A stretch of 43,502 nt of DNA from Symbiobacterium thermophilum. GTDB lineage: Bacteria > Bacillota > Sulfobacillia > UBA995. This document shows, piece after piece, positions 1-43,502 of this stretch (its first letter is position 1; each line of letters begins with the position of its first letter). A program made the position numbers and the translations under genes. The stretch spans positions 1-43,502 of the forward strand of contig DYFO01000014.1 of assembly GCA_020725145.1 (NCBI GenBank), given 5' to 3'. A model generated the notes under the pieces. It saw only the letters and a list, made by a program, of their open reading frames with translations. It was not told where the DNA came from and made no database searches.

Positions 1-50
1 GCCGATGGTACTCGGCGGGTAACCGCCCGGGAGAGTAGGTCGCCGCCGGA
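1..50 (+). rRNA. 5S ribosomal RNA, 3' end (partial)
   Basis: The first ~50 bases match the 3' part of a bacterial 5S rRNA: the GCCGATGGTA segment, a GC-rich helix (GGCGGGTAACCGCCC-like) and the GAGAGTAGG loop followed by the closing 3' strand. The gene begins before the window, so an rRNA operon lies immediately upstream. This fits the known B. subtilis order, in which rrnA precedes the tmk region. The exact 3' end is uncertain by a few bases. A short AT-richer run follows (around 51-66) that may include the terminator, but I see no clear hairpin with a T tract. Confidence 0.85.
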
Positions 51-95
51 AAGCTTTATCTTTTCCCATACCAGGTTGCCCTCTGCTCGCGAGGC

Positions 96-398
96 TTAGC
101 GCCGGCCAAGTGATCTGCGGTAGGCGACGTAGATGTCGGCTTTCAGCATCTGGCCCGTGGCACTGAAGAAATGGTGCACGAAGTACAGGTTTTCCGCGTC
201 GTCAAGGGTGGGCTCGCCGGCGAACTGCGATACGATCAGTTCGGGCTCCGACCATCCACCGCCGCTCCGCAATGACCTGAATATCGCCGGTGTCCCCCGG
301 TAGGTTCGGGTGAACCACAGCTCGCTGCCGCGGGATAGCCGTCCATCTCCTCCGAGTTCAAGATAACGGCAGTATCCGATGCAATGCCCATGCTCCAC
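96..398 (-). pseudogene. C-terminal remnant of a PD40/TolB-like beta-propeller protein
   Basis: The reverse-strand reading frame encodes about 100 residues with features of the last blades of a WD40-like (PD40) propeller: ELWFTRTYRGTPAIFRS, GEPTLDDAENLYFVHHFF and a terminal ADIYVAYRR, resembling the common 'LYF...ADIYVA' blade ends. Upstream the plausible protein continues in a different frame (DELQRTAAVDGSNAEMWS and AVILNSEEMDG, about 340-460), which suggests a frameshift near 345-360. Everything farther upstream is occupied by a gene on the opposite strand. No start with a ribosome site is visible. I read this as a truncated, frameshifted relic rather than a working gene. The family assignment is from motif memory only. 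Confidence 0.6.
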
Positions 399-447
399 AT
401 TTCAGCGTTGGACCCGTCAACCGCGGCGGTCCTTTGCAGCTCATCTC

Positions 448-1890
448 TTGACGGCCGGGCGTACCGGTCCCCATAATGATTTCGACATCCATCACCTGCT
501 GGAGGAACAGGCGCAGGCCCTCGTCCCACCGGCCCGTGCGGTACAGGAGTGCCTGGTGGCCATGGCGGTCACGGAGCGACGCGACTGGGAGTACGCACCG
601 GCGGAGTGGCTCGTCTCGCGTGTCGGACACGATCTGGCCCTGTCGCTCGGTATGCATCCCTTCCGGGTGAGTCCCTCACCCTTCCTGGGCCCGCTGGCGA
701 TGGCGCTCCCTGCCGGCGGAGGCAGGGACGCGGTCCTGCTGTACGGGGCGCAGGCGCCCGGCGAGACCGCCCGGATCGCCGACCGGCTGGTTGCCTACCG
801 CCGGGCCTTGGCCGACGCCATACTGGCCCTCCTGCAGCGCCGGGCGCTGATCGCGGGCGAGTGGGTGCGAGAGCTGGGTCTGGCACCTGCCACCGTCTCG
901 TACCATCTGGCGCGCCTACGAGAGGTGGGACTGGCCTCGCCGGTGGCCGCGGAGGATGAACCCACGCGGTGGCGACTGGACTTCGCCCGGTTGCGGGAGT
1001 ACGGCCGCCTGGTGGCGGTGGCGGCAGGGAGGGACCTCCCGCGGCGCCCTCCGCGTGGCGACCAGCCGGCGCGTACTCCGGCCTCGTATTTCCGTGACGG
1101 GAGGCTGGTAGGGATTCCCCGGAACAGGGCCAGAAGAGAGCGCGTCCTGCGCGAGATCTCGCGGAGCTTCGATCCCGGGGTGAGCTACACCGAGGCAGAG
1201 GTCAACGCCGTGCTGAGACGTTTTCACGACGATCGTGCGCGTTTTAGACGGGAGCTGGTAGAGGCCGGGCACCTGGTGCGGGATGGCGGCAGGTATCGCC
1301 GGGTGAGTGGAGGATGGGCGAGGAGGGTCGACAATATGATCGATTGCGGAGGAGGGGTTAGCCTCCGCCTGCTGGAACGAAGGGATACAGAGACCGTGGC
1401 CCGGTGGCTGGCCTGCCGGCCGGACGGCGTCTGGGCCGCCGGACAGGATTTCCTGGTGGGGCCCGAACAGGTCCAGCGCTGGCACGAGCGTGTTCTAGGC
1501 CGGGAAGATGAGATGATGCTGGCGATCGAGCTGGCCGAAGGCGAGCCGGTGCTCGTTGGCTACCTCGCATTTCGTGTGGATTGGCGACACCGCGAGGGGC
1601 AGGTGGGGGCGATACTCGTTGCCGAACCCTGGAGGGGTCGCGGGGTTGCGAGCCGGGCACTTGGGTGCCTGTTCGAGGTGCTGTTCACGCGATGGCGCCT
1701 CAACCGCATCTCGCTCCTCGCCCATGCCGACAACCGACCCGCCCTGGCACTTTATCGCTCGCTCGGTATGGTGGAGGAAGGGCGCCTGCGAAGGAAGTTC
1801 CTTTTCGACGGTACCTGGTGCGACATGGTAGTCTTCTCCATGCTTGACGACGAGCGGTCCGCCATCAGGCGGGTCCGCGCAGGGAGTTGA
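448..1890 (+). CDS. ArsR-type HTH / DUF2087 / GNAT acetyltransferase fusion
   Basis: Three parts are visible. An N-terminal region leads into a winged-helix segment at about 815-945 (APATVSYHLARLREVGL, an ArsR-like recognition helix). A DUF2087 domain follows at about 1120-1310 (YTEAEVNAVLRRFHDD, then RRELVEAGHLVRDGGRYRRV). A GNAT N-acetyltransferase of the RimJ/RimL type occupies about 1350-1850, with the acetyl-CoA loop WRGRGVASRAL and the NRPALALYRSLGM motif. HTH plus DUF2087 is a known regulator layout, so I infer a DNA-binding regulator tethered to an acetyltransferase; substrate and ligand are unknown. The start is uncertain. The frame is open from 379 (ATG, but inside the relic gene), TTG 448 is plausible, and GTG 556 has an AGGAG just upstream but would cut the N-terminal helices. 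It ends immediately before degV. Confidence 0.75.
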   Translation: MTAGRTGPHNDFDIHHLLEEQAQALVPPARAVQECLVAMAVTERRDWEYAPAEWLVSRVGHDLALSLGMHPFRVSPSPFLGPLAMALPAGGGRDAVLLYGAQAPGETARIADRLVAYRRALADAILALLQRRALIAGEWVRELGLAPATVSYHLARLREVGLASPVAAEDEPTRWRLDFARLREYGRLVAVAAGRDLPRRPPRGDQPARTPASYFRDGRLVGIPRNRARRERVLREISRSFDPGVSYTEAEVNAVLRRFHDDRARFRRELVEAGHLVRDGGRYRRVSGGWARRVDNMIDCGGGVSLRLLERRDTETVARWLACRPDGVWAAGQDFLVGPEQVQRWHERVLGREDEMMLAIELAEGEPVLVGYLAFRVDWRHREGQVGAILVAEPWRGRGVASRALGCLFEVLFTRWRLNRISLLAHADNRPALALYRSLGMVEEGRLRRKFLFDGTWCDMVVFSMLDDERSAIRRVRAGS

Positions 1891-1895
1891 GCGCC

Positions 1896-2789
1896 GTGGC
1901 CAGGGTGGGGATCGTCACCGACAGCACCGCCTGCATTCCACGCAAGGTCGCCGATTCGCTGGGGATCCGGCTGGTTCCCATGACCGTGGTGATCGGCGGG
2001 CGCGAGTACCTCGACGGTGTCGACCTCACGCCCGAGCAGTTCTACGAGATGCTCCTAGCCTCGCCGACCGCACCTACCACCTCGCACCCTCCGCCGGGTC
2101 GCTACCTGGAAGCCTTCATTCAGATGCTCCAGACCCACGAGGCGGTGGTCTGCACCACTCTGGCCGCCGGTCTGAGCGGGGTGTATCAGTCCGCTCAAGC
2201 CGCGCGCGGCCTGCTGCCGGAGGCGACGGTTGTGGTGGAGGACACCGGCACCGCGGCAGGGGCCCAGGGGCTGCTTACGCTTGCCGCCGCGCGGGCGGCG
2301 GCGGCCGGGGCAGGCCCCGAGGAAGTCGTACAGGTGATTCGCAACCTGGCGGGCCGAGTGCGGCTGTATGCGTCGGTAGACACCCTGGACTACCTGGCGC
2401 GCGGCGGGAGGCTGGGCAAGGCGGCCGCTCTGCTGGGCGGCAAGCTCAAGATCAAGCCCATCCTGACCCTCAGGGACGGCATAGTCTACCCGTCGGGTCA
2501 GGCGAGGACGATCGCCGGTGTGCTTTATCGTCTGGTGGAGATGATCGGCGAGGAACTGCCGGCAGGATGTCGCCTCCGCGCCATCGTGATGCACGCCGCG
2601 TTACCGGAGCCGGCCCGCGATCTGGCCGAGCGCCTCCGCCGGCAGTATGACTGCGCCGAATTGCACATCACCGCCTTCACGCCGGTGATGGGGGCACACA
2701 TCGGCCCCGGCCTCATCGGAGTGGCCTTTTACGGTGAGCCTGCGCAAGGCGACTGGAGGTTGACCGAGGATCTGTCGGCGGTGCTGTGA
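1896..2789 (+). CDS. DegV family fatty-acid-binding protein
   Basis: This is a full-length DegV protein of 297 residues. The N-terminal VGIVTDSTACIP strand-loop, the lipid-contact segment TTSHPPPGRY and the central GLSGVYQSA and YLARGGRLGKAAALLGG motifs are characteristic. Family members bind a single fatty acid and, in Gram-positives, act as FakB carriers presenting fatty acids to the kinase FakA; no fakA is present here, so partner and role are inferred. GTG 1896 is preferred because GGGAG lies about 10 bases upstream. TTG 1887 overlaps the previous stop but has no room for a ribosome site. It is probably co-transcribed with the regulator-acetyltransferase gene. Confidence 0.9.
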   Translation: MARVGIVTDSTACIPRKVADSLGIRLVPMTVVIGGREYLDGVDLTPEQFYEMLLASPTAPTTSHPPPGRYLEAFIQMLQTHEAVVCTTLAAGLSGVYQSAQAARGLLPEATVVVEDTGTAAGAQGLLTLAAARAAAAGAGPEEVVQVIRNLAGRVRLYASVDTLDYLARGGRLGKAAALLGGKLKIKPILTLRDGIVYPSGQARTIAGVLYRLVEMIGEELPAGCRLRAIVMHAALPEPARDLAERLRRQYDCAELHITAFTPVMGAHIGPGLIGVAFYGEPAQGDWRLTEDLSAVL

Positions 2790-2803
2790 GCCTAAGGCGG
2801 TAG

Positions 2804-3139
<336 letters not shown>

Positions 3140-3199
3140 TAGGTGATCGCTGATGTGGAGCGGGGCCGGGATGCGGCCCCGCTTCGATCATGCAGCCAT

Positions 3200-3472
3200 T
3201 CAGCGCAGGATGTGAAAGCCCTCAAAATCCTCCTCGCCGTCTTCCCAGATCACGGAGACGTTGCGCACCCTGGCAGACGGCGGTCCCTTGTGGCACCAGT
3301 CAATGACTTCCGCGATCGAGGTCCGGTCCCCCTGGAAAACGGCTTCCACCGACCCGTCGGGGCGGTTGCGCACGAACCCCGCAAGTCCCCGCCGCAGGGC
3401 CTGAATACGGGTATGATGGCGGAAGTTCACTCCCTGTACGATGCCGGTGACCAGCACGCGGGCCCTGGCCAA
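3200..3472 (-). CDS. acyP: Acylphosphatase
   Basis: This is a 90-residue acylphosphatase, the normal length for the family. It shows the phosphate-binding VQGVNFRHHT loop (catalytic Arg of the VxGVxFR motif) and the GFVRNRPDGSVEAVFQGD strand with the catalytic Asn. It hydrolyses carboxyl-phosphate bonds such as acetyl phosphate or 1,3-bisphosphoglycerate. The start is TTG 3472, with GGAGGTG just upstream on the reverse strand. A promoter candidate lies about 20-50 bases further upstream. It is transcribed divergently from the signalling block, and any link between acyl-phosphate level and those phosphorelay proteins is only speculation. Confidence 0.92.
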   Translation of the reverse strand: MARARVLVTGIVQGVNFRHHTRIQALRRGLAGFVRNRPDGSVEAVFQGDRTSIAEVIDWCHKGPPSARVRNVSVIWEDGEEDFEGFHILR

Positions 3473-3493
3473 GATCCTCGCACCTCCACCAAG

Positions 3494-3522
3494 AGATTAC
3501 CACCGCGACGTCCCGGTGGCAA
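3494..3522 (-). promoter_or_regulatory. Candidate sigma-A promoter for acyP
   Basis: Read on the reverse strand, TTGCCA (3517-3522) and TAATCT (3494-3499) are separated by exactly 17 bases and point at acyP, whose start is about 20 bases downstream. Both hexamers are reasonable but not perfect matches. Confidence 0.5.
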
Positions 3523-3560
3523 AACCCCTGTAAACGGAAAAAAAGTGGCGCGACTGCGAA

Positions 3561-3597
3561 GGAATTCGGCTTTCTTGCAGGAATTCCATAGGCCGAA
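3561..3597. repeat. Dyad and repeated GGAATTC motif upstream of the receiver gene
   Basis: GGAATTC occurs at 3561-3567 and again at 3580-3586, where it extends to GGAATTCC at 3587. The outer pair TTCGGC (3565-3570) and GCCGAA (3592-3597) is an inverted repeat around it. The element sits about 60-100 bases before the receiver-domain gene in an otherwise empty intergenic stretch (3473-3659). It could be an operator or an RNA hairpin; a weak TTGCAG/GATAAA promoter-like pair overlaps it. Confidence 0.4.
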
Positions 3598-3659
3598 GGA
3601 TAAAGATTCCTTCCCGCTTCCATTGGGCGTGGGCGATTTCTGGGTTGGGGGGGTCCATC

Positions 3660-4061
3660 GTGACCCAGCCGCTTGTGTTGGTCGTCGATGACGAACCTTT
3701 TATCCTCCGATCGCTGACCTTCGTGCTGAAGAAGGAAGGGTTCGGAGTTGAGACCGCCTCCAACGGGCTCGAGGCGCTGGAGAAGATCCGCCGACTTCGA
3801 CCGCGGGTGGTCTTTTTGGATATCATGATGCCCAGGATGAACGGCTTCGAGGTCTGCGGGCAGGTCAAGTCAGACCCGGAACTGCGTGACACCTATGTCG
3901 TCTTCTTGACGGCGAAGGGACAGCAGATCGACAAGGTGAAGGGGCTCATCCAGGGAGCCGACGAGTACATCACCAAACCTTTCAGCCCGCGCGTCATCGT
4001 GCAGAAGGTGCGGGAGGTCCTCGGATCCCGTCAACCGACCCGCGAACAACTCCGCTGGTGA
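3660..4061 (+). CDS. Stand-alone response-regulator receiver domain
   Basis: This single REC domain of 133 residues has no output domain, so it is CheY/Spo0F-like. The acidic pocket is VVDDEP, the phosphoacceptor is Asp54 in FLDIMMPRMNG, the conserved Thr is in FLTAKG and the Lys in YITKPFSP. GTG 3660 is preferred over TTG 3645 because a run of G lies 6 bases upstream and the protein then begins directly at the first strand. The hybrid kinase gene follows after about 60 bases. I infer that it is a phosphorelay partner of that kinase; the target is unknown. Confidence 0.9.
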   Translation: MTQPLVLVVDDEPFILRSLTFVLKKEGFGVETASNGLEALEKIRRLRPRVVFLDIMMPRMNGFEVCGQVKSDPELRDTYVVFLTAKGQQIDKVKGLIQGADEYITKPFSPRVIVQKVREVLGSRQPTREQLRW

Positions 4062-4119
4062 GCCTAACCTTCCCGCTCCCATCTTTTCGGGACACGGGTA
4101 CGTACGGGGAGCGTGATCC

Positions 4120-6534
4120 ATGATGGATTCGGCGGCCGCTACTGCCGAGAAGGTTCACGTGGCGGACAGGGAACTCGAAGAGCTCATCGGCCGCATCAGG
4201 TTTACCATTACCGTCCGAAGGTTCACCATCGCGGCTTTTGCCGCTGCCCTCATGCTGCTGCGCCTTGTCGCCGGCGTCACCGTGCCGGAGGCCGCGCTCA
4301 TCGGGCTTGTCGCCTGGTTCCTCTTCACCTTCCTGCTCGCCTACTGGGTGGAGGGACGCCGTCAGGCCCAACAGCGAGCGGGCCCCTGGGCGGCCGGTCC
4401 CCTTGATCAGGCAGACATCTGGGCGGTGCCGACGGCAGGCGAGGTGTCGGTACCGGTACCCCGGTACGCGGAGCAGGTCGAAGAGAAGGTGGATCCGTAC
4501 CGGGAGCTTGAGAACCTGCACGTTACGTACTTCGTTTTCGAGATGATCCTGGTTACCGGCATCGTTCACTACCTCGGCGGCGCCGAGTGGCTGGGATCGA
4601 TCCTGTACGTTTTCACCATCTTCTACGCCAACATGTTCCTGCCCCGAGCCAAAGGCATGCTGGTGACGGTGATCGGCTCGCTGCTGTTCGCCGGTCTTGG
4701 GCTGCTGGAGTTCTCCGGCGCCATTCCCCACCAGCCCTTCTTCTCGCGGGGGCTTTACCAGAACTCGGCTTACCTGCTGACGGTGCTGGTCACGCTGCCC
4801 TTCGGCCTGTTCCCCATCCTGGGTTTCAGCGTGAGCGTGTTCTCCGAAGCCCTGCAGAAGAAAAGCCTGCAGATGCAGGCCTTGTACCAGCAGTTGCAGG
4901 GCTACGCCGGGGAGCTTGCGCGGCACAAGGATGAACTGGAGGAGACAGTCGCCAACCGTACCCGCGACCTGCAGGCGGCCTACGACGAGCTGAAGCGGGC
5001 CCACCAGGAGTTGCAGGCACTGGACGAGCTCAAGTCGAGCTTCTTGGCCAACGTGTCCCATGAGCTGAGGACGCCCCTGACCTCTATCCGCTCCTTCTCG
5101 GAGATCCTCCTGACCTACCCCGACGAGGACCGCGAGGCCCAGCTGGAGTTCATCCAGATCATCAACCAGGAGAGTGAGCGGCTAACCCGCCTGATCAACG
5201 ACGTGCTCGACGTGGCCAAGATCGAGGCCGGGAAGATGGAGTGGAATATGACCGAGGTCAGGCTGGACGAAGTGGTCCGTGAAGCGGCCCGGGCAGCCCG
5301 GCCGCTGTTCGCGGAGGCGGGCCTGGATTTCGAGGTCAGCATTGAGGATGGCGAATACGTGGTCATGGCGGACCGCGACCGCATTCTTCAGGTGATATCC
5401 AACCTGCTTAACAACGCGGCTAAATTCACCCCGCAGGGCAAGGTCCGCTTGGGCATGCGCAGGATAAACGACACGGCCGAGATTTACGTCGCCGACACCG
5501 GCATCGGCATACCGCCCGAGAGTCGCGACCGCGTCTTCGATAAGTTCTACCAGGTTTCCGAGGAGAACCGCCTTGACGGGGCCAAGACCAAGGGGACGGG
5601 CCTGGGCTTGTCCATCTGCCGGGAGATCGTGGAGCATCATGGAGGGATGATCTGGGTCGAGTCAGAGGTGGGGATGGGTAGCACCTTCTACTTCACGCTG
5701 CGGCTGGTTCCCGGCCGCCGGGCGGCGGCCGAAGCGGCGGCCACCAGGGTGCCGGAGACGCTGGAGTTTGGTGCTCGTCCGCCAGCGGGGGACGGTGGCC
5801 TGGTGTTGGTGGTCGACGATGAGCCCGGTATCCGCCGTAGCTTGCGATACCTGCTCGAGAAAGAGGGCTATCAGGTGATCGAGGCTGCGAGCGGTCGCGA
5901 GGCGCTGGAGCTGTGCAAGCAGCGACGGCCCGACCTCATCACCATGGACGTGCTGATGCCCGATCTTTCGGGGTTCAACGTGCTGGAGGAGCTGAAGAAC
6001 CGGCCGTCGACGGCGGAGATTCCGGTGGTGATGGTATCCATCGTGGAGGACCGCGACCGGGGCGAAGCCCTGGGGGCCAGCGCCTACCTCACCAAGCCCT
6101 TGGACTTCCCCGAGCTGTCCCGGACCGTGCGCTCGCTGCTGTCGCGCGATCCCCGTCGCCGCAAGATCCTCGTGGTGGACGACGATCCGGCCGTCGGGCG
6201 TAGCGTGCAGACGGCGCTGGCGCACGAGGGCTACGAGGCGACCTACGTTTCCGGGGCTGAAGAAGCGCTGCGGGCCGTGAGGCGCCAGCGCCCCGACCTC
6301 ATCATAAGTGACCTGGTGATGCCGGGGATGAACGGGTACGAGCTGCTCCGGGCCTTGAAGAAGGAACCGTCCACCCGCGACATACCGGTGCTGGTGTTGA
6401 CCGGGCACCCGGGCCGGGAAGGGAAGGTAACCGCTCTTTCGATGGGAGCGGACCGCTACCTGACCAAGGATGAAGGGCTGGCCCAGCTCCTCAAGGAGAT
6501 CCGGACCCTCATGGGCCAGCGCGGCCGTAGCTAG
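4120..6534 (+). CDS. Membrane hybrid histidine kinase with two C-terminal receivers
   Basis: This is an 804-residue sensor kinase. About six hydrophobic segments lie in the first 245 residues, as two N-terminal helices, a polar stretch of about 55 residues and a second hydrophobic group. A coiled-coil follows (about 245-305), then HisKA with phospho-His314 in SHELRTPLTSI, and a HATPase with N box NLLNNAAKFTPQG, G1 DTGIGIPP and G2 GTGLGLSI. Two receiver domains end the protein, with phospho-Asp610 (MDVLMPDLSG) and Asp731 (SDLVMPGMNG). The membrane part is not a sensor domain I recognise. No DNA-binding domain is present. GGGGAG lies 7 bases before ATG 4120. It is flanked by a lone receiver and an HD-GYP protein, suggesting a phosphorelay that feeds c-di-GMP turnover, but that is inference. 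Confidence 0.92.
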   Translation: MMDSAAATAEKVHVADRELEELIGRIRFTITVRRFTIAAFAAALMLLRLVAGVTVPEAALIGLVAWFLFTFLLAYWVEGRRQAQQRAGPWAAGPLDQADIWAVPTAGEVSVPVPRYAEQVEEKVDPYRELENLHVTYFVFEMILVTGIVHYLGGAEWLGSILYVFTIFYANMFLPRAKGMLVTVIGSLLFAGLGLLEFSGAIPHQPFFSRGLYQNSAYLLTVLVTLPFGLFPILGFSVSVFSEALQKKSLQMQALYQQLQGYAGELARHKDELEETVANRTRDLQAAYDELKRAHQELQALDELKSSFLANVSHELRTPLTSIRSFSEILLTYPDEDREAQLEFIQIINQESERLTRLINDVLDVAKIEAGKMEWNMTEVRLDEVVREAARAARPLFAEAGLDFEVSIEDGEYVVMADRDRILQVISNLLNNAAKFTPQGKVRLGMRRINDTAEIYVADTGIGIPPESRDRVFDKFYQVSEENRLDGAKTKGTGLGLSICREIVEHHGGMIWVESEVGMGSTFYFTLRLVPGRRAAAEAAATRVPETLEFGARPPAGDGGLVLVVDDEPGIRRSLRYLLEKEGYQVIEAASGREALELCKQRRPDLITMDVLMPDLSGFNVLEELKNRPSTAEIPVVMVSIVEDRDRGEALGASAYLTKPLDFPELSRTVRSLLSRDPRRRKILVVDDDPAVGRSVQTALAHEGYEATYVSGAEEALRAVRRQRPDLIISDLVMPGMNGYELLRALKKEPSTRDIPVLVLTGHPGREGKVTALSMGADRYLTKDEGLAQLLKEIRTLMGQRGRS

Positions 6535-6582
6535 CCGGGGAAGTCGCGCCGGTCCTGGAAGCAGGCACCTGAGGGGACAGAG

Positions 6583-8157
6583 ATGCCCAGCACGAACCTG
6601 ACCGATACCATCGGCGCCGAACAGCTGCGCAAGGTTCTCGAGGAGGCTTCCTGGAGAGCCAACCTGTCGCTGATCCTTCTGGACGCCCGCGGGCAGGCAG
6701 TACTGCAGTCCCACCCCATGATCGGCGCCTGTTCCAAGGTAGGTTCCCGGCAGGCAGGACGGCGCGACTGCCCGGTGTCCCACGAAGGCGTCATTCAGGA
6801 ACTGGCAGGCAAGCAAGGACCCCGCTCTTTCCCCTGTCCCGCCCACACCGGTTACACCGTGCTGGCCAAGGTGATCGCCCCGCGCTCCTTCCTGTGCGGG
6901 GCACTGCTGGCCTGCGTGAGTCCCCGCGAGGACTCCTCCTGGAGGGAGGAGCTCTTTTTCCTGACGGTGGCGAGACTTCAGGAGCAGGCCGAGATCGCGC
7001 AGGACATCGAGAGCCTGTCGCAGGAGATCGCCCACGCCTATGAGGAGCTTTCGCTGCTTTACGAGTTCAGCGGCGAGTTGACGGCCGTCTTCGATGCCCC
7101 CACTACCTGCTGGCTACTTCTGGATAAGGCCATGGGCGTGATCGAGGCCAAGCGCGGAGCCGTGCTGCTGATGGACGACGACGGTGTCAGCCTGCAGCCG
7201 GTGGCGGTCAAGGGGTTCTCCACCGAGGAGGCGGGCCAGCTGCGGCTGAAGCTGGGCGAGGGGATCGTGGGCAGGGTAGTCGCCGCCGGTGAAGGGGAAT
7301 TGCTGGAGGAGGTAGCTACCGTTCCCCAAGAGGAAAGGATGCAAGACCCGGCCGTCGGGCCCATCCGTCCTCCCGTCATCTGCTGCCCGCTGAAGGTGCG
7401 GGAGCAGGTTCTCGGGGCAGTGGCGGTGACCGACAAGGTCTTCGGCAAGCGCTTCTCGGCCGGGGACTTGAAGCTTCTCAATGCCCTCGCCAGCCAGGCC
7501 GCGGTGGCGATCATGAACGCCCGCCTTCACGGTGACTTCCGCGAGCTACTGGTTTCCATCATCCGAACGTTGGTTTCGGCCATCGACGGCCAGGATCCGG
7601 AAACCCGCGGGCACAGCGAACGTGTGGCCCGGCTGGCAGTGGCGATCGCCCGCGAGATGAACCTCCCCCGCGACGAGGTCGACAACATCGAGTTCGCAGC
7701 CCTGCTTCACGATATCGGTATGGTAGGGCTGCCACCGTCGATCTTGAGCAAGCGCGACCGTCCCTCTCCACGCGAGTGGAGCCTCATCATGCAGCATCCT
7801 GCCCGTGGCGCCGAAATGGTCATGCATATCAAGCAGATGGAGAAGATCCTGCCTGGGATCCTCCACCACCATGAACGCTACGACGGCCAGGGTTATCCCC
7901 GCGGATTGAGCGGGAACGATATCCCGCTGGCCGCCCGGATCATCGCCCTCGCGGACGCATTCGATGCCATGACCTCTCACCGTCCGTACCGCCTGCGGTC
8001 GAAGTGGACGATGGAAGAGGCCTTGGCAGAGCTTGAGGCCACCTCCGGCTCGCAGCACGACCCCGCGGTGTTCCGGGCTTTCGTACGCGCCTGGCGCCAC
8101 GGCAGGCTCGACCGCCGGGCACTGGGTTGGTCGCTGCGGGACGGAGCGCAAACCTGA
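6583..8157 (+). CDS. PocR-like / GAF / HD-GYP phosphodiesterase
   Basis: This 524-residue signalling protein starts with a PocR-type sensory domain (about 10-125), rich in Cys (IGACSKVGSRQAGRRDCP, FPCPAHTGY, FLCGALLACV). A short coiled-coil leads to a GAF domain (about 165-315), and the C terminus is an HD-GYP domain with His376-Asp377 in LLHDIGMVG, HHHERYDGQGYPRGLSG (GYP at 437) and the ALADAFDAMTSHRPYR segment. Intact HD-GYP proteins hydrolyse cyclic di-GMP. PocR domains often bind small molecules, and the Cys residues could hold a metal or sense redox state. It lies 48 bases after the hybrid kinase and is probably in the same operon. It may be opposed by the GGDEF protein encoded at 15.2 kb. 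Confidence 0.9.
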   Translation: MPSTNLTDTIGAEQLRKVLEEASWRANLSLILLDARGQAVLQSHPMIGACSKVGSRQAGRRDCPVSHEGVIQELAGKQGPRSFPCPAHTGYTVLAKVIAPRSFLCGALLACVSPREDSSWREELFFLTVARLQEQAEIAQDIESLSQEIAHAYEELSLLYEFSGELTAVFDAPTTCWLLLDKAMGVIEAKRGAVLLMDDDGVSLQPVAVKGFSTEEAGQLRLKLGEGIVGRVVAAGEGELLEEVATVPQEERMQDPAVGPIRPPVICCPLKVREQVLGAVAVTDKVFGKRFSAGDLKLLNALASQAAVAIMNARLHGDFRELLVSIIRTLVSAIDGQDPETRGHSERVARLAVAIAREMNLPRDEVDNIEFAALLHDIGMVGLPPSILSKRDRPSPREWSLIMQHPARGAEMVMHIKQMEKILPGILHHHERYDGQGYPRGLSGNDIPLAARIIALADAFDAMTSHRPYRLRSKWTMEEALAELEATSGSQHDPAVFRAFVRAWRHGRLDRRALGWSLRDGAQT

Positions 8158-8268
8158 ACGCTGCCTGCCACTGGAGGATCTCGCTCGCTGCCGTCGAAGC
8201 TTCCTCGGGGTGTCGTGCTCGTCTGGCCGGCCGGGGAACCGGGCGGGCCACCCTGGAGGAGGCCCGCG

Positions 8269-8901
8269 ATGGGTGCGCTGGTCAGCCTGGAGGGCGGGGA
8301 TCGCTCGGGCAAGAGCACGCAGGTCCGGCTGCTTAAGGCGCACCTCGAAAGTAGGAAGGTGCCTCACGTCCTCCTGCGGGAGCCCGGCTCCACGGCGGTG
8401 GGGGAGGTCCTGCGGCGCTTGTTATTGCATTCGGGCCCCGACGGCATGGAACCCCTGACCGAACTTTTCCTGTTCGCCGCCGCTCGGGCCCAGCTGGTAC
8501 GTGAGGTCATCCGGCCGTGTCTTGCGCGCGGGCTCCTGGTGGTGGTCGACCGCTATCTGGACTCCACCGTAGCCTACCAGGGGTACGGGCTCGGGATCAA
8601 CCTGGAGATCGTGCGGACGGTGAACCGATGGGCCACCGATGGCGTCGTCCCCGAGATCACCATCCTCTTTGACGCCGACCCGGCCGGGACTCTGGATGCG
8701 CGCGACGATGGTGGGGCACCGGATCGCATCGAGGCGCGGGGGCTTGCCTACCACCGTCGGGTGCGAGAAGGTTACCTCGACTGCGCCGCCCGCGAACCCG
8801 AGCGAATCCGGGTGATAGACGCTACCGCGGAGGTAATGGAGGTGCACCGGCAGGTCAGGGAGCACCTGGAGCCCTTGCTGGCGCAGGTGAGCGGCACCTG
8901 A
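8269..8901 (+). CDS. tmk: Thymidylate kinase
   Basis: dTMP kinase of 210 residues. The P-loop is EGGDRSGKST, the dTMP-binding motif is VDRYLDSTVAYQGYG and the Arg-containing nucleotide segment is FLFAAARAQ. It phosphorylates dTMP to dTDP for DNA synthesis in the cytosol. ATG 8269 is chosen because GGAGGA (8255-8260) sits 8 bases upstream; the open frame extends farther 5' but without homology. It begins the conserved tmk-darA-holB-ricT cluster. Confidence 0.95.
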   Translation: MGALVSLEGGDRSGKSTQVRLLKAHLESRKVPHVLLREPGSTAVGEVLRRLLLHSGPDGMEPLTELFLFAAARAQLVREVIRPCLARGLLVVVDRYLDSTVAYQGYGLGINLEIVRTVNRWATDGVVPEITILFDADPAGTLDARDDGGAPDRIEARGLAYHRRVREGYLDCAAREPERIRVIDATAEVMEVHRQVREHLEPLLAQVSGT

Positions 8902-8930
8902 TCGCAGACTCTCGGGCAGGTGGTGGGTGC

Positions 8931-9260
8931 ATGAAGCTGGTGGTAGCCGTGGTTCAGGACAAGGATGCTCCCAAGCTTCTGCAGGTCCTGGTGGACAAGG
9001 GCTATCGCGCCACGAAACTCGCCAGTACCGGTGGTTTCTTGAAGGAAGGTAACACCACGCTGCTGCTCGGGGTGGGTGACGACGCGGTGGAGGATGTCGT
9101 AAGCCTGATAAGGTCCACCTGCAAGTCCCGCGAGCAGCTGGTTACCCCACTGACCCCGGTTGGCGGACCGGTTGACTCCTACGTCCCCTACCCGGTGGAA
9201 GTGATGGTGGGAGGGGCTACCATCTTTGTCCTCTCCGTCGAGCGTTACGAAAAGGCCTGA
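8931..9260 (+). CDS. darA: Cyclic di-AMP-binding PII-like protein
   Basis: YaaQ/DarA/PstA family, 109 residues, the usual size. The N-terminal MKLVVAVVQDKDAPKLLQ, the ligand loop with TKLASTGGFLKEGNTT, and the C-terminal GGATIFVLSVERYEK match the family. These trimeric PII-like proteins bind c-di-AMP; the downstream target is unknown in most species. The start is ATG 8931 with AGGTGG upstream. It overlaps the likely holB start and occupies the same position as in B. subtilis (tmk-yaaQ-...-holB). The yaaR gene that separates them in Bacillus is absent. Confidence 0.95.
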   Translation: MKLVVAVVQDKDAPKLLQVLVDKGYRATKLASTGGFLKEGNTTLLLGVGDDAVEDVVSLIRSTCKSREQLVTPLTPVGGPVDSYVPYPVEVMVGGATIFVLSVERYEKA

Positions 9261-10293
9261 AACGGAGGGTTGGGTATCCCCCGTCACCCTCCTGCGGCGC
9301 TGGGTGGCCGGGGGTAGGATCGGACACGCCTACCTTTTCGTCGGGCAGCCCGGAATGGGGCGCCGGGAAGCCGCTCTCGAGCTTGCCAGGCTGCTGAATT
9401 GTGAGGCCCTTCCGGCGTCCAAAGCGGCAGACGAAGAAGCTCCCGCCTCGTGCAGGGTATGCCGATCTTGCCTCAGCATCGACCGCGGTGTACACCCCGA
9501 GGTCAAACTGATCGCAGCCGACGGCGCGACCACCCGTATCGGCCAGGTCCGGGATGTCTGCCGGGAGATCCGCCTGCGGCCCGCCGCAGGAAGGCGTCGC
9601 GTGTACGTTTTCGAGCACGCCGACCGCCTCACCGCCGAGGCAGCCAACGCCTTGCTGGCGGTGCTTGAAGAACCTCCCCCTTACTCGGTCCTGGTGTTGT
9701 TAGCGGTGCATGCCCAGTCGCTTCTGCCCACGGTGCTCTCCCGGTGCCACGTGGTGTCCTTCCGGCCATGGCCCCAGCAAGCGCTGGCGCGGCGCCTCGC
9801 CGAAGAGGAAGGGGTCGCCGAGGATCAGGCGCGGCTGGCGGCGGTACTGGCGCAGGGCAACCCCGGCGTTGCACGGCGGCTGCTCCGGGAGGGTGAGCTT
9901 GGAGAAGGCCGGCAGATGGCCCAGAAGCTCCTGGAGGCGGTGCTGGCGGGCGGGGGCGGAGTGGACGCGTATACCCTCGCTGCGGAACTTGAAACCTACT
10001 GTGCAGACCGGGCCGGGACGCTGGTGTTCCTGGACGTGCTTGCCATTTACCTTCGCGATCTCGTCGTCTGGCAGGATGTCGGTTCGCCCGCGCTGTTGGT
10101 CAACCGGGATGGCGAGGCCTGGCTCCGATCGTGGGCAGCGTCGCGCTCTCGCGATCGCCTGGTGGCCGACCTCGGCACGGTGGCGTTCGTACGAGAGGCC
10201 ATCCGCCAGAACGTGCAGCGACGCATGGGACTGGACCTGCTGGTCCTGCGATTGCTGGCGCCCGAAGGGAGAGATGAAGCTTGCCCCGGGTAG
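9226..10293 (+). CDS. holB: DNA polymerase III delta' subunit
   Basis: Clamp-loader delta' subunit of about 355 residues. It shows the AAA+ core beginning GRIGHAYLFVGQPGMG, a zinc-binding segment with CEA...CRVCRSC, and the sensor region EPPPYSVLVLLA. The P-loop lysine-threonine is replaced (GQPGMGRREAA), which is usual for delta' subunits that do not hydrolyse ATP. It loads the sliding clamp together with DnaX and delta, which are not in this window. TTG 9226 has GGGAGGGG about 10 bases upstream and overlaps the darA end by 35 bases. A shorter start at GTG 9304 would cut the N terminus. Confidence 0.9.
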   Translation: MSSPSSVTKRPETEGWVSPVTLLRRWVAGGRIGHAYLFVGQPGMGRREAALELARLLNCEALPASKAADEEAPASCRVCRSCLSIDRGVHPEVKLIAADGATTRIGQVRDVCREIRLRPAAGRRRVYVFEHADRLTAEAANALLAVLEEPPPYSVLVLLAVHAQSLLPTVLSRCHVVSFRPWPQQALARRLAEEEGVAEDQARLAAVLAQGNPGVARRLLREGELGEGRQMAQKLLEAVLAGGGGVDAYTLAAELETYCADRAGTLVFLDVLAIYLRDLVVWQDVGSPALLVNRDGEAWLRSWAASRSRDRLVADLGTVAFVREAIRQNVQRRMGLDLLVLRLLAPEGRDEACPG

Positions 10294-11090
10294 TGGGCGT
10301 AAGGTTCCGGCGCGCCGGCAAGATCTACTACTTCGAACCCGGAGAACTCGCCCTGGAACCCGGCGACATGGTGGTAGTCGAGACGGTACGGGGTTTGGAA
10401 CTGGGGCAGGTAGTGGTGCCGGTGCGCGACGTCGCCGATCCCGAGATCACCTCCCCGCTCAAGCCCGTCGTGCGACGGGCAACCGCAGATGATCTGCAAG
10501 GCGCGAAGGCCGGCACGGCCCGAAGAGAGGAGGCGCTCCGCGTCGCGCGTGACAAGATAGCGGCCCACGGTTTGGACATGCAGCTGGTGGACGTGGAGAT
10601 CAGCTTCAACGGCGCGCGAATCGTCTTTTACTTCACCGCCGAGGGCCGCGTGGACTTCCGAGAACTGGTGCGGGATCTGGCGTCGGCGCTGCGGGCGAGG
10701 ATCGAGCTGCGGCAGATAGGGGTGCGAGACGAGGCCAAGCTGGTCGGGGGCCTCGGGCCATGCGGACGTGAGCTTTGCTGCTGCTCCTTCTTGACGGAAT
10801 TCGAACCGGTGTCCATCCGCATGGCCAAGGAACAGAACCTCAGCCTGAATCCGGCTAAGATCTCGGGCCTGTGCGGCAGGCTTATGTGTTGCCTGCGCTA
10901 CGAGTCCGAGCAGTACGAGAGGGGACGTTCTGAAATGCCGGAGCTAGGCAGTCGGGTGGTCACCCCACGGGGGCGGGGAAGGGTCACGGCACTTCATCCC
11001 CTGCGCGGCACGGTGACCGTGGAGTTCGAGGGCCTGGGCGCCCAGACCTTCCCCGCCGACCAGGTTGCGGAGGAGGACGAGCAGGGTTGA
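10281..11090 (+). CDS. ricT: PSP1-domain protein RicT (YaaT)
   Basis: This 269-residue YaaT/RicT protein contains the PSP1 domain (about 1-130) and the conserved Cys-rich part GPCGRELCCCSF ... GLCGRLMCCLRYE that helps bind [4Fe-4S] clusters in the Ric complex. In B. subtilis RicA, RicF and RicT guide RNase Y processing and promote competence and sporulation. The TTG start overlaps the holB end by 13 bases and has GGGAGAG upstream. The last about 50 residues form a small beta-rich domain (GSRVVTPRGRGRVTALHP). Confidence 0.95.
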   Translation: MPRVVGVRFRRAGKIYYFEPGELALEPGDMVVVETVRGLELGQVVVPVRDVADPEITSPLKPVVRRATADDLQGAKAGTARREEALRVARDKIAAHGLDMQLVDVEISFNGARIVFYFTAEGRVDFRELVRDLASALRARIELRQIGVRDEAKLVGGLGPCGRELCCCSFLTEFEPVSIRMAKEQNLSLNPAKISGLCGRLMCCLRYESEQYERGRSEMPELGSRVVTPRGRGRVTALHPLRGTVTVEFEGLGAQTFPADQVAEEDEQG

Positions 11091-11965
11091 GCGGGGTCCT
11101 GTACGTGGTGGGGACGCCCATCGGCAACCTCGAAGACATGACCTTTCGTGCCGAGCGGGTGCTTCGCACGGTCAGCCTGATCGCGGCCGAGGACACCAGG
11201 CAAACCCGCAAGCTTCTGCGTCACTACGGTATCGAGGTTCCGCTCGCCGCCTACGGCACGCGCAACGCGCGGCTAACGGAGACCATCCTGCAGGAGCTGG
11301 GCGCAGGGCGCGATGTGGCCCTGGTGTCTGACGCGGGCATGCCGGGAATGTCCGATCCCGGCGCCGAACTGGTGGCCCGGGCACGCGAACGTGGCTTTAC
11401 CATCAGCTGCGTGCCCGGGCCCAGTGCTGCCGTTGCCGCCCTGGCCGTCTCCGGCCTGGCCGCCAGCGCGTGGTGCTTCCTGGGCTTTTTGCCGCGCCGC
11501 GACGGCCCGCGTCGTCGCCTGCTGGCCAGGACGCTTGCGACGGGTTTCGCCGTGGTGTGCTTTGAGTCCCCCCACCGGCTGCTCGGGACCCTGGCGGACC
11601 TGGCCGAACGCGACCCGGACGCCCGCCTGGTGGTGGCACGGGAACTCACCAAGATCCACGAAGAGGTGCTGGCCGGCTCTCCCGGCGAGCTGAGGGCAAA
11701 GCTCGCAGCCAGGTTCGCCGACCGGCGCCCTCGGGGTGAGTACACCCTGGTGTTCTTTCCCTCACGCCGCCAACGCAATCCGCACCCGGTACCGTCGGGG
11801 CGCGAACTCGCCCACGCGGTGGCCGCGCGCCTGGCCGCCGGCGATTCCACCAGCCGCGCCGTGCGAGCGGTGGCGCGTTCGTCAGGTGTTTCGCGTCAGC
11901 AGGTGTATCTGGCCCTGAAGGAAGCGGCATCCGCCGCCGGCGAGCCGGGCGACGAACAAAGCTAG
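11087..11965 (+). CDS. rsmI: 16S rRNA C1402 2'-O-methyltransferase
   Basis: RsmI family, 292 residues. It shows the N-terminal LYVVGTPIGNLEDMTFRA, ALVSDAGMPGMSDPGAEL, CVPGPSAAVAALAVSGL and the AREL.KIHEEV motif, all diagnostic. It methylates the 2'-O of C1402 of 16S rRNA using SAM. TTG 11087 overlaps the ricT stop as TTGA, with GGAGGAGG 10-18 bases upstream. The stop codon shares bases with the stop of the convergent abrB gene. B. subtilis yabA, trmN6 and yazA, which normally lie between ricT and rsmI, are absent. Confidence 0.95.
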   Translation: MSGVLYVVGTPIGNLEDMTFRAERVLRTVSLIAAEDTRQTRKLLRHYGIEVPLAAYGTRNARLTETILQELGAGRDVALVSDAGMPGMSDPGAELVARARERGFTISCVPGPSAAVAALAVSGLAASAWCFLGFLPRRDGPRRRLLARTLATGFAVVCFESPHRLLGTLADLAERDPDARLVVARELTKIHEEVLAGSPGELRAKLAARFADRRPRGEYTLVFFPSRRQRNPHPVPSGRELAHAVAARLAAGDSTSRAVRAVARSSGVSRQQVYLALKEAASAAGEPGDEQS

Positions 11966-12210
11966 CCCGCCTTGGTCTGCATGGATGCCAGGCACTCCCG
12001 GCATACCTTCTTGCCCTTGAAGTTCTCGACGCCTTCGGCGTTGCCGCAGAAAATGCATGCCGGCTCGTACTTCCGCAGGATGATCTTGTCGGCGTCGACG
12101 TAGATCTCCAGGGCGTCTTTCTCCTCAATGTCGAGAGTCCGTCTGAGCTCGATGGGGATGACCACCCGACCGAGTTCGTCGACCTTGCGGACGATGCCTG
12201 TGGACTTCAT
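11962..12210 (-). CDS. abrB: AbrB-type transition-state regulator with zinc ribbon
   Basis: 82 residues: an AbrB swapped-hairpin DNA-binding domain (STGIVRKVDELGRVVIPIE, RRTLDIEEKDALEIYVD) followed by a C-terminal four-Cys ribbon (CIFCG...CREC). B. subtilis AbrB lacks this ribbon, but clostridial-type homologues carry it. AbrB represses stationary-phase genes during growth. ATG 12210 is chosen because AGGAG lies upstream and the N terminus then matches the family. A 9-bp perfect dyad overlaps the promoter. It is convergent with rsmI: the two TAG stops overlap in the sequence CTAG. Confidence 0.95.
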   Translation of the reverse strand: MKSTGIVRKVDELGRVVIPIELRRTLDIEEKDALEIYVDADKIILRKYEPACIFCGNAEGVENFKGKKVCRECLASMQTKAG

Positions 12211-12260
12211 GCTGTAGACCCTTCTCCTTTCATCAGACAGGATTCGACATCTTCCGCCCT

Positions 12261-12283
12261 TAAGCTTACCAGGTGTAAGCTTA
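12261..12283. promoter_or_regulatory. Perfect inverted repeat over the abrB promoter
   Basis: TAAGCTTAC (12261-12269) and its exact complement GTAAGCTTA (12275-12283) flank a 5-base centre, CAGGT. The dyad covers the -10 element and most of the spacer of the abrB promoter, as expected of an operator. AbrB autorepression is known in Bacillus, but which protein binds here is not shown by the sequence. Confidence 0.65.
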
Positions 12284-12291
12284 TAAGTCAA
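12263..12291 (-). promoter_or_regulatory. Sigma-A promoter of abrB
   Basis: On the reverse strand TTGACT (12286-12291) and TAAGCT (12263-12268) are separated by exactly 17 bases, with the abrB start about 50 bases downstream. Confidence 0.75.
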
Positions 12292-12488
12292 TACCTGGAA
12301 GCTCTAATTCCGCAGATTTTCGCCCTTTAGAGTCCCTACAACGCCACGCCGCCCAACGGCAGGCCGCAAAGCCAGCAGCGACACGCCTCAGCGGTTTTGG
12401 GCCGGGCACCAGGCAGCCGAGGAGCGCGTCCTGCCAGACCAGCATCCGGGGGACGCCGGTCCGGGTGCGGTAGGAGGATTTCGATCGC

Positions 12489-12517
12489 TTGACAGACCCC
12501 GGGTGCCGAGTTATAGT
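12489..12517 (+). promoter_or_regulatory. Sigma-A promoter of the metG T-box leader
   Basis: TTGACA (12489-12494), a 17-base spacer and TATAGT (12512-12517) form a near-consensus promoter. Transcription should start near 12524, at the beginning of the T-box RNA. Confidence 0.85.
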
Positions 12518-12523
12518 GGGGCT

Positions 12524-12822
12524 AAGCGAAAAAGCGGCGAGGAAGGGAAGGAGTAGGCCCGCGCCTGGCGGCCAAAGAGAAGCCGGTGCATGGTGAGAGC
12601 CGGCGCTGCAACGGCGGGCCGAACATGGTCCTGGAGCTGCCGGCCCCAAAGGGTTTCCCCGGTAGGGCCGGCCGGTGCATGGCCGCCGTTATCCGGCCGG
12701 GGTATACGGAGCACGCGCTCCCCGTACCCATCGAGGTCCCGTCCGTGAGGACGGGACGAACAAGGGTGGTACCGCGGCTAAAGCCCGCCCCTGAAGTCAA
12801 ATCCGGGGCGGGTTTTCTTTCG
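12524..12822 (+). promoter_or_regulatory. T-box riboswitch (Met specifier) of metG
   Basis: The leader holds the hallmark T-box sequence AACAAGGGTGGTACCGCGG (about 12759-12777) and an apical stem I region (AGCCGGTGCATGGTGAGAGC). A specifier-loop candidate GAAC-ATG-GTCC has ATG at 12625-12627. A perfect stem III hairpin lies before the T-box: GTCCCGTCC (12736-12744), loop GTGA, GGACGGGAC (12749-12757). The terminator follows. Uncharged tRNA-Met would pair with the AUG specifier and with the T-box, stabilising the antiterminator and letting metG be transcribed when methionyl-tRNA is low. The ATG specifier agrees with the downstream methionyl-tRNA synthetase. Confidence 0.93.
12784..12819 (+). 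terminator. T-box intrinsic terminator
   Basis: CCCGCCCC (12784-12791) pairs with GGGGCGGG (12805-12812) and is followed by a T-rich run (TTTTCTTT). Its 5' side lies close to the T-box sequence, so the two folds are alternatives. Confidence 0.9.
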
Positions 12823-12844
12823 GCACATTCAGGGGGGTTGGGAC

Positions 12845-14413
12845 ATGACCGAACGCCAGCCGAAGACCTTCTACGTCACCACGCCCATCTACTACCCGGA
12901 CTCCGATCTGCACATCGGGCACGCATACACCACCGTGGCAGCCGACGCGCTGGCCCGATGGTACAGATTGCACGGGGTGGATACCTTCTTCCTGACCGGC
13001 ACCGACGAGCACGGCCAGAAGATCGAGCGCCGCGCCGGGGAACTGGGCCGGGATCCCGGGGAGTTCGTGACGGAGATGGCCGGTCGCATTCAGGATCTTT
13101 GGAGACGGTTGGGGGTATCCTACGACGCGTTCATCCGCACCTCCGACCCGCGGCATCAGCGCGTGGTGCAGATGATCTTTGAGAAGCTGCACCGGCAGGG
13201 CGACATCTACCGCTCCCGCTACGAAGGATGGTACTGCACTCCCTGCGAAACCTTCTGGCTGGAGCGTCAGCTCGCCGAGGGCAGCTGCCCGGACTGCGGC
13301 CGCCCGGTGGAGCTCTTGCAGGAGGAAGCGTACTTCCTGAGGCTTTCAGGTTACGCCGATCGGCTGCTCGATCACATCCGGCGGCACCCCGAGTTCATCC
13401 AGCCTGCCTCGCGTCGAAACGAGATGGTCAACTTCGTGCTAAGCGGCCTGGAGGACCTTTGCGTGTCGCGTACCACTTTCAGCTGGGGAGTTCCCGTCCC
13501 CTTTGACTCCAGGCACGTGGTGTACGTGTGGTTTGACGCTCTGATCAACTACCTGTCCGGGTTGGGATACGGTTCGGACGACCCCCTGGAGCGCGCGCGC
13601 TTCGAACGCTTCTGGCCGGCCGACGTGCATCTGGTGGGCAAGGAGATCGTGCGCTTCCACGCGGTGATCTGGCCGATCGTGCTCATGGCCGCCGGCATCG
13701 AACTGCCGCGCAAGGTGTTCGGGCACGGCTGGCTGATCCTCGAGGACGGCAAGATCTCCAAGTCGCGGGGCAACGTCGTCGATCCCGGCACGCTGGCCGA
13801 TCGCTACGGCGTCGATGCGGTAAGGTACTACCTTCTGCGCGAGATCGCCTTCGGCGCTGACGGTTATTACTCGGAAGCGGCGCTCGTCCACCGGACGGAC
13901 GCCGACCTCGCCAACGACCTGGGCAACCTGCTTTCCCGCACCACGGCCATGATCGAGCGTTTCTCGGGCGGGCGAATCCCCGAGCCGCGGCCCGGCGACG
14001 GAGTACTGCGGGAGGCGGCGGCGAGGGCCGTTCGGGAGACGACGACGGCGATGGAGAACCTTGAGCTGTCGGCAGCCCTGGGAGCGGTGCTGGAGGCCGC
14101 GCGCCGGGCCAACAAGTACATCGAGGAGCAGGCTCCATGGGAATTGGCCCGGCTCCCCGGCGGGGGCGACCGGCTGGCAGCCGTGCTGTACGACCTGGCA
14201 GAGCTGCTCCGTGTGCTTGCCGTGCTGCTCAGTCCCTTCCTGGTGGTGGCGCCCGGCGCCATCTGGGAGCAGCTGGGCATCGCACGCCCGATCGGGCAGG
14301 CGGGGGCGGCCGATCTCGCCTGGGGAGGACTGCCCGGCGGTCTTCCCATCCGGCGTGGCCTTCCCCTGTTTCCCCGAATCCTTTCGCGCGGCAGCGCCAA
14401 CGCACCGCGATGA
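12845..14413 (+). CDS. metG: Methionyl-tRNA synthetase
   Basis: 522-residue class I synthetase that charges tRNA-Met. It has HIGH (DLHIGHAYTT), KMSKS (written KISKS in DGKISKSRGNVVDP), the WFDALINYLSG connective-peptide motif and a four-Cys zinc knuckle (CTPC...CPDC). B. subtilis MetS is longer, about 660 residues, because of a C-terminal tRNA-binding (Trbp111-like) domain; that domain is absent here. ATG 12845 follows AGGGGGG. The stop overlaps the tatD start (ATGA), so tatD is translationally coupled and also under the T-box. Confidence 0.97.
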   Translation: MTERQPKTFYVTTPIYYPDSDLHIGHAYTTVAADALARWYRLHGVDTFFLTGTDEHGQKIERRAGELGRDPGEFVTEMAGRIQDLWRRLGVSYDAFIRTSDPRHQRVVQMIFEKLHRQGDIYRSRYEGWYCTPCETFWLERQLAEGSCPDCGRPVELLQEEAYFLRLSGYADRLLDHIRRHPEFIQPASRRNEMVNFVLSGLEDLCVSRTTFSWGVPVPFDSRHVVYVWFDALINYLSGLGYGSDDPLERARFERFWPADVHLVGKEIVRFHAVIWPIVLMAAGIELPRKVFGHGWLILEDGKISKSRGNVVDPGTLADRYGVDAVRYYLLREIAFGADGYYSEAALVHRTDADLANDLGNLLSRTTAMIERFSGGRIPEPRPGDGVLREAAARAVRETTTAMENLELSAALGAVLEAARRANKYIEEQAPWELARLPGGGDRLAAVLYDLAELLRVLAVLLSPFLVVAPGAIWEQLGIARPIGQAGAADLAWGGLPGGLPIRRGLPLFPRILSRGSANAPR

Positions 14414-15213
14414 TGGGTGAGGTCCTGGTCGACACCCATGCCCACCTGAGCGGTCCCCCCGGGCGGTTCCGCGAGGTGTTGGACCGGGCGGCCGCCGTCG
14501 GAGTGGCGGGCGTGGTTCTTGTAGGGATCGATTTTGCCTCATCGGACGCGGCGGTCGGTTTGGCCGGGACCGACTCCCGGGTCCGGGCGGCCGTTGGGCT
14601 TCATCCGCACTTCGCGGATCGCTGGGACGGGGTCGGCGCGCGGCGGCTGCGCCGGCTGGCCGAGCTGCCCGAAGTGGTGGCGGTGGGAGAGTGCGGTCTT
14701 GACTTCTACCGCAACCTGTCCTCGCGTGAGGCCCAGCGCCGGGCTTTCCTTGAGCAGATCCGGCTTGCCTGCGAAGTGGGCAAACCGTTGGTGGTTCACG
14801 ACCGCGATGCGCACCGCGAGGTCGTCGATCTGCTGGCCGACGCGGGAGCAGAGGCCGTTGGCGGGGTCATGCACTGCTTCTCCGGGGATCTCGGGCATGC
14901 CCGGGCTTGCCTGGAGCTAGGGTTTCACCTGGGGGTGGCAGGCACCGTGACCTACCCGCGGGCCACGAGCCTCCGAGAGGTGGTCGCCCGGGTTCCCGGT
15001 GACCGTCTACTTTTGGAGACGGACTCGCCTTACCTTTCGCCCGAGCCCTACCGCGGCAGACCCAACGAGCCCGCCCGCGTCACCCTGGTGGCCGAGCGGG
15101 TGGCATCGTTGCGCGGAACCGACACCGCCCGCGTCGCCCGCGAGACGACGTCCAACGCCACCCGGCTGTTCGTCGGCCGGGGTGAGGGGTGGTGGGATGG
15201 GCGGCTTCCTTAA
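14410..15213 (+). CDS. tatD: TatD family metal-dependent DNase
   Basis: 267 residues, YabD/TatD family. The metal ligands are visible in VDTHAHL, VGECGLDFYR, VVHDRDAH, MHCFSG and LETDSPYLSPEPYRG. Members are 3'-5' exonucleases on DNA and can remove damaged ends. ATG 14410 overlaps the metG stop by four bases. The metG-tatD pair is conserved in Bacillota. The downstream GGDEF gene starts close to, or overlaps, the tatD end. Confidence 0.95.
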   Translation: MMGEVLVDTHAHLSGPPGRFREVLDRAAAVGVAGVVLVGIDFASSDAAVGLAGTDSRVRAAVGLHPHFADRWDGVGARRLRRLAELPEVVAVGECGLDFYRNLSSREAQRRAFLEQIRLACEVGKPLVVHDRDAHREVVDLLADAGAEAVGGVMHCFSGDLGHARACLELGFHLGVAGTVTYPRATSLREVVARVPGDRLLLETDSPYLSPEPYRGRPNEPARVTLVAERVASLRGTDTARVARETTSNATRLFVGRGEGWWDGRLP

Positions 15214-15223
15214 AGGAGTGAAC

Positions 15224-16297
15224 TTGGCACCGCAATCGGGGGAGATGAGCATCTACGCTGCGCTGGCGCTGGTACGCGCGGGACTGGTCCTCGCCGGTCT
15301 GGCGCTGTGGGCGATGCTGCGGCCGGATCTGCCTGCAGGACTGGCACCGCTGCTGGCGGTCGGCGGCATCTACGCCGTTACGCTGCTGCTGTTCCGGCTC
15401 TTTGCCGGCTACCCGGTCCCCTGGGCGTTGACGGTGATCGTCGATCTGGCCATCACCTGCGCCATGGTCTGGGTCCTGGGCGGTATCGTTTCCGACAGCT
15501 ACGCCCTGTTCTACCTCGTGATCGCAGGCACCGCACTGCTCCGAGGGGGCGGGGCCACGCTCGCGGTGACCGGCTTTACCCTGCTGGCCTACACGGCGAC
15601 GGTTCTTCTCCGAAGCCCCCACGACCCATGGACGCTGGCCTTGCGCCTGTTCGTCCTGGCCATCTTCGGACTGCTGGCCGCGTTCCTGGCCGCGGTGACG
15701 CGGCGCTACCAGGCGGAAACCCTACACAAGGAGGCTATGCTGAGGGACCTGCGTGAGGCGCACGAGCGGCTCGAGCGGTATGCGGCGGAGATGGCCCGCC
15801 AGGCCATCACCGACGGCCTGACCGGTCTGTACAACCACGCCTACTTGCACCGCCGGTTAGACGAGGAGGTGCGTCGGGCAGAACGCTATGGTCTTTCGCT
15901 GTCGCTGATCATGCTCGACCTTGACGGTTTTAAGGAATACAACGATACTTTCGGCCACCTGCAGGGAAACCTGGTGCTCCGCCAAGTGGCCTCCATTCTT
16001 ATCAGCACCGTGCGATCGGTGGACATCGTGGCCCGCTACGGGGGAGAGGAGTTCGCCATCATCCTCCCCGGCACCGGGCATGACGCGGCGCTGGCGGTGG
16101 CCGAGCGCATCCGCCAGCGGGTACAGGACGCGCGTTTCCACGCCCAGCACGGGCGGGAGCTCACGGTGAGTGCAGGGGTGGCCGAGTACCCCCGCGGGGC
16201 GCTCACCAAGCAGGAGTTGCTTGAACTGGCCGACCAGGGCCTTTACCGATCAAAGCGGCTGGGCAAGAACCGTGTCGCCTCCGGCACGGTGCCGTGA
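15224..16297 (+). CDS. Membrane diguanylate cyclase (GGDEF)
   Basis: About 357 residues. Five to six hydrophobic helices fill the first ~155 residues, a short coiled-coil follows (REAHERLERYAAEMARQ), and the C terminus is a GGDEF domain with active-site GGEEF at about 273. The inhibitory I-site RSVD lies exactly five residues before it, so product inhibition is likely. It synthesises cyclic di-GMP. TTG 15224 has AAGGAG 5 bases upstream; ATG 15197 (overlapping tatD) and ATG 15245 are alternatives. In B. subtilis yabE and rnmV occupy this position between tatD and rsmA; here they are replaced by this gene. The sensed signal is unknown because the membrane region is not recognised. Confidence 0.9.
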   Translation: MAPQSGEMSIYAALALVRAGLVLAGLALWAMLRPDLPAGLAPLLAVGGIYAVTLLLFRLFAGYPVPWALTVIVDLAITCAMVWVLGGIVSDSYALFYLVIAGTALLRGGGATLAVTGFTLLAYTATVLLRSPHDPWTLALRLFVLAIFGLLAAFLAAVTRRYQAETLHKEAMLRDLREAHERLERYAAEMARQAITDGLTGLYNHAYLHRRLDEEVRRAERYGLSLSLIMLDLDGFKEYNDTFGHLQGNLVLRQVASILISTVRSVDIVARYGGEEFAIILPGTGHDAALAVAERIRQRVQDARFHAQHGRELTVSAGVAEYPRGALTKQELLELADQGLYRSKRLGKNRVASGTVP

Positions 16298-16307
16298 GGT
16301 GACCGCG

Positions 16308-17216
16308 GTGAGGGGCGAAAGGCACCTGGCCGCGGTGGGAACCGTCCGGAACCTGCTGACCCGGTTCGGGCTGGCTCCGCTGGGCCGCCTGGGACAGCAC
16401 TTTCTCGTCGACCGCAACGTGCTCGCCCGTATCGTCGAGACGGTTGCCCCCGGGCCGGAGGACCTCATCCTCGAGATCGGCGCAGGGCTGGGTACCGTCA
16501 CGCGGGAACTGGCCCCGCTGGTGCGCAAGGTAATCGCCGTGGAGGTTGACCGGGGGCTTTTGCGGATCTTGACCGAAACGCTGGCCGATCTGTCCAACGT
16601 GCAGGTGGTGGCCGGCGACGCCCTGCGTCTGGAGCTAAAGATGTTGCTGTCCGAACAAAGACCCCGAATCGCCAAGGCCGTCAGCAACGTGCCGTACTAC
16701 ATCACCACCCCGCTCATCTTTCGGCTACTGGATGCCTGGCCTTTCGAGCGGGTGGTGGTTATGGTTCAGGAAGAGGTGGCCCAACGCCTCGTTGCCTGCC
16801 CCGCGACGGCGCAGTACGGGGCGTTAACCGTCGCGGTGGCAGCGCGGTACGAGGTCGATCTGGTTGCGAGGGTCAGTCGCAACTGCTTTTACCCGGCTCC
16901 CGGCGTGGATTCCAGCCTTGTCTTGCTGTGCCGCCGCCCCGCGGCCGGGGAACCGGTCGGACGCGCCGCGCTGGCCGCCGTAGTGAAGGCCGCCTTCGGC
17001 CAACGCCGCAAGACCCTGCTATCCGCACTGGCAGGCAGCAGGTTGCCCGGCCTGGACCGGGCAACCGCAAGGAGGCTGCTGGAACACGCGGGCATCGACG
17101 CCCGTCGCCGTGGTGAGACACTCGAGCTGACGGAATTTGAGGCATTGGCCCGCGTGGCAGAACAGCTGCTGGGACCGGACTGGCCCGACTCCGTCACCCC
17201 CGCAGGATTTGAATGA
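16308..17216 (+). CDS. rsmA: 16S rRNA dimethyladenosine transferase
   Basis: RsmA/KsgA of 302 residues, which dimethylates A1518 and A1519 of 16S rRNA using SAM. Motifs are GLAPLGRLGQHFLVD, the SAM-binding EIGAGLGTVTREL and the catalytic SNVPYYITTP. GTG 16308 is chosen because GAGGTGA lies 5 bases upstream; GTG 16299 is the other possibility. It follows the GGDEF gene after about 10 bases. Its end overlaps the -35 of the next promoter. Confidence 0.95.
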   Translation: MRGERHLAAVGTVRNLLTRFGLAPLGRLGQHFLVDRNVLARIVETVAPGPEDLILEIGAGLGTVTRELAPLVRKVIAVEVDRGLLRILTETLADLSNVQVVAGDALRLELKMLLSEQRPRIAKAVSNVPYYITTPLIFRLLDAWPFERVVVMVQEEVAQRLVACPATAQYGALTVAVAARYEVDLVARVSRNCFYPAPGVDSSLVLLCRRPAAGEPVGRAALAAVVKAAFGQRRKTLLSALAGSRLPGLDRATARRLLEHAGIDARRRGETLELTEFEALARVAEQLLGPDWPDSVTPAGFE

Positions 17217-17237
17217 TGCGTCCTGATGCACTATAAT
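17209..17237 (+). promoter_or_regulatory. Sigma-A promoter before the DUF458 gene
   Basis: TTGAAT (17209-17214), a 17-base spacer and a perfect TATAAT (17232-17237), about 45 bases before ATG 17282. The -35 element lies inside the last codons of rsmA. Confidence 0.8.
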
Positions 17238-17281
17238 CGTACCGGGTACCTGCCGAAAACCTCGGGGAGGAGTCCCCGCCC

Positions 17282-17749
17282 ATGGCATTCGTCAGTCCAA
17301 GCAAGGGACCCCTGACCTTCGACCGCATGTTCGAGGACATCCTGGCCTACATCCGGGAAAGTCCCGAGGCACGGTATCGCCTCATCGTCGGCACCGATTC
17401 TCAGATCCGCGATGATCTGCACTTCGTGACGGCGGTGATCATCCACCGCCTGGGCAAGGGAGCTCGCTACTACTACGAACGCCGCCGCCATCCGCCGATG
17501 TCGGCGCTTCGACAGCGGATTTACCACGAGACGGCGTTGAGCCTCCAGGTAGGCGGTCAGCTGGCGCAACGCCTGGCCGAGGGACACATCGACGTCGAGG
17601 TGGAGGTGCATCTGGACGTCGGTCAAAACGGCGCCACCCGCGAGCTCATCCGCGAGATCGTGGGGTGGGTGGCGGGAAGCGGGTTCGGAGCCAAGATCAA
17701 GCCCGAGGCCTTTGGGGCCGCCAAGGTGGCCGACAAGCACACCAGGTAA
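17282..17749 (+). CDS. DUF458 (YkuK-like, RNase H fold) protein
   Basis: 155 residues. It shows the DUF458 pattern: FDRMFEDILAYIRESPEARY, LIVGTDSQIRDDLHFVTAVI, the YYYERRR segment and the C-terminal GFGAKIKPEAFGAAKVADKHT. The family is predicted to have an RNase H-like fold; the Asp in GTDSQ and the final Asp before KHT are candidate metal ligands. Function is not established. GGGGAGGAG lies upstream of the ATG, and a strong promoter precedes the gene, so it opens a new transcription unit that may also include the peptidase gene. Confidence 0.85.
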   Translation: MAFVSPSKGPLTFDRMFEDILAYIRESPEARYRLIVGTDSQIRDDLHFVTAVIIHRLGKGARYYYERRRHPPMSALRQRIYHETALSLQVGGQLAQRLAEGHIDVEVEVHLDVGQNGATRELIREIVGWVAGSGFGAKIKPEAFGAAKVADKHTR

Positions 17750-17806
17750 AAGCCCCGCTCACACCCCTCGCTGTGTTCGCATACCCTGGCGGGGGAGGAA
17801 GAGCGG

Positions 17807-18766
17807 GTGGTCCGGTGGGGAAGGTGGGAGACGGCGTGCGCGCGAGGCCTGTGGCGGCTGCCCAACGTGGTGGGCTTCGGGCGGGGCAATCGCCTTGTGG
17901 GCGGCCGTGAAACCGGTGAGCCTTGCATCACCGTCCTGGTAACCCGGAAGCTGCCGCTTTCGGTGCTTTCCCGCAGTGAGCGAATACCCCCGCGACTTGA
18001 TGGCCGCCTCACCGACGTCATCGCCGTCGGCTTTCCCCGGCTTCTTGGGGTGAACCGCAGGTCACGGGTGCGTCCCGTCCGTCCCGGAGTCAGCATCGGG
18101 CACTACCGCATCACCGCGGGTACCCTGGGAGCCGTGGTGTATGCGACGAACAACGGCGAGCCGCTCATCCTCTCCAACAACCACGTGCTCGCCGACGTGG
18201 CCGAGGTGTCGGGTCGGGGAGGATCGGTCGGTGACCCCATCCTGCAGCCCGGCCCCTACGACGGCGGTGGCCTCGAGGATACCGTGGCCCGGCTGCTGCG
18301 GTTTGTGCCGATGCGGCTGACCTCCCCCGGAAGGACCACGAGACGCTGGTCCGTCGACCCACGGTCGCCCCGTAATCTCGCCGATGCGGCCGTGGCCCGC
18401 CCGTTGACTCCTGGCATGATCGATCCCACGGTGCTCGGTCTGGGCAGGATCACCGGTGTCAGGCGGGCGCGGCCCGGCCTGGAGGTTCGGATGAGCGGCC
18501 GCACCAGCGGGTTGGCCTACGGCTCCATCCGGGCGGTGGAGGTGACCGTCAGCGTGGGGGTCGGTCAGCGGGGCACCGGACTCTTCGTCAGGCAACTGCT
18601 CACCACTCCACTGGCGCGGCCGGGCGACAGCGGGTCGGTGTTGCTGGATCTGCAGAACCGAGCGGTCGGTCTGATCTTCGCCGGTTCGGCTGCCGCGTCG
18701 GTTGCCAGTCCCATAGGCCTCGTCGGCCGCCTGCTCGACATCGCCGTGCTCCCGCCGCTCGCATAG
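17807..18766 (+). CDS. Trypsin-fold serine peptidase-like protein
   Basis: 319 residues. An N-terminal segment of the form NVVGFGRGNRLVGGRETGEP...VTRKLPLSVLSRSERIPP...TDVIAVG precedes a chymotrypsin-like domain. A catalytic triad can be proposed: His126 (SNNHVLAD), Asp193 (NLADAAVARPL) and Ser275 (PGDSGSVLL). The N-terminal segment is typical of a bacterial/plant NAL1-like peptidase group. No signal peptide is evident, so it is probably cytosolic. GTG 17807 has GGAGGAA upstream. The substrate is unknown. It lies directly before the cyanophycin genes; a functional link is only inferred. Confidence 0.8.
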   Translation: MVRWGRWETACARGLWRLPNVVGFGRGNRLVGGRETGEPCITVLVTRKLPLSVLSRSERIPPRLDGRLTDVIAVGFPRLLGVNRRSRVRPVRPGVSIGHYRITAGTLGAVVYATNNGEPLILSNNHVLADVAEVSGRGGSVGDPILQPGPYDGGGLEDTVARLLRFVPMRLTSPGRTTRRWSVDPRSPRNLADAAVARPLTPGMIDPTVLGLGRITGVRRARPGLEVRMSGRTSGLAYGSIRAVEVTVSVGVGQRGTGLFVRQLLTTPLARPGDSGSVLLDLQNRAVGLIFAGSAAASVASPIGLVGRLLDIAVLPPLA

Positions 18767-18827
18767 GGTGGGTTGGCGTCGGTCAGACTTAGTTTGACGC
18801 GTCGCCACACTGACGCCCTTTCAGGCC

Positions 18828-19652
18828 ATGGGCCCCAGGGTTGAGGGCAAACTCTTGATCATAGGCGGGGCGGAGGACCGTTCCGGAAAACGCGTGATCC
18901 TGCGCCGCTTTGTGGAACTGGCCGGGGGGGTCCACGCCCGCCTGGTGGTGGTGGCCGCTGCGTCCCATCACCCCGCCGATGCCGGCGAAGCTTACCGTCG
19001 GCTCTTTTCCGATCTCGGAGTCAGAAAGGTGACGGTCATGGCGATCGCCGATCGGGACGGGGCGGCCGAGGTCTCCCGGGCCGAGGCGGTGGAACGGGCC
19101 TCCGGCATCTTCTTCACCGGCGGCGACCAACTTCGCCTGACCAGCCTGCTGGGGGGAACGCGTCTGCACGCCGCGCTGCGAGATGCCCACTTGCGAGGGG
19201 CGGTGGTGGCCGGCACCAGCGCGGGCGCTGCGGCCATGTCGGATACCATGATCGTGGAGGGTGACAGCGAGGACGCCCCCAAGAAATGTACGGTGAAGAT
19301 GGCTCCCGGTATGGGCTTTCTGAGGGGAGCGGTCATCGACCAGCATTTCGCGCAGCGCGGGCGCATCGGGCGCCTGCTCTCGGCTATCGCCCAGAACCCT
19401 GCGATCTTGGGGATCGGGATCGACGAAGACACGGCGGTGGAAGTCGGTCCTGCCCGGCCGCTGCTGGTGGTGGGGTCACGCACGGTGACCGTGATTGACG
19501 GCCGTTCCATCACCCACACTAACACTTCCCAGTCGGCCCCGGAGGAGGCCCTTGCCATCACCCAGGTGACCTTGCACGTGCTGCCGTCCGGGTACGGTTA
19601 CGACCTGACGACCCGACAGGTTACCCTTCCTCCCGCCGCGGGCAGCACATGA
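18828..19652 (+). CDS. cphB: Cyanophycinase
   Basis: 274 residues, the normal length for this S51-family peptidase. The nucleophile is Ser131 in AGTSAGAAAMSD. GKLLIIGGAEDR, FFTGGDQLRLTSLLGGTRL, DQHFAQRGRIGRL and GIGIDEDTAVEV are family motifs. It cleaves cyanophycin (poly-aspartate with arginine side chains) to beta-Asp-Arg dipeptides. ATG 18828 is used; the ribosome site is weak. It overlaps the open frame of cphA, so degradation and synthesis genes are co-transcribed. The 60 bases before it hold only a partial dyad (GGCGTC...GACGCC). Confidence 0.93.
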   Translation: MGPRVEGKLLIIGGAEDRSGKRVILRRFVELAGGVHARLVVVAAASHHPADAGEAYRRLFSDLGVRKVTVMAIADRDGAAEVSRAEAVERASGIFFTGGDQLRLTSLLGGTRLHAALRDAHLRGAVVAGTSAGAAAMSDTMIVEGDSEDAPKKCTVKMAPGMGFLRGAVIDQHFAQRGRIGRLLSAIAQNPAILGIGIDEDTAVEVGPARPLLVVGSRTVTVIDGRSITHTNTSQSAPEEALAITQVTLHVLPSGYGYDLTTRQVTLPPAAGST

Positions 19653-19666
19653 AGGAGGTTGGCCTC

Positions 19667-22306
19667 TTGCGCATTGAGGAGCTGAGAACCTTCGAGGGCA
19701 CCAACCTGCACGGCCGCTTTCCGGCGGTCTTGATGCGCCTCAACCTCGGGGCCCACGACGGTTGGAAGACCTCGGAAGACCCCGATTTCGTTCGGAGGCT
19801 GTTGACCTGCCTGCCCGGGCTGGTCGAGCACCATTGCTCGGTCGGACACCACGGGGGCTTCCTGACCCGTCTTCACGAGGGAACCTATCTCGGCCACGTG
19901 GTGGAGCACGTCGCCCTTGAGCTGCAGAAGCTGGCGGGAGTGGATGTGGTCTACGGCAAGACCCGTCGTGCCGACCGGCCTGGGGTGTACACCCTGGTCT
20001 TCGAGTGCCAGGGAACGCGCACCGGTGCCCTGGCCGGCCGCCTGGCGGTGGAGCTGATCGACGATCTTCTGCGGGGGGCGTCCTGCGATCTCGAGTCCCG
20101 ACTACGCGAACTGCGGGCCTGCGCCGACTCGGAACGGTTGGGCCCCACCACCGCGGCCATCGCCGCCGCCGCTCGCCAGCGCGGAATACCGGTGATGCGG
20201 CTGGACGGTGACAGCCTGCTGCAACTGGGCCACGGGGCGCGCCAGCGGCGGGTGCGGGCGAGCATGACCGAACTGGCCTCGTGCCTTGCGGTCGATCTCG
20301 CCGGCGACAAGTTCCTGAGCAAGGCTTTTCTCGCCGACGCGGGCATCCCCGTTCCTCCGGGTGAGGTCGCCCAAAGTGAGGAGGAGGCGGTGTCCGTCGC
20401 CCGTGATCTGGGGGATGCGGTGGTGGTCAAGCCCTTGGACGGAAATCAGGGCAAGGGAGTCAGCCTGAACCTCCGCGAGGCAGAGGAGATCCGCCTGGCC
20501 TATCGGCTGGCGGCGAATTACGGCCGTACGGTGCTGGTAGAGAAGTATGTGCCCGGCCGGCACTACCGCCTGCTGGTGGTCGGCGACCGCATGGTGGCCG
20601 CCTCCGAGCGCTTTCCCGCCCGGGTCCGGGGAGACGGCGTTCATACCGTGCGTGAGCTGATCGAGCGCCTGAACCGTGATCCCCTGCGCGGCGACGGCCA
20701 CGAAAAGCCGCTGACGCGCGTGCGGGTGGACCCGGTGATGCTCCTTTGCCTGGCGCGCAACGGGCTCGTGCTCGACAGCGTGCCCGAAGCCGGACGCTGG
20801 GTGAACCTGCGGGACAACGCCAATCTGAGCACGGGGGGCACGGCCGCCGATGTGACCGAGCAGGTTCACCCGGCCAACGCGCGGCTGGCGGTGGAGGCCG
20901 CACGCGTCGTCGGTCTGGACGTGGCCGGGGTGGACCTTGTTGCCCCCGACATCGGCGAACCGCTGGAGCCCGGCCGGGGGGCGGTCATCGAGGTGAACGC
21001 CTCACCCGGCCTGCGGATGCACCTTTTCCCTAGCTCGGGCCGACCCCGCGATGTGGCGGGGGCCATCGTGGACTGGCTGTTTCCACCGGGTACCCCCTCG
21101 CGCATTCCCATCGTCTCGGTCACCGGCACCAACGGCAAGACCACGGTGTGCCGTCTGGTGGCGCACCTGCTGCGACGGGCAGGGTTCAGCGTCGGGCTAT
21201 CTTGTACCGACGGCATCCTGATCAACGGTGAGCTTCTGGCGAAGGTCGACGCCAGCGGGCCCCGCAGTGCGCGAGCCCTGCTCACCGACCGCCGGGTGGA
21301 GGCCGCCGTGCTTGAGACCGCCCGCGGCGGCATCATTCGCGGAGGACTGGGCTACGACGAGAGCGACGTGGGAGTGGTAACCAACGTCAGTCATGACCAC
21401 GAGGGTCAGGACGGCATAGCGTCGCTGGAGGAGATCGCTTACGTCAAGGCCCTCGTGGTGGAAAGCGTGCGTCGGGACGGCCACTCCGTGCTCAACGCCG
21501 ACGATCCCTTCGTGCTGGAAATGGCCCACCGTGCCCGCGGGCGGGTCATCCTGTTCAGCGCGCAGGAAGAGAATCTTGTGCTTCGCAGGCACGTCGCGGC
21601 CGGCGGCAGGGCGGCGGGGATCAAAGGCGGGCGGCTGGTGCTGTGGGACGGGCGGCAGGACATCGACCTCGTGGCCCCGACCCAACTTCCCTTCGCCTAT
21701 TACGGCAAGTCGCAGGCGAACGTGAGCAACGCCCTGGCCGCCGCGGCGGCCGCCTGGGCGCTCGGCCTCTCCACGGACCTCATCGCCCGAGGCTTGCGGG
21801 AGTTCATCCCCGGGCCGGGCGACAACCCCGGGCGTTTCAACCTCTACCATATCGGCGGGGTAAGGGTGATGATCGACTACGGGCACAACCGCGCCGCCTG
21901 GCGGGCGGCCATTGAGCTCGGGCGCCTGCTCAATCCACGCCGTCTGTGGGGGGTGATCGGCGCTCCCGGCGACCGTCTCGACCAGAATTACGTGGAACTG
22001 GGGCACGTGGCCGGGCTGGGCTTCGACCGCCTCGTCATCAAGGAGGACCTCGACCGCCGCGGTCGCGCCCCCGGCGAGGTGGCCGGTCTCCTGTTGCGCG
22101 GGGTGCTCGAGACGGGGTTCTCGGACCGTGACGTCGAGGTGGTCCTCGACGAGGCGGCCGCCCTGGTAACCGCACTGGAGCAGGCCATGGACGGTGACCT
22201 GATCCTCGTGTTCTACGAACGGCACGACCGCGTGCTCGGCGTGCTCGAGGAAGCATTCACGCGGCCGGTGGGCCGCAAGCTGGAAACGGCCACGCTTCAC
22301 GGTTGA
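19667..22306 (+). CDS. cphA: Cyanophycin synthetase
   Basis: 879 residues. An N-terminal domain is followed by an ATP-grasp domain (about 200-450; VVVKPLDGNQGKGVSLNL, IEVNASPGLRMH) and a Mur-ligase-like domain with P-loop GTNGKTT near 487 and NVSHDHEG. ATP-grasp adds aspartate to the backbone and the Mur-like domain adds arginine, giving a nitrogen-reserve polymer. TTG 19667 is preferred because AAGGAGG ends 8 bases upstream and the protein then begins RIEELRTFEGTN as homologues do; ATG 19649 overlaps the cphB stop but has no spacing for a ribosome site. B. subtilis has no cphA at this locus, where yabG, veg and sspF lie. Confidence 0.95.
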   Translation: MRIEELRTFEGTNLHGRFPAVLMRLNLGAHDGWKTSEDPDFVRRLLTCLPGLVEHHCSVGHHGGFLTRLHEGTYLGHVVEHVALELQKLAGVDVVYGKTRRADRPGVYTLVFECQGTRTGALAGRLAVELIDDLLRGASCDLESRLRELRACADSERLGPTTAAIAAAARQRGIPVMRLDGDSLLQLGHGARQRRVRASMTELASCLAVDLAGDKFLSKAFLADAGIPVPPGEVAQSEEEAVSVARDLGDAVVVKPLDGNQGKGVSLNLREAEEIRLAYRLAANYGRTVLVEKYVPGRHYRLLVVGDRMVAASERFPARVRGDGVHTVRELIERLNRDPLRGDGHEKPLTRVRVDPVMLLCLARNGLVLDSVPEAGRWVNLRDNANLSTGGTAADVTEQVHPANARLAVEAARVVGLDVAGVDLVAPDIGEPLEPGRGAVIEVNASPGLRMHLFPSSGRPRDVAGAIVDWLFPPGTPSRIPIVSVTGTNGKTTVCRLVAHLLRRAGFSVGLSCTDGILINGELLAKVDASGPRSARALLTDRRVEAAVLETARGGIIRGGLGYDESDVGVVTNVSHDHEGQDGIASLEEIAYVKALVVESVRRDGHSVLNADDPFVLEMAHRARGRVILFSAQEENLVLRRHVAAGGRAAGIKGGRLVLWDGRQDIDLVAPTQLPFAYYGKSQANVSNALAAAAAAWALGLSTDLIARGLREFIPGPGDNPGRFNLYHIGGVRVMIDYGHNRAAWRAAIELGRLLNPRRLWGVIGAPGDRLDQNYVELGHVAGLGFDRLVIKEDLDRRGRAPGEVAGLLLRGVLETGFSDRDVEVVLDEAAALVTALEQAMDGDLILVFYERHDRVLGVLEEAFTRPVGRKLETATLHG

Positions 22307-22377
22307 GGACAGGAGCGAAGGATGGCCCGCTCCTCACCGCGAAGAACCCTGTGCGGCGAGGGGAGTTGCCGATCGGC

Positions 22378-23289
22378 ATGCCCAGGAAGCTGGCGATCGC
22401 CGTCCGGGCTCGTGCCAAGCTGAACCTCACACTGGACGTGCGTGGCATCCGGCCCGACGGCTACCACGAGCTGGAATCGGTGTTTGTCACGCTGGAGTTG
22501 GCAGATCGCCTGGTGCTGCGGGGACGGAACCGGGCGGGGAGGGCTCTTTGGGTCACGCGGGGGGAGCCTCTGGAAGCGGGGAGCACCAGCAGCTGTCTTG
22601 AGGCGGCGCGCCGGCTGGCGTCCGGCCGCGGCGATGTGCCCGGCGTCACCATCCTCCTCCGAAAGCGCATACCGGTGGCGTCGGGTCTGGGCGGTGGTAG
22701 TGCCGACGCCGCGGCCGTTCTGCGGGGCCTGAACCACCAATGGGGGCTGGGGCTGACCCGACGTCGGCTGGCCCGGCTTGCCGCCGACCTGGGATCGGAC
22801 GTACCCTTTTGCCTGAGCGGAGGGCTTGCACTGGTGCGGGGACGCGGCGAACGGCTGCGCCCTCTTCCCCCTCCTCCCCGGCCGTTGTGGCTGGTGCTGC
22901 TGCGTCCTCCCGGGGCCAAGTCCACCGCACAGGTCTACCGGAACTTCGATCTTCTGCCTTCGGAAGCGCTGACCGGTCACCGCCCGGACAACCGGGCGGC
23001 CATGCGGGCCTTGGCCGACGGCGACTGGTCCACCCTGGCCGGCGCCCTGGGGAACGTGCTGGAGCCGGCGCTGTCCCTTCTGGTGCCCGAGGTCTGCCGG
23101 GCGCGGCGGTTGCTCGCGGAGGCCGGGGCCCTCGGCACCGCCATGACCGGCAGCGGTCCGACGATGTTCGGCTTGGCCGCCGATGCGGCGCACGCCCGGG
23201 CGGTGGCGTGTCGCGTGAGGGCCGCCCTGGGGGATGACCGTCGATGGTGGCTGAGCGTCACACGCCTTGACCCCGAGAGCAGGAGTTAG
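22378..23289 (+). CDS. ispE: 4-diphosphocytidyl-2-C-methyl-D-erythritol kinase
   Basis: 303-residue GHMP kinase of the MEP isoprenoid pathway. The substrate motif is ARAKLNLTLDVRGIRPDGYHE, the ATP loop RIPVASGLGGGSADAAAVLR, and the C-terminal GTAMTGSGPTMFGL. It phosphorylates the 2-hydroxyl of CDP-ME in the cytosol. ATG 22378 matches the family N terminus; GGGGAG is about 12 bases upstream, and the open frame extends to TTG 22303 overlapping cphA. It stands in the ispE-purR order seen in Bacillus. Confidence 0.94.
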   Translation: MPRKLAIAVRARAKLNLTLDVRGIRPDGYHELESVFVTLELADRLVLRGRNRAGRALWVTRGEPLEAGSTSSCLEAARRLASGRGDVPGVTILLRKRIPVASGLGGGSADAAAVLRGLNHQWGLGLTRRRLARLAADLGSDVPFCLSGGLALVRGRGERLRPLPPPPRPLWLVLLRPPGAKSTAQVYRNFDLLPSEALTGHRPDNRAAMRALADGDWSTLAGALGNVLEPALSLLVPEVCRARRLLAEAGALGTAMTGSGPTMFGLAADAAHARAVACRVRAALGDDRRWWLSVTRLDPESRS

Positions 23290-23347
23290 GCTCCCCGGTA
23301 AGGAATACCCGGGGCCGAAGAGGGACCGCAGGAAGCGGTGGTCGATC

Positions 23348-24121
23348 ATGGTTGACGCCCTGGTGCTGGCCGGGCGCCCCAACCGGGGCAAGTTGAGTAC
23401 CATGAGTCCGGAGCCGAACGAAGCGATGATCCCCATCGGCGGCAGGGCCATGATCTCGTACGTCGTCGAGGCCCTGGTCGGTTCGAGGGGGATAGACCGC
23501 ACGGTGGTATTGGGCCCCGAATCGCTCCTCGCGCCCGCCCTGGGAGGGCTGGCCCGTCGGGTCGGCTTCGTTGAACCGGTGGGCGATCTCGTCGAGAACT
23601 TGCTGGCCGGGCTACAGGCCCTAGACGGCGCGGCTATGGTGCTGGTGTCGAGCTCCGACGTCCCGTTGCTTACTCCGGCCGTGGTTGATGGCTTCCTGGA
23701 GGAGTGCGCACGCAGGCAGGCCGACCTGCACTACCCCATCCTTTCGCGCGAGCTGGCGGAGCGGTGCTTCCCGGGCATGCGCCGCACCTATGCCGCGCTC
23801 CGCGACGGCACCTTCACCGGCGGAAATCTGGTGCTCCTGAACCCCGAGACCGTCCGCGCGCGGGCGGCCGAGGCCAGGGCTTTCTTCGCGGCACGCAAGA
23901 ACCCGCTGCGCCTGGCCGCCGTACTGGGACCTACCTTCGTGGTGCGCCTGCTGCTGCGAAGGCTGACGGTGGACGAACTGGAGAGCTTTGCGTGCCGGGT
24001 GTTCGGATTGCGAGGGGCACACGCCGTTCGGACCGCCTATCCCGAGATAGGGGTGGACGTCGACAAGCCGGCAGATTACCAGCTGGTCAGCGGACTGCTG
24101 GCGGCGAGGACCGCCGGCTGA
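23348..24121 (+). CDS. Nucleotidyltransferase family protein (NTP-transferase fold)
   Basis: 257 residues with a MobA/GlmU-type GT-A fold: N-terminal VDALVLAGRPNRGKL, EAMIPIGGRAMISYVVEAL, VSSSDVPLLTPAVVD (the SD-x-P metal motif) and GVDVDKPADYQLV near the C terminus. Such proteins transfer a nucleotide onto a sugar phosphate or cofactor, but I cannot name the substrate. The G-rich loop is atypical (LAGRPNRGK rather than LAAGxGxRM). ATG 23348 is chosen by homology; the upstream open frame overlaps ispE. It lies between ispE and purR, an arrangement I recall from other clostridial-type genomes. Confidence 0.8.
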   Translation: MVDALVLAGRPNRGKLSTMSPEPNEAMIPIGGRAMISYVVEALVGSRGIDRTVVLGPESLLAPALGGLARRVGFVEPVGDLVENLLAGLQALDGAAMVLVSSSDVPLLTPAVVDGFLEECARRQADLHYPILSRELAERCFPGMRRTYAALRDGTFTGGNLVLLNPETVRARAAEARAFFAARKNPLRLAAVLGPTFVVRLLLRRLTVDELESFACRVFGLRGAHAVRTAYPEIGVDVDKPADYQLVSGLLAARTAG

Positions 24122-24150
24122 GCGACCGGCCTGCGCGGGAGGGAGCCAGC

Positions 24151-25017
24151 GTGCCAGACCCGCCGGTGCGCAAGCCCAGACGCGCCGAACGTATCGCCGC
24201 CCTGGTGAAGCTGCTCACCGACGAGCCGGGCGCGCAGTCCTCTCTGTCGCAGTTCGCCGCGCGCTTTCAGGCGGCAAGGTCAACGATCTCGGAGGATGTG
24301 GCCATCATCAAGGAAGGGCTCGAAGCCTTCGACCTGGGACGGGTGGAGACGCAGCCGGGGTCGAGCGGAGGAGCCCGCTACCTTCCTTTCCGATCCGCAG
24401 AGCACGTCCGCCGGACGGTTGCCTCGCTGTGCGGGCACCTGGCCTCGCCGGATCGGGTGCTGCCCGGGGGCTACCTGTACACCTCCGACCTGATCTTCTC
24501 CCCCGTCTGGGCCTGGACCATCGGCGAGGTGTTCGCCACCCTTTTCGACCGCGCGCTGGGCACTCCGCCCGGCCGGGGTCCGGGGGGAACGGCCGGCGTG
24601 GTGACGGTGGAGACCAAGGGCATCCCCATCGCCCTGATGACCGCGCGCGCGTTGGGGCTGCCGCTGGTGATCATCCGCCGCGACGCCCGCGTTACCGAGG
24701 GCCCGGCGGTGAGCATCAACTACTTCTCCGGCTCGACCGGCCACATCCAGAGCATGTCGCTGCCACGCCGGGCGCTTGCCCCCGGTGCCAGGGTGCTGTT
24801 CGTCGACGACTTCATGCGCGCCGGCGGCACCGCCCGGGGAGTACAGGACTTGATGGCCGAATTCGAGGCCGAAGTGGTGGGCACCGGCGTGCTGACCGCC
24901 ACATGGCTGCCCGAGCGCAAACTGGTCGACCGCTACATCGCGCTCACCGTGCTGGAGAAGCTCGGTGACCGCGAGGTAGCCGTCCGTCCCGGCCCCTTGA
25001 TCTCGGAGATGGTCTGA
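24151..25017 (+). CDS. purR: Purine operon repressor
   Basis: 288 residues, Gram-positive PurR: an N-terminal winged helix ([34 protein letters not shown]) and a phosphoribosyltransferase-like domain with PRPP loop [16 protein letters not shown]. It represses purine genes, and PRPP relieves repression; Prs, which makes PRPP, is encoded 2 kb downstream. GTG 24151 has GGGAGGGAG about 5 bases upstream. No ridA (yabJ) follows, unlike in B. subtilis. Confidence 0.95.
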
Positions 25018-25046
25018 GGCCACCAGGCTTTTTCCCTCCACCCCGA

Positions 25047-25074
25047 AGAGGATTTCCTGCCGCCATGGTAGAAT
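25047..25074 (+). promoter_or_regulatory. Sigma-H promoter of spoVG
   Basis: AGAGGATTT (25047-25055) and GTAGAAT (25068-25074) separated by 12 bases match the sigma-H consensus RNAGGAWWW-N12-RNNGAAT at every defined position. The B. subtilis spoVG promoter is a classical sigma-H target with nearly the same sequence. The site is about 40 bases before the spoVG start. Confidence 0.9.
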
Positions 25075-25115
25075 TAGGCAGTCCATCCATAATTACGCAT
25101 TCGGAGGTGGCGGAC

Positions 25116-25394
25116 TTGCGCATCACCGACGTTCGGCTGCGCAGAATGAGCACGGGTGAGGGCAAGATGAAGGCGGTAGCCTCCATCACCATCGACGAGG
25201 AGTTCGTGGTACACGACGTCAGGGTGGTGGAGGGTCAGAACGGGCTGTTCGTCGCCATGCCGAGCAGGAAGACTCCGGACGGCGAGTTCCGGGACATCGC
25301 CCATCCCATCACCTCCGAGGCTCGTGAGCGGATCCAGGCCGCGGTGCTGAAGGTATACCACGACCAGCGGGAGGCGCGCGGAAACGTGGGCTGA
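25116..25394 (+). CDS. spoVG: SpoVG regulatory protein
   Basis: 92 residues. It has the diagnostic ITDVRLRRM...[24 protein letters not shown] and [22 protein letters not shown]. SpoVG is a nucleic-acid-binding regulator involved in septation, cortex formation and other stationary-phase traits. TTG 25116 has GGAGGTGG 5 bases upstream. It is preceded by a sigma-H promoter and followed by a structured intergenic region before glmU. Confidence 0.97.
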
Positions 25395-25414
25395 AGGTGC
25401 GGGACCGTCAGCAG

Positions 25415-25535
25415 CAGGGGGGATTCCCGGGATGGTCATCCCGGGAATCCCCCTGTTGAGCTGCCGGCATTGCCCGGCAGGTTCACCTCCCTCGGGTCGC
25501 GAAGCTAAAGTGCCGGAGCCTGGCCCGCGCCAGGC
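25415..25535 (+). other. Three stacked hairpins between spoVG and glmU
   Basis: (a) CAGGGGGG-ATTCCCGGGAT (25415-25433) pairs with ATCCCGGGAATCCCCCTG (25438-25455), an 18-bp stem with one extra G and a 4-base loop. (b) CTGCCGG (25461-25467) pairs with CCGGCAG (25474-25480). (c) GCCTGGC (25518-25524) pairs with GCCAGGC (25529-25535), ending 8 bases before the glmU ribosome site. None has a clear T tract. The first may terminate or protect the spoVG mRNA; the whole could be a regulated glmU leader. Confidence 0.6.
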
Positions 25536-25559
25536 CTGAAGCGGGAGGTGGAATCGGTG

Positions 25560-26972
25560 ATGCCCGGCCCGGTCGCGGTGGTGCTGGCCGCCGGAAAGGC
25601 GAAGCGGATGAAGTCCCGCGTGACGAAGGTTCTTCACCCGGTCGCGGGGCGAGCAATGCTGTGCTACGTCATGGACGCGGTTCGCGGTCTTGACCCCGAA
25701 CGCGTCGTGGTGGTGGTGGGCGATCAGGCCGAGGAGGTGCGCTCGCTGCTGGGCCCCCATCCCGTGTACGTGGAGCAGCGGGTGCCGCAGGGCACGGGAC
25801 ACGCGGTGATGCAGGCGGCCGCGACCATCGCCGCCAGCCCTGCGTCCGAGGTGCTCGTGGTGTGCGCCGACGTACCCACGCTGACTGTTCAACCCCTGCA
25901 GAAGCTGCTTGCCCTGCACCGAACGCGGCGTCCGGCCGCCAGCGTGCTCACCGCCCGGCCCGAAAAGCCGACAGGGCTGGGTCGGATCGTGCGCTCTCCC
26001 GAAGGAAGGGTGCTCCGCATCGTGGAGGAGTCCGACGCCACTTCGGAGGAACTGACCATCACCGAGGTCAACACCGGGATATACTGTTTTGAGCGCGATG
26101 CCCTCTTGGCCGTCCTGTCATGTCTGACTCCCAACAATGCCCAGGGTGAGTACTACCTGACCGACGTCGTTGCCGTGCTGGGCTCACAAGGTGGACTGGT
26201 GCTGCCCTGCGAGGTGGACGATCCTTCTTTGGTCCGATCGGTCAACAACCGGCTGGAGCTTGCAGAGGCAGAACGCGTGCTCAGGAGCAGGATCGTGCAC
26301 CGCCTGATGGAAGAAGGGGTCACGGTGGTGGACCCGGCCAGCACCTTCGTCGATGCTGGGGTTGAGGTGGGCCCCGACACCGTGCTGTACCCTTTCACCC
26401 TGCTTGAGGGAACCACGAGGGTGGGAAGCGATTGCCGCCTGGGTCCGGGAGCCAGGCTGATCGACACCGTGGTAGAGGACGGAGCCGTGGTTTCGCTTTC
26501 GGTGCTGGAGAGCTCCCGCGTGGGGAGGCGCGTGCAGGTGGGGCCGTTTGCCCACCTCCGTGCCGGCACGGTGCTGGCGGAAGGGGTCAGGGTGGGCAAC
26601 TTCGCCGAGCTGAAGAACTCGTCCATCGGCGAGGGCACGCGCGTCCCGCATCACAGCTACATTGGAGACGCCACCGTAGGACCAGGGGCGAATATCGGCG
26701 CCGGAGTGGTGGTGGTTAATTACGACGGCAGGCAGAAGCATCGGACGGAGATCGGAGCGAAAGCCTTCGTGGGCTGCAACGCGAACCTCGTGGCACCGGT
26801 AAGACTTGCCCCCGGAAGCTACGTGGCGGCCGGCTCCACCATCACCCGCGACGTGCCGGCGGGGGCACTCGGCGTCGGCCGCGCCCGGCAGGTCAACGTG
26901 GAGGGATGGGTGGCCCGCCAGGGTTTCGCTACTCCGGTGGCGGAGGATACCGGCACCGGGGAACCGAAGTAA
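25560..26972 (+). CDS. glmU: Bifunctional UDP-GlcNAc pyrophosphorylase / GlcN-1-P acetyltransferase
   Basis: About 470 residues. The N-terminal uridyltransferase (VAVVLAAGKAKRMKSRVTKVLHPVAG, QGTGHAV, VCADVPTL) is followed by a left-handed beta-helix acetyltransferase (VGPFAHLRAGTVLAEGVRVG, NYDGRQKHRTEIGAKAFVG). It makes UDP-N-acetylglucosamine for peptidoglycan. In the G-rich loop the usual GxGTRM reads GKAKRM, a mild deviation. GTG 25557 and ATG 25560 both fit GGAGGTG at 25544-25550; ATG is used. The spoVG-glmU-prs order is as in B. subtilis. Confidence 0.96.
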   Translation: MPGPVAVVLAAGKAKRMKSRVTKVLHPVAGRAMLCYVMDAVRGLDPERVVVVVGDQAEEVRSLLGPHPVYVEQRVPQGTGHAVMQAAATIAASPASEVLVVCADVPTLTVQPLQKLLALHRTRRPAASVLTARPEKPTGLGRIVRSPEGRVLRIVEESDATSEELTITEVNTGIYCFERDALLAVLSCLTPNNAQGEYYLTDVVAVLGSQGGLVLPCEVDDPSLVRSVNNRLELAEAERVLRSRIVHRLMEEGVTVVDPASTFVDAGVEVGPDTVLYPFTLLEGTTRVGSDCRLGPGARLIDTVVEDGAVVSLSVLESSRVGRRVQVGPFAHLRAGTVLAEGVRVGNFAELKNSSIGEGTRVPHHSYIGDATVGPGANIGAGVVVVNYDGRQKHRTEIGAKAFVGCNANLVAPVRLAPGSYVAAGSTITRDVPAGALGVGRARQVNVEGWVARQGFATPVAEDTGTGEPK

Positions 26973-27004
26973 AAAGGGGCAGCTCTTGTCGGGGAGGGGC
27001 ACAC

Positions 27005-27952
27005 GTGCGGTTCGCCGAGAGTACGCTGAAGTTGTTCACCGGCAACGCCAATCCGCAGCTGGCTGCCGAAATCGCGGCCTACATCGGGACGGAACTCGGT
27101 GCCATCGAGGTCGGGCGCTTCAACAACGGTGAGATCCAGGTCATCATTCAGGAAAGCGTGCGCGGAGCGGACGCCTTCGTTATCCAGCCGACAGGGGCGC
27201 CGGCCAACGACACCTTGATGGAGCTTCTGATCATCATCGATGCCTTGCGCAGGGCCTCGGCCAGACGGGTCACGGCGGTGATTCCCTACTACGGCTACGC
27301 GCGGCAGGACCGCAAGACCCGCGGCCGCGAGCCCATCACCGCCAAGCTCGTCGCCAACCTCATCGTCACCGCCCGTGCCGGAAGGGTGCTCACCATGGAC
27401 TTGCATGCAGGCCAGATCCAGGGGTTCTTCGACATCCCGGTAGACCACCTGTCGGCCATCCCCTTGCTGGCCGACCATTTCCGCGAGCGTGGGCTCGGCG
27501 ACGTGGTGGTGGTTTCGCCGGACGTCGGAGGGGTTCCGCGTGCGCGCGAGATGGCCAGGCGTTTGGGCGCCGGTTTGGCCTTCCTCGACAAGCGCCACCC
27601 CCGCCCCGGGGTGTCGGAGATCATCCACGTGGTGGGCGACGTGCAGGGGAAGCGGGCGATACTGGTCGACGACATGATCGACACCGCCGGTTCCATCACC
27701 AACGGCGCACAGGCCCTGATCGACAAGGGGGCGGCAGAGGTCTACGCCTGTTGCACCCACCCCGTCTTCTCAGGCTCGGCCCTGCACCGGCTGGAAGCCT
27801 CGCAGCTGCGCGAAGTGGTGGTGACCAACACCCTGCCGCTGGATGCCGTCCGTCAGCTGCCGAAACTGCGTGTTTTGTCGGTAGCACCGTTGCTGGCCGA
27901 GGCCATCCTCCGCATTCACGAGGACCGTTCGGTGAGCGAGCTCTTCTCCTGA
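27005..27952 (+). CDS. prs: Ribose-phosphate pyrophosphokinase
   Basis: 315 residues, class I PRPP synthetase. It has LKLFTGNANPQLAAEIAAYI, RFNNGEIQVII, YGYARQDRK, the flexible-loop DLHAGQIQGFF and the PRPP loop ILVDDMIDTAGSI. It makes PRPP from ribose-5-phosphate and ATP, supplying nucleotides and the PurR inducer. GTG 27005 has GGGGAGGGG upstream. It starts about 30 bases after glmU, so the two are probably one transcript. A separate promoter follows for rplY. Confidence 0.96.
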   Translation: MRFAESTLKLFTGNANPQLAAEIAAYIGTELGAIEVGRFNNGEIQVIIQESVRGADAFVIQPTGAPANDTLMELLIIIDALRRASARRVTAVIPYYGYARQDRKTRGREPITAKLVANLIVTARAGRVLTMDLHAGQIQGFFDIPVDHLSAIPLLADHFRERGLGDVVVVSPDVGGVPRAREMARRLGAGLAFLDKRHPRPGVSEIIHVVGDVQGKRAILVDDMIDTAGSITNGAQALIDKGAAEVYACCTHPVFSGSALHRLEASQLREVVVTNTLPLDAVRQLPKLRVLSVAPLLAEAILRIHEDRSVSELFS

Positions 27953-27963
27953 GGCCGGCGCGT

Positions 27964-27992
27964 TTGACACAAGGCGCCGTATGGCGTAGCAT
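27964..27992 (+). promoter_or_regulatory. Sigma-A promoter of rplY/ctc
   Basis: TTGACA (27964-27969), a 17-base spacer and TAGCAT (27987-27992) lie in the gap after prs, about 60 bases before the rplY start. In B. subtilis ctc is sigma-B controlled; this site looks like sigma-A instead. Confidence 0.75.
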
Positions 27993-28051
27993 TGGGGCAG
28001 TGAGCGGGGGCGATACGGCGGTGAGGCCCCGAGGGCAGGAGGGTTCGGAAG

Positions 28052-28678
28052 ATGCAGCCGCTGAGCATGCAGGCCGCGTTGCGCGAGAGCGGCAAGGGCG
28101 AGGCGCGCCGGCTGCGCCGGGGGGGGCTGGTCCCCGGCGTGGTGTACGGCCGCGGCGGGCCCGGAGTGCCCGTGGTGGTGGGTCTGCGAGAACTGCTCCG
28201 TTCGGTGCGTTCGGGAGGCAGGCACACGCTGCTGGCCCTGGAGGGTCCGTTTGAGGGCCCCCGCACCGTGGTGGTCAAAGACATTCAGTACCATCCCACC
28301 GGCGGCGGGCCGTTGCACGTCGACTTCCTCGAGGTATCGCTGTCGCATCGGCTGACGGTGGCGGTGCCCGTCTTCGCGCAAGGTGTGGAGGCGCTTGAGG
28401 AGGCCGATCTGGTGGTACAGCACCAGGCCAGGGAACTGGAGATCGAGTGTCTGCCGACGGAGATCCCCGACCACCTGACGGTGGACGTGCGAGGGCTGAA
28501 GCCGGGAGATCAGCTCCTGGCCGGGGAGGTCCCGCTACCCCCGGGAGCCCGCATGGTCAGCGATCCCGACACGTTGGTGCTAAGCGTGCTGGCTGCCCGG
28601 GTGGCGCCGGTCGAGGTTCCCGAGGAGGCGCCCGAACCGGCACCGGAGACCGGCGCTGCCGCCCGCGGGGGGCAGTAG
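28052..28678 (+). CDS. rplY: 50S ribosomal protein L25 / general stress protein Ctc
   Basis: 208 residues, the long L25 (Ctc/TL5) form: an N-terminal 5S rRNA-binding L25 domain (GKGEARRLRRGGLVPGVVYGR) and a C-terminal beta domain (VDFLEVSLSHRLTVAVPV, GLKPGDQLLAGEV). A Pro/Glu/Ala-rich tail ends the protein. It binds 5S rRNA in the large subunit. ATG 28052 has AGGAGG upstream. It sits between prs and pth as in B. subtilis. Confidence 0.95.
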   Translation: MQPLSMQAALRESGKGEARRLRRGGLVPGVVYGRGGPGVPVVVGLRELLRSVRSGGRHTLLALEGPFEGPRTVVVKDIQYHPTGGGPLHVDFLEVSLSHRLTVAVPVFAQGVEALEEADLVVQHQARELEIECLPTEIPDHLTVDVRGLKPGDQLLAGEVPLPPGARMVSDPDTLVLSVLAARVAPVEVPEEAPEPAPETGAAARGGQ

Positions 28679-28714
28679 CCCCTGCGTGCGATCGGCTCGC
28701 CCCCCGAGCCGGGG

Positions 28715-29275
28715 TTGCGGCTGGTCGTCGGGCTGGGCAACCCCGGTCCGCTCTACCGCGAGACCCTGCACAACGCCGGCCATCAGGTCGTGCAACACCT
28801 GATCGGCCCGGGTTTTCGCTCCCTGGGTCGGGGGCTGTTCCTGGGCACCATCCGTGGACGCCGCGTCGCCCTGCTACAGCCCGGTTGCTTCATGAACCTC
28901 AGCGGACCACCGGTGGCCCGTTGTCTTGTGGAGTTGGGACTTGCGCCGCAGGATCTGCTACTGGTGCACGACGATCTCGACCTGCCGCTGGGCCGACTGC
29001 GTTTCAAGCGCCGAGGGGGGTCGGGCGGTCACCGGGGAGTGGAGTCGGTGATCGCCGCTTTGGGTACCGAGGATTTTCTCCGTCTGAAGCTGGGCATCGG
29101 CCGACCTCCCCCCGACGTCGACCCTGCCGACTACGTGCTCGGGCGCCCGGGGCCGGTTCTTGAACCGGTCTACCGCGAGATGTTGATACGAGCGGCCGCC
29201 GCCGTCGCCACCTTCCTGGCCGAGGGGCTGGATGCGGCCATGCAAGCCTTTCACGTTCGGGAGGAAGACCGCTGA
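28715..29275 (+). CDS. pth: Peptidyl-tRNA hydrolase
   Basis: 186 residues. It has the N-terminal LVVGLGNPGPLYRETLHNAGH with the catalytic His, the FMNLSGPPVA segment and LLVHDDLDLPLGRLRFKRRGG, then GGHRGVESV. It releases peptides from stalled peptidyl-tRNA. TTG 28715 is the only start that keeps the conserved N terminus, yet the ribosome site is weak (GGGG immediately upstream), so translation may depend on rplY. In B. subtilis this is spoVC, an essential gene. The next gene there, fin, is absent. Confidence 0.94.
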   Translation: MRLVVGLGNPGPLYRETLHNAGHQVVQHLIGPGFRSLGRGLFLGTIRGRRVALLQPGCFMNLSGPPVARCLVELGLAPQDLLLVHDDLDLPLGRLRFKRRGGSGGHRGVESVIAALGTEDFLRLKLGIGRPPPDVDPADYVLGRPGPVLEPVYREMLIRAAAAVATFLAEGLDAAMQAFHVREEDR

Positions 29276-29307
29276 AGCGGGAAGGACAGGACTGCCAAGC
29301 ACGTGTT

Positions 29308-32300
29308 TTGAAGGCCGTGCTGGATCTGGTGGCCCGCCTGCCCCAGTGCCGGGATGTGCTGGCAGAAGTGGCCCGCGGTGCGCCCGTCCAGACGGTGGTG
29401 GGCCCAAGCCGAGGAGCCGCCACCCTGGTGGCGGCCGCTCTGTTCCGGCAGCTGGGGCGTTCGTGCCTGTACGTGGTACCCGACCAGCTCGCGGTCGAAC
29501 GCGTCCGCGACGATCTGTCCGCCTGGCTGGGGGACCAAACCGTGCTGCCGTTTCCCTCCGTGGGGCGGGTGCCGGTTGAGGTGCTGGCCGCGACGCCCGA
29601 CCTCGAGGCGCAGCGTCTCACCGCACTCGAGCGCCTCGCGGGACCGGAGCCGGTGGTGGTGGTGGCGACGGGCGAGGCGGCGCTGGAGCGACTGGTTCCT
29701 CCCGGTGTGCTGGCGGCTGCCCGCATGGCGGTCGCCGTGGGCGATCGACTGGACCGCGACGCGTTCCTGGCCGGCCTGGTTCGGGCCGGCTACCAGCACC
29801 AGGATCCTGTGGAACGAAGGGGCCAGTTCGTGGTCAGGGGGGGCCTGATCGACGTGTACCCCCTTACCGCCGCCTCGCCGGTGCGCATCGAGCTCGAGGA
29901 CGAAGAGGTATGGTCCATCCGGGGCTTCGATCCGGCCACCCAGCGGTCCACGGCCCCGCTGTCTTACGTCACCATCTTCGCCGCCAGGGAACTACTGCTT
30001 GACGAAGTCTGCGCCGGGCAGGTGGTAGAGGCCATCCGGGGCGAGCTTGAGATGGCGGAGGCGCGACTCCGGGCCGCCGGGCGTGGGCCGGCGGCGACCA
30101 GGTTGCGGTCGCGGGTTGAGGCGCATCTGGAGGCGTTGGTGGCGGGGACGGAGGCACGGCGGAGCTACCTGCCCTTTGCCTTCCCTCCCGTCCATCTCCC
30201 CGACCATCTTGGCCCGGCCGGTCTGGTGATGGTCGAGGAGCCGGCACGGGTGGCCGAGCACGCGCGCCGGGGCGAGCAACTGGCGCTGGAAGCGACGGCC
30301 CGCCTCCTGGAAGAAGGAGCGCTGCTGCCGCGGGAAACCTTAACCCACGCGCCGGCGGCGGAGCTTACCCGGGTGCTGGGCCGAAGACAGCTGGTGAACT
30401 TCTCGCTTCTGCCACGGTCCCCGGACGCGGGGCCGGCCGGGCCCCGGATCAACATCCGCAGCCGCACGCTGGTGGGTCTCGGCGGACGCTGGAACGACTT
30501 TCTGACCGAGCTAGGCCAGTGGCTGGACCAGGGCTATGTGGTATGCCTGGCGGCCAGGGATCGCTCCCGCGCCGACGCGATGGCGGCCGCGCTTGCCGAT
30601 GCCGCCGTTCCCGTGAGTCAAGATATCCCCGTGCCCGGCCGCGTGGTGGTCGCCCCGGCCTGGCTGCGTGAGGGATTCGAGCTCCCCGAGGCTCGCCTGG
30701 CGGTCGCAACCGAGGCCGAGATCACGGGGCGTCCTGCTCCCCGGCGCACCCTGCGCGCTCCTCCCGAAGGGGCGCGGATCGCCGACTACCGCGAGCTTGA
30801 GCCGGGCGACTACGTGGTGCACGTAAACCACGGCATCGGCGTGTTCGACGGGATTCAGACGCTGACGGTCGACGGCGTGGCCCGTGACTACCTTTTCATC
30901 CGGTACGCCGGGACCGACCGCCTCTACGTGCCCGTCGACCAGATCGACATGGTGCACCGGTATGTGGGCACCGAGGGACATGAGCCTCGGGTCAACCGGC
31001 TGGGAGGCACCGAGTGGGCCAGGACCAGGCGACGCGTGGGGCAATCGGTGCGCAAGCTCGCGTTCGATCTGGTGAGCCTGTACGCCCGTCGCCAGGTGCT
31101 GCCGGGTCACGCCTGCCAGCCCGATGGGCCGTGGCAGGCCGACCTGGAGGCCGCCTTTCCCTTTGAGGAGACTCCCGACCAGCTACGTTCAATCCAGGAG
31201 GTGAAGTCCGACCTGGAACGCCCGCACCCCATGGACCGCTTGCTGCTCGGCGATGTGGGGTATGGCAAGACCGAGGTCGCCATACGTGCGGCCTTCAAGG
31301 TCGTGAGCGAAGGCCGCCAGGTGGCGGTGCTGGTTCCCACTACCGTGCTGGCCCAGCAGCACTTCACCACCTTCAGCGAACGGTTGAAGGGGTTTCCGGT
31401 GGAGGTCCGCATGCTCTCCCGGCTGCGAGGCCAGGCCGAACAGGCCGACACCCTGGAGGGCTTGCGTCGGGGGACGGTGGACATCGTGATCGGGACGCAC
31501 CGGTTGCTGCAGGACGATGTGGTCTTTCGGGACCTGGGCCTACTGGTGGTGGATGAGGAACACCGTTTCGGCGTGGCCCACAAGGAGCGACTCAAGCTGC
31601 TGAAAGAAGGGGTGGATGTGCTGACGCTGTCGGCCACCCCCATTCCGCGCACGCTTCACCTGGCGCTCAGCGGACTGCGTGACACCAGCTTCATCGGTAC
31701 TCCTCCTGAAGATCGACATCCGGTACAGACCTACGTCTGCGAGTACACCGATCACCTGGTGCGCGAAGCCGTGCTGCGCGAGGTTGCCCGTGGGGGCCAG
31801 GTGTTTTACGTGCACAACCGGGTGAAGAGCATCTATCGTGCTGCCGAGCGACTGGCCGGTCTGCTGCCGGGAGTCCGGCTGGTCGTGGCCCATGGTCAGA
31901 TGAGGGAGACGCGCCTTGAGGAGATCTTCCTGCAATTTGTGGCCGGCGAGCACGATGTGCTGGTGTGCACGACGATCATCGAGGCAGGCCTCGACCTGCC
32001 CAACGTCAACACACTGATCGTTGAGGATGCCGACCGGCTCGGACTCGCCCAGCTGTACCAACTGCGGGGACGTGTGGGCAGGTCAGACCGTCTGGCCTAC
32101 GCGTACTTCACGTACCGCCGCGGGCGGGTTCTCACCGAGACGGCGGAGAAACGCCTTGCCGCTTTGCAGGAGTTCACCGAGCTCGGTTCGGGGTACCGGG
32201 TAGCCCTTCGCGACCTGGAACTGCGAGGGGCCGGCAATATCCTCGGCCCGGAGCAGCACGGCTTCATGGTGGCGGTGGGGTTTGACCTTTACTGCCAGCT

Positions 32301-32820
32301 GCTCGAGGAGGCGGTGCGGGAGCTCAGAGGGCAAAAGCTTCCCTCCCGGCCCGAGGTGCAGATCGAACTGGGGATCGACGCCTTCATACCCGAGTCCTTC
32401 ATCCCCGACGAGCGTCAGCGCCTCGACGTATACCGCCGACTGGCGGGCTGCCGCGATGTCGCCGGCGTCGAGGATGTCAAGCGGGAGCTTGAGGACAGAT
32501 ACGGCGAGCTCCCGGCGCCGGTCCACAACCTTCTTGCCGGTGTCCGCCTTCGGGAGCTGGCGATTCTGGCGGGAATCGGTGCGATCGTGCAGGAGGGACG
32601 GCGGATCCGGCTGCGCGCGGCCGCCGCCAGACGGCCGCCCGATCCTGCAATTGCCCGTGCTCTGAAATGGGGACGTGGCAGGGTCCTGCCTGCCCCGCCG
32701 CGAAGCAACAGCCTGCTGGTGATCCGCACCGAGGGGATGGCGAAAGAGGCGCTTACCGACTACCTGGAGGCGCTGTTCCGGGAGTATCTCGGCCCGGAAG
32801 GGAAGGAGTGCGTGCATTGA
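29308..32820 (+). CDS. mfd: Transcription-repair coupling factor
   Basis: 1170 residues, full length. The order is UvrB-like N-terminal part (GRVPVEVLAATPDLEAQRL, RGGLIDVYPLTAASPVRIE), an RNA-polymerase-interacting domain around 480-550 (GDYVVHVNHGIGVFDGIQTL), a RecG-like helicase motor (Walker A GDVGYGKTEVAI near 647, DEEH box, LSATPIPRTLHLALSGLRD) and a C-terminal TRCF domain. It removes stalled RNA polymerase and recruits UvrA. The TTG start has poor spacing to a purine-rich region, so the exact start is uncertain by a few codons. The stop overlaps the next start (TTGA). Confidence 0.97.
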   Translation: MKAVLDLVARLPQCRDVLAEVARGAPVQTVVGPSRGAATLVAAALFRQLGRSCLYVVPDQLAVERVRDDLSAWLGDQTVLPFPSVGRVPVEVLAATPDLEAQRLTALERLAGPEPVVVVATGEAALERLVPPGVLAAARMAVAVGDRLDRDAFLAGLVRAGYQHQDPVERRGQFVVRGGLIDVYPLTAASPVRIELEDEEVWSIRGFDPATQRSTAPLSYVTIFAARELLLDEVCAGQVVEAIRGELEMAEARLRAAGRGPAATRLRSRVEAHLEALVAGTEARRSYLPFAFPPVHLPDHLGPAGLVMVEEPARVAEHARRGEQLALEATARLLEEGALLPRETLTHAPAAELTRVLGRRQLVNFSLLPRSPDAGPAGPRINIRSRTLVGLGGRWNDFLTELGQWLDQGYVVCLAARDRSRADAMAAALADAAVPVSQDIPVPGRVVVAPAWLREGFELPEARLAVATEAEITGRPAPRRTLRAPPEGARIADYRELEPGDYVVHVNHGIGVFDGIQTLTVDGVARDYLFIRYAGTDRLYVPVDQIDMVHRYVGTEGHEPRVNRLGGTEWARTRRRVGQSVRKLAFDLVSLYARRQVLPGHACQPDGPWQADLEAAFPFEETPDQLRSIQEVKSDLERPHPMDRLLLGDVGYGKTEVAIRAAFKVVSEGRQVAVLVPTTVLAQQHFTTFSERLKGFPVEVRMLSRLRGQAEQADTLEGLRRGTVDIVIGTHRLLQDDVVFRDLGLLVVDEEHRFGVAHKERLKLLKEGVDVLTLSATPIPRTLHLALSGLRDTSFIGTPPEDRHPVQTYVCEYTDHLVREAVLREVARGGQVFYVHNRVKSIYRAAERLAGLLPGVRLVVAHGQMRETRLEEIFLQFVAGEHDVLVCTTIIEAGLDLPNVNTLIVEDADRLGLAQLYQLRGRVGRSDRLAYAYFTYRRGRVLTETAEKRLAALQEFTELGSGYRVALRDLELRGAGNILGPEQHGFMVAVGFDLYCQLLEEAVRELRGQKLPSRPEVQIELGIDAFIPESFIPDERQRLDVYRRLAGCRDVAGVEDVKRELEDRYGELPAPVHNLLAGVRLRELAILAGIGAIVQEGRRIRLRAAAARRPPDPAIARALKWGRGRVLPAPPRSNSLLVIRTEGMAKEALTDYLEALFREYLGPEGKECVH

Positions 32821-33869
32821 CTCGGGAGGCAAAGACCCAAGCCCGTCGCGTATCCACCGCCCGCGCCGAGCGCCGCCGGGCAGCCCGACAGAAGGCCAGG
32901 CCAGGAGCAACGCGCCGGACTCCGCGATGGCAGGGAGTGCTGGCCATCGGGCTTTTGATATCCCTCATGCTTGGCGCGGTCGGTTGGGGAGCGTGGCAAT
33001 ACGTCGACGAACGCTGGCTGAGCGGGAGGAAGGCACTCGTGATGGTGGGGGAGGACCCCATCACCGCCGGCGATCTCGATCGTCGCGCCAGGGTGTGGGA
33101 TTTCCTGCAGTGGGGCCGCCCCGGGCGCGAGGAACTGCTTGAAGAGCTGATCGACGAGCGGCTGGTGCTGCGCGAAGCGGCGCTTCGCGGGCTTGAGCCG
33201 TCGGCGGCGACGGTAAGCGACCAGGTGGACACCCTGCTCTCCTCGCTGGAGCCTCTGTACGAGAACGCGGCAGGGGTCAGGCGGGCCATGCAGGCCGCCC
33301 GCGTGCGTCGTTCGGACCTTGAGGCCATGGTACGATTCTGGATTGCCGCCCAGAGCTACTTTGAGGAGACGGTGGGCGGCGTCACCGTGGACGATGCCGA
33401 GGTTATGGCCTACTACGAGCAGCATCTCGGCGAGTTCCGTACGCCCCGGCAGGTCACGGTGCGACACATCCTCGTGGCCGGCGAGCAAGAGGCGCTGGAA
33501 GTGCTAAGCCTGCTTGAGGAAGGCGAGGACTTCGCCGCCCTGGCCGCCGCACGGTCGCTGGATCCGGGCACCCGAGACCGAGGTGGGCTGCTCCCGTGGC
33601 CGGTCGCGGCCGGAGACCAGAGGCTGTCCGCCGAGTTCGTGGCGGCGGCCTTGGAGTTGCCCGAAGGAGGGCTCAGCCACCCGGTCAAAACGGAGTACGG
33701 CTATCACATCATCCGGGCGGACGCCGTCACCGCCGAGCGCCAGCGGCCGTACGAAGAGGTGGAGGAGGAGATCAGGGAAAAACTGCTCGCCCAGCGCCGG
33801 ATGGAAGCGTTCCAGGCGCTGCTTGACGAACTGCGCGAGCGGGTAGGGGTTCGGTACCTGACGGATTAG
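32817..33869 (+). CDS. Membrane-anchored parvulin-type foldase (PrsA/SurA-like)
   Basis: 350 residues. A basic N terminus of about 38 residues (RRVSTARAERRRAARQKARP) precedes one transmembrane helix (VLAIGLLISLMLGAVGWGAW), followed by an extracytoplasmic SurA_N-like helical part and a PpiC rotamase domain (about 205-300; RHILVAGEQEALEVLSLLEEGEDFAALA, GGLLPWPV, VKTEYGYHIIR). It probably assists folding of exported proteins at the membrane surface. No lipobox is present. TTG 32817 is used, with GGAAGGAG 8 bases upstream. It is absent from this place in B. subtilis. Confidence 0.9.
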   Translation: MTREAKTQARRVSTARAERRRAARQKARPGATRRTPRWQGVLAIGLLISLMLGAVGWGAWQYVDERWLSGRKALVMVGEDPITAGDLDRRARVWDFLQWGRPGREELLEELIDERLVLREAALRGLEPSAATVSDQVDTLLSSLEPLYENAAGVRRAMQAARVRRSDLEAMVRFWIAAQSYFEETVGGVTVDDAEVMAYYEQHLGEFRTPRQVTVRHILVAGEQEALEVLSLLEEGEDFAALAAARSLDPGTRDRGGLLPWPVAAGDQRLSAEFVAAALELPEGGLSHPVKTEYGYHIIRADAVTAERQRPYEEVEEEIREKLLAQRRMEAFQALLDELRERVGVRYLTD

Positions 33870-33898
33870 GCGGTCCGAAATGTCCCTGGAAGTCTTGA

Positions 33899-33928
33899 GA
33901 ATAATTGTCCTGGCACCTCTGTATACTA
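33899..33928 (+). promoter_or_regulatory. Candidate sigma-G promoter of spoVT
   Basis: GAATA (33899-33903), an 18-base spacer and TATACTA (33922-33928) fit the forespore sigma-G pattern GHATR-N18-CATNHTA except for the first T of the -10. B. subtilis spoVT is a sigma-G gene. No good sigma-A -35 is placed correctly. Confidence 0.7.
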
Positions 33929-33975
33929 GCCTTGGGTCGGGCCGGGCGACGGCCCCAGGCCTGAGGAGGGGTCAT

Positions 33976-34539
33976 ATGAAGGCTACCGGCATCGTCAGAC
34001 GCATCGATGACCTGGGCCGCGTGGTTATTCCCAAGGAAATACGCCGGACCCTGAGGATCCGTGAGGGGGATCCGCTCGAGATATTCGTGGATCGTGACGG
34101 CGAGGTGATCCTCAAGAAGTACTCCCCCATAGGCGAGCTGGGGGACTTCGCCAAGGAGTACGCCGACTCGTTGAACGAGGCCATCGGGCAGATCGCGCTC
34201 ATCGCCGACCGCGACCAGATCATCGCGGTCGCCGGAGCCCCCAAGAAGGAGTTCCTCAACAAGGCCATCGCTCCTGCCGTCGAGCAGGTGATGGAGGACC
34301 GCCGCAGCGTGCTCATCAACCGTCCGGCCGAATACGGGCAGGGCGCAGAGTGCGTTGTGCTGGCAGGCGAGGAGGTCTGCAGGTTCTCGGCCGTGGTGAT
34401 CGCGCCCATCATCGCGGCAGGCGATCCCATAGGGGCGGTGATCATCTGCTCGCGTGAGCCCAACGCGCAGATGGGCGAGCTTGAGCTCAAACTGGCCGAG
34501 ACGGCCGCAAGCTTCCTGGCCAAGCAGATGGAGCAGTAG
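33976..34539 (+). CDS. spoVT: Stage V sporulation regulator
   Basis: 187 residues. The N-terminal AbrB-type domain (KATGIVRRIDDLGRVVIPK, RRTLRIREGDPLEIF) is followed by a GAF-like C-terminal domain (about 55-185), the SpoVT arrangement. It tunes sigma-G-dependent genes in the forespore. ATG 33976 follows GAGGAGGGG. A sigma-G-like promoter and an intrinsic terminator make it a single-gene unit. Confidence 0.97.
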   Translation: MKATGIVRRIDDLGRVVIPKEIRRTLRIREGDPLEIFVDRDGEVILKKYSPIGELGDFAKEYADSLNEAIGQIALIADRDQIIAVAGAPKKEFLNKAIAPAVEQVMEDRRSVLINRPAEYGQGAECVVLAGEEVCRFSAVVIAPIIAAGDPIGAVIICSREPNAQMGELELKLAETAASFLAKQMEQ

Positions 34540-34564
34540 ACACCTCGAACATCGGCGACCCACT

Positions 34565-34587
34565 ACGGCGAGGTTCGCCGTTTTTTT
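34565..34587 (+). terminator. Intrinsic terminator of spoVT
   Basis: ACGGCGA (34565-34571) pairs with TCGCCGT (34575-34581) across a GGT loop, followed by a run of seven T (34581-34587). Confidence 0.93.
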
Positions 34588-34591
34588 GCTT

Positions 34592-34603
34592 GAATGGTAT
34601 AAT
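34592..34603 (+). promoter_or_regulatory. Extended -10 promoter of the spoVB-like operon
   Basis: TGG-TATAAT (TATAAT at 34598-34603) is a perfect extended -10 directly after the spoVT terminator. I see no convincing -35 hexamer. It would drive the spoVB-like gene about 75 bases downstream and the mazG, HU and rqcP genes after it. Confidence 0.7.
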
Positions 34604-34677
34604 GCAATCACGACCGCTGCCCTTCAAGCAGGGGGCTACTTTGGCCCGTCTTCGGGTGCCGAAGGGAAAGGTACAGC

Positions 34678-36276
34678 TTGAAAAAACAGTCCTTCCTGCA
34701 GGGGGCCATGGTGCTCGCCGCGGCCGGGGTGATCAGCAGGGCCCTGGGTGCCGTATACCGGATTCCGCTCACCCGCATCATCGGCGACGAGGGTATGGGT
34801 CTTTACCAGATGGCCTACCCTGTGTACACCGCGGTTCTCACCATCGCCACCGCCGGCATCAACGTGGCCATCTCCAAGCTGGTGGCGGAGCATCTGGCGA
34901 GGGGCCGTCCCGGTGAGGCCTACCGGACCTTCCGCGTCTCCTTCTTCCTGATGGCCTCGCTGGGCCTTGTCTTCTCCGTGCTGATGCTCTTGGGGGCGCG
35001 GACCATCGCCGTACGGGTGGCGCACAACCCCCAGGCTTTTTACCCCATCGCCGCGCTGGCGCCGGCTATCCTCATCGTCTCGCTGGAATCGTCACTGCGA
35101 GGTTTTTTCCAGGGGCAGCAGATCATGACTCCTACCGCCCTCTCGCAGGTGGTCGAGCAGCTGGTAAGGGTGGCCGCGGTTCTGCTTGCGGCCTACCACT
35201 TGCTCCCCAGAGGGATAGCGCTGGCCGCGGGCGGGGCCACCTTCGGGGCGGCGGTGGGGGCGCTGGCGGGGCTGGCGGTCCTCCTGTGGATCTACTGGTC
35301 GCGTTGCCGGCAACCGGCGGCTTTTCTTCCGACGCGCGCGACTCCGACGCAGCCCGTCCGCGACATCGTCGCCGGCATCCTCCGGCTGGCCATACCCGTC
35401 TCGCTCGCGGGTATCGTAGTGCCGCTGATGAACATGGTCGACCTCGTGGTGGTACCGGCTCGCCTGATCGGTACCGGGTACACCGCCGAGCAGGCCACCC
35501 GGCTGTACGGCCAGCTGACGGGGATGGCGCTCACGCTCGTCAACCTCCCCACGGTGCTGACCGCCGCCCTGCAGGCAAGCCTGGTACCGTCGGTATCGGA
35601 ATCCCACGCGATGGGAGATCTCAAAGCCATCCGGGCCCGTGCCCAGGCCGCCATCCGCATCACGCTGATGATGGCCCTGCCGGCGGTGGCCGGTCTTTAC
35701 CTCCTGGCCACACCCATCGCGGAGCTTCTGTTCGCGGTGCCCGAGGCGGGCATTCCCATCGCCGCCATGTCCGGCGGACTGCTCTTCCTCGCCCTGCAGC
35801 AGACCACCACCGGCGTCCTGCAGGGCATGGGGCGAACCGATCTCCCCGTGCGCAACCTGCTGTTGGGCGCGCTGGTCAAGCTGCTGGCATCCTGGGTGCT
35901 GACCGGCGTCCCGGCGCTCGGCATCCGGGGAGCGGCGTTGGGGACGGCACTCGGCTTCCTGGTGGCGGCCACCCTCAACGTCACCGGTGTCAGGGCATTG
36001 ACCGGAACCTCGATCCCATGGCTGGACGGTGTGCTCCGTCCGGCGGCGGCCACCGCCGCGATGGCGGTGGCGGCGGTGGGCGGACACCGCTACCTGCTGA
36101 CCCTGCTGGGAGGGAACGCGGTGGCCACGGTGCTGGCGATCGGGCTGGGGATGGCGACCTACGGTCTGGCGCTACTGTTCCTCGGGGCGCTGCGCGAGCG
36201 CGACCTCGAGTTGATCCCCGGGGCCGGTCCCGCGGTGGCCAGATGGCTCCGGTCGGTGGGGGCGCTTCGCCGGTGA
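34678..36276 (+). CDS. SpoVB-like lipid II flippase family protein (MATE/MOP superfamily)
   Basis: 532 residues with about 14 hydrophobic helices, such as IAALAPAILIVSLESSLRGFF and AAVGALAGLAVLLWIYW. It resembles B. subtilis YabM/SpoVB/MurJ-type polysaccharide exporters (the N-terminal QGAMVLAAAGVISRALGAVYRIPLTRIIGDEGMG is typical). Its position before mazG matches yabM. Members flip lipid-linked cell-wall precursors; whether this one acts in growth or in spore cortex synthesis cannot be told. TTG 34678 follows GGGAAAGG. The mazG start overlaps its stop. Confidence 0.92.
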   Translation: MKKQSFLQGAMVLAAAGVISRALGAVYRIPLTRIIGDEGMGLYQMAYPVYTAVLTIATAGINVAISKLVAEHLARGRPGEAYRTFRVSFFLMASLGLVFSVLMLLGARTIAVRVAHNPQAFYPIAALAPAILIVSLESSLRGFFQGQQIMTPTALSQVVEQLVRVAAVLLAAYHLLPRGIALAAGGATFGAAVGALAGLAVLLWIYWSRCRQPAAFLPTRATPTQPVRDIVAGILRLAIPVSLAGIVVPLMNMVDLVVVPARLIGTGYTAEQATRLYGQLTGMALTLVNLPTVLTAALQASLVPSVSESHAMGDLKAIRARAQAAIRITLMMALPAVAGLYLLATPIAELLFAVPEAGIPIAAMSGGLLFLALQQTTTGVLQGMGRTDLPVRNLLLGALVKLLASWVLTGVPALGIRGAALGTALGFLVAATLNVTGVRALTGTSIPWLDGVLRPAAATAAMAVAAVGGHRYLLTLLGGNAVATVLAIGLGMATYGLALLFLGALRERDLELIPGAGPAVARWLRSVGALRR

Positions 36277-37700
36277 GGAGGACGGGCGGCATCACCGTGG
36301 TGGGACTGGGACCGGGCGACCCGCGCGCCGTCCCCGAAGAGGCGATCGAGCGCATGCGCGGGGCCGATGTGGTCCTGCTGCGCACCGCCTGGCATCCTGC
36401 GGTTTCGCGCCTGGCGGCCGAGGGTATCGTCGCGGACAGCTTCGATCGGCTGTACCAACAGGCGCAGACGCTTGATGAGGTCTACCGGGAGATCGCCGGG
36501 CGTCTGCTGGCTCTGGCGGCGGATGGATACCGGGTGGTCTATGCGGTGCCGGGTCACCCCGGAGTGGCAGAGGCCACGGTCAGGGAGCTCGCGGCCGCCC
36601 AGGACAAGGTGCCCCTTGAGATCGTCGGCGCCATGAGCGGCCTGGACGCGATCTTCGCGGTCGTTCCGCTCGACCCCGCCAGAGGGATCAGCATCCTTGA
36701 CCCGGCGGGTCTTGGTCGCGGCCCCTTGCCGGTAGATCGTGACCTCCTGATACTGCAGGTGGACGAGCGGTTGCTGGCCGGCGAGGTCAAGCTCAAGCTG
36801 TTGGCCCACTACCCGCCCGACCATCCCGTGGTCATCATCCGCGCCGCGGGGGTACCCGGCGAACAGGAGGTTACGCGTACGCAGCTGGCCGCGCTTGACC
36901 ACTCGCCGCACCGCTACGACCACCTTACCTCGATCCTGGTGCCGGCCCTCGCCGAGGGCAGGCGGGCCGGCTGCCGGTACCCGCTGGATCCACTGGTCGA
37001 GGTGATGCAGCGTCTGCGATCGCCCGAAGGCTGTCCCTGGGACCGCGAGCAGACCCACCAGAGCCTCAAGAACTACGTGCTGGAAGAGGCCTACGAACTG
37101 GCCGATGCACTGGAGCAGGGCGACACGCATAAAGTCGTCGATGAACTGGGAGACTTACTGCTGCAGGTGGTGTTCCATGGCGTGATTGCCATGGAAACCG
37201 GCGATTTCGACCTCAACCAGGTAGTCCAAGGCATCGTGGCCAAGCTGCGCCGCCGCCACCCTCACGTGTTCGGCCGGGCCAAGCTTAGCAGCAGTGAGGA
37301 GGCGCTGGCCCAGTGGGGGCACATCAAGGCGCAAGAGGTCGGGGAGGAAGGAACGGGCAAGGTCCTGGGACGCGTACCGCGCGGCCTGCCGGCGCTGCTA
37401 CGGGCGACCCGGGAGGTGCACCGGGCTCGAGCCGCAGGGTGCCGGGCGCTTGGGGATGCGGTGTTGGCGGCGGTGCCTCTCGGAGATGCGCCCCGGGCGC
37501 GCCTGGGTCGGCTCCTGCTCACCGTCGTCCAGGCCGCCGCCGAAGAGGGTATCGACCCTGAGGCCGCCCTGCACGAAGCCACCGACCGCCTCGTTGCCGT
37601 TCTGGAAGGAGAAGCTAGCTCTGGGGGGAATCAGCTTGAACAAGGCCGACCTGGTGGGAAGGGTGGCCAGCCGGACCGGCATGACCCGCAAGGACGTTGA
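36273..37700 (+). CDS. mazG: Tetrapyrrole-methylase-domain / MazG NTP pyrophosphohydrolase
   Basis: 475 residues, YabN type. An N-terminal SAM-methylase-like domain (ITVVGLGPGDPRAVPEEAIE, VYAVPGHPGVAEATV) is followed by MazG with the catalytic acids in VLEEAYELADAL...KVVDELGDLLLQVVFH. MazG hydrolyses NTPs to NMP and PPi. The second, C-terminal MazG repeat is degenerate: the metal-binding acids are lost (RLGRLLLTVVQAAAEEG). GTG 36273 overlaps the flippase stop (GTGA); ATG 36243 is an alternative. Its last 65 bases overlap the HU coding region. Confidence 0.93.
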   Translation: MRRTGGITVVGLGPGDPRAVPEEAIERMRGADVVLLRTAWHPAVSRLAAEGIVADSFDRLYQQAQTLDEVYREIAGRLLALAADGYRVVYAVPGHPGVAEATVRELAAAQDKVPLEIVGAMSGLDAIFAVVPLDPARGISILDPAGLGRGPLPVDRDLLILQVDERLLAGEVKLKLLAHYPPDHPVVIIRAAGVPGEQEVTRTQLAALDHSPHRYDHLTSILVPALAEGRRAGCRYPLDPLVEVMQRLRSPEGCPWDREQTHQSLKNYVLEEAYELADALEQGDTHKVVDELGDLLLQVVFHGVIAMETGDFDLNQVVQGIVAKLRRRHPHVFGRAKLSSSEEALAQWGHIKAQEVGEEGTGKVLGRVPRGLPALLRATREVHRARAAGCRALGDAVLAAVPLGDAPRARLGRLLLTVVQAAAEEGIDPEAALHEATDRLVAVLEGEASSGGNQLEQGRPGGKGGQPDRHDPQGR

Positions 37701-37911
37701 GCGAGTGGTCACCGCCGTCTTCGAGAGCATCGAGGAATCCCTGGCGGCCGGGGACCGGGTTTCGCTGGTGGGGTTCGGGACCTTCGAGGTAAGGCAGCGG
37801 GCAGCCCGTACGGGCAGAAACCCGCAGACCGGCGAGGAGATCAGGATAGAGGCGGCCCGAGTCCCGGTGTTCAAGCCGGGGCGGCCGCTCAGAGATCGGG
37901 TCGCCCGCTGA
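37636..37911 (+). CDS. hup: DNA-binding protein HU
   Basis: 91 residues, standard HU size. It has NKADLVGRVASRTGMTRKDVE, GDRVSLVGFGTFEVRQRAAR and the arm GRNPQTGEEIRIEAARVPVFKPG. HU compacts and bends DNA. TTG 37636 follows TGGGGGGAA by 5 bases. The start lies inside the 3' end of mazG in another frame, so HU translation is probably coupled to mazG. Confidence 0.95.
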   Translation: MNKADLVGRVASRTGMTRKDVERVVTAVFESIEESLAAGDRVSLVGFGTFEVRQRAARTGRNPQTGEEIRIEAARVPVFKPGRPLRDRVAR

Positions 37912-37945
37912 AACCGCCCGGCCGCGAGGAGGTGGCCGGCAAGTC

Positions 37946-38206
37946 GTGCGCCTTGACAAGTTCCTGAAAACGGCGCAGCTGATCAGACGCCGTACGGTGG
38001 CCCGTGAGGTCGCCTTGCAGGGCCGGGTGACGGTGAACGGCCGTCCTGCCAAGCCCGGCGCTACCCTGCGGGTGGGTGACGTCGTGTGTTTGGATCTGGG
38101 TTCGCGGCAACTCGAGGTGGAGGTGCTGTCTTTGTCGCGCGCGCGTGACCCCCGTTCGCTCTATCGCGTGCTCGGCGAACGTGACGTCAGCGCTCGCTCC
38201 GGCTGA
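37946..38206 (+). CDS. rqcP: S4-domain ribosome-quality-control factor RqcP
   Basis: 86 residues, YabO family: an S4 RNA-binding domain beginning RLDKFLKTAQLIRRRTVA with REVALQGRVTVNGRPAKPG and RVGDVVCLDLG. In B. subtilis RqcP binds obstructed 50S subunits and helps RqcH add alanine tails. GTG 37946 has GAGGAGGTGG about 10 bases upstream. The mazG-rqcP-yabP order is conserved, here with HU and a SpoIID-like gene inserted. Confidence 0.95.
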   Translation: MRLDKFLKTAQLIRRRTVAREVALQGRVTVNGRPAKPGATLRVGDVVCLDLGSRQLEVEVLSLSRARDPRSLYRVLGERDVSARSG

Positions 38207-38212
38207 GGACCT

Positions 38213-38242
38213 CCCTCCGGGGGATACTACCGCCCGGGAGGG
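38213..38242 (+). promoter_or_regulatory. Hairpin that could mask the spoIID-like ribosome site
   Basis: CCCTCCGGG (38213-38221) can pair with CCCGGGAGGG (38233-38242) with one bulge. The 3' arm contains the GGGAGGG ribosome site of the next gene. There is no T tract, so a translational role is more likely than termination. Confidence 0.4.
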
Positions 38243-38248
38243 ATCACC

Positions 38249-39154
38249 TTGCGTACCCACTTCGCTGCTCTCCTCTTGCTGGCATTTGTGACTTCCTGTG
38301 CTCCCGGGGGACCGCAGGCGCGCTGGAACGTGCGCGAGGAGCCGACGCTTACGGTGTTCATGGAAGAGTCCGGACAGAAGCGGGAGATGAAATTCGAGGA
38401 GTACCTGGAAGGGGTGGTAGCGGGCGAGATCTACGGCCACTGGCCCCGCGCCGTCCTCGAAGCCCAGGCCATCATCGCCCGCACCTTCACCCTCGAGGCC
38501 CTCCAGCGCCGTGGAGGAACCCGCAAGCTGCACGGTACCGACGTCTGCACCAATCCCGAGCACTTTCAGGCCTACGATGCGGAGGCGACAGACGCCATCC
38601 GTGAGGCGGTCCGTGCCACCAGGGGAATGGTCATCCTGCATCGCGGACGCCCCGTCCGGGCCTGGTTCCACGCCGATGCCGCGGGGCGAACCGCCTCACC
38701 GGCCGAGGGGTTGGGCTTCCGTGACGAGCCGACTCCTTACCTGCGCACCGTGGAGGTCCCTACCGATCGGGATAAGAACGCATGGACGGCGAGCTTCACC
38801 CGCGAAGAGATCCGGACGGCCGCCCGCCAAGTAGGAGCCGAAGTATCGGAGGTCGCAAGCGTGCGGGTGGCCCGCCGGGGGCCCTCCGGAAGGGCAACCG
38901 TCATCCGCATTGACGACGTCGACGTGTCGGCCCCCGCCCTCCGCCTCGCGCTCGGCGGCGAAAAGGTGCGTTCCACGCTGATCCTGGGCGCACGGGTGGA
39001 CGGCGACCGTGTGGTACTCAGCGGGCGCGGTTTCGGCCACGGCGTGGGAATGTCCCAGGAAGCCGCACGCATCCTGGCCGAGCGCGGTCTTGATGCACGC
39101 CAGATCATCTACACCTTCTACCGCCGGGTGGAGATAAGCAAGCAGTGGGAATAG
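38249..39154 (+). CDS. SpoIID/LytB-domain lipoprotein
   Basis: 301 residues. The N-terminal signal LLLLAFVTSCAPG contains a lipobox (VTSC), so the mature protein should be lipid-anchored outside the membrane. The SpoIID domain is clear: MKFEEYLEGVVAGEIYGHWPRAVLEAQAIIARTFTL, HADAAGRTASPAEG and the C-terminal SGRGFGHGVGMSQEAARILAERG. SpoIID proteins cleave glycan strands of peptidoglycan stripped of peptides; SpoIID itself acts in engulfment. TTG 38249 follows GGGAGGG by 6 bases. This gene is not at this place in B. subtilis; whether it replaces SpoIID or is a LytB-like paralogue is open. Confidence 0.9.
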   Translation: MRTHFAALLLLAFVTSCAPGGPQARWNVREEPTLTVFMEESGQKREMKFEEYLEGVVAGEIYGHWPRAVLEAQAIIARTFTLEALQRRGGTRKLHGTDVCTNPEHFQAYDAEATDAIREAVRATRGMVILHRGRPVRAWFHADAAGRTASPAEGLGFRDEPTPYLRTVEVPTDRDKNAWTASFTREEIRTAARQVGAEVSEVASVRVARRGPSGRATVIRIDDVDVSAPALRLALGGEKVRSTLILGARVDGDRVVLSGRGFGHGVGMSQEAARILAERGLDARQIIYTFYRRVEISKQWE

Positions 39155-39210
39155 CACGGACCTGACGCCGCATAGACATGCCCAGGAGAACCCGCGGAGG
39201 AGGGTCCGGC

Positions 39211-39510
39211 ATGGCCGAACGCGAGGATGCGGTCCAGTACGGCCACACGCTGCACCTTGCTAACCGTGAAGCGCTCTCTCTGACCGGTGTGGTGCACGTG
39301 GACACCTTTGACGACCAGGAGATCGTCCTGGACACCGAACTGGGAAGCCTGACCGTCAGGGGGGAGAGCCTGCATATCAAGCGGCTGAACCTCGAAGACG
39401 GCAAGCTTGAGGTGGCCGGCACCGTGGACGGGATAAGCTACGCTCCCCGCCCCCGTACGCGGTCGACATCGAGTCGCGGCAAGGGATGGCTGGAACGCTT
39501 GCTGCGCTAA
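39211..39510 (+). CDS. yabP: Sporulation protein YabP
   Basis: 99 residues. It has the YabP pattern: HTLHLANREALSLTGVVHVDTFDDQEIVLDT and GSLTVRGESLHIKRLNLEDGKLEVAG. YabP is needed for spore formation in B. subtilis and is made in the mother cell. ATG 39211 follows GGAGGAGGG by 6 bases; the frame also opens at ATG 39178. A weak sigma-E-like pair lies about 55 bases upstream. Usually yabQ follows directly; here an SLT transglycosylase gene separates them. Confidence 0.93.
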   Translation: MAEREDAVQYGHTLHLANREALSLTGVVHVDTFDDQEIVLDTELGSLTVRGESLHIKRLNLEDGKLEVAGTVDGISYAPRPRTRSTSSRGKGWLERLLR

Positions 39511-39560
39511 ACCTGGCGGCCGACAGGAGATAACGGTTCGCGGACAGAATCCCGTGAGCG

Positions 39561-40502
39561 GTGAATCCTGACGCGAGATCTTCCGTGCCATCACCACCCC
39601 GACAGGCGGGTCTTCTGCTGAGCCGGCCGTACCTCGCCGTGGCGCTGTCGCCGCTGCTTGTCGTCAAGGCCATCGGCCTCGCCCTTCTTTACCTGTTGGC
39701 CAGCCCGGCAGTCCTCCTGGTCGATCTGGTGGCACCTCGACGGCACCTGGCGGCCGGGTGGGTGGTAGGCTTCATGGTCCTGGCGCTGGCGGTCACCGCC
39801 GGGACCTGGTCGGTGGCCTTCCTCGCGGACGAGCCGCAGCTGGCGGGAATCGGCGGCATGGTCCACTGGTACTACCAGGCCAGGGATCACCTGGAGGAGC
39901 TCCCCTACGGCGATCTCATCCGCCTTTACGCGGCCCGGAACGACCTGGATCCGGCATTGCTGGCCGCCGTGGTACAGATGGAGAGCAACTTCGATCCCAA
40001 CGCCGTCTCGCGCGTGGGCGCCCGGGGCCTGATGCAGCTCTTGCCGGCTACCTGGCGATACCTTTACCCCGAATCATCCTGTGACGGGGAACATCCTCCC
40101 CCCTCCCGGGGGCCCGACTGCATCTTCGAGCCCGCCGCCAACCTGCGTGTGGGGGCACGATACCTTCGCCAGTTGCTCGGCGAGTTCGACGGCGACGTGG
40201 TGCTCGCGGTAGCCGCGTACAACGCGGGCGCCGGTGCCGTCCGCCGCCTGGGGACCGACCAGGCCGCGGGTATACCTCCTTTCCGCGAGACCGGCCAGTT
40301 CGTTCGCGGGGTGCTCGGCGCGTGGCGCGAGCTCCGCGGCGACCCCGAGGAGATCGCCGCCATGGCCGAGGCCCGTCTGATCCACCGTCTCCGCCGGGTG
40401 ACTCCCTTCATCAGCACCGGGCTGTGGCTCCTTCTCTGCCTGTGGGTGTTGCGGCGTCTGCCCTGGACGCTCGACCGTCTCCCGCACCGGATCTCCGCAT
40501 AG
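39561..40502 (+). CDS. Membrane-bound lytic transglycosylase (SLT domain)
   Basis: 313 residues. Two N-terminal membrane helices (about 30-55, 68-88) lead to a soluble lytic transglycosylase domain (about 115-245) with catalytic Glu in AAVVQMESNFDPNAVS, then GARGLMQLLPATW, ANLRVGARYLRQLL and AVAAYNAGAGAV. One more hydrophobic helix lies near the C terminus (TGLWLLLCLWVLRRL). The enzyme cleaves the MurNAc-GlcNAc bond of peptidoglycan. GTG 39561 is the ORF start; no strong ribosome site is seen. It sits between yabP and yabQ, suggesting spore-wall or division peptidoglycan work. Confidence 0.9.
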   Translation: MNPDARSSVPSPPRQAGLLLSRPYLAVALSPLLVVKAIGLALLYLLASPAVLLVDLVAPRRHLAAGWVVGFMVLALAVTAGTWSVAFLADEPQLAGIGGMVHWYYQARDHLEELPYGDLIRLYAARNDLDPALLAAVVQMESNFDPNAVSRVGARGLMQLLPATWRYLYPESSCDGEHPPPSRGPDCIFEPAANLRVGARYLRQLLGEFDGDVVLAVAAYNAGAGAVRRLGTDQAAGIPPFRETGQFVRGVLGAWRELRGDPEEIAAMAEARLIHRLRRVTPFISTGLWLLLCLWVLRRLPWTLDRLPHRISA

Positions 40503-40525
40503 GCATTGCCAGGAGGTTCCCGGGG

Positions 40526-40906
40526 TTGACGGGTGTGGCCCACGAGTTAGCCATGTTCCTGGCTACCGTGCTATCGGGCATGGTGCTCGGTCTGCTTTAC
40601 GATATTCACCGGGCACTGACGCACCCACCCCGGCCGCGGCGCCGCCTCCGACCCCGCCAGTTCGTCCTGGACATCCTGTTCTGGCTGGTGGTTACCCCCC
40701 TGGCCTTCGTCCTGCTGGTGGTCGCCAGCTTGGGCCAGCTGCAATGGCACGTCTACCTTGGACTGGCCGTAGGCCTGGGCCTCTACGCCGCTCTGGGGAG
40801 CCCTCTTCTGCTGACGTGCTTCCGCTTTGTCGTCGTCGGCACTCGCACCTTCCTGCACCGCCTACGCCTCCGGTGGCCACGGCCGCCGGCCGGAGGAAGG
40901 AGTTGA
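40526..40906 (+). CDS. yabQ: Spore cortex protein YabQ
   Basis: 126 residues with about four membrane helices (ELAMFLATVLSGMVLGLLYDIHR, FWLVVTPLAFVLLVVASLG, VYLGLAVGLGLYAALGSPL). The YDIHRAL and QWHVYLGLAVG segments are typical of YabQ, a mother-cell protein needed for the spore cortex. TTG 40526 follows AGGAGG by 9 bases. It precedes divIC as in B. subtilis. Confidence 0.92.
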   Translation: MTGVAHELAMFLATVLSGMVLGLLYDIHRALTHPPRPRRRLRPRQFVLDILFWLVVTPLAFVLLVVASLGQLQWHVYLGLAVGLGLYAALGSPLLLTCFRFVVVGTRTFLHRLRLRWPRPPAGGRS

Positions 40907-40931
40907 CTGTAAAGCGGCGAACCGAGCTACG

Positions 40932-41336
40932 GTGAAGTCTTCCTCCCGAGGAGGGCGCCTTCTGGCCACAACGCGAGGCAGCGAACATCGTGGCCGCGTC
41001 GTGCCGTTCCCCCGGCGCCGCACCCGAGAACGCGCCGTGGGCCATCCCCGCCTGCGCTTCAACCCCTTGAAACTGGCCCTTTGCCTGGTCGTGGTCTATC
41101 TGGTGGTGACGGCCGGGGCGCACCTCTTTCACCTGGCCGTGCTTCGGCTGGAGCTTGCCCGCACCTACCGGGCCATCCGTCAGGTGGAGGCGGCCAACGC
41201 CGTGCTTCGAGAAGAGATCGCCTACGCTTCCACCGACGAATACGTGGAACAGGTGGCCCGCCAGCTAGGCCTGACCAAGTCGGGCGAGGTCCTTTACACC
41301 GCTCCTCCTTCCGGCCGCAAACCGTCCGAGCGCTAG
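40932..41336 (+). CDS. divIC: Septum formation initiator DivIC/FtsB-like
   Basis: 134 residues. A basic N-terminal tail (about 1-40) leads to one membrane helix (LKLALCLVVVYLVVTAGAHLF), followed by a coiled-coil (ELARTYRAIRQVEAANAVLREEI) and the family end YVEQVARQLGLTKSGEVLY. It belongs to the FtsL/FtsB/DivIC divisome group in the membrane. GTG 40932 is the best start but its ribosome site is weak. It ends in TAG, and the same frame remains open for another 62 codons. Confidence 0.92.
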   Translation: MKSSSRGGRLLATTRGSEHRGRVVPFPRRRTRERAVGHPRLRFNPLKLALCLVVVYLVVTAGAHLFHLAVLRLELARTYRAIRQVEAANAVLREEIAYASTDEYVEQVARQLGLTKSGEVLYTAPPSGRKPSER

Positions 41337-41339
41337 CTT

Positions 41340-41525
41340 GCCTGGGCACGGGCTGGCGCCAATCCACCGCTTCTGGCCAAGGCGGTCCTCACGCTGCGGC
41401 TTACCGGCAGCGAGATAGTGGTGGTGGCGCCCGGCTTGCTGATGCAGCACGGCGGTGAAAGGATGTTCGTTTACCAGCGTTTTCTTTGCGGCCATTACCT
41501 GTACGAGATCGACAGGACCCGCTAG
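41340..41525 (+). CDS. Possible small ORF after divIC, unassigned
   Basis: The frame directly after the divIC TAG stays open to TAG at 41523. It reads AVLTLRLTGSEIVVVAPGLL ... GERMFVYQRFLCGHYLYEID, with about 78% G or C at third positions, which is coding-like. No clear start or ribosome site is present (GTG 41418 and ATG 41442 are options). In B. subtilis the S1-domain gene yabR is found here; this is not S1-like. I do not recognise it, and it may be only a chance open frame in high-G+C DNA. Confidence 0.3.
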   Translation, partial: AWARAGANPPLLAKAVLTLRLTGSEIVVVAPGLLMQHGGERMFVYQRFLCGHYLYEIDRTR

Positions 41526-41558
41526 ACGGTCCGCGGCCGGCAGCGGTCGCGCAAGCCG

Positions 41559-41587
41559 TTGACGCTGGCAAGGCGCCGTACTATAAT
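41559..41587 (+). promoter_or_regulatory. Sigma-A promoter of the tRNA pair
   Basis: TTGACG (41559-41564), a 17-base spacer and a perfect TATAAT (41582-41587), about 22 bases before tRNA-Met. Confidence 0.9.
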
Positions 41588-41609
41588 GAGGGGTGCACCG
41601 TCAGGTTTC

Positions 41610-41685
41610 GGCGGCGTAGCTCAGAGGCTAGAGCATGCGGTTCATACCCGCAGAGTCGCTGGTTCGAATCCAGCCGCCGCTACCA
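41610..41685 (+). tRNA. tRNA-Met(CAU), elongator type
   Basis: A 76-base cloverleaf with encoded CCA. The acceptor GGCGGCG pairs with CGCCGCT (first pair G-U), the anticodon loop TTCATAC has CAT at 41643-41645, and the T arm contains GGTTCGAATCC. It closely resembles the B. subtilis elongator tRNA-Met, which also begins GGCGG and ends CCGCTACCA. In B. subtilis a tRNA-Met and a tRNA-Glu lie at the same place before spoIIE. Confidence 0.96.
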
Positions 41686-41702
41686 GGCGCCAAAGTCGTG
41701 GT

Positions 41703-41778
41703 GGGCCATTAGCTCAACTGGTAGAGCATCCGACTCTTAATCGGACGGTTCGGGGTTCGAGTCCCTGATGGCCCACCA
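41703..41778 (+). tRNA. tRNA-Lys(CUU)
   Basis: A 76-base cloverleaf with encoded CCA: acceptor GGGCCAT pairs with ATGGCCC, the anticodon stem TCCGA/TCGGA closes the loop CTCTTAA (anticodon CTT), and the T arm contains GGGTTCGAGTCCC. It shares the promoter with tRNA-Met. The DNA after its 3' end looks foreign, so it may be the attachment site. Confidence 0.96.
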
Positions 41779-41823
41779 GGTTTAGCTGGGAGTTTGACGA
41801 GAGGGAGGACGCCGCGGGGCCGG

Positions 41824-41844
41824 TTGACACCAGTTTTGACACCA
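41824..41844. repeat. Direct repeat TTGACACCA x2 near the tRNA end
   Basis: TTGACACCA occurs at 41824-41832 and again at 41836-41844, spaced by 12 bases, between tRNA-Lys and the recombinase gene. Short tandem sites like this are often arm-type binding sites of tyrosine recombinases; that role is inferred. Confidence 0.5.
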
Positions 41845-41854
41845 TAAACCGGGA

Positions 41855-41878
41855 GGGTGCGGGCGCGAGCCCGCACCC
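41855..41878. terminator. Strong hairpin after the recombinase gene
   Basis: GGGTGCGGGC (41855-41864) pairs perfectly with GCCCGCACCC (41869-41878) across a GCGA tetraloop. It lies 25 bases beyond the recombinase stop (reverse strand). The T tract is poor, so termination is likely but not certain. Confidence 0.5.
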
Positions 41879-41902
41879 CGGAGGGGCCTGCCGGGAGGAA
41901 TC

Positions 41903-42514
41903 TCAGCGGGCCTTGCCCTTTGAGGCCGCCAGGATTTCGTCCATCCGCGCGGCCGCCTGCTTCTTCAGGCCGGGCAGGACGTGGGAGTAAGTGTCCATAG
42001 TGAGAGTGATGGAGGAGTGGCCCAGCGTTTCCTGCACCACCTTGGGATGCTCGCCGGCGGCCAGGAGCAAGCTGGCGGCTGTATGCCTCAGGTCATGAAA
42101 CCGAATCCGCGGGAGACCGGCGTCCAGGGCGACGGCCGGGAGCTCGGCTGCCTCTTCCGGGGTGAGGACCTTCATGTCCGGGCTGGCACCGCGGGGGCGG
42201 TCAACTGCGTCCGCCGGGTTCCTGGGGAGGAGCCCCCACCGGACGGCCTGGCCGAGTGCCCGGTGAAGCGCGGCATGGATATACCTTACCGTGGCCGGGG
42301 CAAGGCCCTCCTCGAGCTTCTGAGCGTAGAGGGCTTGCAGGTGGGCGGGATTCAGCTTCCTGAGCGGGAGCTTGCCAATCACGGGGACGATATGCCGTCG
42401 GACGTTGGTGGTGTAGCCCACCAGGGTGCTCGGGCGAACGGAGGGGGCCACCGAGTCCCGCAGCCACCGTTCGAGGAACTGCCCGACCGTCTCTTTCGTG
42501 GGGTCCCCCAGCAT
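41903..42514 (-). pseudogene. Tyrosine recombinase/integrase with internal and N-terminal deletions
   Basis: 203 residues. The core-binding domain is present (TVGQFLERWLRDSVAPSVRP, RHIVPVIGKLPLRKLNPAHL), and so is the end of the catalytic domain: HDLRHTAASLLLAAGEHPKV (His-x-x-Arg), LGHSSITLTMDTYSHV with the nucleophilic Tyr. Between LTPEEAAELPAVAL and GLPRIRFHDLRH the segment that normally carries the first catalytic Arg (GLRRGEALGLRW-like) and the beta-hairpin Lys is missing, probably about 100 residues. The N-terminal AP2-like arm is also absent. It should be inactive. Its position next to tRNA-Lys marks an old integration. Confidence 0.85.
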
Positions 42515-42721
42515 TCCCGTATCGCGGTCCCGTAAGCGAGCTGGCGGAGCGGAGCTTTCGCAGAATCGCGCGCCACACCGGGACCGGCTCGGGGATCCTG
42601 CGGCGGGCGCTTTCGCGGCGAGTGGTGGTGACGGTGGACCTACGGACGGCCCTGGCCGACCTGTCCGAGATTCGGGAGGGCTTGTAGCGCAAGAGCTGAT
42701 CGGGAGGTGTCCGGGACAGCC
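42515..42721. other. Spacer between recombinase relic and split gene
   Basis: No gene is recognised. One forward frame is open to TAG 42685 (ending TVDLRTALADLSEIREGL) and might be the tail of a truncated gene, but I cannot assign it. Confidence 0.3.
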
Positions 42722-43387
42722 ATGACCGCCCCTCTTCTGGCATCACAGGTGCAGGCAGCAGTGCGGTTGTACGCTCGGTTGGATGGTTGGCAGACCACCG
42801 ACCGGGCACTCACCCGCCTAACGGAGCAGTTCCCCGGATTCGACCGGGAGGCCACGCTCCTCAAGGTGACGGCCGTGAACGCGCTCTACGGAACGAACGT
42901 CTTCGCCGTGGCCCGGATGGCCGACCACGTGCGCCAGGTCTTGGATGCGCTGACGGGAAACGAGGACGCGGCGGACGTGGTGAAGCGCCTGGCAGATCTG
43001 CCCAAGACCACCGGGTAGGTGAAGAAGCGCCTCCATTACAGCTTCGCCTCGAAGTTCGCACACTTTTTCATCGACCCCGAGTGCTTTCCCATCTACGACT
43101 CCTACGCCGACCGCACGCTCCGCTACCACCTGGGGCCGACGGGATACGTTTCGGACCCGAACAACCGCTACCGGGCCTTCGTGCGCAACTTCTGCGCACT
43201 AATGTCCCGGGTCGGTTCACCGCTCACAACCCGGGAGCTCGACCGGTACCTCTGGATTGCGAGCCAGTATCACTCCTGGCGAAGGAATCCCACGGGCCGC
43301 ATCAACACGGAGTTGCGCCGGCTCTTTGAACGGTCAACGCCAGAGGAAGCGGCCGCTCTCGACGCCATCCTGGGGCACGGCCGATAG
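42722..43387 (+). pseudogene. Protein of unknown function interrupted by an in-frame TAG
   Basis: One frame runs 221 codons from ATG 42722 (GGAGGTG 12 bases upstream) to TAG 43385, broken only by TAG at 43016-43018. The first part has LLKVTAVNALYGTNVFAVARMADHV; the second starts immediately after the stop with VKKRLHYSFASKFAHFFIDP and FPIYDSYADRTLRYHL. I recall an uncharacterised bacterial family with 'NALYxTN' followed, some 50 residues later, by 'FYSFAxKFxxxxxPxxxPIYDSYxxxxL', so both halves look like one protein. The second part has no ribosome site of its own, though it begins with GTG. Either a nonsense mutation or UAG readthrough explains this. Function unknown. Confidence 0.65.
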
Positions 43388-43417
43388 GGGCCTACGGCCT
43401 CCCGGAAGCGGCCAACC

Positions 43418-43502
43418 GTGACGTCCGCGTGGTGGCCTGAGTTAGGCGCACATCACGAGACTTACCAGGAAGTATGCCAGGCCATTGCGTCGGGCGAGTG
43501 GT
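43418..43502 (+). CDS. Possible gene start at the window edge (partial)
   Basis: GTG 43418 opens a frame that reads TSAWWPELGAHHETYQEVCQ and runs off the window. GGAAG lies about 10 bases upstream. It is in the same frame as the split gene. Too short to identify. Confidence 0.3.
   Translation, partial: MTSAWWPELGAHHETYQEVCQAIASGEW

Follow-up and report, generated by a model that had tools for sequence, protein, structure and literature searches.

The 43,502-nucleotide stretch of Symbiobacterium thermophilum DNA analysed here (the window) carries a gene for a trypsin-fold serine peptidase immediately upstream of the cyanophycin genes cphB and cphA, and the locus raises the question of whether these neighbours serve one process or two. 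A sequence-only reading had placed cphB-cphA where yabG, veg and sspF would be expected, regarded cyanophycin as a possible spore or stationary-phase nitrogen reserve and suggested a possible role for the peptidase in the same process. Profile scans of the window found the three genes where that reading had located them, and ykuK between rsmA and the peptidase, so that the rsmA-ispE interval holds four genes (Table 1). Two of these absences were also confirmed: none of the 151 class genomes contained YabG, and no Veg was found in the window's genome, with positive B. subtilis controls in both searches.

Table 1. Genes and predicted promoter sites of the rsmA-ispE region, in window coordinates
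Feature	Position	Strand	Remarks
rsmA (ksgA), left locus edge	16350..17216	+	PF00398 E 9e-53 on 16386-17213; start codon provisional
ykuK-like RNase H-like protein	17282..17749	+	PF04308 E 9e-55; same position in relatives
sigma-K-like promoter of the peptidase (predicted)	17760..17788	+	CACA-N16-CATACCCTG, one mismatch
NAL1-like trypsin-fold serine peptidase, 319 aa, GTG start	17807..18766	+	
sigma-F-like promoter of cphB (predicted)	18761..18790	+	GCATA-N15-GGTCAGACTT, one mismatch; overlaps the peptidase stop codon
cphB, cyanophycinase, peptidase family S51, GTSAGA motif	18828..19652	+	TIGR02069 319 bits (cut-off 127)
cphA, cyanophycin synthetase	19649..22306	+	4 bp overlap with cphB; TIGR02068 1125 bits (cut-off 850)
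ispE, right locus edge, longest ORF	22303..23289	+	TIGR00154 190 bits (cut-off 139); true start may be downstream, as the family match starts only at about residue 30

Gene identities, the fold, triad conservation, synteny, the confinement of the peptidase to spore formers among the phylum genomes surveyed and the promoter-like sequences were all obtained by computation. We surveyed 151 genomes of the class and 338 of the phylum; the class peptidase counts use 47 of the 48 matches listed, G050 (E 9e-4) being left out. A named set consisted of the best 80 of at least 568 confirmed relatives of the peptidase, with start codons picked by a ribosome-site rule, and therefore favours close relatives. 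Of a further 60 peptidase regions, 47 served as held-out regions after removal of the 13 that the named set already contained. The gene arrangement between rsmA and ispE is not due to chance; within the class, the peptidase lay no more than 10 kb from ispE in 40 of 47 genomes and cphA in 76 of 82. In many relatives veg is still present between ykuK and the peptidase, and it was found within 6.5 kb of the latter in 35 of the 80 named loci. Two class genomes (G044 and G057) carry the peptidase and cphBA-ispE on separate contigs; in G044 the peptidase adjoins pilus-type genes, named by eye.

The identity of the cyanophycin genes is clear. The best solved relative of CphB is the cyanophycinase 7uqv (E 1e-85), to which the nucleophile motif could be aligned, and that of CphA, which has the N-terminal, ATP-grasp and Mur-ligase domains, is the cyanophycin synthase 7lg5 (E 6e-225). 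For the peptidase, the whole chain matched the fold of the plant protein NARROW LEAF 1 (NAL1; Z 23.8, rmsd 3.7, 287 residues aligned with VIA-align), NAL1 filled the first 34 rows of a Foldseek search, and the NAL1 profile match had an hmmsearch E of 3e-12, while the NAL1_N domain (PF25608) scored 21.2 bits (E 2.5e-4), below its cut-off of 27. All 30 aligned sequences have H126, D193 and S275, which form a His/Asp/Ser triad, in which we take D193 to be the Asp by analogy with trypsin-fold proteases; the protein is a predicted protease. No signal was seen on inspection of its N-terminus by eye, and Pfam and NCBIfam scans at E 0.001 gave no match to the YabG peptidase U57 (PF05582, TIGR02855). 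The family is not spore-specific throughout: among the matches listed were homologs from records labelled Woesearchaeota, Euryarchaeota, Desulfovibrio and Deltaproteobacteria.

Within the phylum, the peptidase is tied to sporulation itself and, in the sampled genomes, confined to spore formers. It was found in 133 of 338 genomes: 131 of these have spoIVA and the remaining two yabG, and none of the 48 genomes that lack both markers carried it (p=5e-12, with genomes counted as independent). Of the genomes in class families f6 and f7, 14 of the 15 with spoIVA had it and 0 of the 7 without (p=5e-5, kinship ignored). In the whole class, comparison with spoIVA alone was not significant (p=0.23, kinship ignored), and the value became p = 0.018, again with kinship ignored, once three spoIVA-negative genomes with spoIIIAE were classed as sporulators. 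As 92 of the 137 spoIVA-positive class genomes have no peptidase, it is not essential to sporulation. Its surroundings were examined in the best 80 of the at least 568 relatives: yabG, sipL, a SpoIID-domain gene, ypeB or sleB lay within 6.5 kb in 46 of them, the identities of these markers being checked by Pfam for ten proteins from four loci, and none of the markers was nearby in 16, some of which are short contigs. A second sporulation context, sleB-ypeB, was seen in Moorella and others. The spore proteins of Moorella thermoacetica include YabG, YpeB, SleB and two HtrA-type S1 peptidases, according to PMC8745062. The main text of a sporulation gene set (PMC3533761) mentions neither trypsin, serine protease nor cyanophycin.

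Sporulation sigma factors act in separate compartments, sigma-K late in the mother cell and sigma-F in the forespore. The patterns that we scored, AC / CATANNNTA for sigma-K and GYATA / GGNNANAHTR for sigma-F/G, are what we take to be the B. subtilis consensuses. Upstream of the peptidase, the sequence matches promoters of the sigma-K regulon: the -10 of the predicted site begins 27 bp before the GTG codon, and a site of this kind would arise by chance with a frequency of 0.004 in the shuffled 100-bp upstream region. Elsewhere in the window, the one-mismatch pattern occurred at two overlapping plus-strand positions near 2459 and three times on the minus strand. In the 100 bp upstream of the gene, 34 of 77 named genomes had a similar site (shuffles 1.5), as did 12 of 29 of a class set that includes the window and shares some genomes with the named set (shuffles 0.2). 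Among the held-out regions, scanned over 150 bp, 16 of 47 had the site at one mismatch (shuffles 1.5; control stretch 2/44) and 31 did not. Upstream of yabG it was present in 21 of 24 cases, upstream of the neighbours ykuK, rsmA, ispE and veg in 1/40, 0/29, 0/17 and 0/27, and in 150 bp of the housekeeping genes ispE, metG and tatD in 1/19, 1/10 and 1/14. First-pass consensus scans had also given weaker signals: upstream of the peptidase, sigma-A reached z 4.7, sigma-F z 3.5 and sigma-E z 2.5, and upstream of ykuK, sigma-A reached z 3.6. These signals were not borne out at fixed thresholds, which gave two sigma-F, no sigma-E and one sigma-A match for the peptidase in the 78 regions of the named set.

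The region upstream of cphB matches instead the promoter sequence of the sigma-F/G regulon. The predicted site is the only sigma-F-like one on either strand of the window, with a chance of 0.001 in the shuffled 110-bp upstream region. The sigma-F pattern was sharpened on 44 regions upstream of cphB, of which some duplicated one genome, and both this pattern and a two-mismatch threshold were fixed before 52 further regions were fetched, all from the same class and one (G116) from a genome already among the 44; the one-mismatch count was added. In held-out regions, the site was found in 25 of 45 at one mismatch (shuffles 0.1) and in 35 at two, leaving 20 copies that had none at one mismatch; control stretches gave 1/47 and 0/41, and 150 bp upstream of the housekeeping gene rsmA 3/30. 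The sigma-G form, whose pattern overlaps that of sigma-F, was seen in 5 of 45 (shuffles 0.4), and no sigma-K-like site was found in any of the 45 held-out cphB regions.

In C. perfringens, cyanophycin has been implicated in spore assembly (Liu 2016, according to the passages citing it in PMC5532821 and PMC13241827). In the class studied here, cphA occurred in 85 of 140 sporulators and 1 of 11 genomes without spoIVA and spoIIIAE, a tally that includes four copies under the cut-off. One genome lacking both markers (G047) retains cphBA; the contig in question has no ispE, and no sigma-F-like promoter precedes the genes. No report of forespore control of cph genes was found among the open-access papers searched; the sole one of them pairing 'cyanophycin' with 'forespore' concerns dipicolinic acid.

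Could the peptidase take part in cyanophycin turnover beside CphA and CphB, for instance by degrading granule proteins or those bound to the polymer, or by setting them free? In 20 class genomes ispE-linked cphA lies within 10 kb of the peptidase, and the short 61-bp gap before cphB in the window permits co-transcription; transcription reading through it from the peptidase promoter may also reach cphBA in the window's genome. However, of the 40 ispE-linked peptidase copies 19 belong to genomes lacking cphA altogether, of the 76 ispE-linked cphA copies 52 belong to genomes lacking the peptidase, and association between the two was absent both class-wide (p=0.72) and in families f6 and f7 (p=1), kinship being ignored in both tests. 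With promoter-like sequences of different types before the peptidase and cphB as well, we regard such a joint process as highly improbable and rejected it on gene distribution and promoter type. The earlier interpretation was borne out in part: a spore reserve gains support from the linkage of cphA to ispE, its greater frequency in sporulators and the sigma-F-type sequence before cphB, whereas the shared process does not, since the conserved pairing with cphA and the common transcription on which that reading had made it depend are largely wanting.

It is very unlikely, too, that the peptidase and cphBA are housekeeping passengers of a conserved neighbourhood, lost from asporogenous strains by general genome reduction. 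Such loss would agree with the small size (1.4-2.3 Mb) of 10 of the 11 that have neither spoIVA nor spoIIIAE, and rsmA, ispE and glmU of the locus are indeed housekeeping genes; it was not favoured in view of the sleB-ypeB context of the peptidase, of promoter-like sites that the housekeeping neighbours mostly lack, and of G047, which has no peptidase yet keeps cphBA. A third explanation starts from YabG (peptidase U57), the coat-processing protease of B. subtilis and Clostridia, for which the peptidase might be a straight functional replacement in a class that lost it. The class-wide absence of YabG, the same locus and the common sigma-K-like promoter type speak for this, but 102 of the 133 peptidase-bearing genomes of the phylum also have YabG, and 93 of 140 class sporulators lack both proteins. 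Their coexistence suggests a partner or a different task, and replacement as the whole story is unlikely.

We consider it probable that the locus joins two adjacent sporulation modules, a mother-cell sigma-K peptidase and a forespore sigma-F (possibly sigma-G) cyanophycin system. We infer here the substrates, the compartments, the expression and sigma dependence in vivo, as well as polymer storage in the spore core. The peptidase would be an NAL1-type serine endopeptidase of the cytosol, belonging to the late mother-cell programme; its most likely role is the processing of coat or cortex-associated proteins as the spore matures, beside YabG where present and without it in this class. cphB-cphA would be expressed in the forespore under sigma-F, possibly sigma-G; CphA would deposit the Asp-Arg polymer within the spore as it develops, and CphB, packaged in the spore, would release it at germination. 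It is plausible that a large group of Bacillota has in this way a forespore nitrogen and arginine store with a co-packaged cyanophycinase, next to a previously unrecognised family of sigma-K-controlled, NAL1-type spore-maturation protease that acts whether or not YabG is present. This bears on why many spore formers retain cyanophycin genes, and the conserved forespore-type promoter sequence leads to a definite prediction of the cell and the time of polymer synthesis. The peptidase would also add a candidate to the short list of spore-maturing proteases, one whose closest solved structure is a plant protease.

That protease, rice NAL1 (PDB 7y77, 8pmi), shares with the peptidase the whole-chain fold, aligned His and GDSGS motifs and a possible NAL1_N-like N-terminal region, although identity is about 22% and the window protein is bacterial, shorter and located in a sporulation locus; the plant substrates have no relevance to it. 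With YabG it shares the chromosomal neighbourhood in many genomes (within 10 kb in 30 of the 90 where both positions were listed) and the sigma-K-like promoter, but the two belong to separate peptidase families and often coexist. CphB and CphA are full-length matches to their known counterparts, above curated cut-offs and to solved structures, and differ in being sited in the veg-ispE sporulation locus behind a forespore-type promoter sequence. The cphA gene of C. perfringens likewise ties cyanophycin to spores: its mutant reportedly forms fewer and smaller spores, and cyanophycinase is said to have been observed in germinated spores of this species.

The genes in the window run rightwards in the order metG, tatD, a GGDEF gene, rsmA, ykuK, the peptidase gene, cphB, cphA, ispE, a MobA-like nucleotidyltransferase gene, purR, spoVG, glmU and prs; metG, tatD, purR, spoVG, glmU and prs were named by eye from their translations. 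The peptidase gene is separated by 57 bp from ykuK and by 61 bp from cphB, whereas there is no gap between cphB and cphA, which share 4 bp. CphA and CphB both scored well over the cut-offs of curated equivalog models and gave near-full-length matches to solved structures of cyanophycin synthase and cyanophycinase, respectively. The draft genome (2.07 Mb, 77 contigs, the window being C50) contains both spoIVA and spoIIIAE, and was therefore taken to belong to a spore former. No Veg (PF06257) was found in the whole genome; many relatives keep veg beside the peptidase gene. A GGDEF-type gene similar to that of the window also lies near tatD in two class genomes, G084 and G044 (loci L101 and L115). 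The MobA-like protein matched PF12804 (44 bits, cut-off 27), had no equivalog match in the NCBIfam scan, and is represented by a homolog at this locus in 17 of the 20 fetched class regions.

Positions of features in the window and in loci of relatives
Feature	Sequence	Positions	Remarks
GGDEF diguanylate cyclase gene	window	15107-16297	between tatD and rsmA
Sigma-K-like site	window	17760-17788	one of a few such matches in 43.5 kb
Peptidase gene	window	17807-18766 (+)	319 aa
Sigma-F-like site	window	18761-18790	sole one-mismatch match of its kind, both strands of window
MobA-like nucleotidyltransferase gene	window	23345-24121	after ispE
Acyl-CoA synthetase-like gene	L100	7238-8926	family f2
Acyl-CoA synthetase-like gene	L101	6365-8056	family f2
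CAP-domain protein gene	L122	8156-8806	
CAP-domain protein gene	L160	8163-8909	

The sole Pfam match of the peptidase was NAL1_N, below threshold, and the NCBIfam scan gave none. When a profile from 30 homologs was used, rice NARROW LEAF 1 (NAL1) ranked first among solved structures (E 3e-12). The AlphaFold model (pLDDT 84, pTM 0.86) aligned with NAL1 over 287 residues (Z 23.8, rmsd 3.7), whereas the best bacterial secreted serine protease aligned over 174 (Z 18.3, rmsd 2.1). His126, Asp193 and Ser275 were invariant in 30/30 aligned sequences. Since no signal peptide was apparent by eye, the peptidase is probably cytosolic. The peptidase also has homologs in records whose labels read Woesearchaeota, Euryarchaeota, Desulfovibrio and Deltaproteobacteria (L191, L184, L192 and L193; lineage as in the record label).

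Among 151 genomes of the class, the window's own included, 48 had peptidase matches; the marginal one in G050 was left out and 47 were used. CphA and cphB were over cut-off in 82 and 88 genomes, and YabG was found in 0/151. In 40/47 genomes the peptidase gene is no more than 10 kb away from ispE, and 19 of these 40 lack cphA; cphA is equally close to ispE in 76/82, and 52 of these 76 lack the peptidase. The sequence-only reading had the peptidase perhaps acting in the same process as cyanophycin; as the peptidase gene and cphA each occur near ispE without the other in many genomes, the peptidase gene and cphBA are independent residents of the rsmA–ispE interval. Of the 47 genomes, the exceptions were G044 and G057, with the peptidase on a different contig from an intact cphB-cphA-ispE run, probably also G024 of the same family, where cphB reaches the contig end, and G001, G058, G035 and G068, which are split across contigs. 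In two f2 genomes an acyl-CoA synthetase-like gene, named by eye, stands between the peptidase gene and cphB.

SpoIVA was present in 137/151 class genomes, and three of the 14 without it (G018, G081 and G084) have spoIIIAE. The peptidase was found in 0/11 genomes lacking both markers versus 47/140 others (p 0.018), and cphA, in a tally that takes in four copies below cut-off, in 1/11 versus 85/140 (p 0.001), kinship being ignored in both tests; for the peptidase against spoIVA alone in the whole class, with the spoIIIAE correction not applied, p was 0.23. In families f6 and f7, which contain both spoIVA states, the peptidase occurred in 14/15 genomes with spoIVA versus 0/7 without it (p 5e-5), and was not associated with cphA in these same genomes (p 1); because they are related, the independent losses were few, perhaps two or three. 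A phylum sample of 338 genomes contained the peptidase in 133, yabG in 175 and spoIVA in 285. All 133 genomes with the peptidase had spoIVA or yabG, and it was found in 0/48 that had neither marker (p 5e-12, kinship ignored). In 30 of the 90 genomes with both places listed, the peptidase gene and yabG share a contig and are no more than 10 kb apart, about 1% being expected from a uniform draw.

The best 80 of at least 568 confirmed relatives (the named loci) were annotated by BLAST with proteins of the window and of these loci, and Pfam served as a check on ten proteins from four of the loci. In 46/80 of these best relatives the peptidase gene had yabG (30 loci), sipL (25), a SpoIID-domain gene (11), sleB (9) or ypeB (8), or several of them, within 6.5 kb. 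Veg was a neighbour in 35, rsmA in 43 and cphA or cphB in 15, while 16 loci showed no marker at all. In Fervidicola, rsmA and ykuK are followed by a gene on the reverse strand and then by yabG, SpoIID-amidase, veg, peptidase, CAP-domain protein, small ORF, SipL-LysM, cphB, cphA and ispE. In Moorella mulderi the peptidase gene adjoins ypeB and sleB, a second sporulation setting common to six further loci among the 80. CAP-domain protein genes lie within 6.5 kb of the peptidase gene in 23/80.

Upstream regions were scanned with five B. subtilis sigma consensuses and scored gene by gene against first-order (Markov) shuffles. The sigma-K form gave z 16.1 for the peptidase gene and 14.5 for yabG, the sigma-A form gave z 30.2 for veg, and no form exceeded z 3.6 upstream of rsmA, ykuK or ispE. 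At a fixed threshold (one mismatch, 100 bp upstream), sigma-K-like sites preceded the peptidase gene in 34/77 non-redundant named regions (shuffles 1.5, maximum 5) and in 12/29 class regions (shuffles 0.2), the two sets overlapping in some genomes. The same threshold gave 21/24 for yabG and 10/23 for SipL, and 1/40, 0/29, 0/17 and 0/27 for ykuK, rsmA, ispE and veg. Of 47 peptidase regions new to the test (150 bp), 16 had such a site (shuffles 1.5, maximum 4), and a control stretch farther upstream had 2/44. Amid the sporulation cluster of named loci L119-L198, veg has a sigma-A-type promoter sequence in 19/29 (shuffles 0.1).

A sigma-F-type pattern was seen before cphB and recorded, after which 52 further regions were fetched, 45 of them non-redundant. 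It was present in 25/45 with one mismatch (shuffles 0.1) and in 35/45 with two (shuffles 2.2); two control stretches gave 1/47 and 0/41, and 4/47 and 3/41, respectively. Sigma-K-like sites were found in 0/45. G047 (L231), which lacks spoIVA and spoIIIAE, retains cphBA, on a contig that does not carry ispE; no sigma-F-like site precedes cphBA there (best, three mismatches).

The computed results bear on gene identity, fold, synteny, co-occurrence and promoter-like sequence; from these, sigma dependence, compartment, substrate, storage and release are inferred. It seems likely that the peptidase is sigma-K dependent and expressed late in the mother cell, where it would serve as a coat or cortex maturation protease, a role that such expression and a cytosolic serine-peptidase fold would fit. 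YabG is a known protease of this kind. Gene neighbourhood makes SipL, coat proteins and also YabG candidate substrates in the genomes that have them. CphBA is likely to depend on sigma-F and to be expressed in the forespore; from such expression we would predict that the polymer is stored inside the spore core and that CphB is carried over in the spore to germination for its release.

Among the open-access papers searched, we found none that describes a forespore promoter before cphBA or presents the peptidase as a sporulation protein. The link between cyanophycin and spores is itself already known: our forespore proposal agrees with the link reported for spores of C. perfringens (Liu et al., 2016, as cited in passages of PMC5532821 and PMC13241827), and a passage of the latter lists cphB among the upregulated sporulation-related genes of C. 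ljungdahlii.
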